A stretch of DNA of 64,000 nucleotides, from assembly GCA_017395045.1 (NCBI GenBank), contig JAFPWG010000002.1, positions 1 through 64,000 on the forward strand, in the 5' to 3' direction. Positions 1 to 64,000 of this stretch are shown here, piece by piece (positions within the stretch are counted from its first letter, which is position 1; each line of letters starts with the position of its first letter). The translations under genes were made by a program, and so were the position numbers. This DNA is from Bacteroidales bacterium (GTDB taxonomy: Bacteria > Bacteroidota > Bacteroidia > Bacteroidales > UBA932). Below the pieces are notes generated by a model. The model saw only the letters and a program-made list of their open reading frames with translations, made no database searches and was not told the origin of the DNA.

Positions 1-86
1 GTCTGCCGACTCACTCCTACGGCGGCGGCAAGCTCCTGCTGGGTGATGTCCTTTATCGCCCGCTCAACTTTAACGGTGTTTTTCAT
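1..86 (-). CDS. HTH transcriptional regulator, Cro/CI type (partial, N-terminus only)
   Basis: Only the first 28 codons lie in the window; the gene runs off the left edge. It starts MKNTVKVERAIKDITQQELA and continues into a helix-turn-helix (AAAVGVSRQ), the typical start of the 65-70 residue YozG-like Cro/CI repressors. Its ATG at 86-84 overlaps the stop of the upstream membrane-protein gene (ATGA), so the pair is probably translationally coupled. Such small regulators are often found beside small multi-pass membrane proteins. DNA binding is inferred from the HTH; the target is not visible. Confidence 0.8.
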   Translation of the reverse strand, partial: MKNTVKVERAIKDITQQELAAAVGVSRQ

Positions 87-529
87 TTCCCCTCCCTCCT
101 GATCGCTTTCATCGTTAAGTTAAACTTCAAGATATACACCAGGAAATACAAGTAGATTGCGGCACATGTAAATGTCAGGAAATCGAGCCCCATAATGAAC
201 AGGATGCCTAAAGCCAGGATGATGGCCGTAAACCACAAACTCCAGACAAAAGACTGCATTCTGATCTGTCCTGTCATTTCATCTTCATCCTTTTCTCGGG
301 ATAAAGCTATAAAGCAGAGTGAAACAAGCAAGCCCAGCATCCCCAGTGTTGAAATCAGATTAGCTTCTCCTTTGTAGAAAATATCGTCTCCAATGGCTAT
401 CCAGGGAACTTTAATCTCTGGAAGGTTGACACTAAAGAAAAGGCATACACATAATGCGGCAAATGGCAGAAACATCCACATTCCTACTTTCTTGTAGGAG
501 TAAGGAAGAAGGTAATTACGTGTTTTCAT
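83..529 (-). CDS. Small four-helix membrane protein, partner of the HTH regulator
   Basis: A 148-residue protein of no family I recognise. Four hydrophobic stretches (about residues 15-35, 57-77, 92-114 and 117-138) predict a four-pass inner-membrane protein with short charged ends. The segment between helices 2 and 3 is hydrophilic (SREKDEDEMTGQ). It overlaps the downstream HTH gene by 4 nt, giving a regulator/membrane-protein module common in Bacteroidota and Firmicutes. A -7 box lies 28 nt upstream (557-564). Function unknown. Confidence 0.8.
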   Translation of the reverse strand: MKTRNYLLPYSYKKVGMWMFLPFAALCVCLFFSVNLPEIKVPWIAIGDDIFYKGEANLISTLGMLGLLVSLCFIALSREKDEDEMTGQIRMQSFVWSLWFTAIILALGILFIMGLDFLTFTCAAIYLYFLVYILKFNLTMKAIRREGK

Positions 530-556
530 ATGGCATTGACAGTATTACATCTGCCA

Positions 557-564
557 CAAATGTA
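557..564 (-). promoter_or_regulatory. Bacteroidota -7 box for the membrane-protein/HTH pair
   Basis: On the minus strand this reads TACATTTG, a match to TAnnTTTG, 27 nt upstream of the ATG at 529. Confidence 0.6.
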
Positions 565-614
565 AAAACAATTTTCCGAATTGTCAAATAAACTTTACAA
601 ATTGTATGTTCGGT

Positions 615-755
615 TTAACAATTCAGGATAATCACCTCGGCTGCAGGAAGCAACTGCGCGAATCTTTCCACCTCCCGGAGGTCCTCCAAAAGGTTCGATA
701 ATTTATCATAGTAGTCTACTACAGAGGATAAGTCGAAAGATTTGTCCTCTTTTTA
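615..755 (+). repeat. Two-box interspersed repeat, copy A, with terminator
   Basis: The core is GTTCGA at 693-698, 15 nt, then GTCTAC at 714-719. It is followed by a 12-bp stem with a GAAA loop (723-750) and a T-run, a strong intrinsic terminator on the plus strand. Read on the minus strand the copy encodes a short open C-terminus containing VDYYDKLSNLLEDL, ending at a stop at 617-615. This accounts for most of the gap 530-842, which has no complete gene. A TACCTTTG box follows at 757-764. Confidence 0.8.
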
Positions 756-781
756 TTACCTTTGTGAAAAACGCTTGCCAT
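755..781 (+). promoter_or_regulatory. Promoter segment shared with 10706-10731, antisense to the AraC gene end
   Basis: This 27-nt stretch holds a TACCTTTG -7 box (757-764) and is the same as 10706-10731 except for one A in the A-run. Both copies lie just after a two-box repeat. Here it points rightwards into the 3' end of the leftward AraC gene, so any transcript would be antisense to it. Activity is inferred from the box only. Confidence 0.45.
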
Positions 782-786
782 GCAGA

Positions 787-820
787 TTCTTCAACTGGTA
801 AATTTCTTCAACTGGTAAAT
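787..820. repeat. 17-bp tandem duplication
   Basis: The unit TTCTTCAACTGGTAAAT occurs twice head to tail (787-803 and 804-820), just beyond the 3' end of the AraC gene. It looks like a simple slippage or recombination scar; no function is visible. Confidence 0.8.
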
Positions 821-842
821 TCAGGTTTACCGGTGTTAATAG

Positions 843-1712
843 CTACTTCATCAAGAATTCCGTCGGAGTTATTCCCGTCACCTTCTTGAACAGGCGGCTG
901 AAATGGTGCGGATATTCAAATCCAAGCAAATCGGCAACTTCTCCTACGCTGAGCCCTTTCATCAGGAAGGTTTTGGCCTGGTCGATAACGAAGGTGTGGA
1001 TATAGCCGATGGCGGTTCCGCCAGTAGCTTGGTGAATCATATCGCCAAAATAGCGGGCCGAATAAGCCAGTTCTGATGCGCAGTACGACACCGTTGGAAG
1101 GCCCTTTTCTTGCTGAAGACCTTTGGAGAAATAATCTACCAGCAGGCGGTGGAAGCGTTTGAGGATGTCGCTTTCGCCGCTTTCTTTTTGAGTGAGCTGC
1201 CGCAGGTAGATACGCTGGCAGTAGTCCAGAATCAGTTTCAAGTAACTGACGAGGATGTTTCTGAGCGAGAGTGAATCCTGGTTTTCCTGCATTTCCTTCC
1301 GCATCATCACCAAGAGCAGCGAAATCCGTTCCCATTCCCGGGGCTCCATCCGGAGCCAGTCCATATCAAAATAGGAGAAAAACGGGTTTTCTGGTATATA
1401 TAGTTCCGGAGACCAGAGCAGCGCCCATCCGTTGATGTACAAGGGCGTGCCGTTGTCTTCTCCGCCGCCAATCTGTCCTGGTGCAACGGCAATGATGGAG
1501 CTATCTCCGACCAGAATGGATTTGGTACCATAGGACAGATATTTAGGGAATTGCTGCTGAATGAAAAGGCCGTAAACACCGTAATTGTTCAGGCTGTTGC
1601 GGAATGGCGACACCTCGTCATAACTGATGAGCGCCAACTGTGGATGCAGCTTCGGGGCGCCCACATATTTGGCGTAGACATTGGGATCATCGACCTTCAG
1701 AATCTTCTTCAT
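843..1712 (-). CDS. AraC-family transcriptional regulator
   Basis: A 289-residue regulator. The N-terminal two thirds look like the cupin-type sensor of AraC proteins; the last ~100 residues are the double HTH, with the signature FEYPHHFSRLFKKVTGITPTEF at the very end as in the family. I start it at the ATG at 1712 (MKKILKVDDPNVYAKY), not at upstream in-frame codons, because a TATCTTTG -7 box lies at 1727-1720, only 7 nt before it. It is divergent from the hydrolase/cyclophilin-like/flavoprotein operon at 1804-3919, which it probably controls. That gene arrangement recurs in Bacteroidales. The effector is unknown. Confidence 0.88.
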   Translation of the reverse strand: MKKILKVDDPNVYAKYVGAPKLHPQLALISYDEVSPFRNSLNNYGVYGLFIQQQFPKYLSYGTKSILVGDSSIIAVAPGQIGGGEDNGTPLYINGWALLWSPELYIPENPFFSYFDMDWLRMEPREWERISLLLVMMRKEMQENQDSLSLRNILVSYLKLILDYCQRIYLRQLTQKESGESDILKRFHRLLVDYFSKGLQQEKGLPTVSYCASELAYSARYFGDMIHQATGGTAIGYIHTFVIDQAKTFLMKGLSVGEVADLLGFEYPHHFSRLFKKVTGITPTEFLMK

Positions 1713-1719
1713 AACCTTG

Positions 1720-1727
1720 CAAAGATA
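1720..1727 (-). promoter_or_regulatory. -7 box of the AraC gene
   Basis: TATCTTTG on the minus strand, 7 nt before the ATG at 1712. The transcript would have almost no leader. Confidence 0.65.
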
Positions 1728-1791
1728 GTAAAATCTGCGAAATTGGTATAAAGTCAGCGAATATTTGTACAAAGACATGGATATCTCGCCG

Positions 1792-1799
1792 TACCTTTG
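1792..1799 (+). promoter_or_regulatory. -7 box of the hydrolase operon
   Basis: TACCTTTG ends 4 nt before the ATG at 1804, so transcription probably starts at or next to the start codon. The divergent AraC promoter is about 65 bp away, room for one shared operator region. Confidence 0.6.
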
Positions 1800-1803
1800 C
1801 ACC

Positions 1804-2862
1804 ATGAAACAAAGCATAATGATAGCCCTCACAGCCATCCTGCTGCTCGGCTGCAACCAGAACAAGAATATGAATACCCTGACTCTCACCCAGGAATGGG
1901 ACAAGACCTTCCCGAAATCCGAATTGGTCCATCACAGCAAAGTCACTTTCCACAATCGTTTTGGCATTGAACTGGCCGCCGACATGTATGTCCCTAAAGA
2001 GATTCCCGGTCAAGGCGGGAATGACGCCGTAAAACTGCCCGCCATTGCCGTGAGCGGCCCCTTTGGCGCCGTGAAGGAGCAGACGGCCGGCATCTATGCG
2101 CAGCATATGGCCGAGAGAGGGTTCCTCACGATCGCCTTTGATCCCTCCTTTACCGGCGAATCCGGCGGCGAGCCCCGCAGAATGGCGTCACCGGACATCA
2201 ATACGGAGGACTTCCTGGCGGCCGTGGATTTCCTTTCGACCCACGAAATGGTAGATCCCGAGCGCATCGGTATCATCGGCATCTGCGGCTGGGGCGGCAT
2301 GGCCATCAATGCGGCGGCGCTGGATCCCCGGATCAAAGCAACGGTTACTTCCACCATGTATGACATGTCCCGCGTGGCGCGTGAAGGCTACTTTGGCAGC
2401 ACCGATAATGAGGCCGCCCGCGACGCCCAGCGGCAGGCCTGGGCCTCCCAGCGCACCGAAGACTATCGCACCGGTACCTACAAGCGTGCCGGCGGCGTGG
2501 TCGATCCACTTCCGGACGATGCTCCCTGGTTCGTCAAGGACTATCACGCCTATTACAAGACGCCCCGTGGCTACCACAAGCGCAGCGGCAACTCCAACGA
2601 CGGCTGGAATGTCATCGGCACCATGTCCTTCATGAACCAGCCCCTGCTGGACATGGCGGGCGAAATCAAGACCCCCGTGCTCATTATCCACGGCGAGAAG
2701 GCCCACAGCCGCTATTTCAGCGAAGGCGCCTTCACTAAACTGAAGGGCGACAACAAGGAACTCATGATCATCCCCGGAGCTGTCCATACAGACCTCTATG
2801 ATGATGTCGCCGGCGTCATTCCCTACGACAAGATGGAAGCCTTCTTCAAAGAGAACCTGTAG
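1804..2862 (+). CDS. Alpha/beta hydrolase lipoprotein, dienelactone-hydrolase-like
   Basis: A 352-residue protein starting with a lipoprotein signal peptide (MKQSIMIALTAILLLGC, Cys at residue 17), so it should be anchored in the envelope. The nucleophile-elbow region reads GICGWGGMA, with Cys in place of the usual Ser, as in dienelactone hydrolases. A catalytic His is likely in GAVHTDLYD near the C-terminus. Start 1804 was chosen for the signal peptide and the -7 box. First gene of a three-gene operon with 2-5 nt gaps, divergent from an AraC regulator. The substrate is unknown; ester or lactone hydrolysis in an oxidative or xenobiotic response is inference. Confidence 0.85.
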   Translation: MKQSIMIALTAILLLGCNQNKNMNTLTLTQEWDKTFPKSELVHHSKVTFHNRFGIELAADMYVPKEIPGQGGNDAVKLPAIAVSGPFGAVKEQTAGIYAQHMAERGFLTIAFDPSFTGESGGEPRRMASPDINTEDFLAAVDFLSTHEMVDPERIGIIGICGWGGMAINAAALDPRIKATVTSTMYDMSRVAREGYFGSTDNEAARDAQRQAWASQRTEDYRTGTYKRAGGVVDPLPDDAPWFVKDYHAYYKTPRGYHKRSGNSNDGWNVIGTMSFMNQPLLDMAGEIKTPVLIIHGEKAHSRYFSEGAFTKLKGDNKELMIIPGAVHTDLYDDVAGVIPYDKMEAFFKENL

Positions 2863-2864
2863 TA

Positions 2865-3374
2865 ATGAAAGCCGCCATCCTTACATTATTATCCTGTTTC
2901 ATCCTGCCCTTGTCGGCCTGCGAAAAGATTCCGGTTCCACAGGAGCAGGAGGAGCAGCAGAAGAATCAGAAACAGCCCGAGGACAACGGGCAGCAGAACG
3001 GAAACGAAAACACGCAGACTATGACCATGGAAATCACTGCCGGAGGCAAGACCATCACGGCCACCCTCTCAGACAACGCCACCGCCAAGGCGCTGGCCGA
3101 AAAGTTGAAATCCGGATCCATAACCGTCGAAATGAGGGCCAATGGTTTTGAGCATTACGGACCGCTCGGATTCTCGCTGGAGAGGCACGACGAGCAAGTT
3201 GCGGCCGTTTCCGGAGATATCATGCTCTACAACGGCAACAATATCTGCGTTTTCTACGGAAACAACAGCTGGTCCTATACCCCGCTGGGTAAGGTCGATG
3301 GAAAGACCGCTGATGAGCTGAAATCATTCTTCGGCACCGGCACAGTTACAGTCACATATTCTCTGAAAAAATAG
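2865..3374 (+). CDS. Cyclophilin-like domain lipoprotein
   Basis: A 169-residue protein with a lipoprotein signal (lipobox around SACEK), a Gln/Glu/Asn-rich linker (residues ~25-50) and a C-terminal ~115-residue domain (TMEITAGGKTITATL to TVTYSLKK). The domain resembles the small bacterial cyclophilin-like fold (phenylalanine and glycine pattern SLERHDEQVAAVSGDIMLY). This is an assignment from pattern, not proof of prolyl isomerase activity. It starts 2 nt after the hydrolase stop and is followed 5 nt later by a flavoprotein; the trio recurs next to AraC regulators in Bacteroidales. Confidence 0.75.
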   Translation: MKAAILTLLSCFILPLSACEKIPVPQEQEEQQKNQKQPEDNGQQNGNENTQTMTMEITAGGKTITATLSDNATAKALAEKLKSGSITVEMRANGFEHYGPLGFSLERHDEQVAAVSGDIMLYNGNNICVFYGNNSWSYTPLGKVDGKTADELKSFFGTGTVTVTYSLKK

Positions 3375-3379
3375 AAAGA

Positions 3380-3919
3380 ATGAAACGGGTAATAGTTATT
3401 TCGACGAGCCTTCGTCATGGTTCGAACAGCGACATGCTCGCTGACCAGTTCGTGGAAGGTGCCCAGAGCGCCGGAAACGACGTTGAAAAGATTTCCCTCA
3501 TGGGCAAGGATGTCCAGTTCTGCAAGGGCTGCCTTGCCTGCCAGAAGCTGGGTCGCTGCGTCATCAAGGACGACGTGAACGACATCATAGCCAAGGTCTT
3601 GGAGGCCGATGTCGTTTGCTGGGCGACGCCCATCTACTACTATGAGATGAGCGGGCAGATGAAGACGCTTATCGACCGCTTGAACGCCATGTATCCGCTG
3701 GACTACAAGTTCCGCGACGTATATCTGCTGACCACTGCTGCCGAAGACGGGGAAGAGACGCCTAAACGCGCCGTAGCCGGCCTCACGGGATGGATAGACT
3801 GCTTCCCGAAGAGCCGTTTGGCAGGCACACTCTTCTGCGGCGGCGTTAACGACCCTCGCGATATAGTGGGCAACAACAAGCTGCAGGAAGCCTTCGAATT
3901 GGGAAAAGCGATTTGTTAA
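3380..3919 (+). CDS. Flavodoxin-fold NAD(P)H-dependent FMN oxidoreductase with Cys cluster
   Basis: A 179-residue cytoplasmic protein. The N-terminus (VIVISTSLRHGSNSDMLADQ) is the FMN phosphate-binding loop of the NADPH-dependent FMN reductase family; ATPIYYYEMSGQMKTLIDR is the second flavin contact. A Cys-rich segment CKGCLACQKLGRC (about residues 50-62) resembles iron-sulfur flavoprotein relatives. Third gene of the hydrolase operon. Likely a quinone/nitro/disulfide reductase; the exact substrate is not predictable. Confidence 0.85.
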   Translation: MKRVIVISTSLRHGSNSDMLADQFVEGAQSAGNDVEKISLMGKDVQFCKGCLACQKLGRCVIKDDVNDIIAKVLEADVVCWATPIYYYEMSGQMKTLIDRLNAMYPLDYKFRDVYLLTTAAEDGEETPKRAVAGLTGWIDCFPKSRLAGTLFCGGVNDPRDIVGNNKLQEAFELGKAIC

Positions 3920-3987
3920 ATTCGAATTTATCGGTGTAAAGCCTCTATGAATCGCTGGATTTCCAGCAGCCCTTCGATGCAGCGGAG

Positions 3988-4014
3988 GTTCGAGATTCGG
4001 AGTGTTTGGTCTAC
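3988..4014 (+). repeat. Two-box interspersed repeat, copy B
   Basis: GTTCGA (3988-3993), 15 nt, GTCTAC (4009-4014). On the minus strand the copy reads as a short open C-terminus (VDQTLRISNLRCIEGLLEIQ) ending 3' of the flavoprotein gene. A more degenerate relative (TTCGA-ATTTATCGGTGTAAA-GCCTCT) lies at about 3920-3945. Confidence 0.75.
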
Positions 4015-4015
4015 A

Positions 4016-4057
4016 CAAAAACGCTAACAGATTGAAAATAAATCGGTTAGCGTTTTT
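4016..4057. terminator. Bidirectional intrinsic terminator after copy B
   Basis: Stem AAAACGCTAAC / GTTAGCGTTTT, extended by an inner AGATT/AATC pairing, with A-run and T-run on the two sides. It can serve the flavoprotein operon from the left and the Fic gene from the right. Confidence 0.85.
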
Positions 4058-4071
4058 ACTATTTATATAAA

Positions 4072-5178
4072 CTAATCCTCGACAAGAATGTAACAGGTGT
4101 TCTTGCTCCCCTCTTCTCCTTTCACCAAGATTCCCTTTTCTATCAAATCATTGATGTCTCGAAGGGCGGTGGCCTGGGAGGTCTTGCAGATCTTGGCCCA
4201 CTTCGTGGTTGTGAGTTTGCCTTCGAATCCGTCCCATAACATGTTCACCACCTTGACTTGGCGTTCATTCATGGCCGCGTCACGGTGATCCTGCCAAAAC
4301 ATGGATTTCTTGACTACGCGACTTACTATGGCAATGCTGCGCTCCATTGCGTCTTTCAGGGTCCGCAGGAACCACTCGAGCCATTTGGTGATGTCGACAT
4401 CTCTTATTGTTGTACTTTCCAATGCATCGTAGTATCCATTCTTATTCCGGAGGATTTCTGCGGACATACTATAGTAGCGATGAGGCATTCCATCGGCCCG
4501 GGCCAGCAGCATATCGGTGATGGTTCTTGTCAACCGGCCATTTCCGTCATCGAACGGATGGATGGCCACGAACCACAGGTGAGCGACCGCTGCTTTCAGG
4601 ACAGGATCGATATCGTTCTCATTGTTAACCCAATCCAGGAACAGCGTCATTTCCTTGGAGACATCTGCCGATGCCGGGGCTTCGTAGTGAACCTTCTCCT
4701 TTCCGAATGCCCCGGAGACAACCTGCATAGGTTCTTCTCCAACTCTCCAACCCGCCACTGTTATAGGATGGATACCGCTGCGGCCTGTGGGAAACAAAGC
4801 GGCATGCCAATTGAACAGACGCTGCTCGCTCAACTCATCGGAGTAATTACGGACGGCATCGATCATTACCTGAACAATCCCCTCCGTGTAGTGATCCGGC
4901 TCGGGAAGACCTTCGGTGGGAATACCGAGATGCTTTGCTACGGACGAGCGCACCCTGTCTGCATTCAACAGAACCCCTTCTATCTCGTTGGATCGGATGA
5001 CGTCTTCAGTCATAACGTCCAGAGATGTCTTGGACTGAATACCGAATCCGAGACCGCTCATCATTCCGGCGATGCGTCCTTCCAATAGACGCACTTTGGA
5101 AAGAAGGTTCAATAGTCTGTCACTTTCCCAACGGAAATGGGGCCAGTCAGGATATTGCCAGATGTAGTAAGGTCTCAT
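4072..5178 (-). CDS. Fic family protein with N-terminal DUF4172-like domain
   Basis: A 368-residue protein starting MRPYYIWQYPDWPHFRWES, the pattern of the DUF4172 domain that precedes Fic. The Fic core holds the catalytic loop HPFDDGNGRLTR (about residue 205), with the conserved His, and an inhibitory-helix-like TSNEIEG variant (VIRSNEIEGVLL, about residue 65), as in autoinhibited Fic proteins. A C-terminal winged-helix-like part follows (TTTKWAKICKTSQATALRDI). The family transfers AMP or other nucleotides to proteins. ATG 5178 was chosen for a TATTTTTG box at 5204-5197. It stands alone between repeat copies B and C. Whether it acts as a toxin or housekeeping AMPylator is open. Confidence 0.88.
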   Translation of the reverse strand: MRPYYIWQYPDWPHFRWESDRLLNLLSKVRLLEGRIAGMMSGLGFGIQSKTSLDVMTEDVIRSNEIEGVLLNADRVRSSVAKHLGIPTEGLPEPDHYTEGIVQVMIDAVRNYSDELSEQRLFNWHAALFPTGRSGIHPITVAGWRVGEEPMQVVSGAFGKEKVHYEAPASADVSKEMTLFLDWVNNENDIDPVLKAAVAHLWFVAIHPFDDGNGRLTRTITDMLLARADGMPHRYYSMSAEILRNKNGYYDALESTTIRDVDITKWLEWFLRTLKDAMERSIAIVSRVVKKSMFWQDHRDAAMNERQVKVVNMLWDGFEGKLTTTKWAKICKTSQATALRDINDLIEKGILVKGEEGSKNTCYILVED

Positions 5179-5196
5179 AACTCGCTTATTTTCTTG

Positions 5197-5204
5197 CAAA
5201 AATA
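5197..5204 (-). promoter_or_regulatory. -7 box of the first Fic gene
   Basis: TATTTTTG on the minus strand, 18 nt before the ATG at 5178. Confidence 0.55.
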
Positions 5205-5323
5205 TACAAATGAAGCGAATCTTACAACCATTCACATCAAATTATGAAGAGAATTGAGCCTACATTCGCATCATAGCAGGTCCAGAATAGTTCGAGGAGA
5301 CGTATGTTAACCACCTTATAATC

Positions 5324-5476
5324 TCAACTCTCCGCTTTATCAATCATCAAATTAAGTAAATCATCCTCAACACTTTCCGCGAATCTATCCAACTTTTCAA
5401 TGTCCTCCAGGAGGTTCGAGTTTTTACCTGTGTAGTCTACTAAATAGGACATTTCTTCGGAAGTGTCCTTTTTTTT
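5324..5476 (+). repeat. Two-box interspersed repeat, copy C, with terminator
   Basis: Core GTTCGA (5414-5419), 15 nt, GTCTAC (5435-5440). The terminator stem AGGACA/TGTCCT (5446-5469) is followed by eight T. The minus strand carries an open frame of 67 codons (5527-5324) whose middle is VDYTGKNSNLLEDIEKLDRF, the longest version of the peptide shared by the copies. Because it spans the terminator and has no promoter, I treat it as part of the repeat, not as a gene. The rest of the gap 5179-5581 holds only promoters. Confidence 0.75.
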
Positions 5477-5538
5477 GTGTCTAGACCATTGTAGAGTCCC
5501 CATTTCAAGTTCGAAATTGATTTTCATTTGAAATCTTG

Positions 5539-5546
5539 TATCTTTG
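5539..5546 (+). promoter_or_regulatory. -7 box of the AT-rich orphan gene
   Basis: TATCTTTG, 35 nt before the ATG at 5582. A four-codon open frame (ATGAAACGACAT then TGA) sits between them. Confidence 0.55.
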
Positions 5547-5581
5547 CTTTATGAAACGACATTGACTACTAATAACTCTTT

Positions 5582-6028
5582 ATGAACGAACTGTACCATT
5601 TAGACACTGATGTGTTGCCGAGTATGCCCACTCCTCATGACTGTGTTATAAAGACGATTCTTGTTGACAAAGAAAAGCAGCTCATTTCTTTTGTTTTCGA
5701 GGATAATCTTTCGGAATATGATTCTATAGCTCATCAAAGACCAAATGCAAAGTCATTGGTCATTAAATACCATTTCTATAATGCAGTGGAGGACTATGAA
5801 CTATATCGGTTCATGAAGCCTTCTATATGTCATCGTCACGGCGGTTATAAATGTTTAACCGAGTTTAAGAAAGGAAAACACGATGCATTACTAAAACTCA
5901 CCAAGCACAATTTAGAGTATCTCCACCACTATGTTGCGTACAAAGACATGATTATTCATCTATGGGCAGAGACGAGCATTGTGCTGCAACTCGATGTGGA
6001 CACTGTCGAATATGAGTGGAAATACTGA
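5582..6028 (+). CDS. Hypothetical 148-residue protein, AT-rich orphan
   Basis: I do not recognise a family. The protein has no signal peptide or membrane segment, is rich in His, Tyr and Lys, and shows an alternating pattern of beta strands (KQLISFVFEDNLSEY, SLVIKYHFYN) that recalls cytosolic immunity or phage-type small proteins, though this is only an impression. Its base composition is clearly more AT-rich than the neighbours, suggesting recent acquisition. It is the only gene between repeat copies C and D, with its own promoter and a terminator (copy D). Confidence 0.7.
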   Translation: MNELYHLDTDVLPSMPTPHDCVIKTILVDKEKQLISFVFEDNLSEYDSIAHQRPNAKSLVIKYHFYNAVEDYELYRFMKPSICHRHGGYKCLTEFKKGKHDALLKLTKHNLEYLHHYVAYKDMIIHLWAETSIVLQLDVDTVEYEWKY

Positions 6029-6075
6029 CTCTAATATTTGAACTCTAACACCGCCTTGAATCCGTTGATGAATTC

Positions 6076-6134
6076 GTTCGAAATTTCTAACAGCTGTTCT
6101 ACTAAACAGGCCAGCCTTTCGGGGCTGGCTTTTT
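6076..6134 (+). repeat. Two-box interspersed repeat, copy D, with terminator
   Basis: Core GTTCGA (6076-6081), 15 nt, TTCTAC (6097-6102, one change from GTCTAC). The hairpin GCCAGCC/GGCTGGC (6110-6129) with a T-run is nearly the same as in copies E and G. On the minus strand the copy reads VEQLLEISNEFINGFKAVLEF. Between 6135 and 6305 I see only small palindromes (GAGGCTTCGCCTC) and no gene. Confidence 0.75.
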
Positions 6135-6305
6135 CTGTTTAGTAGCGGAGGCTTCGCCTCTTTCACCCCCGCCGCTACGCGGCTGCAGAAGCCGTCTTCC
6201 GGGGCGGGCTTGATCGTCAGCATCATTTACGGCCAAGCCCGGGAATCCAGGCGTGAAATGGAATTGTCTTGTCCTGATATAGGTTTACCGAAACTGTCAC
6301 CCCGA

Positions 6306-7187
6306 CTAGTATTTGATCTTGAAATAATCAAGCAGCGCCTTGTAATTGTCCTGAGCGGTCAGGCAGGTATCGGTAAGATAGCCGTTGATGTGCCCCCATT
6401 CACTGAGACCGCGGTAATAGAACCATTTCAGGTCATCGGTGATGATGAACGGAACCACCCCGTTTGCCAGGCATTCCTTGAACATGACAAGACGCCCCAC
6501 GCGACCGTTTCCATCCTGGAAGGGATGTATCAACTCGAATCTTTGGTGAAGGTCGATAATATCCTCCAACGTCTTCTCTATCTTGGCGTTGTATTCGGAA
6601 AGCAGGGCCTTCATCCGGGTATGTACCTGATCCGGCGTGCAAGTATCTCGACCACCTACCTCGTTGGGCAGTTTCTTGTAATCACCGACGTTGAACCATT
6701 CTTTCCTGCTGTCGGACGTACCAGTTTTCAAGATTCGATGCAATTCTTTGACCATGCTCTCCGACAGCCGTTCTTCAGCCCTGTCGATAATAAGGTCGAT
6801 GCAACGGAAGTGGTTTGTCGTTTCAACGATATCATCGACATTGACAGTCTCATCGGTGATGCCGATTGTATTGGTCTCGAAGATGTAACGGGTCTGGTCG
6901 TGGGTCAGGCGACTGCCTTCAATATGGTTTGAATTGTAGGTCAGGTCAATCTGGGTACGGTGATAGATGCCTCCGCTGACCCTCCCCTCCTTCTCTTCCC
7001 GGAGCCGTTTCAGAAGCGGCGAGACCTTCGATTTGCTCTTTTTAGGCAGAGGAGCATCGGCAGGGATGTTCCAGGTCTTCCCCGCCAGAAATGCCCCTTG
7101 CATTTTCCCCGCATTGCACCAATTCCGGACAGTCCGCTCAGGAAGGCCGTGCATCTCGGCATATTGACTGACAGTAATCAGGTTCAT
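6306..7187 (-). CDS. Fic family protein with N-terminal helix-turn-helix
   Basis: A 293-residue protein. Residues 1-45 (LITVSQYAEMHGLPERTVRN then GKTWNIPADAPLP) look like an excisionase/MerR-like HTH of the type that reads helical promoters; residues ~75 on are Fic, with the inhibitory-type motif SNHIEGSRL and the catalytic loop HPFQDGNGRVGR. The ATG at 7187 is preferred over a TTG 12 nt upstream. Its promoter carries a 16-bp palindrome and a repeated half-site, so the HTH may make it autoregulatory. It lies between repeat copies D and E. The family AMPylates proteins; the target is unknown. Confidence 0.87.
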   Translation of the reverse strand: MNLITVSQYAEMHGLPERTVRNWCNAGKMQGAFLAGKTWNIPADAPLPKKSKSKVSPLLKRLREEKEGRVSGGIYHRTQIDLTYNSNHIEGSRLTHDQTRYIFETNTIGITDETVNVDDIVETTNHFRCIDLIIDRAEERLSESMVKELHRILKTGTSDSRKEWFNVGDYKKLPNEVGGRDTCTPDQVHTRMKALLSEYNAKIEKTLEDIIDLHQRFELIHPFQDGNGRVGRLVMFKECLANGVVPFIITDDLKWFYYRGLSEWGHINGYLTDTCLTAQDNYKALLDYFKIKY

Positions 7188-7190
7188 ATC

Positions 7191-7250
7191 TATCGGCAAG
7201 TTTTCTTAATCAACTACTACAAATATAACATTTTTTGCCGATATCGGCAA
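7191..7250 (-). promoter_or_regulatory. Promoter and palindromic operator of the second Fic gene
   Basis: The -7 box TATATTTG is at 7227-7220. A perfect 16-bp palindrome TTGCCGATATCGGCAA lies at 7235-7250, in the spacer upstream of the box, and its half-site CTTGCCGATA recurs at 7200-7191 just before the start codon. Two related sites bracketing a promoter are typical of repressor binding. Confidence 0.65.
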
Positions 7251-7312
7251 GAATTTCAGGAATCTTGAACACTTTCCGCTAACCCTTCAAGTTTCACGAG
7301 ATCCTCCAGATA

Positions 7313-7369
7313 GTTCGAGAAATTATCATAGTTGTCTACTAAACAGGCCAGCCATCAGGCTGGCTTTCT
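7313..7369 (+). repeat. Two-box interspersed repeat, copy E, with terminator
   Basis: Core GTTCGA (7313-7318), 15 nt, GTCTAC (7334-7339). Hairpin GCCAGCC-ATCA-GGCTGGC (7347-7364) then TTTCT. On the minus strand it reads VDNYDNFSNYLEDLVKLEG and stops at about 7260. Confidence 0.8.
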
Positions 7370-7405
7370 CGTATCTGCCACCATACGCCTAACCCGGGCC
7401 GTGGC

Positions 7406-7513
7406 CGTCGAATGTATCAATCTGATTATCAGCCGCTTCCATCATTTTGCCCGGGCAAATAAGCCTAGCCAATTATTCGTAATCGATTAATCTATCGCGA
7501 ATTACATTCGACG
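7406..7513. repeat. 108-bp element with terminal inverted repeats, copy 1
   Basis: The ends are CGTCGAATGTA and TACATTCGACG, an 11-bp perfect inverted repeat. The centre has the palindrome TTTGCCCGGGCAAA (7446-7459). The same ends at the same 108-bp spacing occur at 55308-55415, with matching internal words (ATTATCA on the left, CAATTAT on the right), so the two are homologous. It is MITE-like in layout. It lies in a gene-free stretch (7188-7739). Confidence 0.7.
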
Positions 7514-7600
7514 CTCTGATACCCGGAGTTTGCATCCAGATCATTGGAGACATAGCAGAATGTGGCTATTAAACCTCATTTCTCTGAGATCCTTCAAAAG

Positions 7601-7651
7601 GGTCGAGTTTTTACCGGTGTAGCCTACACAGAAAAGCGCAAGTGCTTTTTT
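7601..7651 (+). repeat. Two-box interspersed repeat, copy F, with terminator
   Basis: A diverged core: GGTCGA (7601-7606), 15 nt, GCCTAC (7622-7627). A short stem AAAAGC/GCTTTT (7632-7649) with T-run follows. The minus strand reads VGYTGKNSTLLKDLREM. Confidence 0.7.
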
Positions 7652-7739
7652 ATTGCAGTTTTCTTTTGGCCATCCTTTGAAATTGACGATTGGAATTGTG
7701 GGAAAACACGCTTCCTTTGTGGATACAGTGAAACAAACC

Positions 7740-8912
7740 ATGCTTGATCTTCGAAAAACACTCATTCTTCTCGTCCTTCTGCCGGTCTTTTGCATTCCGG
7801 CGCATTCTCAACGGCCGGATTCCTTTTGGGGAAAGATTGTCGACATGATTTCTGCTCCATCCATGGAACTGGACACGAGTGCAGTCTATCAGCCGGCCGC
7901 ACGTTGGAGCGTCGCGGTGTCAGGCGAACTGCACCAGGCGGGAATCACCCAGGAAAACAACATTGATTGTTCCTTTACGTACATGGAAGAAGAAGGAGGC
8001 GGATTCGATAAGGTGGATGCGTTCGCCTCATCCAAGCTCCTGGGCGGCGTGGACAAGGGAATCGGCATCCAGGTCGGGTACGGCAACCTTACTCTGGGTT
8101 GGAACCAGCGAATCGGAGGTGACTAGGGGAACACCAACACGACTTTCTCCTTTGACTATCTCGCCCCGGGCTATGCCATTCAATTGCAGTATTTCGACTT
8201 CCGCCGGCCTGTTGACTATGAAATGAGAATATCGCTCGGGGACGGGTGGGATATCGAAGGCTCCGGCCAGACCGATAATCCGGGGCGCATGACCACGTTC
8301 ATCGCCGATGCGTTCTACGCCTTCAACCGGCGCAGTTTCGCCTATTCCGCAGCCTACAAAGGGAATGTGGTCCAGCGGCGTTCCGCCGGGACTTGGATGT
8401 TCGGGGTCAAATACCTTCAGGGATCGGTCGAGTATGATCCGGACGAAGACATCGTTTCCGACATGTTGCTCGGGCTGGTCCGGCAAGACACCCGGCAGGT
8501 TTCCTTCGGGGGCGGTTTTTCGTACAATCTGGTTCCTTTCCACCGACAGCCCGGACCGGACGGAAAGGGACTCCGTAACCTGACTTTCAACGTGACGGCC
8601 ATTCCCATGGTCACCCTCTTCAACCAGTTTTCCTCCACCATGATCAACAATTGGGAGGAAGGGGATCCGGTCCCGACCAAGAATGTCATCAACGGCAAGT
8701 TGCACGTGAACTATGTGTTCAAGGCTGGGGCCATTTATTCCTGGGACCGGTTTTTTCTCGGCCTCTCGGGCAGTTATGACAGCTACAACTACAAAGGGGC
8801 GACCAAGATTCCCGAAGAACTGTCGGATTCCGGAGTTGTTTTCGACAAAATCCACTCTTCCGGCCGTTTCAGCCGTTGGTCCGCAAGCCTGAAGTTTTGT
8901 GTGAAGTTTTAG
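7740..8912 (+). pseudogene. DUF4421-family outer-membrane protein gene with in-frame stop
   Basis: A 390-codon frame encoding an outer-membrane beta-barrel of the DUF4421 type: signal peptide (MLDLRKTLILLVLLPVFCIP), then alternating strands and aromatic residues to the C-terminal SASLKFCVKF, the usual barrel ending in Phe. The frame is intact except for one TAG at 8124-8126, inside a sequence reading IGGD-stop-GNTNTTFSFDY, where the family continues. Without that stop the protein would be of normal length. This may be a real pseudogene, a recent point mutation, or a sequence error. It lies between repeat copies F and G. Confidence 0.75.
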
Positions 8913-8929
8913 CAGGGCGACACAATCTG

Positions 8930-9019
8930 TCCCTCTGTTCATTTGAATATCCCCAGCATTTCTCCCGGATACTCAAAAAGGAATTCGGAACAGTTCCGAG
9001 TCGATTCTTGCAGAATCAG
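8930..9019 (+). pseudogene. C-terminal remnant of an AraC-family regulator
   Basis: The frame encodes CSFEYPQHFSRILKKEFGTV and on to PSRFLQNQ, the second HTH of AraC proteins, closely like the end of the regulator at 843-1712. Nothing of the rest of the protein is present: upstream lies the DUF4421 gene end. The fragment abuts repeat copy G. This is a gene scrap left by recombination. Confidence 0.75.
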
Positions 9020-9075
9020 TTATCAGGACTAACTCTTTGTGCAAATCCTTCAACCTTCTTAAGATCCTCCAGAAG

Positions 9076-9136
9076 GTTCGAGAATTTACCGGTATAGTCT
9101 ACGAAACAGGCCAGCCTTAGGGCTGGCTTTCGTTTT
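9076..9136 (+). repeat. Two-box interspersed repeat, copy G, with terminator
   Basis: Core GTTCGA (9076-9081), 15 nt, GTCTAC (9097-9102). Hairpin GCCAGCC/GGCTGGC (9110-9127) followed by TTTCG. The left flank can pair with the core in a long imperfect hairpin: AACCTTCT (9050-9058 region) with AGAAGGTT, and farther out GACTA with TAGTC. On the minus strand it reads VDYTGKFSNLLEDLKKVEGF. Confidence 0.8.
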
Positions 9137-9254
9137 CACAGGCCCATCCTCGTCCTCAAAGAAAGCACTATTCGTGGACGAAACAAAGGATCTCCTTTGG
9201 AGATGAGGAGAAATGTGGCTATCTTCACAACAATAAACCGATCCATCCTTCCCT

Positions 9255-9401
9255 ATGCAGATAGAACAGTTTTTCCCCGACAATCTCGACCTCGTCGAGA
9301 GAATGGTCACGGACGTATGGGGCAGCCCGGACCATCGCCATGGCATTTGTACATTTCGCAGGATATGGTTATTTTTACAACGGACAATCGGATTGAGATG
9401 A
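9255..9401 (+). pseudogene. Short chimeric open frame ahead of a methyltransferase-like gene
   Basis: A 48-codon frame beginning MQIEQFFPDNLDLVERMVTD, which looks like the start of a normal cytosolic protein, but after about 28 residues it turns into Arg/Trp-rich sequence without protein character. Its stop overlaps the next ATG (ATGA at 9398-9401). Most likely the N-terminal scrap of a lost gene joined to the promoter region of the next module; a coupled leader ORF is the alternative. Confidence 0.4.
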
Positions 9402-9883
9402 AACAAGTTCTGGGATACTTTCTGGGTTTTGCCATTTTTATCGCGGGAATTCCGTCTTTGATGTGGGTAGTCTCCAGAATGCCTTCCTGGTCGGATATTC
9501 CCGTGACGCGTCTATCTTTATCGGCCTTTATTGCATTAGCGGGATTATCGCTCAGTGTATGGAGTATCGTGTACATGAAACGTGTCGGGAAGGGCAATCC
9601 CTTTGACGCGATGGGGCACGAGGTGGCACCAAGAACCAAGCGCTTGATGACAGACGGACCCTATCGATTGTCCCGGAATCCGATGCTGTCCGGGACCTAT
9701 CTTTACTACATCGGCGTTGTCCTTGCCTTCTGGAACTGGTGGGCGCTGCTGGTTTTTGCGATTGTGGCCGGATTGATGGTGCTGCAAGTCCGATCGGAAG
9801 AAAAGCGTCTGGAGGCCGATTTCGGAGAAGAGTACCTGGAATATAAAAAGCGTACGGGGCGATTCATCACTTTCAAGAAATGA
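9398..9883 (+). CDS. Isoprenylcysteine carboxyl methyltransferase-like membrane protein
   Basis: A 161-residue, four-helix membrane protein. The C-terminal half has the ICMT/PEMT SAM-binding pattern: GPYRLSRNPMLSGTYLYYIG then RSEEKRLEADFGEEYLEYKKR, including the conserved RNPM, EE and Y residues. Bacterial members methylate unknown small or lipid substrates at the inner membrane. ATG 9398 was chosen for homology length; the stop overlaps the next gene by 4 nt (ATGA), giving a two-gene unit with the hydrolase. A second family member lies at 10785. Confidence 0.82.
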   Translation: MKQVLGYFLGFAIFIAGIPSLMWVVSRMPSWSDIPVTRLSLSAFIALAGLSLSVWSIVYMKRVGKGNPFDAMGHEVAPRTKRLMTDGPYRLSRNPMLSGTYLYYIGVVLAFWNWWALLVFAIVAGLMVLQVRSEEKRLEADFGEEYLEYKKRTGRFITFKK

Positions 9884-10641
9884 CCTTCAACACCTATGGC
9901 GACAAAGGGAATCCCAGTCTGCTCCTGATTCCCGGGCTTGGAGTATCTTACGAGATATTCCTGCCGCTGATCGATATCCTGAAAGACAGGTTCCACATCG
10001 TTGCGGCCGGCATTGACGGCTTCCTGCTGGGGAAGCCATCGGCCTTTACCTCCGTCGATGACCAGGCCTGGCAGATTCTCAGATACGTTCATGAAAAACT
10101 GGGCGGCCATTTGGACATAGCCTACGGACTGTCTCTGGGCGGGAAAATCCTCTCCCGGATGATGGAACGCAATGAGATTGTCATTGACCACGCCATCATG
10201 GACGCCGCGCCACTGCTTCCGCTTCCCAAGTGGAGCGTGGATCCCTTGCGATACTATCAGAGCCTCAATGTATGGACCTGCTACCACTGGACGGGCTTCT
10301 GGCGATGGGTTTTCCATTCCCATTACTTCGATGTCCTGCTTGAAGAATGCAAGAAAGTGTGGCCGTCCGGCAAGGGAAAAGCCGTGCGTGAAGGATACAA
10401 GGACGTCTATACCCACAAATTGGAATCCATCCAGGGGGCCGACATCCACTATTGGTATGGAACCAAAGAGGCCTTTGTGGCTAAACCTCAAGCCAGGCAC
10501 CTGTGTTCCCTGCACCCTGATACCCACGTCGAGATATTCCCGGGGATGAATCACGGACAACTCTTGGTCGACCATCCGGAAGAAGTGGCCAACAGACTGG
10601 AAATGCTTCTTATTTCAATCCCCAAACCTGTTGAAGAATGA
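9880..10641 (+). CDS. Alpha/beta hydrolase
   Basis: A 253-residue cytosolic hydrolase. It has the oxyanion-hole stretch LLLIPGLGVSYEIF (about residues 13-26), the nucleophile elbow YGLSLGGK (Ser about residue 90) and a likely catalytic His in GMNHGQLL near residue 228. The cap region is Trp/Tyr-rich. It overlaps the methyltransferase-like gene by 4 nt, so the two are coupled and may act on the same lipid-like substrate (inference). It is followed directly by repeat copy H. Confidence 0.85.
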   Translation: MTFNTYGDKGNPSLLLIPGLGVSYEIFLPLIDILKDRFHIVAAGIDGFLLGKPSAFTSVDDQAWQILRYVHEKLGGHLDIAYGLSLGGKILSRMMERNEIVIDHAIMDAAPLLPLPKWSVDPLRYYQSLNVWTCYHWTGFWRWVFHSHYFDVLLEECKKVWPSGKGKAVREGYKDVYTHKLESIQGADIHYWYGTKEAFVAKPQARHLCSLHPDTHVEIFPGMNHGQLLVDHPEEVANRLEMLLISIPKPVEE

Positions 10642-10674
10642 TTGAAATCGGAGTAACCCTTCGAGGAGAGTGCG

Positions 10675-10701
10675 GTTCGATAGTATATCATTGTAGTCTA
10701 C
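10675..10701 (+). repeat. Two-box interspersed repeat, copy H
   Basis: GTTCGA (10675-10680), 15 nt, GTCTAC (10696-10701). This is the only copy without a terminator after it; instead the promoter-bearing 26-nt segment shared with copy A follows at 10706-10731. On the minus strand it reads VVDYNDILSNRTLLEGLLRF. Confidence 0.8.
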
Positions 10702-10714
10702 AACAATTACCTTT

Positions 10715-10798
10715 GTGAAAACGCTTGCCATCTGTGGGCTGGACTGCTCCCCAGGCAAAGACAAACCTGAAATCAGATTAGTTTATGGACAAGAATAG
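10715..10798 (+). pseudogene. 27-codon frame resembling the start of a DUF3795 protein
   Basis: From a GTG the frame reads MKTLAICGLDCSPGKDKPE and ends in a TAG inside the next gene. CGLDC near the N-terminus is the hallmark of DUF3795 proteins. The GTG overlaps the TACCTTTG box at 10708-10715, so it cannot be translated from that promoter's transcript. A residue of a lost cassette gene, or chance. Confidence 0.3.
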
Positions 10799-11459
10799 AC
10801 TCTTCCTGCAAGCCGTCGGCAAATTTCTGCTCGGGGTTATCGTCATTGGCCTGCTGCTTTTCCTGCCGGCGGGGTCGCTTCAGTATTGGCAAGCCTGGCT
10901 GCTGATGGGCATCCTGTTTGTGCCGATGTTCTTCGCCGGCCTGGTCATGATGGCGAAGAATCCGGAATTGCTTCGCAAGCGGCTGAATGCCAAAGAAGAA
11001 GAGAAGGAGCAGCAGACGGTCGTGAAACTCAGCGGCCTCCTGTTTGTCGCCGCGTTTGTCGTGGCGGGCCTTAACTGGCGGTTTGACTGGTGCGTGCTGC
11101 CTGACTGGGCCGTTTGGGTATCGGCAGGGCTATTCCTGATCTGCTATCTGCTCTACGCGGAGGTGTTGCGGGAGAACACCTACCTGTCCCGGACCATCGA
11201 GGTTCAGGAGAATCAGAAAGTCATCGACACGGGACTCTATGGAGTCGTCCGACATCCGATGTACATGGCCACGACCGTCCTGTTCCTGGCCATGCCGCTG
11301 GTACTCGCTTCACCTTTTTCTCTCCTCATTATGTTGCTTTATATTCCGCTGATTGCCAAGCGGATAAAGAATGAGGAAAAGGTCCTGGAAGAAGGGCTGG
11401 AGGGTTACAGGGAGTACAAGCAGAAGGTAAAGTACAAAGTGATTCCCTTCATCTGGTAA
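10785..11459 (+). CDS. Isoprenylcysteine carboxyl methyltransferase-like membrane protein
   Basis: A 224-residue protein with about five membrane segments. The SAM-binding C-terminal half reads DTGLYGVVRHPMYMATTVLF then KNEEKVLEEGLEGYREYKQK, the ICMT family signature (RHPMY, EE, Y). It differs clearly from the family member at 9398, so the two are not a recent duplication. It is likely a SAM-dependent methyltransferase at the inner membrane, substrate unknown. Its only close upstream signal is the box in the copy H flank, 70 nt before the ATG. Confidence 0.85.
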   Translation: MDKNRLFLQAVGKFLLGVIVIGLLLFLPAGSLQYWQAWLLMGILFVPMFFAGLVMMAKNPELLRKRLNAKEEEKEQQTVVKLSGLLFVAAFVVAGLNWRFDWCVLPDWAVWVSAGLFLICYLLYAEVLRENTYLSRTIEVQENQKVIDTGLYGVVRHPMYMATTVLFLAMPLVLASPFSLLIMLLYIPLIAKRIKNEEKVLEEGLEGYREYKQKVKYKVIPFIW

Positions 11460-11692
11460 ATACCCCTTGTCGGTTAAGCCCATCGATGAAGGATTGAAGT
11501 CCGCCCCAGCGGGCGCCTTCCGGTCGTCGCATCGGCAGCAGGTGAAGTCCTCTTGGTAGATTCTGGCAGAACAGTTATCCATCGATCTGTCGTCAGTTCC
11601 ATTCGCCCTCCCGGAGACAGGAGTCGGCGTCCCGGGTTATTTGGTCTTTCGCCGGAATGTCGTTATCTTTACAATCGTAAAACACTATTCAA
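11460..11692. other. Intergenic stretch without a recognisable gene
   Basis: No protein family signature in any frame. It ends in a weak promoter for the next gene: TTATCTTTACAAT at about 11665-11677, one change from TAnnTTTG. Confidence 0.5.
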
Positions 11693-12472
11693 ATGGTTCC
11701 TGAGAGTTCGCTCATCCTGATGGCCGTCGATGCCGTTTTGGGCATTGTCATTCCCGTCTGCCTGTCCGTCTATCTGGTGCGTAAGCATCATGCCAGGCTG
11801 TCTACCATCCTGATCGGTGCCGGTACATTCATCCTGTTCGCCCTGGTTCTGGAAAGCATCCTGCATCAACTGGTCCTGAAGGGACCGCATGGCGCATCCA
11901 TTCTGGACAATACGCTCCGATATGCCATTTATGGCGGACTGGCCGCCGGAATCTTTGAAGAAACCGGCCGCTTCCTTTCCATGAAGTTCCTGATGAAAAA
12001 GGAGCCCTCCGAACCCCTCCCCGGCATTGCCTACGGTATCGGACACGGAGGTGTGGAAATGCTCATCATCTTCGGCATAACGATGATCAACAACCTGGCG
12101 ATTTCGGCCTTGATCAATGCCGGACAGGTTGATGTCATCTTCTCCAAGGTCCCGGAGGAAGCCGTCGCGCAGTTACAGGCACAACTGGATCAGCTGCAAG
12201 CGCTCGGAGCCGGCCCCTTGCTCATCGGTCTTTGGGAGCGCATCTCCGCCCTTGTCCTTCATCTGGGTCTTTCCATGCTGGTATGGGTTGCCGTCCGTAA
12301 AGGCGGCAAATGGTTGTGGCTGTTTCCGGCAGCCATCGTCCTCCATGCCCTTGTCGATGCCGGAGCCGTGCTGCTCCAAAAGTCGGTCGGAATGGTCCCG
12401 CTGGAACTCATCGTCACGGCCGAGGCCATCGCCGTCGCCGCTATGGGTTATACGTTGGCCAAGAAACTGTAA
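11693..12472 (+). CDS. YhfC family intramembrane metalloprotease-like protein
   Basis: A 259-residue polytopic membrane protein (about seven hydrophobic segments). The motifs GIFEETGRF (about residue 86), GIGHGGVEM (about residue 112) and VLHALVDAG (about residue 222) match the YhfC/CPBP-like superfamily, in which two Glu and two His residues form the presumed metal site. Function unproven in the family; a role in membrane proteolysis or bacteriocin tolerance is inference. It stands alone. Confidence 0.82.
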   Translation: MVPESSLILMAVDAVLGIVIPVCLSVYLVRKHHARLSTILIGAGTFILFALVLESILHQLVLKGPHGASILDNTLRYAIYGGLAAGIFEETGRFLSMKFLMKKEPSEPLPGIAYGIGHGGVEMLIIFGITMINNLAISALINAGQVDVIFSKVPEEAVAQLQAQLDQLQALGAGPLLIGLWERISALVLHLGLSMLVWVAVRKGGKWLWLFPAAIVLHALVDAGAVLLQKSVGMVPLELIVTAEAIAVAAMGYTLAKKL

Positions 12473-12567
12473 CTGCGGGGCCCCCACCTCGGAAAACCCA
12501 CCGACTCCATCTTCACCCTGGACAAAGATGACGGACTGTCTTTGGGGATAATTCCCCCAATTCTTGC

Positions 12568-12575
12568 TATCTTTG
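12568..12575 (+). promoter_or_regulatory. -7 box of the cation-efflux gene
   Basis: TATCTTTG, 10 nt before the ATG at 12586. A GGGG-ATAATT-CCCC hairpin lies just upstream and may end the YhfC transcript. Confidence 0.6.
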
Positions 12576-12585
12576 TGAAACGATT

Positions 12586-13689
12586 ATGGACAGAAGCTCA
12601 CAAATCATAAGGACCAGCGTCATCGGAATCGTCGCCAATGTCCTGCTGGCGGCATTCAAGGCCGTGGTAGGCATCATCGCCAGCAGCGTGGCCATCGTCA
12701 TGGATGCGGTGAATAACCTCAGCGACGCACTTTCGAGCGTCATTACAATCATCGGCACCAAGCTGTCACAGCGTCCGGCGGACCGGAAGCATCCTTTCGG
12801 CTTCGGACGCGTCGAGTACTTCAGCGCCATCATCATCGCCGTCATCGTGCTGTCGGCCGGTATCACTTCGCTCATCGAGTCGGTGAAGAAAATCATCACG
12901 CCCACGGAGCCGAGCTATACCACGCCCACGCTCATCGTCATCGTCGTGGCCATCGGCGTCAAGCTCCTGCTGGGATGGTATGTCAAGAAGAAAGGGAAGC
13001 AGCTGAAGAGCGACGCCCTCATCGCATCCGGCTCGGATGCCCTGTTCGATGCCATCATCACCACGGCTACGCTTGTGTCGGCAGGCATCATGCTGATTTG
13101 GGGGATTTCCCTGGACGGAATCCTCGGCGCCCTGATTTCGGCGCTCATCATCAAGGCCGGCATCGAAATGCTGGCTTCCCCGGTCAATGAACTGCTTGGA
13201 GCCCGTGTCTCGCCGGACTTCATCCGGGAAATCAAGCAGAAGGTCATGGGCGTAGACGGTGTCCAGGGTGTATTCGACATCATCCTCCACAACTACGGTC
13301 CTGACGTGGTGATCGGCTCGCTGCATATCAGCGTCCTCGACACGATGTCCGCCCACGAGATCCACGGCCTTACCCGAAAGATCACCATTCTTTTGCATGA
13401 GCAGTACGGCATCATCATGACCGTCGGCGTCTATGCGGTCGCAACCGGAGAGAACCAGCAAGCTGACCTTCAGGTCAAAGTCATGAAGGCGCTAGCCGAC
13501 TACAAAGAGATTGTCCAGGTCCACGGTTTCTACTGTTCAGAGGAGGAACGGACTCTCTCCGTGGATGTGGTGCCCGACATAACATCCCATGATGATGAGG
13601 CCTTGCGCCGCCAGTTGACGGAGACAATCCAGACCCTGGTCCCGGACATGCAGGTCAGTGTCGTCATCGACCACAATTACAGCGAGTGA
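12586..13689 (+). CDS. Cation diffusion facilitator (CDF) family transporter
   Basis: A 367-residue inner-membrane antiporter exporting divalent metals (Zn, Mn, Fe or Co) in exchange for protons. Six hydrophobic segments lie in residues ~10-210. The metal-site pattern of helix 2 is seen as VMDAVNNLSDALSS (D..xxD type) and that of helix 5 as SDALFDA. The cytosolic C-terminal domain runs from about residue 215 to 367 and is longer than in most CDFs, with a second ferredoxin-like unit (VQVHGFYCSEEERTLSVDVV). The metal cannot be fixed from sequence. Confidence 0.92.
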   Translation: MDRSSQIIRTSVIGIVANVLLAAFKAVVGIIASSVAIVMDAVNNLSDALSSVITIIGTKLSQRPADRKHPFGFGRVEYFSAIIIAVIVLSAGITSLIESVKKIITPTEPSYTTPTLIVIVVAIGVKLLLGWYVKKKGKQLKSDALIASGSDALFDAIITTATLVSAGIMLIWGISLDGILGALISALIIKAGIEMLASPVNELLGARVSPDFIREIKQKVMGVDGVQGVFDIILHNYGPDVVIGSLHISVLDTMSAHEIHGLTRKITILLHEQYGIIMTVGVYAVATGENQQADLQVKVMKALADYKEIVQVHGFYCSEEERTLSVDVVPDITSHDDEALRRQLTETIQTLVPDMQVSVVIDHNYSE

Positions 13690-13707
13690 ATCCGTTTTAC
13701 CCGGGCA

Positions 13708-14268
13708 ATGAGGACCGTTCATCTGGAAAAGGCAAAGCCTGAAGAGTTAGACGCCGTCATCCGCTTTTACGATGATGTCATCGATAACACTCCGGGGATA
13801 GAGGATACCGCCCGGTGGCGGAAGGGTGCGCATCCTACTGCAGAAGGTCTTAAAACCTCCATAGAACGGGGGAATCTATACCTGTGCAAAGAAAACGGGG
13901 AGATTGTCGGCGCTTTGGATTATCCAATGTGTCAAGGTGATGATTATCACACCATTAACTGGAAGGAGAAGCTTCCGGACGAGCAGGTTGCGACGGTCCA
14001 TATCCTGGGCGTCAAGCCAGGCTTGCAGGGAACCGGAATCGCTTCCGCCATCATTAGGGATGCCATCGCCCTGGCTCGGGCGAACGGGATGAAGGCCGTC
14101 CGGCTGGACACGTTGGCATCCAACATTCCGGCGCAGCACCTGTATGAGTCATTGGGCTTCGAATTCAGGGGGAAACAGCACCAGTATGCGGAAAATACGG
14201 GCTGGCTGGATTTCTTCTTCTATGAATTCACGGCTATGGATGGATGGCAGCCGGACAGGGGATGCTGA
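13708..14268 (+). CDS. GNAT family N-acetyltransferase
   Basis: A 186-residue protein with the GNAT acetyl-CoA motif: VHILGVKPGLQGTGIAS (about residues 92-108) matches beta-4/alpha-3 with Q-x-x-G-x-G, and LYESLGFEFRGK is motif B. The upstream beta strand NGEIVGALDY is typical. It starts 18 nt after the transporter stop and may be cotranscribed. Substrate unknown. Confidence 0.88.
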   Translation: MRTVHLEKAKPEELDAVIRFYDDVIDNTPGIEDTARWRKGAHPTAEGLKTSIERGNLYLCKENGEIVGALDYPMCQGDDYHTINWKEKLPDEQVATVHILGVKPGLQGTGIASAIIRDAIALARANGMKAVRLDTLASNIPAQHLYESLGFEFRGKQHQYAENTGWLDFFFYEFTAMDGWQPDRGC

Positions 14269-14281
14269 AGATTTGCCGGTA

Positions 14282-14312
14282 TTGGATATTTAAATTTTTT
14301 AATTTAAATTTG
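14282..14312 (+). promoter_or_regulatory. Promoter of the cysteine leader and cysK-cysE
   Basis: A -33 type TTG at 14282-14284 and the -7 box TAAATTTG at 14305-14312 are 20 nt apart. The spacer contains a perfect inverted repeat ATTTAAATT-TTTT-AATTTAAAT (14288-14309), which could be an operator or just AT-rich DNA. Confidence 0.7.
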
Positions 14313-14318
14313 CACCAG

Positions 14319-14393
14319 ATGATGACGATAAAGACCAATACGTGTTGCTGCTGTTCCAATCTTCCGGATTGGTACGGTCCTGCGCGTATCTGA
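14319..14393 (+). CDS. Polycysteine leader peptide upstream of cysK
   Basis: A 24-codon frame starting MMTIKTNTCCCC, with four consecutive Cys codons (TGT TGC TGC TGT at residues 9-12), ending in TGA at 14391. The first ATG is 6 nt after the -7 box, so the message is probably leaderless. A six-bp hairpin CCAATC/GATTGG follows the Cys codons directly, and an intrinsic terminator stands before cysK. The layout is that of a ribosome-mediated attenuator sensing Cys-tRNA. Polycysteine upstream ORFs with this job are known in mycobacteria; I know of no described case in Bacteroidota. Confidence 0.75.
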   Translation: MMTIKTNTCCCCSNLPDWYGPARI

Positions 14394-14430
14394 GAGTCAT
14401 CTCGGTTTCTCCTGAATCAACAAGAATGCG

Positions 14431-14465
14431 CCTCCTGCCGGTCCCGAATCGAGCAGGGGTTTTTA
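14431..14465 (+). terminator. Intrinsic terminator (attenuator) before cysK
   Basis: Stem CTCCTGC (14432-14438) with GCAGGGG (14453-14459), then six T. It lies between the leader peptide and the cysK ATG at 14488. The segment CCTGC inside the leader (about 14379-14383) could pair with the 3' arm instead, giving an antiterminator. Confidence 0.75.
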
Positions 14466-14487
14466 TTATGCTTAAATACAATTAGTT

Positions 14488-15423
14488 ATGGTGTACAATT
14501 CTCTTACGGAAATGATTGGGAACACGCCGCTTCTGAGGGTCAAGGCATTTCCCGGCCAGAAGGCCGACATCCTCGTCAAACTGGAGTACTTCAATCCGGG
14601 CGGAAGCGTCAAGGACCGCATCGCCCTGGAAATGATCGAAGATGCCGAACGCCGCGGCATCCTGGCCCCGGGCGCGACCATCATCGAGCCCACCAGCGGC
14701 AACACCGGCGTGGGACTGGCCTGGGTCGGGCGCGCCAAGGGCTATACGGTAATCCTGACGATGCCCGAGACGATGAGCCAGGAGCGCCGCAGCCTCCTCA
14801 AGGCGCTGGGAGCCAGGCTGGAGCTGACCCCCGGCGGCGCCGGCATGAAGGGAGCCATCGCCAAGGCGGAAGAACTCCGCGACGGAATACCTGGAGCCGT
14901 CATCCTCGGCCAGTTCACGAACCCCGCCAATCCGGCCGTGCACGAGCGGACCACCGGCGAGGAAATCTGGCGTGATACCGAAGGGAAGGTCGATATCTTC
15001 GTGGCGGGCGTCGGCACCGGAGGGACCCTGAGCGGCACCGGGAAGGCCCTGAAGAAGCACAATCCGGCCGTGAAGGTGGTTGCCGTCGAACCCGCATCCT
15101 CCCCCGTCCTGTCCACCGGTGTCGCCGGCAAGCACAAGATCCAGGGCATCGGCGCCGGTTTCGAGCCCGACACCTTCCGCCGCGACGTCGTGGATGAAAT
15201 CCTTACCGTCGCCGACGACGACGCCATCCGCTCGTCCCGCCGGCTTTCGGCCCGGGAAGGCCTTCTCGTGGGCATTTCCTCCGGCGCCGCTTTCAGCGCC
15301 GCCCTCTCCCTGGCTTCCCGGGAAGAGAATGCCGGAAAGACCATCGTCGCCCTGCTTCCCGACACCGGAGAACGATACCTCTCCACCGTATTGTACGCTT
15401 TTGACGATTACCCTCTCGAATAA
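14488..15423 (+). CDS. cysK: Cysteine synthase A (O-acetylserine sulfhydrylase)
   Basis: A 311-residue PLP enzyme making cysteine from O-acetylserine and sulfide. It shows the PLP lysine in NPGGSVKDR (about residue 45), the substrate loop TSGNTGVGL, the phosphate cup [10 protein letters not shown] (about residues 174-183) and the C-terminal SSGAAFSAA. The length is normal. Its stop overlaps the cysE start (TAATG), so the two are coupled. The upstream polycysteine leader and terminator suggest control by cysteine supply. Confidence 0.96.
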
Positions 15424-16157
15424 TGAACTCCCTGAAAACCACTGCGAAAGCCCTCGCGGAGATGATGGATGCGGTATTTGACACCGTCTTTCCGGATTAT
15501 GCCGCTCCCTCCCCCGCCGCTCCCTCCGAACGGATCGTCCGCGCACTTTCCCCCCTCGCCGGCGAGGAAGTCGCGCAGGCATTCGTCCGTTCCCTCCCCG
15601 AAATCAAGAGACTGCTGGAGACGGATGTCAAAGCCATCGAGGCCAATGACCCGGCTGCGACCGGAGCACGCGAGATCATCTTCTGCTATCCGGCCGTCAA
15701 GGCCATCCTGTACTACCGATCCGCCCACCGTCTCTGGGAGATGCACGTGCCCATCCTCCCGCGCATGCTTACCGAATATGCCCATTCCGTCACTGGCATA
15801 GACATCCATCCCGGGGCTGCCATCGGCGAATACTTCGCCATCGACCACGGAACGGGAACGGTGATTGGCGAGACCTCCGTCATCGGAAACCATGTCACGC
15901 TTTATCAGGGCGTTACGCTGGGCGCACGCAATTTCGTCTATGACGAGACCGGACGGCCGCGGAACGTGCCCCGCCACCCGGTCCTGGAGGACGACGTGAC
16001 CGTCTATTCCAACGCCTCCCTGCTCGGACGGATCACCGTCGGGGCCGGCTCCATCATCGGAGGCAACGTCTGGCTCACGCATTCCGTTCCGCCCCATTCC
16101 CGCATCGTCCAGAGTCCATCCCGGGAGTCTTTCTTCCGGGATGGCGACGGAATCTAG
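15423..16157 (+). CDS. cysE: Serine O-acetyltransferase
   Basis: A 244-residue enzyme supplying O-acetylserine to CysK. The C-terminal half is a left-handed beta-helix with hexapeptide repeats (IDIHPGAAIGEYFAIDHGTG, TVIGETSVIGNHVTLYQGVT), holding the catalytic His of the IDHGTG segment. The N-terminal helical domain is of the EpsC/short type found in Bacteroidota. ATG overlaps the cysK stop by one base. Confidence 0.94.
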   Translation: MNSLKTTAKALAEMMDAVFDTVFPDYAAPSPAAPSERIVRALSPLAGEEVAQAFVRSLPEIKRLLETDVKAIEANDPAATGAREIIFCYPAVKAILYYRSAHRLWEMHVPILPRMLTEYAHSVTGIDIHPGAAIGEYFAIDHGTGTVIGETSVIGNHVTLYQGVTLGARNFVYDETGRPRNVPRHPVLEDDVTVYSNASLLGRITVGAGSIIGGNVWLTHSVPPHSRIVQSPSRESFFRDGDGI

Positions 16158-16188
16158 TGGAAACCTTGTAGAAGACCCGACAATTCAC

Positions 16189-16196
16189 TAACTTTG
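16189..16196 (+). promoter_or_regulatory. -7 box of the 83-residue gene
   Basis: TAACTTTG, with TTG 20 nt upstream at 16166-16168; the ATG is at 16219. Confidence 0.65.
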
Positions 16197-16218
16197 CAAA
16201 CACTGAAACTCCAAGGAT

Positions 16219-16470
16219 ATGCAAAACAGCGAGCTTGAAATCTGGTGGTCTTCCCTGGCCATCTCCCAGAAAGAAAGGATCGCCCGGAAAGCGGCCAGGA
16301 AAGCCTCTCCGGACGGTACGATCGATGAGTCCCAGGTACAATATCCCGCCTGTACGCGCTGGTGGAACGCCCTGCCCGACGAACGAAAACAGGAAATCCA
16401 CGACCATTGCGTGGACCGTCACGGATACCTTCTCCAGGACTGGAACGAAGCCTCCCCTTACGGAGACTGA
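16219..16470 (+). CDS. Hypothetical 83-residue protein
   Basis: A small cytosolic, Trp- and Lys/Arg-rich protein (ELEIWWSSLAISQKERIARK, ending with HGYLLQDWNEASPYGD). I recognise no domain. It has its own well-formed promoter, so it is probably expressed. It lies between the cys operon and a convergent LtaS-like gene. Confidence 0.65.
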   Translation: MQNSELEIWWSSLAISQKERIARKAARKASPDGTIDESQVQYPACTRWWNALPDERKQEIHDHCVDRHGYLLQDWNEASPYGD

Positions 16471-16502
16471 TCCCGGAGATTGCATCTGTCGTCCAGTAAA
16501 CC

Positions 16503-18428
16503 TTATCCGGCCGGAACGGCCGTCAGCTCATTATGGATCATCCGGCGGGCATACTGCTGGATGATCGCTTTTATGCGGCGCTCCATCGCCGCGGCACGCT
16601 CCGGCTCCGCCGCGATCAGATTCTCCTGCAACAGCCGGTCTTCCGTGAAATGGTACAGCCCCACGGATTTTTCCCCGTCGAACTGCAACTGGTAGCCATC
16701 CTGTTCATACAGGTACATCCCGCTCTGATAATGGACGGCGTACGTGTCTTCGTCCGGTGTCGTCAACAGGTCGCAGCCGAAACTGAACCAAGGTTCGTCA
16801 TAGCCCAGATAGCTGAGGATGGTGGGTTTGATGTCCAGTTGCATGGCAATCCCCTCCCGCAGGCCTTTCAACGACCCGTCCGGGGTATAGAACAGGATCG
16901 GGATCTCGAATACGCCGGCCAGGGTCCGGTACTCCGGAGCGTCGGTCTGGTTCGTATGGTCCCCCGTAATGACGAAAAGGGTGTTTTCGAACCAGGGTTC
17001 CTTCCGTGCCGATTCGAAAAACCGCCGGATGGCGTAGTCCGAATAACGGACGGACCGGTGGATCGGGATGGTTCCGGGCTCGAAAACGGATTCAAATTCA
17101 GACGGAATGGCGTATGGATGATGGGATGAAAGCGTGAATACGGTCGCAAGGAACGGTTCCTGCAACACCCCGATCCCTTGCTCGAAATACTGCAGGAACG
17201 GTTCGTCCCAGATTCCCCAGGTTCCGTCGAAATCGTCCTCATTCCCATACGATTCCCGGCTGAACTCCTGCTGGAATCCCGACTTGTGGGCGAACCCGGC
17301 CAGGGCCAGGGACTGCCGCTGCGCACCGTGATAGAAGGCGGAACTATACCCCTTCTCCCCCAGTTCGCGGGCAAGGCCGCGGATATCGTTGTTGGCATAA
17401 GGAGTGAGGGTGAACGATTCCACGAATGCCGGAATGCCGCACATCACGGAAGGCTGGGCGTCGATGCTCAGGCGGCCGTTGGCGAATGAATACCTGAAGA
17501 TGAGCGATTCCCGCATCAGGGAATCCAGGAAGGGCATATAATCCCCGCGCCGCTCGCCCTGAAGTCCAGTCAGATACGCGCTGTAGGAAGCTGAGAAACT
17601 CTCCAGGATCAGGATGACGACATTCTTCTTCCGCATCTCTCCCCCGGCGGCAGGAACATGGACCGGGGAGAATGCCTCCTCCAGTTCCTCGGTCGTTTCG
17701 AACCAGTCCGGTTCCACCAGCGGAGCATTGTCGATCGTCTTGTACATGCTGAAAGCGGTGTTCAGGACGATTCCGGCCTCCACCGGTTTCTCGATATAGA
17801 GGTTCGCATCATTGATGCCGATCGGCCGTACCGTCACGCCGAATCCACCCCGCATGCCGCCCACCATCGGGTACAGGACAGCAGCCAGGACGGCCGTATG
17901 CAGCAGATATCCCTTCCAGCCATAGCGTTCTCCCGCGGCCGAAGGTTTCCGGTATGCCCGGATGAGCAGCCACAGGATCCCGATGCCCAGCAGCACCAGA
18001 TACCAGTGAACCGCCGCTTCGTGCAGGAAGATGGTCCCCAGGTTGTCGTCACCCTGGAATTCCCGGAAAACCGTGCAGGTAGTCCGTCGGTTGGTAAAGG
18101 GGAAATACACCCCGTCGGCCAGGTCGATGGCGAATGCGATAAAGTTGGGAACGACATAGAAACCCTTCGCCACCCCCTGGTATACCTGGTTCTCCCGGAA
18201 CCGGAAAGGGATGAGCATCAGGATGATATAGGGGAGGTTCGTATAGAGGACCGTGGCCAGGTCGAAACGCCAGCCCGCCTTGCAAAGGTGCGCCAGGCGG
18301 GTCAGGTCCACATCCGGAAACAAGGGCCTGTTCAGGAAAAAGAACACGAGCCGGCACACCGTATAGATGGCCATGGCCAGCAGCAGGTTCCAGAGGACGG
18401 CCCCGATATAGGACAGGTGCTTTCTCAT
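16503..18428 (-). CDS. LtaS/phosphoglycerol-transferase-like membrane sulfatase-fold protein
   Basis: A 641-residue protein: about five N-terminal membrane helices (residues 1-190), then an extracytoplasmic alkaline-phosphatase/sulfatase-fold domain. Metal-site patterns are visible: NVVILILESFSASYSAY (start of the domain), NGRLSIDAQPSVM at the place of the nucleophile loop (Ser), and VITGDHTN with the Asp-His pair. LtaS relatives in Gram-negatives move phosphoglycerol or phosphoethanolamine groups from lipids to glycans or lipid A. ATG 18428 overlaps the lipid kinase stop by 4 nt, so the two are coupled; upstream codons in this frame belong to the kinase gene. Confidence 0.87.
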   Translation of the reverse strand: MRKHLSYIGAVLWNLLLAMAIYTVCRLVFFFLNRPLFPDVDLTRLAHLCKAGWRFDLATVLYTNLPYIILMLIPFRFRENQVYQGVAKGFYVVPNFIAFAIDLADGVYFPFTNRRTTCTVFREFQGDDNLGTIFLHEAAVHWYLVLLGIGILWLLIRAYRKPSAAGERYGWKGYLLHTAVLAAVLYPMVGGMRGGFGVTVRPIGINDANLYIEKPVEAGIVLNTAFSMYKTIDNAPLVEPDWFETTEELEEAFSPVHVPAAGGEMRKKNVVILILESFSASYSAYLTGLQGERRGDYMPFLDSLMRESLIFRYSFANGRLSIDAQPSVMCGIPAFVESFTLTPYANNDIRGLARELGEKGYSSAFYHGAQRQSLALAGFAHKSGFQQEFSRESYGNEDDFDGTWGIWDEPFLQYFEQGIGVLQEPFLATVFTLSSHHPYAIPSEFESVFEPGTIPIHRSVRYSDYAIRRFFESARKEPWFENTLFVITGDHTNQTDAPEYRTLAGVFEIPILFYTPDGSLKGLREGIAMQLDIKPTILSYLGYDEPWFSFGCDLLTTPDEDTYAVHYQSGMYLYEQDGYQLQFDGEKSVGLYHFTEDRLLQENLIAAEPERAAAMERRIKAIIQQYARRMIHNELTAVPAG

Positions 18429-19309
18429 ATCTTTCCTTGACGGGACGGAGGGATGACGACCTGCAGCGAGCCGGGCAGGATGTCCAGTTCCAGGTCGGTT
18501 CCGGCCTCGAAGGGGTCTCCGTCGTAATGGGCCGGACCGGGATGTTCCCGGTGCAGGTGGACGCGGGCGCTCCGGAAGGTCCGGACGTGACGGCTGGAAT
18601 CGGCCTTGCCCGCCATCAGGCGGGCGGCCAGGTCGGGAATCTCGACGGTCGCAAACGGCTGGACCACCGTCACGTCCAGGAGGCCGTCGCACAGGGAAGC
18701 CTTGGGCGCGATCCGCGCCTCGTTCCCCCACTGGTTGGCGTTGGCCACGGTCACGAACATCGCCGGTCCCGCCCACGTTTCCGTGTCGGTTTCCACCACA
18801 TAGGTTTCCGGCCGGCGGTGCTTCCAGTTATCCCAGGCCGTTGTCACATAGGTACCCAGTCCCCTCCGCCCGGAACGGGCGAAATCAAAGGCGACATCGG
18901 CATCCAGGCCCACGCCGGCCGTACAGAAGAAAGGGCGCCCGTCCATCCGGCCGGTGTCCATCCGGACGATGCAGTTCCCGTTCAGGGCCTTGACGGCCCG
19001 TACCGGGTCCCGGCTGATGCCCAGGTGCAGGGCCAGCCCGTCCCCGCTCCCGCAAGGGAGGATGCCCAGCGCCTTCTCCGAACCCAGCAGACCTTTCGCC
19101 ACCTCACTCACCGTCCCGTCACCCCCAACGGCGACGACGATGTCCGAGGCGCATGCCCGCGCCAGCTCCGTCGCATCGCCCGCCTTCTCCGTCTGGAGCA
19201 CTTCATAACGGAAAAGGGAGAGGTCCAGATAACGCCCAATGGCGGCAAGGACGTTTCCTTTGTCCTTGCCGCCAGAGATGGGGTTGACGATAAATGTAAT
19301 CCGCTTCAA
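18425..19309 (-). CDS. Diacylglycerol/lipid kinase, YegS/DagK family
   Basis: A 294-residue kinase starting KRITFIVNPISGGKDKG, with the glycine-rich nucleotide site VVAVGGDGTVSEVAKGL and GILPCGSGDGLALHLG, all diagnostic of the DAGK catalytic domain. The start codon is TTG at 19309, 5 nt after the porin stop; no ATG fits the conserved N-terminus. Recycling diacylglycerol released by an LtaS-type transferase is a known pairing of functions, and here the two genes overlap, which supports it. Confidence 0.92.
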   Translation of the reverse strand: MKRITFIVNPISGGKDKGNVLAAIGRYLDLSLFRYEVLQTEKAGDATELARACASDIVVAVGGDGTVSEVAKGLLGSEKALGILPCGSGDGLALHLGISRDPVRAVKALNGNCIVRMDTGRMDGRPFFCTAGVGLDADVAFDFARSGRRGLGTYVTTAWDNWKHRRPETYVVETDTETWAGPAMFVTVANANQWGNEARIAPKASLCDGLLDVTVVQPFATVEIPDLAARLMAGKADSSRHVRTFRSARVHLHREHPGPAHYDGDPFEAGTDLELDILPGSLQVVIPPSRQGKI

Positions 19310-19314
19310 GGCGT

Positions 19315-20853
19315 CTAAAATCTCCAGCCCAGAGTCAGGAGGGCGTTGCAGAGGGATGCCTGGGAGCAGATCTCAGGCGTGACGATCTTCTCTATTTCCG
19401 GATAGGAATAAGGAGTGATCAACTCGTCCGGGAGATACTGGAAACGGACCGCGAGATCGGCAAAGAAAGAGCCCGGGGAGCTGTAGCCGAGACCGAATGA
19501 AACGGCCTGGCGGCTAGACTCCACCTCGACATCCGGGCTGGTGGCATAATTGTAGCCGACCCGGATGGCCAGTTCCGGAGAAGCCTTGAGTTCACCGCCG
19601 ACACGGAATGCGTGGACCGGCTGACCATAATCGGCGAGTTCTTCGTTGACCCGGGTGAAATCCGTGTAGGAATCGTCATAGGTGCGCTGATAACGCACTT
19701 TGCTATAATCGAAATACTCGTAATCGGCGCTCAGAAGGGCGACCTTTCCAATCGTATAGGCAATACCGGCATTCACACGGAGCGGAGTCCGGAAATTATA
19801 GTACCACTCTTCCGATTCGGAACTCCGCAAGGGCTTCTCATCTCCCGTGCACAGGGAACTGCCTTCCTGGCCGTAAACTTCGTTGAACTCGAAGAGGGTC
19901 GGGGTCTGGATGGCTGCGCCGATCCGGAGTCCGTCGGTAGGACGGGCGATGAAACCGACCTTGGCGTATATGCCGGAAGCTTCATCCTCGAAAGACGATT
20001 GCATCCGCAGGTTCTGGAAGCCGGTCGGGTAGTCTCCGCCCGGCAAGGCATTCTCACCCCGGATCTCATCATACCGGTAGGTAATGGTGGAGATTCCCAG
20101 GTTGGCTCCCACATAGAAGCGGTCGGAGAAATCCAGGCCGACATTCATGAGCAGGTCGTACTTGTGTCCGGACCGCTTGAGCTGGTAGGTCTGTCCGATC
20201 TTGTCGGCCAGCTGGGCAAGCCCGTCGTCGCGCAGACGCTCCGTAATGCCGATGTACCTGTCGGTCTTTCCCGGAATCGGATTGAAAATCTCGCTTCTCC
20301 AGGCGACCTCGGTCTCCCAGTCAGCCTCACCGTTGGTCAGTTCGTCCTGGGTGTAGCCGTTGGCCCAGGTAGCCAGGGCACCCCCAAGGGTACTGTTATC
20401 GTTCGTACCCGAAGCACGGAGATTGTTGTTGAAGTCACGGGTGATGTTTCCAACCACGCCGAAAGAAACGCGTTTCAGCCCCGTTTTGTTACGGGTGTCG
20501 TACACCACGACGGCGCCGAGGTTCGGTAGGTTCATCCGGGGGGAACGCGTCTTGACGGCGTCCTCGAAACCGAACGGCTTCCCATCCCAAAGCGTTCCCT
20601 GGCCGAAGACCGAAGAGACGCTCAGTCCGGGCGTAATCGTGAACTGGGAATAGCCAGCCACGGCAGAACCGGCAGGATTGAAGGTAAGGGACCCGAGGTC
20701 ACCGCCCACCGCAGTCACTGCATTACCCATGCCCACGGAGCGGGCGGAACCGAGGTAATCGTTTCCCGCAAAGTCGATGGCGTCCAGGAAAGACTGCGCG
20801 CCGGCCTCAAAGGCAAGGGCCGCAAGCAGGACCGATGCAAATATCCTTTTCAT
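19315..20853 (-). CDS. Outer-membrane transport protein, FadL/OMPP1-like
   Basis: A 512-residue barrel with a signal peptide (MKRIFASVLLAALAFEAGAQ) and the FadL/PorV-type N-terminal signature SARSVGMGNAVTAVGGDLGS then LTFNPAGSA, which in FadL-like proteins forms the hatch. It ends in Phe (ALLTLGWRF), as outer-membrane barrels do. ATG 20853 is used; a TTG 6 nt upstream is in frame. Likely imports hydrophobic compounds such as fatty acids. In one leftward run with a lipoprotein, the lipid kinase and the LtaS-like enzyme. Confidence 0.88.
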   Translation of the reverse strand: MKRIFASVLLAALAFEAGAQSFLDAIDFAGNDYLGSARSVGMGNAVTAVGGDLGSLTFNPAGSAVAGYSQFTITPGLSVSSVFGQGTLWDGKPFGFEDAVKTRSPRMNLPNLGAVVVYDTRNKTGLKRVSFGVVGNITRDFNNNLRASGTNDNSTLGGALATWANGYTQDELTNGEADWETEVAWRSEIFNPIPGKTDRYIGITERLRDDGLAQLADKIGQTYQLKRSGHKYDLLMNVGLDFSDRFYVGANLGISTITYRYDEIRGENALPGGDYPTGFQNLRMQSSFEDEASGIYAKVGFIARPTDGLRIGAAIQTPTLFEFNEVYGQEGSSLCTGDEKPLRSSESEEWYYNFRTPLRVNAGIAYTIGKVALLSADYEYFDYSKVRYQRTYDDSYTDFTRVNEELADYGQPVHAFRVGGELKASPELAIRVGYNYATSPDVEVESSRQAVSFGLGYSSPGSFFADLAVRFQYLPDELITPYSYPEIEKIVTPEICSQASLCNALLTLGWRF

Positions 20854-20883
20854 AGTCAAAATCGATTTGTAATGGGTTTATTA

Positions 20884-22212
20884 TCACCTTCCGCCACGGG
20901 AAGAAGAGGCACCGCCACCGCCACGGGAGGAACTGCCGCCACTGCTGTGGGAAGAGGAGCCGCCACCGGAGTAGCCGCCACCGCCGCTGCTGCGGGAAGA
21001 GGAGCCGCCGCCGGAGTAGCTGCCGCCACTGCTGCGGGAAGAGCTGCCACCGGAATAGCTGCCACCGCTGCTGCCGGAGGAACGGCTCGGAGAGGAGACA
21101 GAACGTCCATCGGAACCGTAACGGCCCACGGTAGAGCGGGTGCTGTTGGCCGAATTGGACGGACGGTAGTTCGCGGAACTTCCGCTACGGGAAACGGAAC
21201 CCGTGCTGCGGGAAGTGGAGCCGGAGCTGCGGGAGACCGACCCGGTGGAACCTCCGCCATAGGAGGAGGTGCCGCGGCTGGTCGCGGCGCCGGAAGAGCG
21301 CACTGCGGAAGAACCGGAGCGGGAAACCGAGGAGCGGGCGACGCCCGTCAGGCCCGTGGAATTGGACCGGGTGGTCACGCCACTCGAACGGGTGGAGGAT
21401 GCGGTGCCGGCACGGCGGGTAGCCGCTCCCGTGTTACGGGAAACGCGGGACACGGTGCTGCCGGAACGGCCTCCGGAACGGCTGCCTGAGCCACGGGAAA
21501 CGTAGCTTCGGGTGCTCATGCCGATATCCCGGTGGCCGATCTGGCCGGCATGGGTCGGTCCATGGTGGAACCTGCCACCCCATCCGCCTATGCCGTAGTA
21601 GCCATAGGAATAAGGATAGCCCCAATAGCCGTGGTGGCCGTACCATCCGCCTATGCCATAGTAGCCATAGTAGCCATAGTACGACGGACCCCAATACCAG
21701 GGATCGTAATACCAGGAAGAATAGTACCAGGGATCATACCAGCCCCAAGGGCTGTAGTATCCATAATAATGCCTGTACCAGGGACGGTAGAAACCGCCGA
21801 CGTACCAGGGATCCCAGTACCAGGGGTCCCAGTAGGACCAGGAAGAGTAGTACCAGGGACCGTAATAACCGTTCATATACCAGGGACGGCTGGCCCAGGA
21901 ATAGTTCCACCAGTAGTCATCGACCACGGTGACATCCGTTCCGGTCCCGTTGAACCGGAGCTGTGCCGTCTTGCCCTGCGGGACGACGATGGTGTCGCCC
22001 ACCGTGCTGAGCACGTATACTTCGGATTCCTTCGATTCGCGGACCAGGGCATCCATTTCCTCCTGGGAGACGGCCGCCACAGGGGCTGCCGACCCGGGAC
22101 TCGCATAGATGCCGTCTTCGAACTGCTGCGGTGCGGCAGTGTACTGTGCCATCGATCCGCAGGACGTAGCGGCAACGAGGGCAACCAGGTAGATAGCCAG
22201 ATGCTTTTTCAT
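20884..22212 (-). CDS. Low-complexity lipoprotein (Trp/Tyr/Pro-rich then Ser/Gly/Arg-rich)
   Basis: A 442-residue lipoprotein (MKKHLAIYLVALVAATSCGS, lipobox Cys at residue 19). Residues ~30-100 look folded; ~100-215 are a repeat of W/Y/P/G (WDPWYWDPWYVGGFYRPWY type); ~225-442 are Ser/Gly/Arg-rich and surely disordered. Such surface lipoproteins are common in Bacteroidota and often mis-annotated as vitellogenin-like. No enzymatic motif. The composition raises many spurious open frames on the other strand. Confidence 0.8.
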   Translation of the reverse strand: MKKHLAIYLVALVAATSCGSMAQYTAAPQQFEDGIYASPGSAAPVAAVSQEEMDALVRESKESEVYVLSTVGDTIVVPQGKTAQLRFNGTGTDVTVVDDYWWNYSWASRPWYMNGYYGPWYYSSWSYWDPWYWDPWYVGGFYRPWYRHYYGYYSPWGWYDPWYYSSWYYDPWYWGPSYYGYYGYYGIGGWYGHHGYWGYPYSYGYYGIGGWGGRFHHGPTHAGQIGHRDIGMSTRSYVSRGSGSRSGGRSGSTVSRVSRNTGAATRRAGTASSTRSSGVTTRSNSTGLTGVARSSVSRSGSSAVRSSGAATSRGTSSYGGGSTGSVSRSSGSTSRSTGSVSRSGSSANYRPSNSANSTRSTVGRYGSDGRSVSSPSRSSGSSGGSYSGGSSSRSSGGSYSGGGSSSRSSGGGGYSGGGSSSHSSGGSSSRGGGGASSSRGGR

Positions 22213-22244
22213 GTCAGAACCTCCTTTTATCCAATAAAAATAAG

Positions 22245-22354
22245 TATCTTTGTGCCGGAAAAACCCGGATTGCGGGTATCAATGCAATATCTGTACCCGT
22301 TTTGTTAGATACGGGGCAATGTTACGGACAAAAATCGAAAAAAACAATTGAATT
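22245..22354 (+). promoter_or_regulatory. Promoter and 100-nt leader of proS
   Basis: TATCTTTG at 22245-22252, then a leader of about 100 nt with GC-rich inverted repeats (GGGTA...TACCC and GTATC...GATAC). An eight-codon frame (MQYLYPFC) lies inside. There is no U-run terminator, so I see structure but not a clear switch. Confidence 0.55.
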
Positions 22355-23833
22355 ATGGCAAAAGAGGTAACGAAAAGGTCGGAAAACTACTCCCAATGGT
22401 ATAACGACCTCGTGGTGAAGGCCGACCTGGCCGAGCAGTCCGCCGTCCGCGGCTGCATGGTCATCAAGCCGTACGGTTACGCCATCTGGGAGAAGATGCA
22501 GCACATCCTGGACGGGATGTTCAAGGAGACCGGTCACAAGAATGCATACTTCCCCCTTTTCATTCCCAAATCCTTCTTCAGCCGTGAGGCCGAGCACGTG
22601 GCCGGCTTCGCCAAGGAATGCGCCGTGGTGACCCACCACCGCCTGATGAACGACCCGAACGGAAAGGGCGTGGTCGTGGACCCGGAGGCGAAACTGGAGG
22701 AGGAACTCATCGTCCGCCCTACTTCCGAAACCATCATCTGGAACACCTATAAGAATTGGATCCATTCCTGGCGCGACCTGCCCATCCTGTGCAACCAATG
22801 GGCGAATGTCGTCCGTTGGGAGATGCGCACCCGCCTGTTCCTCCGGACGGCCGAATTCCTCTGGCAGGAAGGCCATACCGCCCACGCCACCGCCGCCGAG
22901 GCCGAGGCCGAAAAGCAGCGGATGGTAGACGTGTACGCCCGCTTCGCGCGCGAAATCATGGCCCTGCCGGTGGTCGTCGGTCACAAGAGCGAGGGCGAAC
23001 GCTTCGCCGGCGCCATCGACACGATGACCATCGAGGCGATGATGCAGGACGGAAAGGCCCTCCAGGCCGGAACCTCCCACTTCCTCGGGCAGAACTTCGC
23101 CAAGTCCTTCGATGTCCAGTTCACGAACAAGGAAGGCCAGCAGGAATACGTCTGGGCTACGTCCTGGGGCGTTTCCACCCGCCTGATGGGCGCCCTGATC
23201 ATGGCCCACGGCGACGACAACGGCCTCGTCCTGCCCCCTGCCCTCGCCCCGATCCAGGTGGTGATGGTCCCGATCTACAAGAGCGACGAGGAACGCAACC
23301 TCGTCCTGGACAAGATGTACGAAGTGAAGAAGGCGCTGGAGGCCAAGGGCCACAGCGTGGAGGTGGACGACCGCGACAACCTGCGTCCCGGCTTCAAGTT
23401 CGCCGAATGGGAGCTCAAGGGCGTGCCCGTCCGTCTGGCAATGGGTCCGCGCGACCTGCAGAACGGCACCGTGGAAGTGGCCCGCCGCGACACCCTCGAA
23501 AAGATCACAGAGCCGCTGGAAGGCCTCGATGAAAGGATCATCGGCCTGCTGGACGACATCCAGAAGAGCATCTACCAGCGGGCGTTCGACTTCCGCGCCG
23601 CCAACGTGCGCAAGGTGGACACCTGGGAAGAGTTCAAGGAAGAGATCGAGAAGGGCGGTTTCCTGCTCTGCCACTGGGACGGCACCCCCGAGACCGAGGC
23701 CCGCATCCAGGAAGAGACCAAGGCGACCATCCGCTGCATCCCCGTGGACAGTTTCGTCTGCGAGGAAGAAGGCAGGTGCGTCTACAGCGGCAAGCCTTCG
23801 CACCAGCGCGTTATTTTTGCAAGATCCTATTAA
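22355..23833 (+). CDS. proS: Prolyl-tRNA synthetase (short, archaeal/eukaryotic-type ProS)
   Basis: A 492-residue class II synthetase charging tRNA-Pro. Motif 2 region [26 protein letters not shown] and motif 3 region [20 protein letters not shown] are clear. There is no YbaK-type editing insertion and the C-terminal domain with Cys ([11 protein letters not shown]) ends in a Tyr (ARSY), the features of the short ProS form usual in Bacteroidota. Confidence 0.97.
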
Positions 23834-23845
23834 TCTGAAGGTTAT

Positions 23846-24889
23846 ATGAAGAAGGTTACGATTCTCCTGGCGGCATTCCTCGCCATTGCCGGTTCCGCCG
23901 CTGCGCAGGATGCGCAGAAGGCCGCCGCCGAAGCCGCTGCGGCCCTGACTGCCGCGGCCGACGTCCCGGTCGCTGCCCCGAAGCCGACCTACTGGGCCAA
24001 ATATATCCAGAACAACATCAACTTCAGCCAGACGGCGCTCTGGAACTGGGCCGCGGGCGGCTACAACAACTACACCCTCGCCGCTTTCGTGGATGCCAAC
24101 GCGAACTACGCGAAGGACAAGATGATCTGGACCAACCGACTGCAGCTGGACTACGGCTTCCTCTATTCGGCCGACAAGCCCATCCTCCAGAAGCACAAGG
24201 ACCGTATCTATTTCGAATCCAAGTGGGGCCTGGAGACGCCCATCCGGCATCTCAGCTACTCCGCCAGCTTCGACTTCAAGACGCAGTTCGACAACAACTA
24301 CAAGTACGGTACGCCGAAGAATACCGAAGGCCACGAGCCTTCGATCCAGGACTGGCTGGACGCCCGGACCCTGATGTCCGGCCTGTTCTCCCCGGCCTAC
24401 ACGAACCTGGGTATCGGTCTCCTCTGGACGCCCAAGCCCTGGTTCTCCCTGAACGTCGCTCCCCTGACCGGCGGTTTCGTTATCGTGTCCGATCCGCTGC
24501 TTCGGAACACCTATGGCATGGATCTCCGGGAAGAAGGGCTGGACAAGACGGATGGTAAGAACTTCAAGCCCTACCGTTTCGAACTTGGTGCCCAGGTCAA
24601 GATGGACGCCAAGTGGATCGTCAACGAGAACTTCAGCTACACCACGCAGCTCGTGCTGTTCTCCAACTACCTGAAGAATCCCCAGAACCTGCGCGTGAAC
24701 TGGGACAACAAGGTTTTCTGGAAACTTGCCCGGTATTTCGCCCTCACCTTTGCCACGAACCTCATCTATGACGACACCATCAAGGTGAAGACCCTGCCGG
24801 ACGGTACCGGCATTCCCGCCGTGCAGTTCAGGCAGTTCCTCGAGTTCGGCTTCACGTATACCATCGGCACCGTCCCTCCCAAGAAATAA
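23846..24889 (+). CDS. DUF3078-family outer-membrane protein
   Basis: A 347-residue protein with signal peptide (MKKVTILLAAFLAIAGSAAA), an Ala-rich linker, and the DUF3078 start YIQNNINFSQTALWNWAAGG. Alternating aromatic strands to the end suggest a beta-barrel or beta-rich outer-membrane-associated protein. Function unknown. Its stop overlaps the tilS start (TAATG). Confidence 0.88.
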   Translation: MKKVTILLAAFLAIAGSAAAQDAQKAAAEAAAALTAAADVPVAAPKPTYWAKYIQNNINFSQTALWNWAAGGYNNYTLAAFVDANANYAKDKMIWTNRLQLDYGFLYSADKPILQKHKDRIYFESKWGLETPIRHLSYSASFDFKTQFDNNYKYGTPKNTEGHEPSIQDWLDARTLMSGLFSPAYTNLGIGLLWTPKPWFSLNVAPLTGGFVIVSDPLLRNTYGMDLREEGLDKTDGKNFKPYRFELGAQVKMDAKWIVNENFSYTTQLVLFSNYLKNPQNLRVNWDNKVFWKLARYFALTFATNLIYDDTIKVKTLPDGTGIPAVQFRQFLEFGFTYTIGTVPPKK

Positions 24890-26154
24890 TGGTACTGGTC
24901 GCCGTCAGCGGAGGCCGGGATTCAATGTATCTGGCTGAAAAGGTCCGTCGCGAAGGCGGGCCTTTTGCCGTTGCCCATTGCAATTTCACCCTCCGCGGGG
25001 ACGACAGCGACGCCGATGAAGCGTTCGTCCGGAACTGGGCGCTTTCCTGCGGGGTCACCTGCCATGTACGGCGGTTTGACACGGAAGCCTTCGCCGCTTC
25101 CGAAGGCTTGAGCATCGAAATGGCTGCCCGGCGGCTGCGATACCGCTGGTTCGGGGAGTTGTGCCGGGAGCACGGTTACGAGGCCGTCCTTACCGCCCAC
25201 CATGCCGACGACAACGCCGAAACCTTTTTCCTCAACCTCCTCCGCGGGACCGGTGTCAAAGGCCTCTGCGGCATGCAGGAGGAGTCCTTCCTGCCGGATC
25301 CGGAGTTTGCAGACATCCCGCTGCGCCGTCCTCTGCTCAGGATGACGCGGGAGGAGATCGATACGGCCGTCCGGGAAGCGGGCATCCCCTTCCGGGAGGA
25401 CCGCACGAACGCGGAGAACGCCTTCCGGCGCAACAAACTGCGCAACCGGGTGTTCCCCCTTCTCCGCGAGATCAATCCTTCCTTTGAGAGCACCCTGGCG
25501 GAAAACATGGAGCGTCTCCGGATGGTGTCGGACATTGCCGATGACTACTTCGCAGAACGGGTGGACCGGGTCTGGGACGGACGCCGGATCGACACCGCCC
25601 TCCTCCAAACCTTCCCCCACTGGGAATACATCCTGTACCGGATCCTGGACAGCGAAGGGTTGTCCGCACCCCTGGCCGCCCAAGCAGCGGAAATCGTCCG
25701 CTCCGGGCGGAGCGGAAAGCGGGTGGGATGTTTCGTGAGCGCCGCCGGACGCCTGGTCCGGGAGGAAGCCGTCGAAGAGCCCCGGATCACAGTCGCGGAA
25801 GAGCCCTGGGAACCCGGCCGCCCGCCCGTGATGCCCGAAGGCGTCCTCATCGTCGATGCGGACAAGGTCCATGGCGAACTCGTCCCCGACCGCTGGTGCG
25901 CCGGCGACTGGATCCGGCCTCTGGGGATGCGCGGCCGGAAGAAACTCCAGGACTGGTTCAAGGACCGGCATTTCTCCCTGATGGATAAAAAGCGGGCGGT
26001 CATCGTCCGCGACAGCGGCCTCGCCGATCCCCACCATGTGGTGGCCGTCGCCGGCCATACGATCGACGATGCCTATAGAATCGGTTCCGACACCCGTCGG
26101 GTCCTCAAGATTACAACTTTTTCAGCCAGAGGATGGCATCCGGGCCTTCATTGA
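24889..26154 (+). CDS. tilS: tRNA(Ile)-lysidine synthase
   Basis: A 421-residue PP-loop ATPase that turns C34 of the CAU-anticodon tRNA-Ile into lysidine. The PP-loop is SGGRDSM (residues 7-13), followed by HCNFTLRGDDSDADEAFV and HHADDNAETFFLNLLRGTG, all diagnostic. The C-terminal TilS domain (RPLGMRGRKKLQDWFKD) is present. The 3' end overlaps the convergent wbqC gene by 44 nt. Confidence 0.95.
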   Translation: MVLVAVSGGRDSMYLAEKVRREGGPFAVAHCNFTLRGDDSDADEAFVRNWALSCGVTCHVRRFDTEAFAASEGLSIEMAARRLRYRWFGELCREHGYEAVLTAHHADDNAETFFLNLLRGTGVKGLCGMQEESFLPDPEFADIPLRRPLLRMTREEIDTAVREAGIPFREDRTNAENAFRRNKLRNRVFPLLREINPSFESTLAENMERLRMVSDIADDYFAERVDRVWDGRRIDTALLQTFPHWEYILYRILDSEGLSAPLAAQAAEIVRSGRSGKRVGCFVSAAGRLVREEAVEEPRITVAEEPWEPGRPPVMPEGVLIVDADKVHGELVPDRWCAGDWIRPLGMRGRKKLQDWFKDRHFSLMDKKRAVIVRDSGLADPHHVVAVAGHTIDDAYRIGSDTRRVLKITTFSARGWHPGLH

Positions 26155-26755
26155 ATAGAAGGTCCAGGACGGACAGGTTGGGCGTAAAACCGAATCGGTC
26201 GGCAAAAACCTGATAATAAGGACGTTCCAGCCCCAATAAGGGCAAGGCGACATCCGGACGTTTGGGATGGACGGCATAGCGGAAATCGTCCGCACCGGCC
26301 TGTTCCGGAAGGACGAAGGAGGTTGTGGGCTGCAGGCTGCAGGCAACCCCTGTCTTGTCCAGCAGGAACCGGATCAGCGAAAGGTTCCAGTCCCAGAGCG
26401 TTTCCGGCCGGGCGTCCATCACGGCAAAGAGTCCATCCCGATAATACTCGAAATAGGCGGAGGTATAGTATGCCGCATCCAGGGCACGTTGCGTCCGGAC
26501 GAGCCAGGGCGTGGACCAGTCGACACGGACTTCATCGATCCGCATCGTTCCCGAGTGGACAACCGGAACCTGGAGGGTCTGTATGCCGTCGCCGGCCAGG
26601 ATGTAGCAGCGGTTGCGGTAGGATTGCTTCTGATAAGTTTCGCAGGCTTCCAGCCACACCGTGGACGGAGAAACCCTGTCCGGGGACAGGGTCATGTCAC
26701 GGGCCAGGAGGGCGAACCACGCCACCGGCGGAAAGTATGCGGTCGTAAGCAGCAC
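26111..26755 (-). CDS. WbqC family protein
   Basis: A 214-residue protein starting LLTTAYFPPVAWFALLARD from a GTG at 26755, 4 nt after the lpxA stop; the longer frame upstream overlaps lpxA and is discarded. Conserved WbqC features: Tyr-Phe-Pro-Pro start, ETYQKQSYRNRCYIL and a C-terminal NLSVLDLLFNEGP. The family is linked to polysaccharide or LPS loci; the reaction is not established. Its place at the end of the lpx operon agrees with that. Confidence 0.85.
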   Translation of the reverse strand: MLLTTAYFPPVAWFALLARDMTLSPDRVSPSTVWLEACETYQKQSYRNRCYILAGDGIQTLQVPVVHSGTMRIDEVRVDWSTPWLVRTQRALDAAYYTSAYFEYYRDGLFAVMDARPETLWDWNLSLIRFLLDKTGVACSLQPTTSFVLPEQAGADDFRYAVHPKRPDVALPLLGLERPYYQVFADRFGFTPNLSVLDLLFNEGPDAILWLKKL

Positions 26756-26759
26756 GGCG

Positions 26760-27557
26760 CTAGCGGGCGGGACGGATCTTGGGGATGATGCCGCGTTTGG
26801 AATTGCGTATGAACCGCAGGATGGTGTCCCGCTCCGGCGTCTGGGCGAAATTCTGCTCGATGTACGCCATCGCGTCACTGACGTTCATGCCCTTGAAATA
26901 CAGGGTGTCGTAGATATCCTTGATCTCGTTAATCTGGTCTTCCGTGAAACCGCGGCGGGACAGGCCCACCCGGTTGACGCCCTCGAAGCACACGGGCTCG
27001 CGGCCGGCCAGCACGTAAGGCGGGATGTCCTTCACGATCTTGAATCCGGCCCCGATCATGGCGTGGGTGCCGATGCGGCTGAACTGGTGCGCCAGGGTGC
27101 CGCCGCCGACGATGGCCCAGTCCTCGATGTCCGTCTCCCCTGCGAAAGCGGAGTGGCTCACGAGGATGCAGTGGTCTCCGACGGTGCAGTCGTGCGCGAT
27201 ATGGACATAGGACATGATGAGCGTGTCGCTGCCCACTTTCGTCACCATCTTCCCGCTGGCCTTGGTGCCGCGGTTGATGGTGGCGCACTCCCGGATAGTC
27301 ACCCGGTCGCCGATTTCCACCCAGGATTCTTCCCCTTCGAATTTCAGGTCCTGCGGGACGGCGCCCACGACGGCGCCGGGGAAAACGGTGCAGTCCCTGC
27401 CCATCTTCACATAGGAAAAGAGGGTGGCGTGCGGAAGGATCTTGCACCCGTCTCCGATTTCGACGTTCGCGTCAATGAACACGTAGGGGCCGATTTCGAC
27501 GCCATCGCCGAGGATGGCGGAGGGATGTACGGTAGCAAGGGGATGGATGGTATTCAT
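26760..27557 (-). CDS. lpxA: Acyl-ACP--UDP-N-acetylglucosamine O-acyltransferase
   Basis: A 265-residue left-handed beta-helix enzyme doing the first step of lipid A synthesis, 3-O-acylation of UDP-GlcNAc. Hexapeptide repeats run from residue ~7 to ~185; the catalytic His is in SYVHIAHDCTVGDH, with GGTLAHQFSRIG after it. The C-terminal helical domain (VGLSRRGFTEDQINEIKDIY) is normal. ATG 27557; 10 nt after lpxC. Confidence 0.96.
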   Translation of the reverse strand: MNTIHPLATVHPSAILGDGVEIGPYVFIDANVEIGDGCKILPHATLFSYVKMGRDCTVFPGAVVGAVPQDLKFEGEESWVEIGDRVTIRECATINRGTKASGKMVTKVGSDTLIMSYVHIAHDCTVGDHCILVSHSAFAGETDIEDWAIVGGGTLAHQFSRIGTHAMIGAGFKIVKDIPPYVLAGREPVCFEGVNRVGLSRRGFTEDQINEIKDIYDTLYFKGMNVSDAMAYIEQNFAQTPERDTILRFIRNSKRGIIPKIRPAR

Positions 27558-27567
27558 AGTCAAGGAT

Positions 27568-28476
27568 TTACTTCAAAAGGGCGCGAAGGGCCTTCGCGGC
27601 CTTGGTGTTGATGGTATGGCCCGGCTTGAAGGCCGTGATGCGGGCGTTCAGGAAACCGCCCGCGAGGCGGAAGTCGCCCAGCAGGTCCAGCAGTTTGTGG
27701 CGGCCGCACTCGTCCGGGAAATGCAGCCGGAGATTGCTCAGGTAGCCGTTCTCGACATGGAGTTCCGGCTGGCCCAGGAGCTGCGCGACATAGTCGAGCT
27801 GCTCCTGACCGACCGGACGTTCCACGACCACGATGGCGTTGTCCACGTCGCCGCCCTTGATCAGGTTGTTCCGGAACAGGGGCTCGATCTCGTGGAAGAA
27901 GCAGAACGTACGGCATACGCCGATTTCGCGGGCATAATCCACGGTCTCATCCCAGCGGGCCGTCTGGACGCCCAGGACCCGGGAATTGAAATCAGCCGTC
28001 ACCTGGGCCGAAGGAGCGTCGGCAGGTTCGATGCGGACCCACGAACCGCTCTTCCCGTCCCGGATTTCCAACGCATAGGGCAGGTCGATGTATTCGCGTG
28101 GAACATCTTGATCCACAAGGCCTTCCTTCAGAAAAGCGTCTACATAGGGCTTCGCGCTGCCGTCCAGGATGGGAACTTCCTGGTTGTCCAGCTCGATCAA
28201 GGCATTGTCCACGCCCAGGCCCGTCAGGGCGGACATGATGTGTTCGATGGTGACCGCTTTCGCCTTGCCGCAGGAGATGGTGGTGCTGCGGGCGGTATTG
28301 GAGACGTTTTCCGCCAGGGCATCGACAACAGGCGACCCCGGGAGGTCGGTCCGGCAGAACCGGATGCCGTGCCCGGCAGGAGCGGGCATCACCTTCATAT
28401 GGGCATAAGTCCCCGTATGAAGGCCTTTCCCTTCGAAGGAATGGCAGGTCCGGAGCGTATGCTGGTTTCGGCTCAT
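27568..28476 (-). CDS. lpxC: UDP-3-O-acyl-N-acetylglucosamine deacetylase, unfused
   Basis: A 302-residue zinc amidase, the committed step of lipid A synthesis. Zinc and catalytic residues: EHIMSALTGLGVDNALIELD (His), DECGRHKLLDLLGD (His and Asp), and FKPGHTINTKAAKAL near the end (catalytic His). In most Bacteroidota LpxC is fused to a C-terminal FabZ; here the protein stops after the LpxC part. ATG 28476 is set by the TACCTTTG box 4 nt upstream. Confidence 0.95.
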   Translation of the reverse strand: MSRNQHTLRTCHSFEGKGLHTGTYAHMKVMPAPAGHGIRFCRTDLPGSPVVDALAENVSNTARSTTISCGKAKAVTIEHIMSALTGLGVDNALIELDNQEVPILDGSAKPYVDAFLKEGLVDQDVPREYIDLPYALEIRDGKSGSWVRIEPADAPSAQVTADFNSRVLGVQTARWDETVDYAREIGVCRTFCFFHEIEPLFRNNLIKGGDVDNAIVVVERPVGQEQLDYVAQLLGQPELHVENGYLSNLRLHFPDECGRHKLLDLLGDFRLAGGFLNARITAFKPGHTINTKAAKALRALLK

Positions 28477-28480
28477 AGGA

Positions 28481-28488
28481 CAAAGGTA
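28481..28488 (-). promoter_or_regulatory. -7 box of lpxC
   Basis: TACCTTTG on the minus strand, 4 nt before the ATG at 28476, within the gap between lpxD and lpxC. It implies a leaderless lpxC-lpxA-wbqC transcript in addition to one from lpxD. Confidence 0.6.
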
Positions 28489-28515
28489 CGGAAAAAAGCC
28501 GTATCGCACAAAGGC

Positions 28516-29505
28516 TTACTCGGAGCCGCTCTGGCGGAACTTGGCGTAGGCCCGCATATACTGGTGCGGGTCGATGCACGGAGATCCCAGGAGGGTCTGC
28601 CCCTCCTTCCGGATGTTGCCGATGACGCCCGCCTGGGCAAGCAGGGTCGTATGGTCCGCAATCTTGAGATGGCCTGCGATGCCTACCTGACCCGCAAGGA
28701 TGCAGTTCTTGCCGATGGTCGTGGACCCGGCGATGCCCACCTGGGCGGCCATGACCGTATGGTCCCCGATCACCACGTTGTGCGCAATCTGGCACAGATT
28801 GTCGATACGGACACCGTTGCCGATGACGGTAGACTCCATCTGGGCGCGGTCCACGGTGGTATTGCAGCCGATCTCCACGTCGTTCCCGATGATCACATTA
28901 CCCAGATGCTCGATCTTCTCCCAGCTGCCGTCCTCCCGCGGGGCGTTGCCGAAACCGTCGCCTCCGATGATGCATCCGGCGTGCAGGATCACCCGGTCGC
29001 CGATGACCGTCCCCGGATAGACGACCACGCCCGGATAAAGGAGGCAGTCCTTGCCGATGGTGCAGTCGTCACCGATGGTTACGCGGTCGTGGATGACGGT
29101 GTTGTCCCCGATCTTCGTCCGTTTTCCCACGGAGCAGAAATCGCCGAGCCACACCTTCTTCCCGAACTTGGTGGAGCAGTGCCACCGGGAGCGGAGACTG
29201 CGGCGGCGCCGCGCTTTCTTCTCCTTGCCGGAGACATACTTCAGCAGTTCGGTGACGGCCGAGTAGGCGTTATCCACGCGCACCAGGGTGGCCTTTACCG
29301 GCTCCTTGGGCTCGAAGGTCTTGTCCACCAGGAGGATGGTAGCATTGCTGGTATAGACATACTGTTCATATTTCGGATTGGCGAAGAAGGCCAGGGTTCC
29401 GGGCTTCCCGTGCTCGATCTTGGCGAACTTGGTAATGACGGCGTTCTCGTCGCCCTCCACCGTTCCATTGAGTACCTGGGCAAGCTGTTTAGCGGTGAAT
29501 TCCAT
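28516..29505 (-). CDS. lpxD: UDP-3-O-acylglucosamine N-acyltransferase
   Basis: A 329-residue enzyme of lipid A synthesis (third step). The N-terminal uridine-binding domain spans residues 1-100 ([18 protein letters not shown]), and hexapeptide repeats follow from ~115 to ~310, with the catalytic His in [26 protein letters not shown]. The linker around residues 93-113 is very Arg-rich ([14 protein letters not shown]). First gene of lpxD-lpxC-lpxA-wbqC. Confidence 0.95.
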
Positions 29506-29526
29506 AGTGTCTGATTAAAACGTATG

Positions 29527-29534
29527 CAAAGATA
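29527..29534 (-). promoter_or_regulatory. -7 box of lpxD
   Basis: TATCTTTG on the minus strand, 21 nt before the ATG at 29505. Confidence 0.65.
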
Positions 29535-29579
29535 ACACTTTTCCCCTCCATGGCAAAGGGCTTTCATCGCTGTACACTT

Positions 29580-30044
29580 TCAGGAAACTTTCCATCTGAC
29601 CCGCCAGCGACCGTTTTCATAGTCGTGGCTGAGAATCCTGAATACTCCGATTTCGGAGGTGTTCTTCACGTGGGAACCTGCACACGCGCAAGCGTCGTAA
29701 TCCCCCACCCGGACGATCCGAAGCGTTTCGGACACGTCCTCCGGCAGCTTGCTCAGGTCGACGATCCCTTCCGCCTCCTCCCGGGAGACATACTCGACGG
29801 TGACGTCAAGATTCCTTCCAATCACCTCATTGACCGTCGATTCTATCTGCCCGACCTGCTCCGGGGACGGCGCCTCCGGAAGAAGGTAGTCGCATTTGGA
29901 CTTCTTGCGCTCGATATGGGCGTTCCGGGAGCGGGGGCAACCGAACAAACGGACCATCGTGGCGTTGAGGATATGCTCCGCCGTATGCATCGGCGGATAT
30001 TCCTCCTTGTTGTGGGCATTCAATACAGGTTCTTCCATAGTCAT
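29580..30044 (-). CDS. Alanyl-tRNA editing protein, AlaX-like
   Basis: A 154-residue stand-alone editing domain. The first zinc pair is in HTAEHIL (residues 20-26) and the second half-site in CACAGSHVKNTSEIG near residue 120, as in AlaX/ThrRS-type editing domains. It should remove Ser or Gly wrongly loaded on tRNA-Ala. ATG 30044 or 30038 are both possible. It follows the radical SAM gene by 2 nt, so it is in the AmmeMemoRadiSam operon, an unexpected partner. Confidence 0.87.
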   Translation of the reverse strand: MTMEEPVLNAHNKEEYPPMHTAEHILNATMVRLFGCPRSRNAHIERKKSKCDYLLPEAPSPEQVGQIESTVNEVIGRNLDVTVEYVSREEAEGIVDLSKLPEDVSETLRIVRVGDYDACACAGSHVKNTSEIGVFRILSHDYENGRWRVRWKVS

Positions 30045-30046
30045 TA

Positions 30047-30910
30047 TCAAACATTTCCCAGATATACGGTTTCGCAGCCTGCATCCTGTGCTATCCCTTT
30101 CGCCCGTAACAGCGTCGCTTTGGGCGTCATTCCCGGCTCTCTCATCCGGTACCGCGGGAAATACCGGCTGAAATGGAGCGGAACGGCCTGCAGTCCATGA
30201 TCCACCATCCAATGGCAGAGGGCGCGGACCTGCCCGTCGGAATCGTTCAGGCCGGGGATCAGGAGATTGGTGACCTCCACATGGACGCCGCCCTCGTGCA
30301 GGGCCAGGATGTTCCCGAGCACGGGAGCCAGTCGCGCACCGCACCAGGTGCGGTAAAAACCATCGTCCATGGCCTTGATGTCGATGTTCGCCGCATCCAG
30401 GTACGGCAGCAGTTCCCGCAGGGGCTCCTGCTCTACATAACCTGCCGAAACGAGGATATTCTTCAATCCCTTTCTGCGCGCGAGTACCGCCATGTCGTAC
30501 ATGTACTCCCACCAGGTGAACGGCTCGGTATAGGTATAGGCCATGGAAGGGAGTCCACGGCGGATGCACAGGTCCACGGCTTCCTCTGGCGTCAGGACGG
30601 TGCATTCCACCTCCCCGGGAGCCGCCTGGGAGATGTCGCTGTTCTGGCACCATCGGCAGGAAAGGTTACAGCCGGTGCAACTAAGTGAAAGGCAGTACGT
30701 TCCCGGCAAGAAACCGTTCAGGGGCTTTTTCTCGACCGGATCCACGGCAAGGGCGCAGGGGGCGCCGTAGGAGAGGGCCCAAAGTTTCCCGTCCCGGCAT
30801 TCGCGACTGCGGCATCGGCCCCGCCCTCCTTCCGGAATCCGGCAATGATGGGGGCAGAGGGTGCATTCGACTCCGCCTGGGGCTGGAATATGGAACCGGG
30901 CTTCCCTCAT
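30047..30910 (-). CDS. amrS: AmmeMemoRadiSam system radical SAM enzyme
   Basis: A 287-residue radical SAM protein. The 4Fe-4S motif is C-NLS-C-RW-C (CxxxCxxC) in SLSCTGCNLSCRWCQN, as in pyruvate-formate-lyase-activating-enzyme relatives; an N-terminal Cys-rich segment CTLCPHHCRIPEGGRGRC is typical of AmrS. ATG 30910 overlaps the stop of the Memo-AMMECR1 gene (ATGA). AmrS, Memo and AMMECR1 are known as a conserved trio whose reaction is not settled. Confidence 0.92.
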   Translation of the reverse strand: MREARFHIPAPGGVECTLCPHHCRIPEGGRGRCRSRECRDGKLWALSYGAPCALAVDPVEKKPLNGFLPGTYCLSLSCTGCNLSCRWCQNSDISQAAPGEVECTVLTPEEAVDLCIRRGLPSMAYTYTEPFTWWEYMYDMAVLARRKGLKNILVSAGYVEQEPLRELLPYLDAANIDIKAMDDGFYRTWCGARLAPVLGNILALHEGGVHVEVTNLLIPGLNDSDGQVRALCHWMVDHGLQAVPLHFSRYFPRYRMREPGMTPKATLLRAKGIAQDAGCETVYLGNV

Positions 30911-32385
30911 TCCTCCACGATTCCGGTCTGATAGGTGTAGAGGTCGGCGTCCCTCCAGCCATCCCAGCCGATTCCGGCCTTGTCCCGGGCGCAATGGCCC
31001 AGGAACTCTTCGGTGTTCCAACCGGTTTCCGCAGCGACCTGCGGCAGGAAAGTCCCGTGACGGGAGCCCTTGACCATGTAGATGCCGTCCCGGCCCAGCT
31101 TGAATTCGTCGATGGAGCTTATCTTCCTGAACGGGGAAAGGACGGAAACCTCGATCTTCACCCTTCGGGCCTCGCTCCGTGACAGGGACGGGAAGCGCGG
31201 ATCCGAGAACGCGGCGCTCCGGGCCATCTCCCGGATGGTGGCATGGAGGGTCGAAGAGGAAGTGAAACGGCCGATGCAGCCGCGCAGGCGACCCTCGAGA
31301 CGAAGTGTCACGAACACGCCGTAGCCCTTCTCATTCAGGATGCCGACCGGCGTGTCGTCGCCATCATAATCCAGCCGCAGCGCGGAATGGATGGACGACC
31401 GAGCGGCGGCGACCATCGCCCGTTTTTCGGCCTCCGAGAAATGGAACAAGCCTTCTTCCAACCGGTCAATGACAAAAGAATTGTAGCCCACGACCCGGTC
31501 CTTGTCCCCATAAACGGAATCGCCGGAATTCCGGTACATGACATGGTTCACCGAGAAGCGGTCCCTCCCCTGTCCGTCCATCAGGGACAACAGGACAGCG
31601 ATGGCGCAGGCACCGCATGCGGCGGTGTCCTGGCCGGCAAAGCCCCGCTTCCGGATGTCCGAGAGCGCCTTCAGGAACTCGTCGAGTCCGCCCGAGGCGA
31701 TCGTTTCCGCCATGTACAGGTCGGATGTCCTTGCGTCCTCGTAGGAAGGATAGTGCGAGAAATCCGAACTGATGACAAAGAGATTCTCCGGGGTGAAATA
31801 CGGCTGCAGCACTCCGGCAATCCGCTCCAGGACACTGAGACGTTCCGTACTGATAACGATCGGAACGATGGGCGGGACTTCGCCGAGGGCAAGCTGGAGA
31901 AGCGGCAGTTGGACTTCCAGGCAATGCTCCCGGTCGTGGGCGTCACTCCGATACGTAAACACGCCCTCCCCCGCCCGGATCAGTTCCTCCCCCAAGGCGA
32001 CATCCACAGGGACCCTTCCCAAAGGGGTTTCAGCAAAGGAAAAGGCGGTTTGGACGCTCGCACCGGCGAATGCCACATGATGGCTCGGTCCGAGCAGGAA
32101 AATGCGCTTGTAGGCGTGTCCCCGCGGGATTTGGTTCAGGGCCGATGCGGCCACTTCGCCGCTGAATACATAGCCGGCATGCGGGACGATGACCGCCTGC
32201 GGGGCGGCGCCACCGGCGGCAGGATGCAGCCAGGGAGCGGCCAAGGATCTGATTTCCTTCGCGGAAGCCGGATAGAATGAGCCGGCGACGGCAGGCTTCC
32301 GCACTTTCGGGTTATCTGGGTAAGGGGACATGGCAGTAGCGGTTAAAAGGACCAGGAGGATTGCGGTATGAAAGCGGAACGGCAT
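30907..32385 (-). CDS. Fused Memo-AMMECR1 protein of the AmmeMemoRadiSam system
   Basis: A 492-residue protein with two parts: Memo-like (residues ~30-300; KPAVAGSFYPAS, VPHAGYVFSG, GPSHHVAF, SDFSHYPSY) and AMMECR1 (~315-492; VTLRLEGRLRGCIGRF). An N-terminal hydrophobic stretch (HTAILLVLLTATAMS) could be a signal or membrane anchor. In many genomes the two halves are separate genes (AmrB and AmrA). ATG 32385 fits a TAACTTTG box at 32410-32403. Coupled to amrS. Confidence 0.9.
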   Translation of the reverse strand: MPFRFHTAILLVLLTATAMSPYPDNPKVRKPAVAGSFYPASAKEIRSLAAPWLHPAAGGAAPQAVIVPHAGYVFSGEVAASALNQIPRGHAYKRIFLLGPSHHVAFAGASVQTAFSFAETPLGRVPVDVALGEELIRAGEGVFTYRSDAHDREHCLEVQLPLLQLALGEVPPIVPIVISTERLSVLERIAGVLQPYFTPENLFVISSDFSHYPSYEDARTSDLYMAETIASGGLDEFLKALSDIRKRGFAGQDTAACGACAIAVLLSLMDGQGRDRFSVNHVMYRNSGDSVYGDKDRVVGYNSFVIDRLEEGLFHFSEAEKRAMVAAARSSIHSALRLDYDGDDTPVGILNEKGYGVFVTLRLEGRLRGCIGRFTSSSTLHATIREMARSAAFSDPRFPSLSRSEARRVKIEVSVLSPFRKISSIDEFKLGRDGIYMVKGSRHGTFLPQVAAETGWNTEEFLGHCARDKAGIGWDGWRDADLYTYQTGIVEE

Positions 32386-32402
32386 CTTGACGGGATGATG
32401 TC

Positions 32403-32410
32403 CAAAGTTA
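32403..32410 (-). promoter_or_regulatory. -7 box of the AmmeMemoRadiSam operon
   Basis: TAACTTTG on the minus strand, 17 nt before the ATG at 32385; about 30 bp from the divergent rimP promoter. Confidence 0.6.
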
Positions 32411-32441
32411 GGAAATATTTTGTTATTCTCTGAATTATTGC

Positions 32442-32449
32442 TACCTTTG
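32442..32449 (+). promoter_or_regulatory. -7 box of the rimP-nusA-infB operon
   Basis: TACCTTTG; rimP starts at 32504, so the leader is about 50 nt and holds the hairpin described next. Confidence 0.65.
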
Positions 32450-32462
32450 CACCCGTGAACGA

Positions 32463-32493
32463 GATAGAGGACGGACGGTCCCCTATCTTTTTT
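32463..32493 (+). terminator. Hairpin with U-run in the rimP-nusA-infB leader
   Basis: GATAGAGGAC can pair with GTCCCCTATC (nine of ten pairs) and is followed by six T at 32488-32493. It has the full form of an intrinsic terminator but lies between promoter and rimP, so it would act as an attenuator. NusA autocontrol is a natural idea; nothing else in the leader proves it. Confidence 0.65.
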
Positions 32494-32503
32494 ATATACG
32501 AGC

Positions 32504-32971
32504 ATGACGAAAGAACAGATCATCGGGGCCGTGGAAACGGCCGTACAGGAAAGAGGCTGCTTCATCGTGGACGTCACGGTGAACGCCATGAACGACGTGG
32601 AGGTCGTCCTCGAGAAAGAGGAAGGGACCGTGGACTGGGACGACTGCGCGGCCATCGACGCCGTCGTGCACGCCGCCTTCGACCAGGACGTGGAGGATTA
32701 TTCCCTCACCGTATCCTCCGCCGGACTGGACCGCCCGCTGAAGGTTTTCCGGCAGTTCCTGAAGGCCGTGGGCACGAAGGTGGACGTGAAGTTCAAGGGC
32801 GGCCGGCGCCTTGTCGCCACCCTTTCCGCCGCGACGGAAGAATCCGTCACCCTGCAATACACCGCCCTGGAGACCGTGGAAGGCAAGAAGAAGAAGGAGA
32901 AAGTGGAGCACGAGGAAACCTTCCCTCTCGCCGAGATCAATTCCGTCACCCCCTACATCGATTTCAAATAA
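32504..32971 (+). CDS. rimP: Ribosome maturation factor RimP
   Basis: A 155-residue protein needed for 30S maturation. N-terminal RimP domain with CFIVDVTVNAMNDVEVVLE and the SSAGLDRPL motif (about residue 72), C-terminal SH3-like part (VKFKGGRRLVATL). Always found before nusA, as here. Confidence 0.95.
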   Translation: MTKEQIIGAVETAVQERGCFIVDVTVNAMNDVEVVLEKEEGTVDWDDCAAIDAVVHAAFDQDVEDYSLTVSSAGLDRPLKVFRQFLKAVGTKVDVKFKGGRRLVATLSAATEESVTLQYTALETVEGKKKKEKVEHEETFPLAEINSVTPYIDFK

Positions 32972-32984
32972 TACAGAATAACCA

Positions 32985-34256
32985 ATGGCAAAAGACAAAG
33001 AAAAAGAAATCACCTTGATCGACGCGTTCAAGGATTTCAAGGAAGAGAAGAGCATCGACCGTCCGGTGATGCTCGGTGTCCTGAAGGATGTGTTCCTCAC
33101 CCAGCTCGCGAAGACCTATGGCAGCGCTGACAACTTCGACGTGATCATCAACGTGGACAAGGGTGACTGCGAGATCTACCAGAACTTCGAGGTGGTGGAG
33201 GAGGTCCAGAATCCCGCTACGGAAATCACCGTGGAGGAAATCGCCGCCGAGACCGGCGACGACGACTACGAGATCGGCGACACCTACACCCGCAAGTTCA
33301 ACCTCAACTCCTTCGGCCGCCGCGGTATCCTGAATATCCGCCAGAACCTCCAGGGCCGCATCCTGGACATCGAAAAGGCCAACGTCTTCAAGAAGTACTC
33401 CGACAAGGTGGGCGAGATCTTCACCGGCGAGGTGTATCAGACCTGGAAGAACGAGGTCCTGATCCTGGACGAGGACGGAAACGAGCTCCGCATGCCCAAG
33501 AGCGAGCAGATCCCGGGCGAGCGTTTCAAGAAGAACGACACCATCCGCGCCATCATCAAGAGCGTGGAGATGAAGAACAACACGACTCCTTACATCGTCC
33601 TCTCCCGTACCACCGACACCTTCCTGGAGAAGCTGTTCGAGATGGAGGTTCCGGAAATCTACGACGGCCTGATCACCGTGAAGAAGGTCGTGCGCATCCC
33701 GGGCGAACGCGCCAAGGTGGCCGTGGAGTCCTATGACGACCGCATCGACCCGATCGGCGCCTGCATCGGCGTGAAGGGTTCCCGCATCATGGGCATCGTC
33801 CGCGAGCTCCGCAACGAGAACATCGACGTGATCCAGTGGACCGCGAACACGCAGCTGATGATCACCCGCGCCCTGAATCCTGCCCGGATTTCCCGCATCG
33901 ACCTGGGCGAAGGCCCCGAGGACAAGATCAAGGTCTTCATGCAGGCCGAGGAAGTGAAGAAGGGCATCGGCAAGGGCGGCTGCAACATCAAGCTTGCCGG
34001 CATGCTCGTCGGACGCGAAATCGAAGTCTGGCGCGAACTGCCGCAGGACGAGGCCGAGGAGGAGGACGTCCTCCTGAGCGAATTCACGGATGTCATCGAC
34101 CCGTGGATCATCGAGCGCCTGCAGGCCATCGGCTGCGACACCGCGCGCAGCGTCCTCGCCCTCTCGCCGGCCGACATCGCCAGCCGCGCCGACCTGGAAG
34201 ACGAGACCGTCGAAGAGGTCTTCGGTATCCTCCGGGCCGAGTTCGAGGAAGAATAA
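32985..34256 (+). CDS. nusA: Transcription termination/antitermination factor NusA
   Basis: A 423-residue RNA polymerase-binding factor: N-terminal domain (residues ~1-130), S1 domain (~135-200, GEIFTGEVYQTWKNEVLILD), two KH domains (~235-370, with GVKGSRIMGIVRELRNE and KKGIGKGGCNIKLAGM), and a short C-terminal HhH (~380-423). No extra acidic repeats. Second gene of rimP-nusA-infB. Confidence 0.97.
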   Translation: MAKDKEKEITLIDAFKDFKEEKSIDRPVMLGVLKDVFLTQLAKTYGSADNFDVIINVDKGDCEIYQNFEVVEEVQNPATEITVEEIAAETGDDDYEIGDTYTRKFNLNSFGRRGILNIRQNLQGRILDIEKANVFKKYSDKVGEIFTGEVYQTWKNEVLILDEDGNELRMPKSEQIPGERFKKNDTIRAIIKSVEMKNNTTPYIVLSRTTDTFLEKLFEMEVPEIYDGLITVKKVVRIPGERAKVAVESYDDRIDPIGACIGVKGSRIMGIVRELRNENIDVIQWTANTQLMITRALNPARISRIDLGEGPEDKIKVFMQAEEVKKGIGKGGCNIKLAGMLVGREIEVWRELPQDEAEEEDVLLSEFTDVIDPWIIERLQAIGCDTARSVLALSPADIASRADLEDETVEEVFGILRAEFEEE

Positions 34257-34288
34257 ATCATTGACAATTATTAATTTGGGGTTACTAT

Positions 34289-37054
34289 ATGGCAGAAATA
34301 AGACTGAATAAACTCATCAAGCAGTTCAACATCGGACTGGATACGCTCGTGGATTTCCTCAATTCCAAGGGTGCCGGCATCGAGAATGCCAACCCGAACA
34401 TGAAGGTGTCCGACGAGTTCCTCCCGGAACTGCACAAGAAGTTCGGAAAGGACCTCGAGCTGAAGGAAGCCGCCGAAAAGGTGGACGTGAAGCTCACCGA
34501 GATCCTGGACAAGGCATCCCGCAAGACGTCCGGTGGCCGCGAGGAAGAGGACGACTATGAGCCGGAGCGCGTGACCGTGATCAAGAGCAACAACCTCTCC
34601 CGCACGGTCGTGGAGCCCGCCCCCGCCCCGACGCCGGAACCCGAGCCGGTCATCGAACCGGAACCGGAGCCCGTCCAGGAGCCCGAGCCCGTCGTCGAAC
34701 CGGAACCGGAGACCGTCCAGGAGCCCGAGCCCGTCGTCGAACCGGAACCGGAGCCCGTCCAGGAGCCTGAGCCCGTCGTCGAACCGGAACCCACCCGGGA
34801 GCCTGAACCGGCCGTTGAGCCCGAGATCCCCGCTCCCGCCGAGGAGACCCCTTCCGCCCCGACCCCAGCGGAAGCCTCCACCCCCGGACAGCCGGAATCC
34901 CCGCTCAAGGTCGTCGGCAAGATTGACCTCTCCCAGTTCGACCCCAAGAAAGGCAAGAAGCGAGAGCGCATCAAGGGCGGCGGCTCCCAGAAAGTGGACG
35001 TCACCAAGGTGCAGGCCGACAAGGCCCCGAAGAAGAACGACGGAAAGGGCGGCAAGGCCAAGGAACAGCCCGCCGGCGGCAAGGGCCGCAAGCGCGGCAA
35101 CGACCGCTTCTCCAAGCCCGTCCTCACCGAGGCCGAGCAGGAGGAGATGCAGAAGGAAATCCAGAAGCAGGTCAAGGAGACCTACGCCCGGATGAACGAA
35201 TCCACCAAGAACAGCTTCGGCGCCAAGCACCGCAAGGAGAAGCGGGAGATGGCCGCCATGCGTTCCCAGGAGGAGATGGAGCAGGCCGCAGCCGAGAACA
35301 AGGTGCTGAAAGTCACCGAGTTCGTCACGGTGAACGACCTGGCTACCCTGATGAACAACACGCCGGTCGTCAAGGTTATCGGCGCTTGCATGTCGCTGGG
35401 CATGATGGTTTCCATCAACCAGCGCCTGGACGCGGAAACGCTTGTCCTCGTCGCCGAGGAGTTCGGCTACAAGGTCGAATTCGTCACCGCCGAACTGACC
35501 GAGGAAATCGAGCAGCAGGAGCCGGACAAGGAGGAAGATCTCGTGGAACGTCCCCCGGTGATCACCGTGATGGGCCATGTGGACCATGGTAAGACTTCCC
35601 TCCTGGACAACATCCGCAACACGAACGTCATCGCCGGCGAGGCGGGCGGCATCACCCAGCACATCGGTGCGTACAACGTGAAGCTCGCCAGCGGCCGCCG
35701 CATCACCTTCCTGGACACCCCGGGCCACGAGGCCTTCACCGCCATGCGTGCCCGCGGCGCCCAGATGACCGACCTCGCCATCATCATCGTCGCGGCCGAT
35801 GACGCCGTGATGCCCCAGACCAAGGAGGCCATCGCCCATGCGCAGGCCGCCGGTGTTCCGATGGTGTTCGCCATCAACAAGATCGACAAGCCCGGCGCCA
35901 ATCCCGACACCATCCGCCGCCAGCTCTCCGAGATGAATATCCTCGTGGAAGACTGGGGCGGCAAGTACCAGTGCCAGGAAATCTCCGCCAAGAAGGGCAT
36001 CAACGTGGACAAGCTCCTGGAGAAGGTCCTCTTCGAGACCGACCTCCTGGAACTCAAGGCCAATCCGAAGAAACTCGGCAGCGGCGCCGTCATCGAATCC
36101 TCCCTGGACAAGGGCCGCGGCTACCTCGCCACCGTCCTCGTGCAGGACGGCACCATGAGGGTGGGCGACGTGATCATCTCCGGCAGCTACTACGGCCGCG
36201 TGAAGGCGATGTTCAACGAGCGCGGACAGAAAGTCCAGGAAGCCGGCCCTTCCACACCGGTGTCAATCCTGGGCCTGAACGGCGCCCCCGCCGCCGGTGA
36301 GAAGTTCAACGTGATGACCGACGAGAAGGAAGCCAAGTCCATCGCCAACCGCCGCGAGCAGCTCATCCGCATCCAGGGCATCAAGACCCAGAAGCACCTC
36401 ACCCTCGAGGAGATCGGCCGCCGCATCGCCATCGGCAACTTCAAGGAACTCAACGTCATCGTCAAGGGCGACGTGGACGGTTCCGTGGAGGCCCTGTCCG
36501 ATTCCCTCATCAAGCTCTCCACCGAGGAAGTGCGCGTGAACGTGATCCACAAGGCCGTGGGTGCCATCTCCGAGAGCGACGTCCTGCTGGCCGAGGCCTC
36601 CGACGCCGTGATCATCGGCTTCCAGGTGCGTCCTTCCGCCGAAGCCCGCCGCTCCGCTGAGAAGGAGGGCATCGAAATCCGCCTCTATTCCGTCATCTAC
36701 GACTGTATCAACGAAGTCAAGGAAGGTATCGAGGGCATGCTCGAGCCGGAGAAGAAGGAAGAGGTCACCGCCACCGCCGAGGTCAAGCAGACCTTCAAGA
36801 TTTCCAAGGTCGGCACCATCGCCGGCTGCCAGGTCAAGGAAGGCAAGCTCACCGCCAAGGCGCAGGTACGCCTGATCCGCGACGGCATCGTGGTGTACAC
36901 CGGCGCCCTCGCCTCGCTCCAGCGGGGCAAGGACGACGCCAAGGAAGTCGCCTCCGGTTTCGAATGCGGCTGCGCCCTGGAGCGTTTCAACGACATCCAT
37001 ATCGGGGATGTCATCGAGGCCTTCACCGTGGTGGAAATCAAGCGGAGTCTGTAA
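34289..37054 (+). CDS. infB: Translation initiation factor IF-2
   Basis: A 921-residue GTPase that brings initiator tRNA to the ribosome. The N-terminal IF2_N domain covers residues ~1-55; a Glu-Pro repeat ([12 protein letters not shown] units) spans ~110-190; the G domain begins at ~425 with [11 protein letters not shown] (P-loop), DTPGHEAF and NKIDKPGA; domains II-IV follow to the end. All key residues are present. The Glu-Pro stretch differs in length among related genomes and is probably disordered. Confidence 0.97.
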
Positions 37055-37058
37055 GGAC

Positions 37059-38813
37059 ATGAATTTCAGGAATATACGCCTTCTGGCGCTTTTCACGCTC
37101 GCTTTTGCGGGCGTGTCCTGTAAACAGGATGAGATCCGAACGGTAACGGTTTCTGTGCAAGGTGTTTCCGTCCAACCGGCATCCGCCACCCTGCAGGAGG
37201 GCGAGACGCTTCGGCTGGAAGCGGTGGTAACTCCTGCGACCGCCACGGAAAAAGGCGTGGACTGGAGCACGAACGATGAAAAGACCGCCGTCGTGGACGA
37301 GAATGGTCTTGTCACGGCGCTGGCCCCCGGAGCCGCGAGCATCACCGTCAGGACCCGCGACGGCGGGCATTCCGCCCGCTGCCGGATTACGGTGAAGGGC
37401 CCGGAAGACCCGGACCCGGGACCGGATCCGGGACCGGGACCGGATCCCATCTCCTTCCGCGTGTGGGAGGACACGGGCGCCAGTCTGCCGGACTATCCCA
37501 CCTACAATACCGTCAGCTCCCTCTCCGACTTCCCCCGCATCGACATTACGTGGAAGAAGGAAACCCAGCGCCTGGCGGAAGGCGAATACACCTGGGAGGA
37601 TGGGACCGTCCGTTTCCGTGATCCCAAGGGCATGTACAGGACCGCCGGGGCAGAGGAATATGAAACCGACTCCCAAGTCCTCCAGATGCGCATCCGCGGG
37701 CGTGGCAACACGTCCTACGACGCCGAGGGAGGCATCAAGCGCTCCTACAAGATCAAACTCGCCGAGCATCGAAAAGTGTTCGGAATGAAGGGGGACAAAG
37801 ACTGGATCCTGCTGGCCGACGTCCAGGACCCCACGCTCCTGCGGAACGCCGTCGCCCTGCGTATCTCCCGCATGGTATCCATGCCCTGGACTCCCAAGTT
37901 CCGCGCGGCGGAAGTCTATTTCAACGGAAAGTACGGCGGCTGCTACCTGCTGGTGGAAGCCAAGGAAACGGACCCGGAGAACAAGATTCCCGTCACGGTG
38001 GTGGAGCCTGGCCAGACCGATGGCGGCTACCTGCTGGAAATCGACAACAAAGGGGACTTCGACCGGTACTTCCGGACGGAAACCTTCCAGAAGAAGATCA
38101 AGTTCAAGGATCCCGACTTCGGAGACCGGAACAATCCGGACAACTCGGCCGACGCCCAGGCCCAGATGGCCTTCATTACCGGCTATGTGAACGAAGTGGA
38201 ACGCCTCCTGGAGACCCGTTCCTTCGACCCGGAAACCGGTTACCAGTCCAAGCTGGACCTGTACACCTTCATCGGGAACTACATCGTCCAGGAACTCACG
38301 ATGAACGTGGACGGCGGCATGCGCCTCTCCACTTATTTCGCCAAGGACAAGGATACCAAGCTGTTCATGCCCATGGTCTGGGACTTCGACCTGGCCCTTG
38401 GAAACTGCACCTACATCGGCTCCGACTTCAACCTGGAACCCGGCATGGACGGCCCCAAGGGCTGGTTCATCAAGATCCGCGGCGGTTCCTTTGAAAACGG
38501 AGACTGGGACGGATCCCGGAAGAGCTATTACCAGTATCTGTTCGAAGATCCGCTTTTCGTACAGGCCCTCAAGGACCGCTGGAACCTGGTCAAGCCCCGC
38601 CTGGACAAGATCCCGGCCTTCATCGACCGGATGGCGGAGTACAATGCACCAGCTTACGACCACAATGTCTCGGCCGGAAAGAATCCGCGCGCAAAGCGCT
38701 CGTACCACTATCCGCCGGACAATTTCACCTCCTGGCCGGAGGCCGTGGCCTGGATGAAGGATTTCTACACCCAGCGCCTGGCGTGGCTGGACGAAGAAAT
38801 CAACAGATTATAG
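37059..38813 (+). CDS. CotH kinase family lipoprotein with Ig-like (BIG2) domain
   Basis: A 584-residue surface lipoprotein (lipobox around GVSCKQD). Residues ~30-115 form a BIG2-like domain (SVQPASATLQEGETLRLEAV), then a Gly/Pro/Asp linker (DPDPGPDPGPGPDP), then a CotH domain (~150-584) with RIRGRGNTSY, KKSYKIKL-type KRSYKIKLAE, FGMKGDKDWILLAD and MVWDFDLALGN. CotH proteins are protein kinase-like; the DWILLAD and WDFD parts carry the presumed ATP/metal residues. It starts 4 nt after infB, likely read through from it or from an unseen promoter. Confidence 0.88.
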   Translation: MNFRNIRLLALFTLAFAGVSCKQDEIRTVTVSVQGVSVQPASATLQEGETLRLEAVVTPATATEKGVDWSTNDEKTAVVDENGLVTALAPGAASITVRTRDGGHSARCRITVKGPEDPDPGPDPGPGPDPISFRVWEDTGASLPDYPTYNTVSSLSDFPRIDITWKKETQRLAEGEYTWEDGTVRFRDPKGMYRTAGAEEYETDSQVLQMRIRGRGNTSYDAEGGIKRSYKIKLAEHRKVFGMKGDKDWILLADVQDPTLLRNAVALRISRMVSMPWTPKFRAAEVYFNGKYGGCYLLVEAKETDPENKIPVTVVEPGQTDGGYLLEIDNKGDFDRYFRTETFQKKIKFKDPDFGDRNNPDNSADAQAQMAFITGYVNEVERLLETRSFDPETGYQSKLDLYTFIGNYIVQELTMNVDGGMRLSTYFAKDKDTKLFMPMVWDFDLALGNCTYIGSDFNLEPGMDGPKGWFIKIRGGSFENGDWDGSRKSYYQYLFEDPLFVQALKDRWNLVKPRLDKIPAFIDRMAEYNAPAYDHNVSAGKNPRAKRSYHYPPDNFTSWPEAVAWMKDFYTQRLAWLDEEINRL

Positions 38814-38817
38814 GGAC

Positions 38818-38882
38818 GGAAACGTTTCCTCCGGGCACCTGGTAAGCAGGCTTGCAAATGTCGTATTTATATACGACCTTTG
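38818..38882 (+). promoter_or_regulatory. Palindromes and weak promoter before the TonB receptor gene
   Basis: Two perfect palindromes: GGAAACGTTTCC (38818-38829) and GTCGTAT-TTAT-ATACGAC (38860-38877). The second runs into ACCTTTG (38876-38882), a -7-like box that lacks the leading T of TAnnTTTG. Such an operator overlapping a promoter suggests repression of the receptor operon; it is not proof. Confidence 0.5.
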
Positions 38883-38902
38883 TGGAAAGCCTATGCTTAT
38901 CT

Positions 38903-41665
38903 ATGAAACGACTTAATTCGCGAATCACACTCGCTCTCCCGGCTATCCTCATGGCCTTCCTGTTCCTGGGGAATACGGCCCGCGCCCAAAACCGGACGAA
39001 GTCCCTGACCCTGCATCTGACAGTCGTCTCCGACACGGACAAACAGCCCGTCGCAGGCGCAGCCTGCCTTCTGACCGACTATGGCATCTTCGCCATCACG
39101 GATGCGGACGGCCGGGCACGGCTGGAGAAAGTACCTTCTGGAGACGCGACGCTTTCCATCCAGATGCTCGGTTTCGAGGATTTCACGCAGATGATGAGCT
39201 TCCGCAGCGATTCCACGTTCACCGTCGCCATCCTGGAATCCACCCTCGCCCTGGAAGAGGTCGTGGTGACGGCCAAGTCCAGCGCCGCAGGATCCTCCAC
39301 CAGCTCGAACATCGGCCGGATGGCCATCGACCACCTTCAGGCCACGAACCTCAAGGACATCATGCAGCTCCTCCCGGGCCAGCTGATGTCGTCCTCCGAC
39401 ATGACCTCCGAGGAAAAACTGACCATCCGCACCCTGAGCAACGCCACGGCCAACAATGCCTTCGGCACCTCCATCATGATGGACGGCGTACCGGTGTCCG
39501 ACAACACCTCCATCGGCGACAAGGTGAGCGGCTCCTCCGGCGGTGCGGGCGTGGACCTGCGCCAGATCAGCGCCGACAACATCGAATCCGTCGAAGTGAT
39601 CCGGGGTATCCCGTCCGCCGAATACGGCGACCTCACTTCCGGGGCCGTCGTCGTGAACACCAAGGCCGGCTACACTCCCTACGAAATCCGTACGAAGGTC
39701 AACCCGACCACGTTCAACACCTCTTTCGGCAAGGGCTGGAAATTCAGCAAGAAGGCGGGAAGCCTGAATGTCAATGCCGACTACGCCCGGGCATCGGGCG
39801 ACCCGCGCGTGAAAAACCGCTCCTTCGACCGAATCAGCGGCGGAATCACCTACAGCAACACCATCAATAACATCTGGTCCACGACCACGAAGCTCAACGT
39901 CAACAGCATCGTGGACCTCCGGACCTCAGACCCGGACCTTCTCATCGAAGGAACGGAAACCAGCCAGGAACAGTATACTGTCCGCCTGACGCACAACGGA
40001 CGGCTTTCCCTGAACAAGAAACTGTCCCGGTCGCTTACCTACGCCCTGGGTTTTACCCTCACGAATTCCGAGACCCGTACTTCCAGCATCGTTTCCGCCG
40101 GCGGAGGACTGCCCGTCATCTCCTCTCTCTCAGACGGTTATTACCGGGTTCCTTACCTGACCGACTCCTACCGGGCCGGCGGCGGGACCTCCTCCCGCCC
40201 CCGGAACTTTTATGCCAAGGTGGGCAATGTGTTCACCGCCAATACAGAGACCCTGAAGCAGCGCTTCAACATGGGCGCGGAATACAGATGGGAGTCCAAC
40301 AAGGCGAGGGGCTTCTACAACGATTCCGACTTTCAGCCGCTCCGTCCTACCAGCAACGGACGGCCCCGGCCGTATTTCGACATCCCGTCCCTCAACCAGG
40401 CATCGGCCTACCTGGAAGACAACCTCACCTGGGACATCACCAAGACCATCGAGTTCAAGCTCCAGGGCGGCGTCCGTTTCGACATGCTGCAGCCGGGTCT
40501 CCCGGAGCAGGTCCAGTCCATTTCCCCGCGTTTCAACGGATCGCTCCGGCTGACCGACTGGCTGACGTTCCGCGGCGGATGGGGCCAGAGCAACAAGACC
40601 CCGGGACTCGCGCACCTGTATCCGGAGCCCAAGTACTCCGACCGTGAATCCGCCATCTACCTGCCCGCGGACATCGGCCGGCAGATGGTCGTGTACAACA
40701 CCCACATCACCGAGGTGGAACGGAACAACACCCTCCGGAACGCCACCAACAGCAAGACGGAGGTCGGCGTGGACATGAACTTCAAGAACGGGATGTCCGT
40801 CTCCATCGTCGCCTACAGGGACTTCATGAAGAACGGATTCGGCAACCTGACCGAATACAGCATCTACTATTCGAACTACTACACCGCCCAGCAGGGAATC
40901 CTCCTGGACCGGGACAACCAGCCCTACATCGACTGGAAGCACCCTGCCCGCGTGGACACCGTCTTTACCACCAGCGGACGAATCGGCAACACCCAGGCCA
41001 GCCTGGACCGGGGCATCGAATTCGACATCAACTTCGGACAGATCAAGCCCATCCGCACCAGCGTCCTGCTGAGCGGCGCCTGGATGGAGACGCAGACCTG
41101 GAGCACCGGGCGCAACTTCTCCAGTCCGACCGGCATCCCCGCCAGCTCCGTCTATGCCCAGGGCGGTTCCAACACGCCTCCCTTCAAACTGGAGTACCCG
41201 TCCGGCCTGCAGCGGAGCATCGACCGCCGGTTCAGCGCGAACCTGCGCCTGGTATGCAACATCCCCCGCATGAAGATGGTCATTTCGGCCTCCAACCAGG
41301 TCATTTTCTACACCTACAGGCACACGACGAACCAGCAAAGCGACCCCTTCGGATGGATTGACACCGACCTCTCCTACCACGACATCACCCAGGCCATGCT
41401 GGCGGACCCGGACACCCGGATCAAGGGCGTCCTCCTGTCGGCCCAGAGGAAGAACCCCGCCGACAGCCAACCGGTTACGCAGCCTCCCATCTGGCTGATG
41501 AACATGCGCCTGACGAAGGACGTTTCCAAGAGCTTCGGCTTCTCCTTCTTCGTGAACAACGCCTTCTTCTACATGCCGTACCAGGCAAGCTCTTACTCCG
41601 GTACCCTGACCGAAAGGAATACCGGTACCTTCTCCTTCGGCGTGGAAATGTACGTAAAGATCTAG
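38903..41665 (+). CDS. TonB-dependent outer-membrane receptor
   Basis: A 920-residue receptor: signal peptide (LALPAILMAFLFLGNTARAQ), carboxypeptidase-regulatory-like domain (~35-115, VVSDTDKQPVAGAACLLTDY), plug (~125-240, SNIGRMAIDHLQATNLKDIM and ESVEVIRGIPSAEYGDLTSG), then the 22-strand barrel ending in Ile (GVEMYVKI). No SusD partner follows. With the DUF4876, DUF6850 and metalloprotease genes it forms a conserved Bacteroidota set; the cargo may be a metal chelate or peptide (inference). Confidence 0.93.
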   Translation: MKRLNSRITLALPAILMAFLFLGNTARAQNRTKSLTLHLTVVSDTDKQPVAGAACLLTDYGIFAITDADGRARLEKVPSGDATLSIQMLGFEDFTQMMSFRSDSTFTVAILESTLALEEVVVTAKSSAAGSSTSSNIGRMAIDHLQATNLKDIMQLLPGQLMSSSDMTSEEKLTIRTLSNATANNAFGTSIMMDGVPVSDNTSIGDKVSGSSGGAGVDLRQISADNIESVEVIRGIPSAEYGDLTSGAVVVNTKAGYTPYEIRTKVNPTTFNTSFGKGWKFSKKAGSLNVNADYARASGDPRVKNRSFDRISGGITYSNTINNIWSTTTKLNVNSIVDLRTSDPDLLIEGTETSQEQYTVRLTHNGRLSLNKKLSRSLTYALGFTLTNSETRTSSIVSAGGGLPVISSLSDGYYRVPYLTDSYRAGGGTSSRPRNFYAKVGNVFTANTETLKQRFNMGAEYRWESNKARGFYNDSDFQPLRPTSNGRPRPYFDIPSLNQASAYLEDNLTWDITKTIEFKLQGGVRFDMLQPGLPEQVQSISPRFNGSLRLTDWLTFRGGWGQSNKTPGLAHLYPEPKYSDRESAIYLPADIGRQMVVYNTHITEVERNNTLRNATNSKTEVGVDMNFKNGMSVSIVAYRDFMKNGFGNLTEYSIYYSNYYTAQQGILLDRDNQPYIDWKHPARVDTVFTTSGRIGNTQASLDRGIEFDINFGQIKPIRTSVLLSGAWMETQTWSTGRNFSSPTGIPASSVYAQGGSNTPPFKLEYPSGLQRSIDRRFSANLRLVCNIPRMKMVISASNQVIFYTYRHTTNQQSDPFGWIDTDLSYHDITQAMLADPDTRIKGVLLSAQRKNPADSQPVTQPPIWLMNMRLTKDVSKSFGFSFFVNNAFFYMPYQASSYSGTLTERNTGTFSFGVEMYVKI

Positions 41666-41669
41666 TACG

Positions 41670-42887
41670 ATGAAAAGAATTGCCATCATATTCCTGACAA
41701 CCTTTGCGGCGGCGCTGTCCCTGCTGTCCTGCCGCCGGGAACCTCCCGTGGGCACAGACGCGTTCCTCCTGGAATTCACGATGCCGGAGGAGTGCCGCCC
41801 CAACACCTTCTACTCCGGGCATACCGTCCTCCTGAAAGGCAGCGTCAACTATGAGTTCGAAACGGACGCCTTCGGCCTCGTGACGGTGGATTCCGTCGTC
41901 CCCGGCATCTACGACATCATCACGGGCGTGGAACTTACCGGAGCCCAGTACAAGGCCCTCCTGAAAACTCCGGCGGCCATCGAGGACAACGCCCGCGTGA
42001 TGGTCGGCGTCTCCGTGATGAACAAGCGGATCTTCCGGGCGGAGGACCTGCGGATCCAGCTTTCCGCCTCCGTCCTCAAGAGCCTGCTCATCTCGAAGGT
42101 CTACTATTCCGGCACGCGCGACAACATGGACCGGACCTATACGACCGACTCCTACGTGGAAATCTTCAACAACTCCGACGAGGTCGTCCACATCGACGGG
42201 AAATACCTCGGCCTGGCCGAATCCGTCTCCCCCGCCGCCTATCCGGCCAAGGACAATCCCGATTCCATCTACCTCCGTCAGATCTGCCGGTTCCCAGGCT
42301 CCGGCACCGACTATCCGGTGGCGCCCGGCAAGAGCATCCTGGTCGCCGCGAAAAGCGCCCGGAACCACACTGAAAGCGCTTCGACCTCCGTCGACCTGTC
42401 CGGGGCAGACTTTGAGGTGAAGGTCATCGAGGGTGCCGGCAATCCGGACGTCCCCATGCTCCCGATCATCTCCAACTCCACGAACATCCAGACGCTGAAC
42501 CTCCTGAGCGGCGGTCCGAATGCGGTCGTCCTGTTCGAGACCGACGAGGACGTCCTTTCCTGGCCGGAAGTGTTCCAGCGCGGAAAGACCTCCGGCGAGA
42601 TGTTCCGCAGGGTCCACAAGAGCGTGGTCATCGACGGCGTCGAATGCCTGAAGAAACCCGCCCAGACCGATCCGGACGTCAATACCAAACGGCTGCAGTC
42701 CGACATCGACGCCGGATACACCGTCATCACCTCCGTGAACGGATACAACCACGAATCCGTGGAACGGAAGGTTTCCCGCACCGAGGGAGACCGGGTCTAT
42801 CTCACCGACACGAACAATAGCTCCGCCGACTTCGTGGTCTGCACCGATCCTTCACCCCGCAACTATGGAAAGGAGGGCCTGCGATGA
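41670..42887 (+). CDS. DUF4876-family lipoprotein
   Basis: A 405-residue lipoprotein (MKRIAIIFLTTFAAALSLLS then Cys). The middle (LLISKVYYSGTRDNMDRTYT and DSYVEIFNNSDEVVHIDGKY) is the DUF4876 pattern, resembling lamin-tail-like beta domains. It starts 4 nt after the receptor and overlaps the next gene by 4 nt, so it is a fixed part of this receptor system, probably a surface-exposed partner. Function unknown. Confidence 0.85.
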   Translation: MKRIAIIFLTTFAAALSLLSCRREPPVGTDAFLLEFTMPEECRPNTFYSGHTVLLKGSVNYEFETDAFGLVTVDSVVPGIYDIITGVELTGAQYKALLKTPAAIEDNARVMVGVSVMNKRIFRAEDLRIQLSASVLKSLLISKVYYSGTRDNMDRTYTTDSYVEIFNNSDEVVHIDGKYLGLAESVSPAAYPAKDNPDSIYLRQICRFPGSGTDYPVAPGKSILVAAKSARNHTESASTSVDLSGADFEVKVIEGAGNPDVPMLPIISNSTNIQTLNLLSGGPNAVVLFETDEDVLSWPEVFQRGKTSGEMFRRVHKSVVIDGVECLKKPAQTDPDVNTKRLQSDIDAGYTVITSVNGYNHESVERKVSRTEGDRVYLTDTNNSSADFVVCTDPSPRNYGKEGLR

Positions 42888-44443
42888 AAAAGACACTGCT
42901 GACCATCCTCGCCCTGGCCTCCTGCGCCGCTCTCGGCGCCCAGGAGAGGCCTTCCGATTTCCAGCGGCTCACCCTGGAGGAACTGCTCCAGCCGTTCGCC
43001 CTCACCAACAACGCCGCAGGGATGGGCCTCTCGCAGCCCTCCCCGGGCAGCAAGACCCAGATCGGCGTCTTCAGCCAGGCCGGCGACTTCCACCGGGCCC
43101 AGGAAGGCAAGGCCGATACCGGTTTCGACTTCTCCACCCTGCGCTATGACACCTTCCATGACAAACTGTTCATGAAGGGCTCCTTCCATTATACCCTGGA
43201 CCGGGAAAAGGAGCGCAAGTGGTCCGACGTGATGGACCCCTGGCTTTCCATCCCGTTCATCTACGGAAGCGCCATCGCCAAGGACTACACCACCCATGAC
43301 TGCGGCCTCACCTTCGACCTGTACACCGCTCCCCTCTGGGATGCCGTCTCCTTCGGCATCAAGACCGACTACGCCGTCGCTGACATCTCCGGTCTCCGGG
43401 ATCCCCGTCCGCGTACCGGCTACCTGGACTGGCAGGCCGTTCCCTCCGTGCTCGTCACCCTCGGGAACAGCCACGTCGGCCTGGACTTCGGCTACGGCCA
43501 TTCCAAGGAAAAGCTCTCCGGCCTCACGACCATCCAGTCCTACCCGAACCTGTATTATTACAAGATGTCCGGCCTGGACCATGTGGACGGGACCATCGCG
43601 GCCTACAGCGGCTTCAAGCGCCAGTTCTCCGGCGGACGCGTCCTCGGCGACCTGTCCTATGCCTACACGGGCGGGCCGGTGAAACTGCTGGTCTCCGGCG
43701 GCATGGAGTATCGGGAACTGGACGCCTATGGCGACAAGATGCAGAGCCCCGGCTCCTATGACTGCTTCACCTACAACGGCCTGGCCGATCTCATCCTGAT
43801 GCCCGGCAAAGGCCTCCTCCACCGTTTCCACCTGGAAGGGAAGTACGGGGACGGCGGCGCCAACGAACTGCTGCAGGAACTCACCAGCGTGAAGGACCCC
43901 GTGACCGGAGCCACCACCGAAACCTGGGAAACCCTGTACGAGTACAAGAACCGGTATATGCTCAAGACCCTGGACGCGGAATTCAGCTACAAGTTGTTCG
44001 GGACCGACGGCTATCACGATTACCGTTGGAGCGCCGGTGTGCGCGCCGGACTGACCGGTTTCCGGAAACAGTATTTCCTCCCCGCTTCCCAATTCGAGGC
44101 TTCCGGCTGGAACGGTGTCCTGGAAGGGTCCGTCGTCCTTTTCGCCCGGAAGGGCCATAAGGTGGACCTCGCAGCCGAGGCCGGTTATTACATGCATTGC
44201 GACACGGTCCTGGACCTGCACGAAGACAATCTGTACACGCAGGAAGTCCTCGTTCCGGACAGCGCTTACTATTCCAAGGACTTTGTCCACGGGTCCGCTT
44301 CCCTGACCTGGCAGTTCCCGTTGAACCTCGGAAAGGCCGGACTTGCGAACGGTTATGTCCGCGTGGACGGAGGCCTCCGGAAAGCCCTGCCTGACGGAAG
44401 CCTTTCCCGCATTGCCCTGACCGTAGGACTCTTTACCTTCTGA
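42884..44443 (+). CDS. DUF6850-type outer-membrane beta-barrel protein
   Basis: A 519-residue barrel with signal peptide (MKKTLLTILALASCAALGAQ) and a C-terminal strand ending in Phe (IALTVGLFTF). The early NNAAGMGLSQPSPGS and FMKGSFHYTLDREKERKW stretches fit the DUF6850 family found with DUF4876. It should be an outer-membrane component of the same system. ATG overlaps the DUF4876 stop. Confidence 0.82.
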   Translation: MKKTLLTILALASCAALGAQERPSDFQRLTLEELLQPFALTNNAAGMGLSQPSPGSKTQIGVFSQAGDFHRAQEGKADTGFDFSTLRYDTFHDKLFMKGSFHYTLDREKERKWSDVMDPWLSIPFIYGSAIAKDYTTHDCGLTFDLYTAPLWDAVSFGIKTDYAVADISGLRDPRPRTGYLDWQAVPSVLVTLGNSHVGLDFGYGHSKEKLSGLTTIQSYPNLYYYKMSGLDHVDGTIAAYSGFKRQFSGGRVLGDLSYAYTGGPVKLLVSGGMEYRELDAYGDKMQSPGSYDCFTYNGLADLILMPGKGLLHRFHLEGKYGDGGANELLQELTSVKDPVTGATTETWETLYEYKNRYMLKTLDAEFSYKLFGTDGYHDYRWSAGVRAGLTGFRKQYFLPASQFEASGWNGVLEGSVVLFARKGHKVDLAAEAGYYMHCDTVLDLHEDNLYTQEVLVPDSAYYSKDFVHGSASLTWQFPLNLGKAGLANGYVRVDGGLRKALPDGSLSRIALTVGLFTF

Positions 44444-44455
44444 TCTGACTGAGCT

Positions 44456-45937
44456 ATGAAAAGAATTGCCATACTGACCGCCGGGATCATCCTCCTCCTG
44501 CTGGCCGCATCCTGCCACAAGTCAAAAGACACCCGGTACTTTGCCCCCGAGTTGGAATTCGGGGAGGAGGGTTATTCCGTCCAGTCCGAAAGCGGCGGAG
44601 CGGATGTCGTCATCCGCTTCTCACGGCCGGCAATGGTGGACTTCCGGATCGGCCTGAACTTCTCCGGACCGCTACGGGAGGACATCCAGTTCCGGGTTCC
44701 GTCCCATTCGATCGACGTAGCCGCCGGCGATACCGAAGCGCGCCTGCACATCGACCTGGTGGACGATGAGATCTGGGATGAATCCTCCTGGATCGGAATC
44801 TCCATCGCAGCAGGCCCCTACTATACCGTCAATCCGGACGGAAAGTGCGTCACCCGCGTGAACATTTCGAAGGCCATCGTGCTTCCGACCCTCAGGCTGA
44901 CGGCAACCGCAGGAGACGTCGTCACGAATCCTTTCCGGGCGGAAACGCTTCATTTCGAGATATTTGCCGACCGGGCCTGCCTGTCGGACATACCCGTTAC
45001 GCTGGACCTCGGCGGGCTCGTTCCGGGAACGGACTGCCTGGTCGACGGCGGCCTCGCTCCGGAAATCATCCTCCCGGCCGGCGCCACCAGGGTGCCCTTC
45101 GACATCGACATCCTGTTCAAGGACGAGTCCGGTCTCGACCGGCATGAGACGCTCGCCCTCGTGCAGAAGAAGGGTTCCTACATCGTCTCCTCCGAGGCCG
45201 GTGCCCTGGACATCCATCTCAGCGACCCTTCGGTAGATTTCACTCCCTTGTGGAAATCGACCGCCCTGAACAACGGAACCGGCTACCAGCTCCGTCAGGC
45301 CATCCTTTCTCCGGACGGGGAATGGGCAGGCAACCTGGCCGCTGACTTCTTTGTGTCATCGGAAGGGTCCAACTATCTGCGCAACTTCCGCAACATGTAC
45401 GACTCTTCCTGGAGCTGCAAGGCCAACAATTCGGGCGGCAATGCGCTCCGCCTCACGGAGTTCTTCCCGAACTACGCCTACCCCAACGAGGTCACCATCC
45501 TGGACTACGGTTCGGGCAGCAACACCCGCTTCTTCTCTCCGGTGGACTCCCTGATGCGGTTCGTCCTGGATCCCGGAGAGACGGACAAGGGCGACATCCT
45601 CCTGACCAAGCCCCGGACCTTCATCGCCTTCACCGGCGTGTATGCTGACTGGCAGGCCGAAGGCTCCGACGGGAAAAAGGCCTGGCAGTCCGATTCCAGG
45701 GCCACGGGCGGCGATATCTTCGCCTCCACGCATCCTGCCCTGGCGAATCAGGTGACCGTGACCCTGGAGCGGCTGGAAGGCCGTTTCGACCTCGGAAACA
45801 AGACACAGCCCCTGCTCTTCACGGCCTGGCTCCACAGCGATGATCCCCATTTCATGGAGGGGGTGGACCTGACCAAATTCGCCATCTCCGAGGAAGATGG
45901 CCTCTGGAAAGTCGAGTACAGGGTCTGGCCCAGATAA
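44456..45937 (+). CDS. Lipoprotein of the receptor system (Calx-beta/BACON-like repeats, possibly DUF4929)
   Basis: A 493-residue lipoprotein (LLLLAASCHKS, lipobox Cys at residue 21). Two Ig-like/Calx-beta-type segments lie in residues ~50-260 (EARLHIDLVDDEIWDESSWI; PVTLDLGGLVPGTDC), and the C-terminal ~220 residues form an unrecognised beta-rich domain. Its place, 12 nt after the barrel gene, makes it a component of the same complex. The DUF4929 label is a guess. Confidence 0.75.
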   Translation: MKRIAILTAGIILLLLAASCHKSKDTRYFAPELEFGEEGYSVQSESGGADVVIRFSRPAMVDFRIGLNFSGPLREDIQFRVPSHSIDVAAGDTEARLHIDLVDDEIWDESSWIGISIAAGPYYTVNPDGKCVTRVNISKAIVLPTLRLTATAGDVVTNPFRAETLHFEIFADRACLSDIPVTLDLGGLVPGTDCLVDGGLAPEIILPAGATRVPFDIDILFKDESGLDRHETLALVQKKGSYIVSSEAGALDIHLSDPSVDFTPLWKSTALNNGTGYQLRQAILSPDGEWAGNLAADFFVSSEGSNYLRNFRNMYDSSWSCKANNSGGNALRLTEFFPNYAYPNEVTILDYGSGSNTRFFSPVDSLMRFVLDPGETDKGDILLTKPRTFIAFTGVYADWQAEGSDGKKAWQSDSRATGGDIFASTHPALANQVTVTLERLEGRFDLGNKTQPLLFTAWLHSDDPHFMEGVDLTKFAISEEDGLWKVEYRVWPR

Positions 45938-45941
45938 CCCG

Positions 45942-47699
45942 ATGAAAGGACTTCTCCTCATACTGCTCGCCGCTACGCTCCACTTGCCCAAGGACAAGAT
46001 CGGAACGCCCGTCCTCGTGGGCTCCCGCATCGTAGAAGTGAACCGCGACGGCGGAAAGGTGTTCGGAAGCGGACAGCGGAACCTGGTCCCGGTCCTGATG
46101 CAGTTCCGGGTAAACGGTCCCGACGCCGTGTCCCTGAGGCGCATCGGTTTCCGTTCCCCGCACGGGATGGTATGGCGGGGCGGGCCGCGGGGCAAAAGGC
46201 AGCGACACAGAGCGAACCTGTTCCCCGTCGTAGAAGAGAAGGAGGACACTTTCGTCATCGACATTTCCCGTTTCTTCTCCACCTACCCCGAAGTACTGTC
46301 GGCCATCCCGCCCCGGGAGCTCCACGGCCGGGCGGTTTCGCACGATATCCTGTCCGTCCGGGAGACGGACCGCTATCTCGAAGTGACCGTCCGGTACCGA
46401 TATGGTGACGGCTTGGAATTGACGGCCGCCTGCTGGTGCCTCTTCCTGAAAGAAAACCCGATGCAGGTCCGGATCGTGGACCCGGAAAAGGCCGGATACA
46501 ACGGGGTGGAATACCGGCGGCCGGAAGGCGGTCGGATTCAGGTTTCCCAGCGTTGGGACCTCTCCGACGGAAAAACGATCGACTTCTACGTGGATAAGAC
46601 CTTCCCGAAGGAATGGTATCCCTACATCAAGGAGGGTATCGAGGACTGGAATCGCGCTTTCGAGCGCATCGGCCTTGGAAAGGTGATCACGGTCCGGCCG
46701 GAGCCCGAAGACGGCTCGCTGGACCGGTACGGCCCCCTCGTGAACATGGTCCGGTACATGGACCTGGACGAATCCAATGCCAAGGGCGACGTCCTCGTGG
46801 ATCCGCGCAGCGGCGAGATCCTGCAAGGAGACATCCTCTGGTGGAAAAACGTCCTGGAGCGTCTCTGCGACTGGCGCTATGTCCAGACCGGCGCGGCGGA
46901 CCCCGCCGCCCGGCTCGAAAACTATCCGATGGACATGCTGGGGCCGATGATCCGCTATTCCGTCTGTCACGAAATGGGTCACGTCCTGGGCTTGAGCCAC
47001 AACATGGGCGCATCCTGGGCCTATCCGGCCGACTCCCTCCGGAGTCCCTCTTTCACGCAGGAATACGGTACGGCGGCGTCGGTGATGGACTACGCCCGCT
47101 TCAATCATCTGGCGACGGCGGCCGACATCGCCGCCGGCGTCAGCCTGCTGCCTCCGCGCCTCGGGCCCTATGACCATTATGCCATCGCCCTCGGCTATGG
47201 CGATACGGAGCCGGAACCGGGGAACTATTGCTACTTCGCTCCTTTTTACTCCGCGTCTATCTCGCCGGACCCGTCGGCACAGGCTGAGTCGCTGGGCGAC
47301 GACCTGATCCGGTCCTCCCAGGCCGGAGTCGGCAACTGCTGCGCCCTCCTCGACCTGGATGGCCTGACGAAAAAGCGGACCGGGATTCTCCGCCGGCAGT
47401 ATTACCGGTATGTGGCGCTGGCCCTGTCCAACATCGGCGGGACCGTCAACGGAGTCCCCGTGGATGAAAAGACCCGCAACAAGACCCTCCGGTTCATCTT
47501 CGACGCCCTGGACAACGTTCCCCCGGTCCTGAAGGACGTCAACAGGGAGCAACGGATCCTGAACGAACTCTCTGGAAACTTCCTCCCGGAACGGATTCTC
47601 AAAACCTGCGGGGAGAATTCCCTGAGACGGTATGAGCGTGAACTCCGACGGTATTCGCACAAGCATCCCGACCTGGCCCCTCCGGACGAAAACGAATGA
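45942..47699 (+). CDS. Secreted zinc-dependent metalloprotease (metzincin type)
   Basis: A 585-residue protein with the zinc motif HEMGHVLGLSHN (HExxHxxGxxH, about residue 345), the hallmark of metzincins; the Met-turn is probably in AASVMDYARFN. The N-terminal part (VGSRIVEVNRDGGKVFGSGQ; SFRSPHG-type SLRRIGFRSPHG) is that of the DUF5117/DUF4953 Bacteroidota metalloproteases, usually ~800 residues with an additional N-terminal DUF5118; here that part is missing. A short hydrophobic start (MKGLLLILLAATLHLP) may be a signal peptide. It starts 4 nt after the lipoprotein gene. Confidence 0.85.
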   Translation: MKGLLLILLAATLHLPKDKIGTPVLVGSRIVEVNRDGGKVFGSGQRNLVPVLMQFRVNGPDAVSLRRIGFRSPHGMVWRGGPRGKRQRHRANLFPVVEEKEDTFVIDISRFFSTYPEVLSAIPPRELHGRAVSHDILSVRETDRYLEVTVRYRYGDGLELTAACWCLFLKENPMQVRIVDPEKAGYNGVEYRRPEGGRIQVSQRWDLSDGKTIDFYVDKTFPKEWYPYIKEGIEDWNRAFERIGLGKVITVRPEPEDGSLDRYGPLVNMVRYMDLDESNAKGDVLVDPRSGEILQGDILWWKNVLERLCDWRYVQTGAADPAARLENYPMDMLGPMIRYSVCHEMGHVLGLSHNMGASWAYPADSLRSPSFTQEYGTAASVMDYARFNHLATAADIAAGVSLLPPRLGPYDHYAIALGYGDTEPEPGNYCYFAPFYSASISPDPSAQAESLGDDLIRSSQAGVGNCCALLDLDGLTKKRTGILRRQYYRYVALALSNIGGTVNGVPVDEKTRNKTLRFIFDALDNVPPVLKDVNREQRILNELSGNFLPERILKTCGENSLRRYERELRRYSHKHPDLAPPDENE

Positions 47700-47724
47700 A
47701 ATCCAATTTTTTAAACATATCGAT

Positions 47725-49482
47725 ATGAGAAAACAAAACATCCTCCTGAGAGCCGCAGCGGTCTTCATGGCCGGTCTGCTGCTCTTCTCCTGCGACAAGA
47801 CGCAGAAAGTGACCGAGTTGCAATTGTCGGAAAAGACCGCCAGTTTCGAGGCCGGCGCCGGGGACAAGACCATCTCCGTCACCAGCAATGCCGACTGGAC
47901 CGTCACCTGCACGGCGGACTGGGTCACCGTCAACCCGAAATCCGGCTCCGGCGACGGCAGCTTCAAGATTTCCGTCCCGGCCAATGAATCCTTCGAGGTC
48001 CGCAGCGCCGACATCACCGTCACCGCGGGCGACAAGACCCAGACCGTCAAGGTGAACCAGCTGTCCCTCTCCCCGTCCCTCCTCCTGGACAAGGAAGCCC
48101 TGGATGCCGAGGCGGAAGGCGGTGCTTTCGACGTCACCGTCACCTCCAACGCGGCCTGGACCGTCACCATACCGGCAGACGCCGCCTGGGTGACTGCAGA
48201 CAAGGCCTCGGGCACCGGCAACGGCACCGTCAAGTTCACCGTAGCCGCCAACGAGACCTTTGACGCCCGCGACGCCGAGGTTACCTTTACGTTTGAAGGA
48301 CAGAAAAAGACCGTCAAGGTCCATCAGGCCGCGCTCACCGCTTTCCTCAACCTGAATCCGGAAACCGTCGCCGCTCCTGCCGAAGGCGTCGTCGCCGAAG
48401 TGGAAGTGGACGCCAACGTCGCCTGGACCGTCGCCATCCCCGAAGGCTGCGACTGGATCACGGCCGACAAGACCTCCGGGACCGGCAAGGACAAAGTAGC
48501 GTTCACCATCGCGGAAAACAATGCGCTGAAGGGCCGCACCGCCACCGTCGTCTTCAACGGCGAACAAGACCAGAAGAAGGAGGTCGCCGTGTCCCAGCTG
48601 CAGGCCGCCCCGAGCCGTCAGACCGACTCTCTGGCCCTTGTCGCCATCTTCAATGCTACCGGCGGCGCCGAGAACTGGCATGCCGAACGCGTCTGGAAGC
48701 TCAACAAGCCCATCAACGAATGGTATAACGTTAAACTGAATGAGGAAGGCCGCGTCATACAGGTGAATCTTCTCAAGTCGACTGTCACCGCTCCCTGGAA
48801 ACTGCCGGCTGAAATCGGCGACCTGACCGAGTTGACCAACCTCCGGATCATCGGCTGCCAGTTGACCGGAGCCATCCCCGAAGAAATCTATAACCTGACC
48901 AAACTGGTCTCGCTCTATCTGACGAACAATACCCCTACGTGGACCCTGTCTCCCAAGATTGCCGGGATGACCGAACTCAAGGACCTGTACATCGACCAGA
49001 ATCCGAATCTTACCGGTGAGCTCCCGAAGGAACTGGGGCAGCTTAAAAAGCTCGTAAACATCAACGTTGCGCAGACCGGCATCAGCGGAGAGATCCCTGC
49101 CGAGATGAGTGGCTGTTCCTCGCTGAACAACCTCATGGCATACAAGACCCAGCTCACCGGAATTCCGGACAACTTCGACGAATGGCCTGCCCTGAAACTG
49201 ATCCAGCTGTACAGCATCCCGGGTTTGACGGGTCCCCTTCCCGCCTCCGTGGGACGCTGCACCAAGGTCACCTCAGTTTGGTTTTACGATTGCAACTTCA
49301 CGGGCAATATCCCTGAATCCTGGGGCACACTTCCTGCATCCTGCGTACAACTGCGCATCCAGGACAACAAACTCTCCGGCATCGTCCCTGCCGTCATCCG
49401 GAACCATTCCAAATGGGGTGCCTGGAATGCAGCCAAATACATCCTTCCCCAGCAGGAAGGATACGGACTGACGACGGAATGA
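47725..49482 (+). CDS. BACON-domain lipoprotein with leucine-rich repeats
   Basis: A 585-residue lipoprotein (AGLLLFSCDKT). Three BACON-type Ig domains of ~80 residues follow (about 30-110, 115-200, 205-290), each with the pattern VTSNADWTV / VTSNAAWTV / VDANVAWTV and a closing GTGxxKF-type strand. Residues ~300-585 are plant-type leucine-rich repeats (LPAEIGDLTELTNLRIIGCQ, LTGELPKELGQLKKL). It is a surface binding protein, last of the receptor operon, and may hold the substrate that the metalloprotease acts on (inference). Confidence 0.9.
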   Translation: MRKQNILLRAAAVFMAGLLLFSCDKTQKVTELQLSEKTASFEAGAGDKTISVTSNADWTVTCTADWVTVNPKSGSGDGSFKISVPANESFEVRSADITVTAGDKTQTVKVNQLSLSPSLLLDKEALDAEAEGGAFDVTVTSNAAWTVTIPADAAWVTADKASGTGNGTVKFTVAANETFDARDAEVTFTFEGQKKTVKVHQAALTAFLNLNPETVAAPAEGVVAEVEVDANVAWTVAIPEGCDWITADKTSGTGKDKVAFTIAENNALKGRTATVVFNGEQDQKKEVAVSQLQAAPSRQTDSLALVAIFNATGGAENWHAERVWKLNKPINEWYNVKLNEEGRVIQVNLLKSTVTAPWKLPAEIGDLTELTNLRIIGCQLTGAIPEEIYNLTKLVSLYLTNNTPTWTLSPKIAGMTELKDLYIDQNPNLTGELPKELGQLKKLVNINVAQTGISGEIPAEMSGCSSLNNLMAYKTQLTGIPDNFDEWPALKLIQLYSIPGLTGPLPASVGRCTKVTSVWFYDCNFTGNIPESWGTLPASCVQLRIQDNKLSGIVPAVIRNHSKWGAWNAAKYILPQQEGYGLTTE

Positions 49483-49487
49483 ACGTC

Positions 49488-50660
49488 TTACAGTAACAGA
49501 AGCAGCGCGAGCAGGTAAAGGGTGAAACCCTGTGCCTTGATCCGGCGCTTGACCGTGAAGTCGGTCGATGCATCCACGGGATCGCGCTGAAGGAAATCCC
49601 TCAACCCGGAGCCCTCGGGAATGTCCCGGGGGCTCCATTTTGCGATCAGCTCCCCGTCGTTGAAATAGACCGCACCCCCATTGGCCCGGTTCATCGTAAT
49701 CAAGGGCTTATAGTCTGCAAAATAAACGGGCAGGTCCTCGGGAATGCCTTCCCCGGGAACGGAAAGGATCAGTGGCGTGGCGCCATGCAGCCGTGCTTCG
49801 GCGGCGCGGTTGCGGATTCCGTCCCAACGGGCGCTCTCCGGATGATAGACGGAAAAGACCATTACCTTCCCCAGCACGGCAAGTTCGTCCTGATAGGTCC
49901 CAGCGGCATCCCGGAAGGAAAGGACCGGCTTCGCCTCGTTCCGATAGGCGCCGCTGCGGCTGAGGGTGTCCACGGCCACGAACGTCCAGGTGGAATCCGG
50001 CAGGTTGTCCAGGCTGAAAGAGCCCCGCTGCCCATCCCTTTCATAGATGAAGGTCGGTACTTTCCCATCCATTTCCTGGTAGTCGTTGTCCAGCGAAGCG
50101 AACAGTTCAGCCCCGGGGGCGAACTCCGTGAAGTCGATCATCGGCAGGTGGCGCCAGTTGTACCAGAGCGCGAACACCAGCGATGGAACCGCAATCCAGA
50201 AAGCTACGTACTTGCCTTTTCCGGGGACTCCGAAGTTCTGGAACGGAAGGAAGGCGATCAGGGCTAAAGCCAACAGGATCAGGTTCTTCACGAGCGTCTG
50301 CAAGTGGGTGAGATGGATGGCTTCACCGAAGCAGCCGCAGTCCATTTCCGGGTTCGCAAGCCACAGGACCACGGTAACGGCCGTGAAGAAAACGATCATC
50401 AGCGACGCGACGACCGCCGTCAACTTGCGGAAAACGCCGGTGATGAGGGCGGTACCCACGATGGCCTCCAGGAGGGACAGGCCCATGCCGAACGGCAGGG
50501 CGATCCCCTGCAGGAAACCCAGGCGGAAGAACTTGAGGTATTCGGTGACGATGAGCCCGGTACCCACCGGATCCAACAGTTTCAGCAGGCCCGATGCGAG
50601 GAAAACCAGGCCGATGATGATGGCGAAGAAACGCCTTACTCTATGATGTGCCTTTTTCAT
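49488..50660 (-). CDS. DoxX/MauE-like membrane protein (BT_3928-type)
   Basis: A 390-residue protein: four N-terminal membrane helices of the DoxX/MauE type (residues ~10-140, with FLASGLLKLLDPVGTGLIVT and the CGCFGE motif), and a soluble part (~175-360) resembling a thioredoxin-like fold without a CxxC. A last hydrophobic helix (FTLYLLALLLLL) ends it. Probably envelope redox or sulfur handling. It overlaps tmk by 4 nt (ATGA). Confidence 0.82.
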   Translation of the reverse strand: MKKAHHRVRRFFAIIIGLVFLASGLLKLLDPVGTGLIVTEYLKFFRLGFLQGIALPFGMGLSLLEAIVGTALITGVFRKLTAVVASLMIVFFTAVTVVLWLANPEMDCGCFGEAIHLTHLQTLVKNLILLALALIAFLPFQNFGVPGKGKYVAFWIAVPSLVFALWYNWRHLPMIDFTEFAPGAELFASLDNDYQEMDGKVPTFIYERDGQRGSFSLDNLPDSTWTFVAVDTLSRSGAYRNEAKPVLSFRDAAGTYQDELAVLGKVMVFSVYHPESARWDGIRNRAAEARLHGATPLILSVPGEGIPEDLPVYFADYKPLITMNRANGGAVYFNDGELIAKWSPRDIPEGSGLRDFLQRDPVDASTDFTVKRRIKAQGFTLYLLALLLLL

Positions 50661-51337
50661 GCGAGATAGGGATCAACGGCCGCTCGGACCTTGTTGAAGA
50701 TGGCATCCGGAGGAAGCATCCGGCCCTCGGCGTCTCCGCAGTCGATGCGGAGGAAATGCGCGTCACGCGCGGCTTCGGCGCGGTACATGTCCCGGACGGC
50801 CTGCTGGAAGCGGATGTCGGCCTCGTGGATGTCCTGGCTGCCGTGCAGGTAGTCGCGGTCCGTTCCCTCCCGATGCTGGGCGAGACTCTTCTCCACAAAG
50901 CCGATGGGAACGTCCAGGAACAGGTTCAGGTCCGGTTCGGGGAGGTCGAATTCGCCGTACTCCGTATGGAAGATCCAGTTGCGGAGACGGATGCGTTCCG
51001 CTCCGGCGGGAAGCTTGGCGCACTGGTAGGCGATGTTGGAATACACGTAGCGGTCCAGCAGGACCACCTTGCCGGCATCCAGGGCGGCCCGCATCGCGGG
51101 CGCAGCCCCATGCCGGTCCTCGGCGAAGAGCAGGGCGACGAGCTGGGGATGGACCGCGTCGATGCTGCCGAACTCGCCCTTGAGGAAACGGCCGATGAGG
51201 TCGCCGTACACCGGAGCGTCATACCGAGGGAAATGGATGTACTCCAACGCCCCGCAGCGCTCCGTCAGATATTCCTTCAGTCTCTTGACCTGGGTGGACT
51301 TCCCCGCCCCGTCCAGGCCTTCCAGCACGATGAGCAT
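50657..51337 (-). CDS. tmk: Thymidylate kinase
   Basis: A 226-residue kinase making dTDP from dTMP. The P-loop GLDGAGKSTQ (residues 7-16), the DR motif LLDRYVYSN (about residue 95) and a lid region with RIRLRNWIF are present. Promoter box TATATTTG at 51364-51357. Confidence 0.95.
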   Translation of the reverse strand: MLIVLEGLDGAGKSTQVKRLKEYLTERCGALEYIHFPRYDAPVYGDLIGRFLKGEFGSIDAVHPQLVALLFAEDRHGAAPAMRAALDAGKVVLLDRYVYSNIAYQCAKLPAGAERIRLRNWIFHTEYGEFDLPEPDLNLFLDVPIGFVEKSLAQHREGTDRDYLHGSQDIHEADIRFQQAVRDMYRAEAARDAHFLRIDCGDAEGRMLPPDAIFNKVRAAVDPYLA

Positions 51338-51356
51338 AAAATATCGGTTAATTGCG

Positions 51357-51374
51357 CAAATATAGTTAATTTTG
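51357..51374. promoter_or_regulatory. Divergent promoters of tmk and folP
   Basis: TATATTTG (minus, 51364-51357) for tmk and TAATTTTG (plus, 51367-51374) for folP lie almost back to back. The folP box ends 4 nt before its ATG, so that message is leaderless. Confidence 0.65.
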
Positions 51375-51378
51375 CGAT

Positions 51379-52191
51379 ATGAAACCGAAAATCCGCATCC
51401 TCGGCATCGTCAATCTCACGGACGACTCGTACTACGCTCCCAGCCGGGCGCAGTCGGTCGACGCCTTCCTGGACCGCGTCGGGAAGATGGTAGCGGAAGG
51501 GATGGACACCGTGGATATCGGCGCCTGCTCCACGCGCCCGGGAGCGAAAACCCTCGGGGCGGAAGAAGAGTGGCTGCGGCTGAAACCCGCCCTGCAGGTC
51601 CTTCGGGAAGCGTTTCCGGAGTTACCCGTCTCCATCGACACCTATTGTGCCCCGGTCGTGGAACGGGTATATGGCCTCATCGGCCCTTTTCTGGTCAATG
51701 ACATCTCGGCGGGAGCGTTTGATCGCGGCATGCTGCCGCTTGTGGGCCGCCTCGGCCTCCCCTACATCGCCATGCACATGCGCGGGACGCCGGAAACGAT
51801 GCAGTCCCTGACCGATTACCCGAAAGGAGTCACGGCGGAGGTCCTGCGGTTTTTCCGGGCTTTCGCCAAGCGCGCAGCTAAGGCCGGCGTCACGGAATGG
51901 ATCCTGGACCCGGGCTTCGGCTTCGCCAAGACGGTGGAACAGAACTGGACGCTCCTGGAAGAGCTGGACCGGCTGCAGGCCCTGCAGATGCCCATCCTCG
52001 TGGGCGTCTCCCGCAAGAGCATGATCTACAAGCGTTTCGGAATCACCCCGGAGGAGTCGCTCCCGGCGACGCAGGTCGCCCATCTCCTAGCCCTGCAACG
52101 AGGCGCCACATGGTTGCGCGTCCACGATGTCGCGGAAGCGAAGCGTACGGTATCGGTCTTCGAGGGAATGCCTTACTCGTCCAACAGATAG
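51379..52191 (+). CDS. folP: Dihydropteroate synthase
   Basis: A 270-residue TIM-barrel enzyme of folate synthesis, the sulfonamide target. Motifs: ILGIVNLTDDSYY (pABA loop, here TDD in place of the common TPD), DIGACSTRPGA, PVSIDTYC, VNDISAG, MHMRGTPETM, DPGFGFAK and VGVSRKSMIY. The end overlaps the convergent divIC-like gene by 19 nt. Confidence 0.95.
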   Translation: MKPKIRILGIVNLTDDSYYAPSRAQSVDAFLDRVGKMVAEGMDTVDIGACSTRPGAKTLGAEEEWLRLKPALQVLREAFPELPVSIDTYCAPVVERVYGLIGPFLVNDISAGAFDRGMLPLVGRLGLPYIAMHMRGTPETMQSLTDYPKGVTAEVLRFFRAFAKRAAKAGVTEWILDPGFGFAKTVEQNWTLLEELDRLQALQMPILVGVSRKSMIYKRFGITPEESLPATQVAHLLALQRGATWLRVHDVAEAKRTVSVFEGMPYSSNR

Positions 52192-52490
52192 ACGTCATCG
52201 CCGGGAGCGGCGAAATGGTAGGTCTCCCGGGCGAACTTTTCCAGCGAATCCCGGCTGCTTGTGAGCGAACGGATTTCCGCGTCCATCTCGTCGATCTCGG
52301 TGCGGTACTTGTCGATCTGACGCTCCTGGCGCTTGATTTCCCAATTCGCCCGGACCCAGTTCAGCACGCTGCTGTGCGAGAAGAAGAGCAGCCACAGCGC
52401 CACCACCGCCGTCACGATGAGGACGAACGGCAGGAAGTAATTGTGGTCGCTGCGGGTAAAGAGGTTCCCTTTGTTCTTCTTCTGGGCCAT
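52173..52490 (-). CDS. FtsB/DivIC-like septum formation protein
   Basis: A 105-residue protein with one membrane segment (YFLPFVLIVTAVVALWLLFF, residues ~18-38) followed by a coiled coil (EIKRQERQIDKYRTEIDEMD to about residue 80) and a C-terminal tail GDDVYLLDE. This is the size and order of FtsB/DivIC, which act in the divisome. The 3' end overlaps folP. Confidence 0.85.
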   Translation of the reverse strand: MAQKKNKGNLFTRSDHNYFLPFVLIVTAVVALWLLFFSHSSVLNWVRANWEIKRQERQIDKYRTEIDEMDAEIRSLTSSRDSLEKFARETYHFAAPGDDVYLLDE

Positions 52491-52515
52491 ATCTCTTTTC
52501 TGTTTGCCGCGAAAT

Positions 52516-52523
52516 TACTAAAT
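52516..52523 (+). promoter_or_regulatory. -7 box of the nucleotidyltransferase gene
   Basis: TAAATTTG on the plus strand, about 40 nt before the ATG at 52564. Confidence 0.55.
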
Positions 52524-52563
52524 TTGCGGGACAAACAGACAATTATTTTAAACTTTTCTCGAT

Positions 52564-53493
52564 ATGAAACCCACCCTTCTCGTCCTGGCAGCCGGTATGG
52601 GCAGCCGCTATGGCGGACTCAAGCAGATGGACGGCCTCGGTCCCCACGGAGAAACCATCATCGATTATTCCATCCACGACGCCGTCGAAGCCGGCTTCGG
52701 CAAGATCGTGTACATCGTCCGGGAGTACTTCAAGGCCGATATGGAAAAGGCCGTGTATAAAAAGTACGCCGGTGTCAAGGCAATCGACGGCGAACCCCTG
52801 GAGTTCGCCTTCGTCACCCAGGAACTGGACAAGATTCCTGCCGGTTTCACCCTGAACCCGGAGCGCGTGAAGCCCTGGGGCACCGCCCACGCCATGCTCA
52901 TGGCGAAGGATGTCATCCACGAGCCGTTCGCCGTCATCAACGGTGACGATTTCTACGGCAAGGATTCCTTCCACATCCTAGGCGACTGGTGCCGCGCCCA
53001 CGAGAACACGAAGGGCCAGTACTGCATCATCGGCTTCGAACTGGACAATACCCTGTCCGAGAACGGTACCGTTTCCCGCGGAATCTGCTACTACGACGCT
53101 TCCAAGACCCTCACCGGCATCGTCGAGCACCTGGAAATCGGCAAGGATGCCGACGGAACCGTGTACGGCATCAATTCCGTGACCGGCGAAAAGCACGCCC
53201 TGGATGCCAAGGCCTTGTGTTCCATGAACATGTGGGGCTTCACCCCGGACTATTTCGACCTGAGCGAGGCCATCTTCACCGACTTCCTGAAAGTGAACAT
53301 CAACGAGCCCAAGAAGGAATTCTATATCCCTTACGCCGTCGACAGGATCATCAAGGAAGGCAACGGATCCTGCGAGGTGCTTTCCACCCCGTCCCACTGG
53401 TTCGGCGTGACCTTCAAGGAGGACCGCCCCGGTGTCGTCGCCAAGTTCGCCTCCCTGGTGGAGGAAGGCGTCTATCCCAGCCCGCTCTATTGA
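52564..53493 (+). CDS. Sugar-phosphate nucleotidyltransferase family protein
   Basis: A 309-residue protein of the NTP-transferase fold: nucleotide loop LVLAAGMGSRYGGLKQMDG (residues 5-23), metal-binding Asp pair in VINGDDFYG (about residue 120), and SMNMWGFTPDYFD further on. Typical of a Bacteroidota group related to glucose-1-phosphate thymidylyl/uridylyltransferases, but the sugar cannot be told. It precedes the CPBP gene by 1 nt. Confidence 0.88.
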   Translation: MKPTLLVLAAGMGSRYGGLKQMDGLGPHGETIIDYSIHDAVEAGFGKIVYIVREYFKADMEKAVYKKYAGVKAIDGEPLEFAFVTQELDKIPAGFTLNPERVKPWGTAHAMLMAKDVIHEPFAVINGDDFYGKDSFHILGDWCRAHENTKGQYCIIGFELDNTLSENGTVSRGICYYDASKTLTGIVEHLEIGKDADGTVYGINSVTGEKHALDAKALCSMNMWGFTPDYFDLSEAIFTDFLKVNINEPKKEFYIPYAVDRIIKEGNGSCEVLSTPSHWFGVTFKEDRPGVVAKFASLVEEGVYPSPLY

Positions 53494-53494
53494 T

Positions 53495-54466
53495 ATGGGA
53501 ATCTCCGCACGCAAGGTCAACAACTATGATCTCTACGCCGGACACGCGTGGTACGTGCCTGGCGTAAAGGGGATGTTCGGTTTCATCGGCTGGTTTATCC
53601 TCGGTTCCATCCTGGGCGGCATGATCATGCTCATCATGGGCCTGTTCATGTCGCCGGAAGCCCTCCAGGACTACGGGATGATCGTCGTCTATCCCGTCCA
53701 GTTCCTCCCCGCCATGGTCTATGCGGCCAGCCAGAGCCGGAAGAACATGATGTTCGACCCCGGCTACGTGCTGGACAACAGGCATTCTTCCCCGTTCAGC
53801 TTCGGTCTGCTCATCCTCGTCACCGTCGTGATGACCTTCGCGTCGATGTTCGCCTTCGACCTGCCGAACTATTGGAACATGCAGCTGACCAACCGGTCCA
53901 GCTTCCTGTCCCAGTTCTATGAGATGCTCATGGAAACCATGAAGCAGATGACCGGCGGTCCGTTCTGGTCTTCCTTCCTGGTGGTGGCCATCTTCGCCCC
54001 CATCTTCGAAGAGTGGCTGTGCCGGGGCATGGTGCTTCGCGGCCTGCTCACAAAGATGAAGCCTGTCTGGGCCATCGTCATCTCGGCGGTCTTCTTCGCC
54101 GTCATCCACGCGAACCCCTGGCAGGCCCTGAACGCCTTCCTGATCGGGCTGGTGATGGGCTATGTCTATTACAAGACCGGCTCCCTGATCCTCACGATGA
54201 TCATCCATTTCGTGAACAACGGTTCAGCTGTCATCCTCCAGAACGTGGAAAGCCTGAAGGACTACGACTATTGGATCGACATCCTCGGGAAACAGAACTA
54301 CTACCTGGTCTTTGCCGCCAGTTGCATTGTCCTCATCGCCTGTCTCGCGGTCTTCTCCCGCGTCAAGGTCGAGAACCCCTGGGGCAACATCGACCGCATC
54401 CCGCCGGCAGACGAACTCTCTGTCGAGGATCCCGCGACAAAAGCGGCCGGGGAAATCCGGGACTAG
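53495..54466 (+). CDS. CPBP family intramembrane metalloprotease
   Basis: A 323-residue protein with about eight membrane segments. The CPBP (Abi) motifs are EEWLCRGMVLRGL (Glu-Glu and Arg, about residue 170) and AVIHANPWQALNAFLIG (His), with a final FVNNGS (Asn). The family includes CAAX-processing and bacteriocin-tolerance proteins. ATG 53495 was chosen since the frame upstream overlaps the previous gene. Confidence 0.9.
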   Translation: MGISARKVNNYDLYAGHAWYVPGVKGMFGFIGWFILGSILGGMIMLIMGLFMSPEALQDYGMIVVYPVQFLPAMVYAASQSRKNMMFDPGYVLDNRHSSPFSFGLLILVTVVMTFASMFAFDLPNYWNMQLTNRSSFLSQFYEMLMETMKQMTGGPFWSSFLVVAIFAPIFEEWLCRGMVLRGLLTKMKPVWAIVISAVFFAVIHANPWQALNAFLIGLVMGYVYYKTGSLILTMIIHFVNNGSAVILQNVESLKDYDYWIDILGKQNYYLVFAASCIVLIACLAVFSRVKVENPWGNIDRIPPADELSVEDPATKAAGEIRD

Positions 54467-54492
54467 CATTTCGCAAATCCCCGCCAACGATG

Positions 54493-54524
54493 AAGAGGTG
54501 CACCTGCAGGTGCACCTCTTTTTG
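54493..54524. terminator. Bidirectional terminator, perfect 28-bp palindrome
   Basis: 54493-54520 equals its own reverse complement (ends AAGAGGTGCA/TGCACCTCTT, centre CTGCAG). T-runs flank it on both strands. It ends the CPBP gene from the left and the murU-like gene from the right. Confidence 0.9.
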
Positions 54525-54540
54525 TTTATTCTCCTTATAA

Positions 54541-55296
54541 TCAGCCCTTTAGGATAGCGATGCAAGTGGCTTCCGCCTCGGGGAGGGTGGCGTACTTCCC
54601 CACGTCCACCAGGGCGAAATCCGGCGGCACGACACCGTAGATGGGATAGTCGGCGCAGGCCCTCAGATAAAAGTCCACGATGGAGAACCGGTCGCCGAAG
54701 CCGTACTTCCCGAAAGCGCCGAAGATTGCCGGTGAAATCAGATGGATGCCGGCGAAGGCAAGCTTGCGGAAACGGTCCGGGTCGATGTCCCCGAACGGAC
54801 TCCGGACCTCCCCCGTCGCCAGGTTCGTCCAGCCCCTCAACCGCCCGTCGTCATCGAACAGGAAATACCGCTGTGTCTTCCTTTCGCTCACGACCAGCGT
54901 CGCCAGCGCACCGGGACGGCACTGCTCCCGCAACCACTTGAAATCCAGGTTACTGACAATATCGACATTGTGCACGAGGAACGGATCTCCCGTTCCTCCG
55001 GACGAGTCCAGCAGCAGCTGTGCACACTTGATTCCTCCCCCGGTTTCACGGAGAAGGAAACGCTCGTCGGAAACGGTGATGCGGGCCCCGAAGTCGTGGA
55101 ACCGGAGATAATCGATAATCTGGTCCGGGAAATGGTGGACGTTCACGACGATGTCTTCATAGCCACCCGCCACCAGTTTCGTCAGGACGTGATACAGCAA
55201 AGGCTGTCCGCACACGGGCACGAGTGCCTTCGGCATCGTGTCCGTGATGGGTTTCAAACGGGTGCCCAGCCCCGCGGCAAAGATCATCGCTTTCAT
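54541..55296 (-). CDS. murU: Nucleotidyltransferase, MurU-like (MurNAc-1-phosphate uridylyltransferase)
   Basis: A 251-residue NTP transferase: loop IFAAGLGTRLKPITDTMPKA (residues 4-23), LLRETGGGIK, and VHNVDIVSN with the metal-binding Asp. It is close to MurU/HddC enzymes, and its upstream neighbour is an AmgK-type sugar kinase. AmgK and MurU together turn MurNAc into UDP-MurNAc in peptidoglycan recycling. No promoter box of its own is seen, so it is probably read from the kinase gene. Confidence 0.82.
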   Translation of the reverse strand: MKAMIFAAGLGTRLKPITDTMPKALVPVCGQPLLYHVLTKLVAGGYEDIVVNVHHFPDQIIDYLRFHDFGARITVSDERFLLRETGGGIKCAQLLLDSSGGTGDPFLVHNVDIVSNLDFKWLREQCRPGALATLVVSERKTQRYFLFDDDGRLRGWTNLATGEVRSPFGDIDPDRFRKLAFAGIHLISPAIFGAFGKYGFGDRFSIVDFYLRACADYPIYGVVPPDFALVDVGKYATLPEAEATCIAILKG

Positions 55297-55307
55297 CGTC
55301 TGACGGC

Positions 55308-55415
55308 CGTCGAATGGAACTTGTTTATTATCAATGTTTTATGCAATAATGAGTGCCCAGTTTTACGCACTCAATTATCATTAAGTCAATCATTGTCAAT
55401 CACTTACATTCGACG
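55308..55415. repeat. 108-bp element with terminal inverted repeats, copy 2
   Basis: Ends CGTCGAATG (55308-55316) and CATTCGACG (55407-55415). The same length and ends as 7406-7513. The centre has GAGTGC/GCACTC (55351-55372). Its right end lies inside the last codons of the AmgK-RapZ gene, so that gene's final residues (VECK) are supplied by the element. Confidence 0.7.
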
Positions 55416-56839
55416 CACTCTTGGGGTAACCAGCGGTCGATGCCCCGCTCGCGGTGAATCAGGTGAACGCGGACGGGATATTTCGCGACGAGGTGCTCCG
55501 CAAGGTGCTGGGCGCTGTAGGCTGAACGGTGCTGACCGCCGGTACAGCCGAAACTGACCTGAAGGTGCGTGAATCCCCGCTGGAGGAAACGCTCCACGTG
55601 GGCATCGACCAACGAATAGACCGCGTCCAGGAAACGGAGGATCTCGCCGTCCTCCTCCAGGAACTGGATGACGGGTGCATCCAGACCGGTCAATTGCTTG
55701 AACTGCTCATACTTCCCGGGATTGTGCACGCTCCGGCAGTCGAACACATATCCTCCCCCATTCCCCGAAGCATCCTCCGGAATACCCTTCCGGTAGGAGA
55801 AACTGTATATGGTCACCGTCAATCCCGCCGATTCCTCTTTCTTTTCAGAGGGGACATTCTTTCCCGAACCTTCCGAGAGGGCCGAAAGGACTCCCGACAG
55901 GTAGGGATAGTCCTTGAGCGGCAGGAGGCCATGCACGATTTCCAAGGCCGGGGGGATGCTGGACGTGAAGGCCTTGTTGCCCTCCCAGAGGCCGCGGAAG
56001 CCATAGCAGCCGAGCACCTGAAGCATCCGGAACAGGATGAAAAGGCGGAGACGCTCCCGGAAATGGGATTCGTCCACGGGTCCATATGCACGCAGCGCCT
56101 CCAGATAAACCTGCAGCAACTCTTCCCTCAGGGCTTCCGGATAGCGGGCCCGGGCCTGCCAGAGGAAAGAGGCGACGTCATAGTGGACCGGTCCGCGGCG
56201 TCCGCCCTGGAAGTCGATGAAATACGGCTCCCCGCCGACCAGCATCACGTTGCGGGCATTGAAATCACGGTACAGGAACGTGTCGGAAGGCTCGGCGAGA
56301 AGGTCCGCCCGGAGCCGGTCGAAGTCGTCCTGCAAGAAGACTTCGTTAAACTCCAGACCAGTGAGTTTCAGGAAGTTATATTTGAAATAGTTCAGGTCGA
56401 AGTCCACCATCCGCGCATCGAAGGACGGCTGCGGATAGCATACGGAAAAGTCCAGCCCGCGGGCACCTTCCACCTGGATCTTCGGGAGGGCGGCAAGTGT
56501 TTTCTTTAGCAGCAGGACTTCTTCCGGGCTGTAGGAACCGCTGTTCCGCCCTTCGGACAATGCGTCATAAAGTACGGTCGATCCCAGGTCCTCCTGCAGG
56601 TAGCAGAGGCCATCTTCCGCCACAACCTTCGGGACGTTGATACCCTTGGCGGCGAAATGGCGGTCGATGGTCAGGAAGGCGCGGTTCTCGTCGGCGTCGG
56701 TACCTTCCACGCCGATGAGCGTCCGTCCGTCAGGCCCTGTCAGCCGGTAATACCGCCGGTGCGAGGCCGACCCGGTGAGCGCCACACAGGACACGGGCGC
56801 AGCTCCGGTATATCGTTCAAACAGTGATTCCAGTGACAT
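55400..56839 (-). CDS. Fusion of AmgK-type sugar kinase with RapZ C-terminal domain
   Basis: A 479-residue protein. Residues ~1-330 are an aminoglycoside-phosphotransferase fold like AmgK: CYLQEDLGSTVLYDAL, the catalytic loop FLYRDFNARNVML and metal site YFIDFQGGRRGP. Residues ~345-479 match the RapZ C-terminal half: GYVFDCRSVHNPG, DAHVERFLQRGFTHLQVSFG and CTGGQHRSAYSAQHLAEHL. RapZ senses glucosamine-6-phosphate in enterobacteria; joining it to a MurNAc/GlcNAc kinase links recycling with amino-sugar sensing (inference). ATG 56839; -7 box TATTTTTG at 56853-56846. Confidence 0.87.
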   Translation of the reverse strand: MSLESLFERYTGAAPVSCVALTGSASHRRYYRLTGPDGRTLIGVEGTDADENRAFLTIDRHFAAKGINVPKVVAEDGLCYLQEDLGSTVLYDALSEGRNSGSYSPEEVLLLKKTLAALPKIQVEGARGLDFSVCYPQPSFDARMVDFDLNYFKYNFLKLTGLEFNEVFLQDDFDRLRADLLAEPSDTFLYRDFNARNVMLVGGEPYFIDFQGGRRGPVHYDVASFLWQARARYPEALREELLQVYLEALRAYGPVDESHFRERLRLFILFRMLQVLGCYGFRGLWEGNKAFTSSIPPALEIVHGLLPLKDYPYLSGVLSALSEGSGKNVPSEKKEESAGLTVTIYSFSYRKGIPEDASGNGGGYVFDCRSVHNPGKYEQFKQLTGLDAPVIQFLEEDGEILRFLDAVYSLVDAHVERFLQRGFTHLQVSFGCTGGQHRSAYSAQHLAEHLVAKYPVRVHLIHRERGIDRWLPQECVECK

Positions 56840-56845
56840 AATATG

Positions 56846-56869
56846 CAAAAATAATTATTCTTATCTTTG
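56846..56869. promoter_or_regulatory. Divergent promoters of amgK-rapZ and the phytase-like gene
   Basis: TATTTTTG (minus, 56853-56846), 6 nt before the ATG at 56839, and TATCTTTG (plus, 56862-56869), 7 nt before the ATG at 56877. Both messages would be almost leaderless. Confidence 0.6.
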
Positions 56870-56876
56870 CAAGCAA

Positions 56877-58313
56877 ATGGCGGAAAACGGAAAAATGAAA
56901 AGGATCCTTCTCATCCTGCTGACGGCAAGCTTCCCGGCCTTTGCAAGCTGTGCGCAGCCGCAGGGAACGGTGTACGAACCCGTGCGGTACGAGGACGGGA
57001 CACCCGTTACTGACGATCCGGAAGCCGAGGCCCTGTTCGCCCAGGACCGGTTCCTGACGGATACGACGGTCACGGGAAAGGGCGACACCCTTTTCATCGT
57101 CCGTCACGCCAGTGCCTACGTACGCATCCTGCTGACCGGATTGCCGGCGGATGCAGGCATCGGGGAAATCCTGCTGGTACCCACGGAAGGTGGAATCGAA
57201 ACCCTTCCCGTACCTCTTCCCGATTCCGGGGAATTCAGCCTGTGGATGGCAAAGGAGCCGGGAGGCCTCCCGGCGGCAGCCGCCATCGCCCGGGCTTCGG
57301 ACGGCCGGTCCTGGTCCGTCCGCCTGAAAGGCCTGGACCTCCAGGCCGGCACGGCGTACCGGTGGACCGGAACCTTCCTCCCGCCGGACACCCCGGCGGC
57401 GGACCTCCGGGCCACACCCCTCCCGGCATCGATCCTGGACATCGAACCCGGCGAGTATTCCGGCATCACGCACATCTCCGGCAACCGGTATGCGGTAGTC
57501 CATGATAAGTTGAAAGGCGGTGGCATCGTCTTCTTTTCGATTCCCCTCGGTCCGGACGGGACCGTCACAAGCGTGCTGATGAAGCAGGCGGACGGGACGG
57601 CGGAAGCGGGCGGCAGGGCCCGGGACTGCGAAGGCATCGCCTTCGTGCCCTCCACGGCCACCCTGTATGTTTCCACCGAGAGCCAGGACATCCGGGAATA
57701 CGACCTCGCCGGACGGGAAACCGGGAGAATGCTCCGGATCCCCAATGAATTCAGCACCAAAAACATCATTGCGAACCGCGGTTTCGAGTCCCTCACTTAC
57801 GACGATTCCACGGGCCTGTTCTGGACGACGACGGAATCCCCGCTGAAGAAAGACACCTTCCTCCCCCGCATCCTGCGCCTGCAAAGTTTCGGCAGTGACG
57901 GAGAACCCGGAGAGCAGTTCTTCTACCAAATCGGAGAGCCCGCGAGGTCATCGGCCGGAATCACGGCCTATGTCCACGGCGTTCCCGCCCTCGCCGCCCT
58001 CGGCGATGGCCGCCTCATCGTCCTGGAACGGGAAGTGTACGTACCGAAAGGGAGCTTCTGGGACAAGCTTACAGACTCCTTCACCCAGACCGACCTATAC
58101 CTCGTGGACCCGGTTCACGACCCTGCCGGCATCCTCCGCAAATCCCTCCTCTGCACCTTCCGGACCGGAGCCCTGGACCTGGCCAACTTCGAAGGGATGT
58201 GCCTCGGGCCCACCCTTCCGGACGGCCGGCGCACGCTCGTCCTCATCGCCGATTCCCAGAAGGGCTCCGGCGGGCTGACGAACGAGTATGTGAAGGTAGT
58301 CCTGCTCCGGTAA
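56877..58313 (+). CDS. Lipoprotein with esterase-like/phytase-like beta-propeller domain
   Basis: A 478-residue lipoprotein (start MAENGKMKRILLILL; lipobox FASC at about residue 22). The N-terminal ~190 residues are beta-rich and unrecognised. The C-terminal part (~200-478) fits the esterase-like activity of phytase family: EYSGITHISGNRYAVVHDKL, DCEGIAFVPSTATLYVSTES, RGFESLTYDDSTGLFWTTTE and LANFEGMCLGPTL. These read as propeller blades with conserved Glu and Asp that may bind calcium. The true substrate is unknown. The ATG at 56895 is an alternative start. Confidence 0.82.
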   Translation: MAENGKMKRILLILLTASFPAFASCAQPQGTVYEPVRYEDGTPVTDDPEAEALFAQDRFLTDTTVTGKGDTLFIVRHASAYVRILLTGLPADAGIGEILLVPTEGGIETLPVPLPDSGEFSLWMAKEPGGLPAAAAIARASDGRSWSVRLKGLDLQAGTAYRWTGTFLPPDTPAADLRATPLPASILDIEPGEYSGITHISGNRYAVVHDKLKGGGIVFFSIPLGPDGTVTSVLMKQADGTAEAGGRARDCEGIAFVPSTATLYVSTESQDIREYDLAGRETGRMLRIPNEFSTKNIIANRGFESLTYDDSTGLFWTTTESPLKKDTFLPRILRLQSFGSDGEPGEQFFYQIGEPARSSAGITAYVHGVPALAALGDGRLIVLEREVYVPKGSFWDKLTDSFTQTDLYLVDPVHDPAGILRKSLLCTFRTGALDLANFEGMCLGPTLPDGRRTLVLIADSQKGSGGLTNEYVKVVLLR

Positions 58314-58314
58314 A

Positions 58315-59823
58315 TCAGTCGATCTCGAATTCCTGGATCTGCTTCACCAGGTCGTCGATCAGGCGCATCTTGGTGTCGTAGAGGTCGTCGGAGATATCCA
58401 CCTTGTAAAAGTGCGGATTGATCAGACGGGACTCGGCGGGAGAGAAGTGGTGGAGGTTGTCCTTGAAGAACGCCTTCTTCTGCATCAGCGTGTGCTTCGG
58501 ACAGACGCGCTTGCCGTCGGCGATGGCCTGGTGCTGAAGCGGACGGGCCTCATAGGTGCCGGCCTCGAAGGTCTTGTACTTGAAGGAATCGTACTCGTCG
58601 CGGACGGTGATGGTCTCCCCCTTCTGGATGGCGAGGTCCATCCTGTCCCCGCGGAGGCAGGTGACGTCGGCCTTGAACACGTAACCGTCAATCTTGTTGC
58701 CCTTGGACGAATCCAGGGTGCTGATGCGCCAGGTGATCTGGAAGCCCGGGTTGATGAGCTTGATCTTGTCCTCGGAGCGCTTCAGGACGGGCTGGTCGCC
58801 GATCTGCACCAGCTTGTACACGTTGCCGAAGCAGGGGGCGGCCTTGGAGGTGGCGATGGCGTCGCCCACGCCGTAGCTGTCGATGCAGGCCCCCTGGCGC
58901 TCCAGGTCCGTGATCAGGTACTCGTCCAGGCTGTTGGTCGCAAAGATCTTGCATTTCTTCATCCCGTGGTCGTCCAGGATGCGGCGCACTTCCTGGGACA
59001 GGTAGGCGAGGTCGCCGCTGTCCAGCCGGATACCGTAACCGCCGGGATAGTTATCGTCGATGCCGTTCTCGCGGAAAGCACGGATAGCATTCTTGACACC
59101 GCACCTGAGGGTGTCGTACGTGTCGATGAGCAGGATGATGTTCTCGCCCCGGTGGGTGCGGATATAGTCGCAGAAAGCCAGATGTTCGCCCTCCACGGTG
59201 CTGCCGTAGGCGGTCACGAAGCTATGGGCCATCGTGCCGGTGGAAGGGACACCGTTCATGGCGCCGGTGAGGATGTTCGAGGAACTGGCGCAGCCGGCGA
59301 TCTGGGCGGCCTTGCCGCCATAGACGGCGGCCCAGGGGCCGTGGGCGCGGCGGGACCCGAACTCGGAAACCGGCTTGTCGGTCGCACGGCACACGCGGGA
59401 AGCCTTCGTGGCGACGGCCATCTGGTGGTTCAGGATGCACAGCATCGGGGTTTCCAGGACCTGCGCCTCGATCATGGGCGCGACGACGGTGACAATGGGC
59501 TGCGTGGGGAAGGCGATCTCACCCTCGCGCATGCAGTACACCGCGCCGGTGAACTTCATGGTGCTCAGATACTTGCGGAATTCCTTATAATCATCCCCCG
59601 GGAGGAACTTCTCGTAGAATTCCTCCGGTTCGGTGCCCAGTTTCTGGACCATCTGGATGATTTCCTCCGTGCCGCTCACGACGGCCCAGTTGTTATTCTC
59701 CGGAGCCTTCCGGTAAAACAGGTTGAAGGTGGCGATTTCCTTGTCCTTCCCGCATTCCAGGTAAGACTTTCCCATCGTGTACTGGTACTTGTCCGAGCAA
59801 TAGGCAGTGTTCAGTTTATCCAT
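58315..59823 (-). CDS. pncB: Nicotinate phosphoribosyltransferase
   Basis: A 502-residue enzyme of NAD salvage joining nicotinate and PRPP. Conserved parts: EFGSRRAHGPWAAVYGGKAA (about residues 150-169) with the catalytic His, LIDTYDTL, GIRLDSGDLAYLS and IFATNSLDEYLI. Length is that of the larger clade. It is divergent from the nicotinamidase gene, giving the two steps of the same path. The 3' end meets the phytase-like gene with a 1-nt gap and no terminator. Confidence 0.95.
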   Translation of the reverse strand: MDKLNTAYCSDKYQYTMGKSYLECGKDKEIATFNLFYRKAPENNNWAVVSGTEEIIQMVQKLGTEPEEFYEKFLPGDDYKEFRKYLSTMKFTGAVYCMREGEIAFPTQPIVTVVAPMIEAQVLETPMLCILNHQMAVATKASRVCRATDKPVSEFGSRRAHGPWAAVYGGKAAQIAGCASSSNILTGAMNGVPSTGTMAHSFVTAYGSTVEGEHLAFCDYIRTHRGENIILLIDTYDTLRCGVKNAIRAFRENGIDDNYPGGYGIRLDSGDLAYLSQEVRRILDDHGMKKCKIFATNSLDEYLITDLERQGACIDSYGVGDAIATSKAAPCFGNVYKLVQIGDQPVLKRSEDKIKLINPGFQITWRISTLDSSKGNKIDGYVFKADVTCLRGDRMDLAIQKGETITVRDEYDSFKYKTFEAGTYEARPLQHQAIADGKRVCPKHTLMQKKAFFKDNLHHFSPAESRLINPHFYKVDISDDLYDTKMRLIDDLVKQIQEFEID

Positions 59824-59859
59824 AGTGTCTTGTGTTTGCGCCCAACAGGCGGATTATTG

Positions 59860-59889
59860 CAAAGATAACAAAGTTTTTGCGTAAATTTG
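59860..59889. promoter_or_regulatory. Divergent promoters of pncB and pncA
   Basis: TATCTTTG (minus, 59867-59860) for pncB, and TAAATTTG (plus, 59882-59889), 6 nt before the pncA ATG. Confidence 0.65.
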
Positions 59890-59895
59890 TAGGAA

Positions 59896-60495
59896 ATGAC
59901 ACGGAACATGAAAGACAGCGCACTGGTGGTCGTGGACATGCTCTACGACTTCATCGACGGCACCATGGCATGCCAGGGAGCCGAAGGGGCCATCGAGGGG
60001 ACGCTCAAGGCCATTGAAAAGCTCACGGCCGGGACGGAGGCTGACGAATCCGGCATCCACTCCACCTACCCCATCCTCTTCGTCCGGGACCATCACCCGG
60101 CCCGCCACTGCTCGTTTGCGGAGCAGGGCGGCCCGTGGCCCCCGCACTGCGTGCAGGGCACCCACGGCGCAGAGGTGCACGAAGCCCTGCAACCCTATGT
60201 GAAAGAAGATCTTACTTTCTTCAAGGGCGAAGATCCCGCCCGGGAGCAGTACAGCGGTTTCGAAGGTCTTAACCCTGCCGGGCAGAGCCTCGGTGAGGTA
60301 CTCCGCCTCCTGGACATCCAGCACGTCCTCGTGTGCGGCATCGCGACGGAATACTGCGTCCGCAACACGGCCGAAGACCTGCTGAAGGACGGCTTCGACG
60401 TCTGCGTCCTCAAGGACGCCCTCGCCTGGGTGGATGCCGCCGGCCATGCGGAGGCGCTGGATGCGATGGAGAAGGAAGGCATCCGGCTCCTATGA
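59896..60495 (+). CDS. pncA: Nicotinamidase (isochorismatase family)
   Basis: A 199-residue hydrolase turning nicotinamide into nicotinate for PncB. The catalytic Asp is in LVVVDMLYDFIDG (residue ~14), metal ligands in VRDHHPARHCSF (DxHxxxH), Lys near KEDLTFFKGED, and the catalytic Cys in VCGIATEYCVRNTAEDL. ATG 59896 is used; MKDS at 59908 is possible. It overlaps the helicase start by 4 nt. Confidence 0.93.
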   Translation: MTRNMKDSALVVVDMLYDFIDGTMACQGAEGAIEGTLKAIEKLTAGTEADESGIHSTYPILFVRDHHPARHCSFAEQGGPWPPHCVQGTHGAEVHEALQPYVKEDLTFFKGEDPAREQYSGFEGLNPAGQSLGEVLRLLDIQHVLVCGIATEYCVRNTAEDLLKDGFDVCVLKDALAWVDAAGHAEALDAMEKEGIRLL

Positions 60496-62672
60496 CCGAT
60501 ATCTTCGAGGGACTGAACAGCCGGCAGAAGGAGGCCGTGACCGCGACGGAGGGACGGATCCGCGTCGTGGCCGGGGCCGGTACGGGCAAGACGAAGGCCC
60601 TCACGCACCGGTATGCCTACCTGGTGAACGCCGTGGGCATCGACCCGGCGAACATTCTGTGCCTCACTTTCACGAACAAGGCGGCCGCCGAGATGCGCGC
60701 CCGCATCGCCGGGATGGTCCACAGCGGCGACTACAACGACTTCGTGTGCACCATCCACGGTTTCTGCGTAAAGTTCCTCCGGAAGGAAATCTACCGGCTC
60801 GGCTTCCCCAAGGGATTCACCGTCCTGGACGAGGAAGACCGCAAGGCCGTGGCCAAGCAGGCGATGGACGAGCTGGGCCTCAAGCGTACCGAAAAGACAG
60901 TCAAGCAGTTCCTGGACGCCATCTCCATCGACAAGGCCCTGAACGGGTACATCCAGGCCTATATGCTCCCGGGGGCGGTCATCACCGATGAAATGCGCAG
61001 GACCTCCCGCCTGGCAGGTTACGTCGCCCTGCAGATGAAGCACTATGCCCTGGACTTCGACGACCTCATCAACTTCACGAAATACATCCTGGACCGCTTC
61101 CCCGACGCCTGCGAATGGTGGCAGAACACGCTGAACTACATCATGGTGGACGAGGCGCAGGACTGCAACCTGGACGACTGGGACCTGGTGGAGCGGCTCG
61201 CCGCGAAACATCGGAACCTGTTCATCGTGGGCGATCCCGACCAGGCCATCTACGAATGGCGCGGCGCCCGGCCGGACCTGTTCGTACAGTTCGCCGCCGA
61301 CAGGACCATCATTTTGGACGAGAACTACCGGTCCACCCCGCAGGTCCTGGACGTCGCCAACGAGGTGATCTCAAGCAACCGGAACCGGGTTCCGAAAGAC
61401 CTCTTCACCCGGAAGGCCGAAGGACGTCCCGTCATCCACTTCCACGGAAAGACCGAGAAGGAGGAAACGGACTGGATCGTCGCCCAGGTCAAGGCGCTGC
61501 TCGCCGCGGGCGCGAAGGTCAATGACATCGCGGTCCTGTACCGGAGCACCTACCAGTCCCGCGCCCTGGAGCAGGCCCTCATCGGCGCCCGGATCGACTA
61601 TACCGTCTGGGGCGGAACCCGCTTCTTCGAGCGGCGGGAGATCAAGGATGCCCTCAGCTATCTCCGTCTCGTGAACAACCAGGACGACGACCTTTCCTTC
61701 GAACGCATCGTCAATGTCCCTTCCCGCAAGCTCGGGAAGAAATTCCTGGACACCCTCCGGGCCGACGCCGACCGTGACGGCATCTCCCTGTTCAGCGCCC
61801 TCCAGATCCGGGACGGATACGGGAAAACGGCCGCCCAGGCCTTCGTGGACCTGATCGAGGATGCCAAGGCCTTCGCCCTGGAGCACCGCGTGAGCGACCT
61901 GCTGGACCGCCTGCTGGACCGCTCCGGCCTCAAGCAGGCCATCCGCGAGGACCAGGACGAGGACCGGCTGGAGAACCTGGACGAACTCCTGTCCTCCGTC
62001 CGCTTCTACGAGAGCGTCCGGACTCCGGAGGAATCCACCTTGTCCGACTACCTCCAGGACATCGCCCTCCTCACGAACGACGACCATCGCCGCGACGTGC
62101 CGACCCTCAAGCTGATGACGATCCACCAGGCCAAGGGCCTCGAGTTCCCCTTCGTATTCATCACCGGCCTGTCCGAGGGCATCTTCCCGAATCTCCGGAC
62201 CATCCGGGAATACAAGAAACGGGGCGAGGAAGAGGAGCGCCGCTTGATGTACGTGGCCGTTACTCGCGCCGAAAAGGCCTTGTTCCTCACCGAATCGGAA
62301 GGATACAACCTGTCCACGAAGATGAACAAGTACCCGTCCCGCTTCCTCGCTGAGATTAAGCGGGAAACGGTTGTTACAGAGGGATTTATACCCGAAGAAC
62401 TCTGGCGCGGGACCCGGAACCTCATCCACGTGCTGGACGAGGAACTGGACCCTGCCAGGCCCATTTCCCTGGACGACACCGACTTCACCGCCGAGCGGGC
62501 AGAACTGCAGAGCCCCTTCCGCATCGGCGAAACCGTCACCCATGCCGTCTTCGGCGAAGGCGTGATCCGCGCCGCCAACAAGGAGTGGACCACCTTCGAG
62601 GTAGAGTTTGCCGACGGCAAGGTACGCTCCCTCCGCGCCGCGTTCCTGAAACCGGCAGACCTGCCGGAATGA
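60492..62672 (+). CDS. UvrD/PcrA/Rep-type ATP-dependent DNA helicase
   Basis: A 726-residue superfamily 1A helicase: Q-motif GLNSRQKEAVTA (residues 6-17), Walker A VVAGAGTGKTKALTHRYAYL, motif Ia LTFTNKAAAEM, Walker B YIMVDEAQDCN, motif III IVGDPDQAIYEWRGA, IV LDENYRSTPQVL, V MTIHQAKGLEFPFVFI and VI RLMYVAVTRAEKAL. C-terminal ~60 residues include a GETVTHAVFGEGVI tail like that of PcrA/UvrD, which binds RNA polymerase. Role in repair or conflict resolution. ATG overlaps pncA. Confidence 0.95.
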   Translation: MTDIFEGLNSRQKEAVTATEGRIRVVAGAGTGKTKALTHRYAYLVNAVGIDPANILCLTFTNKAAAEMRARIAGMVHSGDYNDFVCTIHGFCVKFLRKEIYRLGFPKGFTVLDEEDRKAVAKQAMDELGLKRTEKTVKQFLDAISIDKALNGYIQAYMLPGAVITDEMRRTSRLAGYVALQMKHYALDFDDLINFTKYILDRFPDACEWWQNTLNYIMVDEAQDCNLDDWDLVERLAAKHRNLFIVGDPDQAIYEWRGARPDLFVQFAADRTIILDENYRSTPQVLDVANEVISSNRNRVPKDLFTRKAEGRPVIHFHGKTEKEETDWIVAQVKALLAAGAKVNDIAVLYRSTYQSRALEQALIGARIDYTVWGGTRFFERREIKDALSYLRLVNNQDDDLSFERIVNVPSRKLGKKFLDTLRADADRDGISLFSALQIRDGYGKTAAQAFVDLIEDAKAFALEHRVSDLLDRLLDRSGLKQAIREDQDEDRLENLDELLSSVRFYESVRTPEESTLSDYLQDIALLTNDDHRRDVPTLKLMTIHQAKGLEFPFVFITGLSEGIFPNLRTIREYKKRGEEEERRLMYVAVTRAEKALFLTESEGYNLSTKMNKYPSRFLAEIKRETVVTEGFIPEELWRGTRNLIHVLDEELDPARPISLDDTDFTAERAELQSPFRIGETVTHAVFGEGVIRAANKEWTTFEVEFADGKVRSLRAAFLKPADLPE

Positions 62673-62696
62673 CGCGGTTATTCGGAATAAATTTTG

Positions 62697-62704
62697 TATC
62701 TTTG
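62697..62704 (+). promoter_or_regulatory. -7 box of the exbB-exbD operon
   Basis: TATCTTTG, 56 nt before the ATG at 62761. Confidence 0.65.
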
Positions 62705-62760
62705 CAAGTTGGTTACGCACGTGTGCGTGAACGAGTGAAAAAACGATAATACAAACAGAT

Positions 62761-63486
62761 ATGCTTTTCAACCTTTTGCAGACAGACACGCTGGTCCAGA
62801 CAGCCGAAGAGGCTGTGGAGCAGGTGGTTGCGGCTCCTGCCGCGCAGCCGGCCGAGATGAGCGAAAGCCTCTTCTCGATGTTCAAGATGGGCGGTCCCCT
62901 GATGTGGGTCCTGCTCGCCCTGTCCGTCATCGCCATTTACATCATCGGACGCAAGTGGTGGTCCATCCGCCAGGCCTCGAAGATCGACCCGAACTTCATG
63001 AACGACATCCGCGACTACATGAACGCGGGCAAGACGAAGTCGGCCGTCACCCTGTGCCGGAAGTATGACAACCCGGTCGCCCGGATGATCGAGACCGGCA
63101 TCCACCGCCTGGGCCGTCCGATGAACGACATCCAGTCCGCCGTCGAGAACACCGGCAACATCGAGGTCTCCCGCCTCGAGAAAGGCCTGCCGATCCTCGC
63201 GACCATCGCCGGCGGCGCCCCGATGATCGGTTTCCTCGGCACCGTGCTGGGCATGGTCAAGGCCTTCTTCAACATGTCCAAGGCCGGCAACAACATCGAC
63301 ATCACCCTCCTCAGCGACGGTATCTACACCGCCATGCTCACCACCGTGGGCGGCCTGATCGTGGGCATCATCGCCTACTTCGGCTACAACTGGCTCACCT
63401 CCAAGGTCTCCAACCTGGTGTACAAGATGGAGAGTTCCTCCATGGAGTTCATCGACATCGTCCTTCACGAACCCGGAGAGGAATAA
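62761..63486 (+). CDS. exbB: MotA/TolQ/ExbB proton channel protein
   Basis: A 241-residue inner-membrane protein with three helices (residues ~45-67, ~160-185, ~200-225). The conserved ExbB stretch is GLPILATIAGGAPMIGFLGT (helix 2), followed by LLSDGIYTAMLTTVGGLIVG (helix 3). It forms the motor with ExbD and powers TonB receptors such as the one at 38903. An Ala/Glu-rich N-terminal part (~10-35) faces the periplasm. Confidence 0.93.
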   Translation: MLFNLLQTDTLVQTAEEAVEQVVAAPAAQPAEMSESLFSMFKMGGPLMWVLLALSVIAIYIIGRKWWSIRQASKIDPNFMNDIRDYMNAGKTKSAVTLCRKYDNPVARMIETGIHRLGRPMNDIQSAVENTGNIEVSRLEKGLPILATIAGGAPMIGFLGTVLGMVKAFFNMSKAGNNIDITLLSDGIYTAMLTTVGGLIVGIIAYFGYNWLTSKVSNLVYKMESSSMEFIDIVLHEPGEE

Positions 63487-63490
63487 GCCT

Positions 63491-63901
63491 ATGGCACTGA
63501 AGAGAAACACCAAGGTGGACGCTTCGTTCGCGTTGTCCTCGATGACGGACATCGTGTTCCTCCTGCTGATCTTCTTCCTGGTGACCTCCACCCTCATCAA
63601 CCCGAACGCCCTCAAGCTCCTCCTTCCCAAGAGCACGGGCCAGATCGGAGCGAAGGCCACCGTGAGCGTCAGCATCAAGGACTGGGGCAACGACACCTAC
63701 ACTTACCACCTGAACGGAGACCAGAATCCGGCCTCCTATGAGGAGGTGGAGGACGGGCTCATCGACCTGCTCAGCAGCGAGGAAGACCCGACCTTCTCCA
63801 TCTTCTCCGACCAGAGCGTTCCCGTGGGCGAAATCGTGGGAATCATGAACATCGCCAAGCGGAACCACTACAAGGTAATCCTGGCGACACAACCCGAGTA
63901 A
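63491..63901 (+). CDS. exbD: ExbD/TolR biopolymer transport protein
   Basis: A 136-residue protein with one helix carrying the essential Asp: SSMTDIVFLLLIFFLVTSTL (Asp at residue ~19). The periplasmic domain follows (~45-136). It starts 4 nt after exbB. Some Bacteroidota operons carry two ExbD; only one is visible here. Confidence 0.93.
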   Translation: MALKRNTKVDASFALSSMTDIVFLLLIFFLVTSTLINPNALKLLLPKSTGQIGAKATVSVSIKDWGNDTYTYHLNGDQNPASYEEVEDGLIDLLSSEEDPTFSIFSDQSVPVGEIVGIMNIAKRNHYKVILATQPE

Positions 63902-63904
63902 ACG

Positions 63905-64000
63905 ATGCAGCCGTATCTCCGCACCAGACAGCAGCAGGACAAGCGGGCCCGGACCACGGGTCTCGTCGTCACCGGCGTCGTGCACGCGCTGGCCGCCGTC
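63905..64000 (+). CDS. TonB/TolA-like protein (partial, N-terminus only)
   Basis: Only 32 codons are in the window, starting MQPYLRTRQQQDKRARTTGL and entering a hydrophobic helix (VVTGVVHALAAV). A basic N-terminus followed by one membrane helix right after exbD is what a TonB or TolA protein looks like. The C-terminal domain lies outside, so the family is inferred from position. Confidence 0.6.
   Translation, partial: MQPYLRTRQQQDKRARTTGLVVTGVVHALAAV

Follow-up and report, generated by a model that had tools for sequence, protein, structure and literature searches.

In the 64,000-nucleotide stretch of Bacteroidales DNA analysed here, referred to throughout as the window, cysK and an adjoining cysE-like gene are preceded by a short open reading frame with a run of cysteine codons, a hairpin and an intrinsic terminator (Table 1), an arrangement which, with a probability of roughly 0.86, represents a ribosome-mediated (leader-peptide) transcription attenuator through which cysK-cysE respond to the level of charged tRNA-Cys. 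The window belongs probably to the genus Cryptobacteroides.

According to the proposed mechanism, a ribosome would initiate almost at the 5′ end of the transcript and translate the leader. With ample Cys-tRNA the ribosome would pass the cysteine codons, reach the stop codon and mask region 2, upon which the terminator would form and transcription would end before cysK. With scarce Cys-tRNA it would stall on the cysteine codons and mask region 1 only, so that region 2 (GATTGGTA) could pair with the emerging region 3, which lies in the terminator 5′ arm and loop; through this 2:3 pairing the terminator would come too late and cysK-cysE would be transcribed. Without translation, hairpin 1 would sequester region 2 and termination would be favoured.

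Table 1. Features of the putative cysteine attenuator and of the genes behind it in the window.
Feature	Position	Strand	Remarks
−7-like box TAAATTTG	14305..14312	+	fits Bacteroides consensus TAnnTTTG; 6 nt 5′ of leader ATG
Leader ORF MMTIKTNTCCCCSNLPDWYGPARI	14319..14393	+	24 codons; ATG at 14319, TGA stop at 14391-14393
Sensor codons TGT TGC TGC TGT (4 × Cys)	14343..14354	+	read from sequence
Hairpin 1 (regions 1:2), CCAATCT/GGATTGG	14356..14372	+	14356-14362 pairs with 14366-14372; directly 3′ of Cys codons
Region 2 CCGGATTGGTA, antiterminator 5′ strand	14364..14374	+	complementary to region 3 at 10 of 11 positions
Intrinsic terminator (regions 3:4), CTCCTGC/GCAGGGG + TTTTT	14432..14464	+	7-pair stem, 14432-14438 with 14453-14459; loop 14; TTTTT 14460-14464
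Region 3 TGCCGGTCCCG, antiterminator 3′ strand	14436..14446	+	overlaps terminator 5′ arm and loop
cysK, cysteine synthase A	14488..15423	+	TIGR01139, 431.3 bits, cut-off 350.95
cysE-like serine O-acetyltransferase	15423..16157	+	1-base overlap with cysK stop; NF041874 (EpsC-type), 156.2 bits, cut-off 150

The initial annotation had described a promoter element about 6 nt before a 24-codon reading frame with four consecutive cysteine codons, a hairpin just behind these codons, a rho-independent terminator before cysK, and cysK-cysE downstream; all of these are present at the locus, with the qualification that the product of the second gene passes the EpsC-type cut-off, not that of the TIGR01172 cysE model (160 bits, cut-off 210.65; NCBIfam). 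The consensus which the promoter-like box fits is the −7 consensus of Bacteroides, the box being centred near −7 in the accessible text of the corresponding study (PMC7366714). A promoter scan found no sigma-70 promoter near the window leader, and a −33 element is not obvious there by eye. Genome-wide, the 12-mer TGY ×4 occurs in 8 copies in 2.67 Mb, compared with 28 for the reversed control pattern; one of the eight is the window leader and the others fall within long reading frames or on their opposite strand. Another frame of the same genome, which with its CCCC..PDW resembles a sister leader (L057), was rejected as it is antisense to a SusC-like gene (named by eye). Rfam covariance models, T-box and riboswitches included, have no match at gathering score in the window, nor in L001, L003, L004, L009 and L011, nor in nine loci that carry a leader for His, Trp or Cys. 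The free leader RNA of the window is predicted to fold more stably than its shuffled versions (z −2.36; 4 of 200 shuffles as good), with the stem of hairpin 1 reaching over the cysteine codons. The terminator ends 23 nt 5′ of the cysK ATG; a generic terminator scan misses its stem because the loop limit of the scan is 8, and reports another short stem at 14390-14405, of which 0.7 are expected in shuffles.

A comparison of the sequence upstream of cysK in relatives, as had been proposed along with the initial annotation, shows that leader and terminator recur in 38 of 119 oriented upstream regions of the genus, a sample that does not hold every genome, sometimes holds two copies per genome and stems mostly from the better cysK matches, with matches of about 40% identity and several of 64-69% left out and L215 and L219 unusable. 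A loose Cys-rich upstream open reading frame (uORF) is found in 43 of these regions, five of which (L002, L015, L158, L165, L180) were dropped. By a strict test, which requires a Cys run in a uORF that starts with ATG, 31 of the 119 regions are positive, compared with a mean of 0.35 and a maximum of 2 in block-shuffled copies. The terminator score is passed by 39 of the 43 regions with a loose Cys uORF (L002 spuriously) versus 4 of the 76 without, an association the p-value of which is not taken at face value because the regions are related; the terminator is, moreover, a selection criterion for the 38 kept leaders.

The spacing within the leaders is similarly recurrent. In 28 of 38 the Cys run is preceded, at a distance of exactly 8 codons, by a start codon, the residues in between being unconserved by eye. 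A loose T...TTTG box is located 6-9 nt 5′ of the leader start in 15 of the 38 and 15-22 nt in 13, and was not found in the other 10, one of which is cut by the contig end. From the centring of the box at −7 and the spacing of 6-9 nt we infer 5′ untranslated regions (UTRs) of only a few bases in the first group. As far as the accessible text of PMC7366714 goes, 5′ UTRs shorter than 10 nt amount to only about 3.7% in Bacteroides thetaiotaomicron, and Bacteroidota are without classical Shine-Dalgarno sequences.

In 61 of the 81 genus regions that were not retained, a frame of 100 codons or more runs in the direction of cysK and stops at most 150 nt upstream, as would fit a cysK within another operon; several of these frames appear sulfhydrylase-like by eye. 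A Cys-run uORF farther upstream was found in none of 12 leaderless genus loci within the 1,285-1,500 nt available. The loss of the Cys run with the rest of the leader region kept had been named in advance as speaking against attenuation; such a case is seen once, in the close relative L002 (G017:C93; CysK 89% identical), where the −7-like box and a CCTGCC..GCAGG terminator are kept and the Cys leader between them is absent. In L015 the Cys run is present and a terminator was not found.

The genomic setting of the leaders varies. In L044 (G191:C7, 2605-2682) the ATG of the Cys leader lies one base 3′ of the end of a tRNA-His gene, and tRNA processing might create the 5′ end of the leader. In L012, L182 and L183 a frame of the same direction ends only a few bases 5′ of the Cys leader and a −7-like box was not found; at these loci the leader may function within an operon. 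Two genomes carry two convergent cysK copies each (G121:C4:139331-143600 and G174:C80:1-4200), of which one has a Cys leader (L183, L182) and the other is leaderless, close behind another open frame (L194, L200).

A search of the leader for alternative structures, likewise proposed beforehand, yields an antiterminator which competes with both hairpins and which the initial annotation had not named; it is supported over the set, not clearly by the window alone. Region 2 has two alternative partners, CCAATC before it, in hairpin 1, or region 3 downstream. The evidence comes from alignment A2, which was made by MAFFT with pairing ignored and holds 23 of the 38 leaders, the 15 left out including odd ones and those of the L011 class described below. 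The antiterminator is paired in 89.4% of the cells of A2, and 24 cells have changed on both sides, compared with 9.3 in shuffles. Its covariation score is 0.263 versus 0.164 shuffled, a value as high being reached by 0 of 500 shuffles and slid versions staying at or below 0.085, whereby the cells do not represent independent events and the slid controls flatter structures that were drawn from the same leaders. The count of further pair types is unexceptional, being reached by 61 of 500 shuffles. Hairpin 1 (P1 helix, 23 leaders) is paired in 81.5% of cells, with a covariation (0.246 versus 0.212 shuffled, 15 of 500) weaker than that of the antiterminator; one row shows clear compensation (GTATCGG with CCGATAC). 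The terminator core CCTGCC/GGCAGG hardly varies, with 94.2% of cells paired in the 23 leaders and no covariation signal.

Blocks chosen by motif also support this pairing. The blocks of regions 2 and 3 were picked by motif rules, a choice of region 2 by its match to region 3 being circular; 12 of the 38 leaders, without TGCC or GGY, were dropped, and 22 distinct leaders were used. None of 100,000 re-pairings was as good as the own partners (4 of 100,000 with an earlier motif rule and 21 distinct leaders), and the pair covariation count was 0.371 versus 0.232 shuffled (0 of 500). In duplex energy, own partners reach −17.8 compared with −13.7 for swapped ones (0 of 20,000 permutations). Taken singly, 28 of 38 leaders have a duplex that no more than 10 of 200 shuffles match, those of L020 and L142 are no better than shuffles, and the duplex of the window itself is equalled by 21 of 200. 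The GG of region 2 lies 16 nt 3′ of the Cys run in 12 of the 22 distinct leaders. A second leader class (L011, L176, L193, L197, L203, L205) uses another sequence, GGATGGTGCA with TGCATCATCC, at comparable positions and with the same logic.

The effect of the ribosome was computed for the 38 leaders by folding with the footprint removed and with partial transcripts that end before the 3′ arm of the terminator. Predicted antiterminator occupancy averages 0.84 for a ribosome stalled on the cysteine codons and 0.28 for one at the stop codon, compared with 0.46 for free RNA and 0.50 for stalled shuffles; it exceeds 0.5 in 38 of 38 stalled leaders and in 4 of 38 with the ribosome at the stop, and the stalled value is matched by at most 5 of 100 shuffles in 21 of 38 leaders. 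For the window the corresponding occupancies are 0.71 stalled, 0.12 at the stop, 0.30 free and 0.46 shuffled, with 18 of 100 shuffles as high as the stalled value. At full-length equilibrium, a shift in the predicted direction exceeds 0.1 in 25 of the 38 leaders, 0.5 is crossed that way in 15, and none reverse. The window does not switch, its computed terminator probability being 0.93 for a ribosome on the first Cys codon, 0.92 on the second and 0.98 on the last versus 0.94 at the stop. As its terminator thus wins at equilibrium at every ribosome position, the switch in the window, if working, would be kinetic. By these calculations the copy of the window is among the weaker switches of the set, and the folding evidence for the window alone is weak.

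Could the terminator simply belong to the gene upstream, with the Cys frame arising by chance and the cysK promoter located further down? A GNAT-like acetyltransferase gene (13708-14268) runs in the same direction and stops 50 nt 5′ of the leader ATG, and terminator-like hairpins occur also in four genus regions without a Cys uORF. We nevertheless judge this explanation very unlikely, as leader and terminator recur before cysK behind other neighbours such as the tRNA-His gene of L044, the Cys runs are far above the shuffled expectation (31 of 119 versus 0.35) and the terminator covaries with region 2 of the leader. Stalling on the cysteine codons might, on the other hand, act at the level of translation or via Rho, as proposed for Actinobacteria, the Cys leaders of which are described in the available part of PMC1262725 as without conserved terminators, with Rho suggested, and the mycobacterial case of which is termed translation attenuation in that of PMC13236596. 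Against this route, which we regard as highly improbable for the genus, stand the overlap of the antiterminator with the 5′ arm of the terminator and the U-tailed hairpin, which is found in 38 of 43 regions with a loose Cys uORF, where it served as selection criterion for the 38, and is rare without a Cys uORF (4 of 76).

Very improbable, too, appears an action of the Cys-rich peptide itself, as small protein, metal binder or arrest peptide, with RNA pairing being secondary. In many leaders the Cys run is followed by a WYG-like tail, and 16 of the 22 distinct leaders have region 2 in one and the same frame, which leaves some room for peptide conservation. However, L161, L168 and L183 translate the nucleotides of region 2 in a different frame and L153 has them 3′ of its stop codon (in L020 and L036 they are out of frame too, the assignment of region 2 being doubtful there), the residues before the Cys run show no conservation by eye, and conservation tracks base pairing. 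The reading favoured here, that stalling at the cysteine codons prevents the terminator, had already been put forward in the initial annotation and gains support from recurrence, spacing, the covarying antiterminator and set-wide folding; it presumes that the leader is translated, that transcription terminates at the hairpin and that cysteine is the signal.

Leaders for other amino acids share features with the cysteine leader. Covariance model R1 was built from the window leader and 22 others, so that its match in the window (14319-14465, 92.7 bits) arises by construction. Its weak matches in 400 genus genomes include MNRFNNNMHHHHHISQG before a hisG-like and MIYSNSYWWWRFYNFNKS before a trpB-like gene (gene names by eye). 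A His-run uORF precedes hisG at 26 of 31 loci (genus, 16 of 19; other families of the order, 10 of 12), with hairpins visible by eye behind many of them. The distance from start to His run is 8 codons in 9 of the 16 genus leaders; for 10 others it is 5-9 codons. In the genome of the window itself, hisG is preceded by the His leader MNLRINNKHHHHLVFTR and a U-tailed hairpin (L273, G000:C31, hisG 39700-40548, minus strand); trpB has no match in this genome. Trp-run leader peptides with hairpins, such as MNAYWWWRPLQLRQS and MNLTSVNKFWWWHLQLQQS, precede trpB at 8 of 17 loci in all, 6 of 7 in the genus (L316, L317, L318, L319, L322, L329) and 2 of 10 in other families (L320, L321).

In 295 genomes of the order, R1 matched 14 at E 0.001 or better, strongly only that of the window, with a full-length match in G515 and matches to the 3′ part only in the rest. 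The G515 match is a Trp leader of another family (L304, G515:C130:6582-6705, minus strand), MQNIVLNNWWWSFFTR, which starts 8 codons before the Trp run, carries a CCTGCC..GGCAGG hairpin with a U tail and stands in front of a trpE-like gene. The present type of Cys leader was not seen outside the genus among these 295 genomes in a search mode that loses weak matches. As the weak full-length matches of R1 include His and Trp leaders of the genus as well as this Trp leader of another family, we tentatively entertain, at somewhat less than even odds, a layout shared among Bacteroidales, consisting of a nearly leaderless ORF, sensor codons at about codon 9 and pairings that compete with a terminator, in which only the codon run is swapped (Cys for cysK-cysE, His for hisG, Trp for trpB/trpE), the Cys version being a Cryptobacteroides innovation and the polycysteine-cysK leaders of Clostridia having arisen separately.

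The latter were encountered in loci L082-L140, mostly named Clostridia, where a strict Cys-run uORF precedes cysK at 10 of 59 loci (L084, L091, L092, L094, L098, L102, L108, L123, L124, L130) compared with 0.07 in shuffles; in 25 loci of other records, nearly all named Bacteroidota, the same test found none. Nine of the ten (L092 excepted) showed no riboswitch or T-box at Rfam gathering scores, and these leaders look like an independent Cys attenuator. By eye, several of the ten have AGGAGG-like sites and U-tailed hairpins.

If the attenuator works as proposed, the charging of tRNA would report the cysteine supply to gut bacteria without an intermediate, and a regulatory role would fall to leader ORFs whose 5′ UTRs are very short. 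With the His and Trp leaders added, three amino acids at least seem to be subject to ribosome-gated attenuation in Bacteroidota. Cysteine sensing in Bacteroidota is little described in the literature searched, and no description of a Cys attenuator in this phylum was recognised among the open-access papers searched. The accessible parts of PMC4833913 and PMC2965389 name no Cys attenuator, the latter stating in 2010 that no leader-peptide system was known beyond Proteobacteria and Actinobacteria before its Firmicutes one.

Related systems have been described elsewhere. In Rhodobacterales, uORFC-8-2 (PMC8632094, as far as accessible) is a predicted Cys attenuator before cysS. Like the window leader, it combines a uORF that holds tandem Cys codons with a U-tailed terminator, and ribosome-mediated attenuation is predicted for both, yet its two Cys codons are usually codons 14 and 15, inside the first stem. 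The window leader differs also in its downstream gene, cysK and not cysS, and in being from Bacteroidota. In Actinobacteria, short ORFs with a Cys run before cysteine genes are similar to the window ORF; they precede cys operons with no conserved terminator hairpins in the mycobacterial regions according to the accessible text of PMC1262725, and are assigned to translation attenuation in that of PMC13236596. Within Bacteroidota, the available portions of two studies report clues that amino acid operons of Flavobacterium psychrophilum are subject to leader-peptide attenuation (PMC9723704) and 5′ UTR small ORFs reminiscent of leader peptides in Bacteroides thetaiotaomicron (PMC7366714), whereas neither cysteine genes nor an antiterminator are named there. 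With Cys attenuators already proposed in Rhodobacterales and Actinobacteria, what would be new here is cysteine sensing before cysK-cysE in Bacteroidota, probably from a near-leaderless start.

A mycobacterial polycysteine leader is reportedly called leaderless and cysteine-responsive in the title of a 2020 work by Canestrari. Set against such a mycobacterial-type leaderless start, the box lies 6-9 nt from the start in 15 of the 38 leaders, 15-22 nt in 13, and was found in none of the remaining 10. The classical his and trp attenuators of Proteobacteria operate by competing 1:2, 2:3 and 3:4 pairings gated by the ribosome on the sensor codons. The window leader is predicted to have the same competing pairings, with cysteine as the putative sensed amino acid and an ORF that starts only a few nucleotides from the predicted 5′ end.
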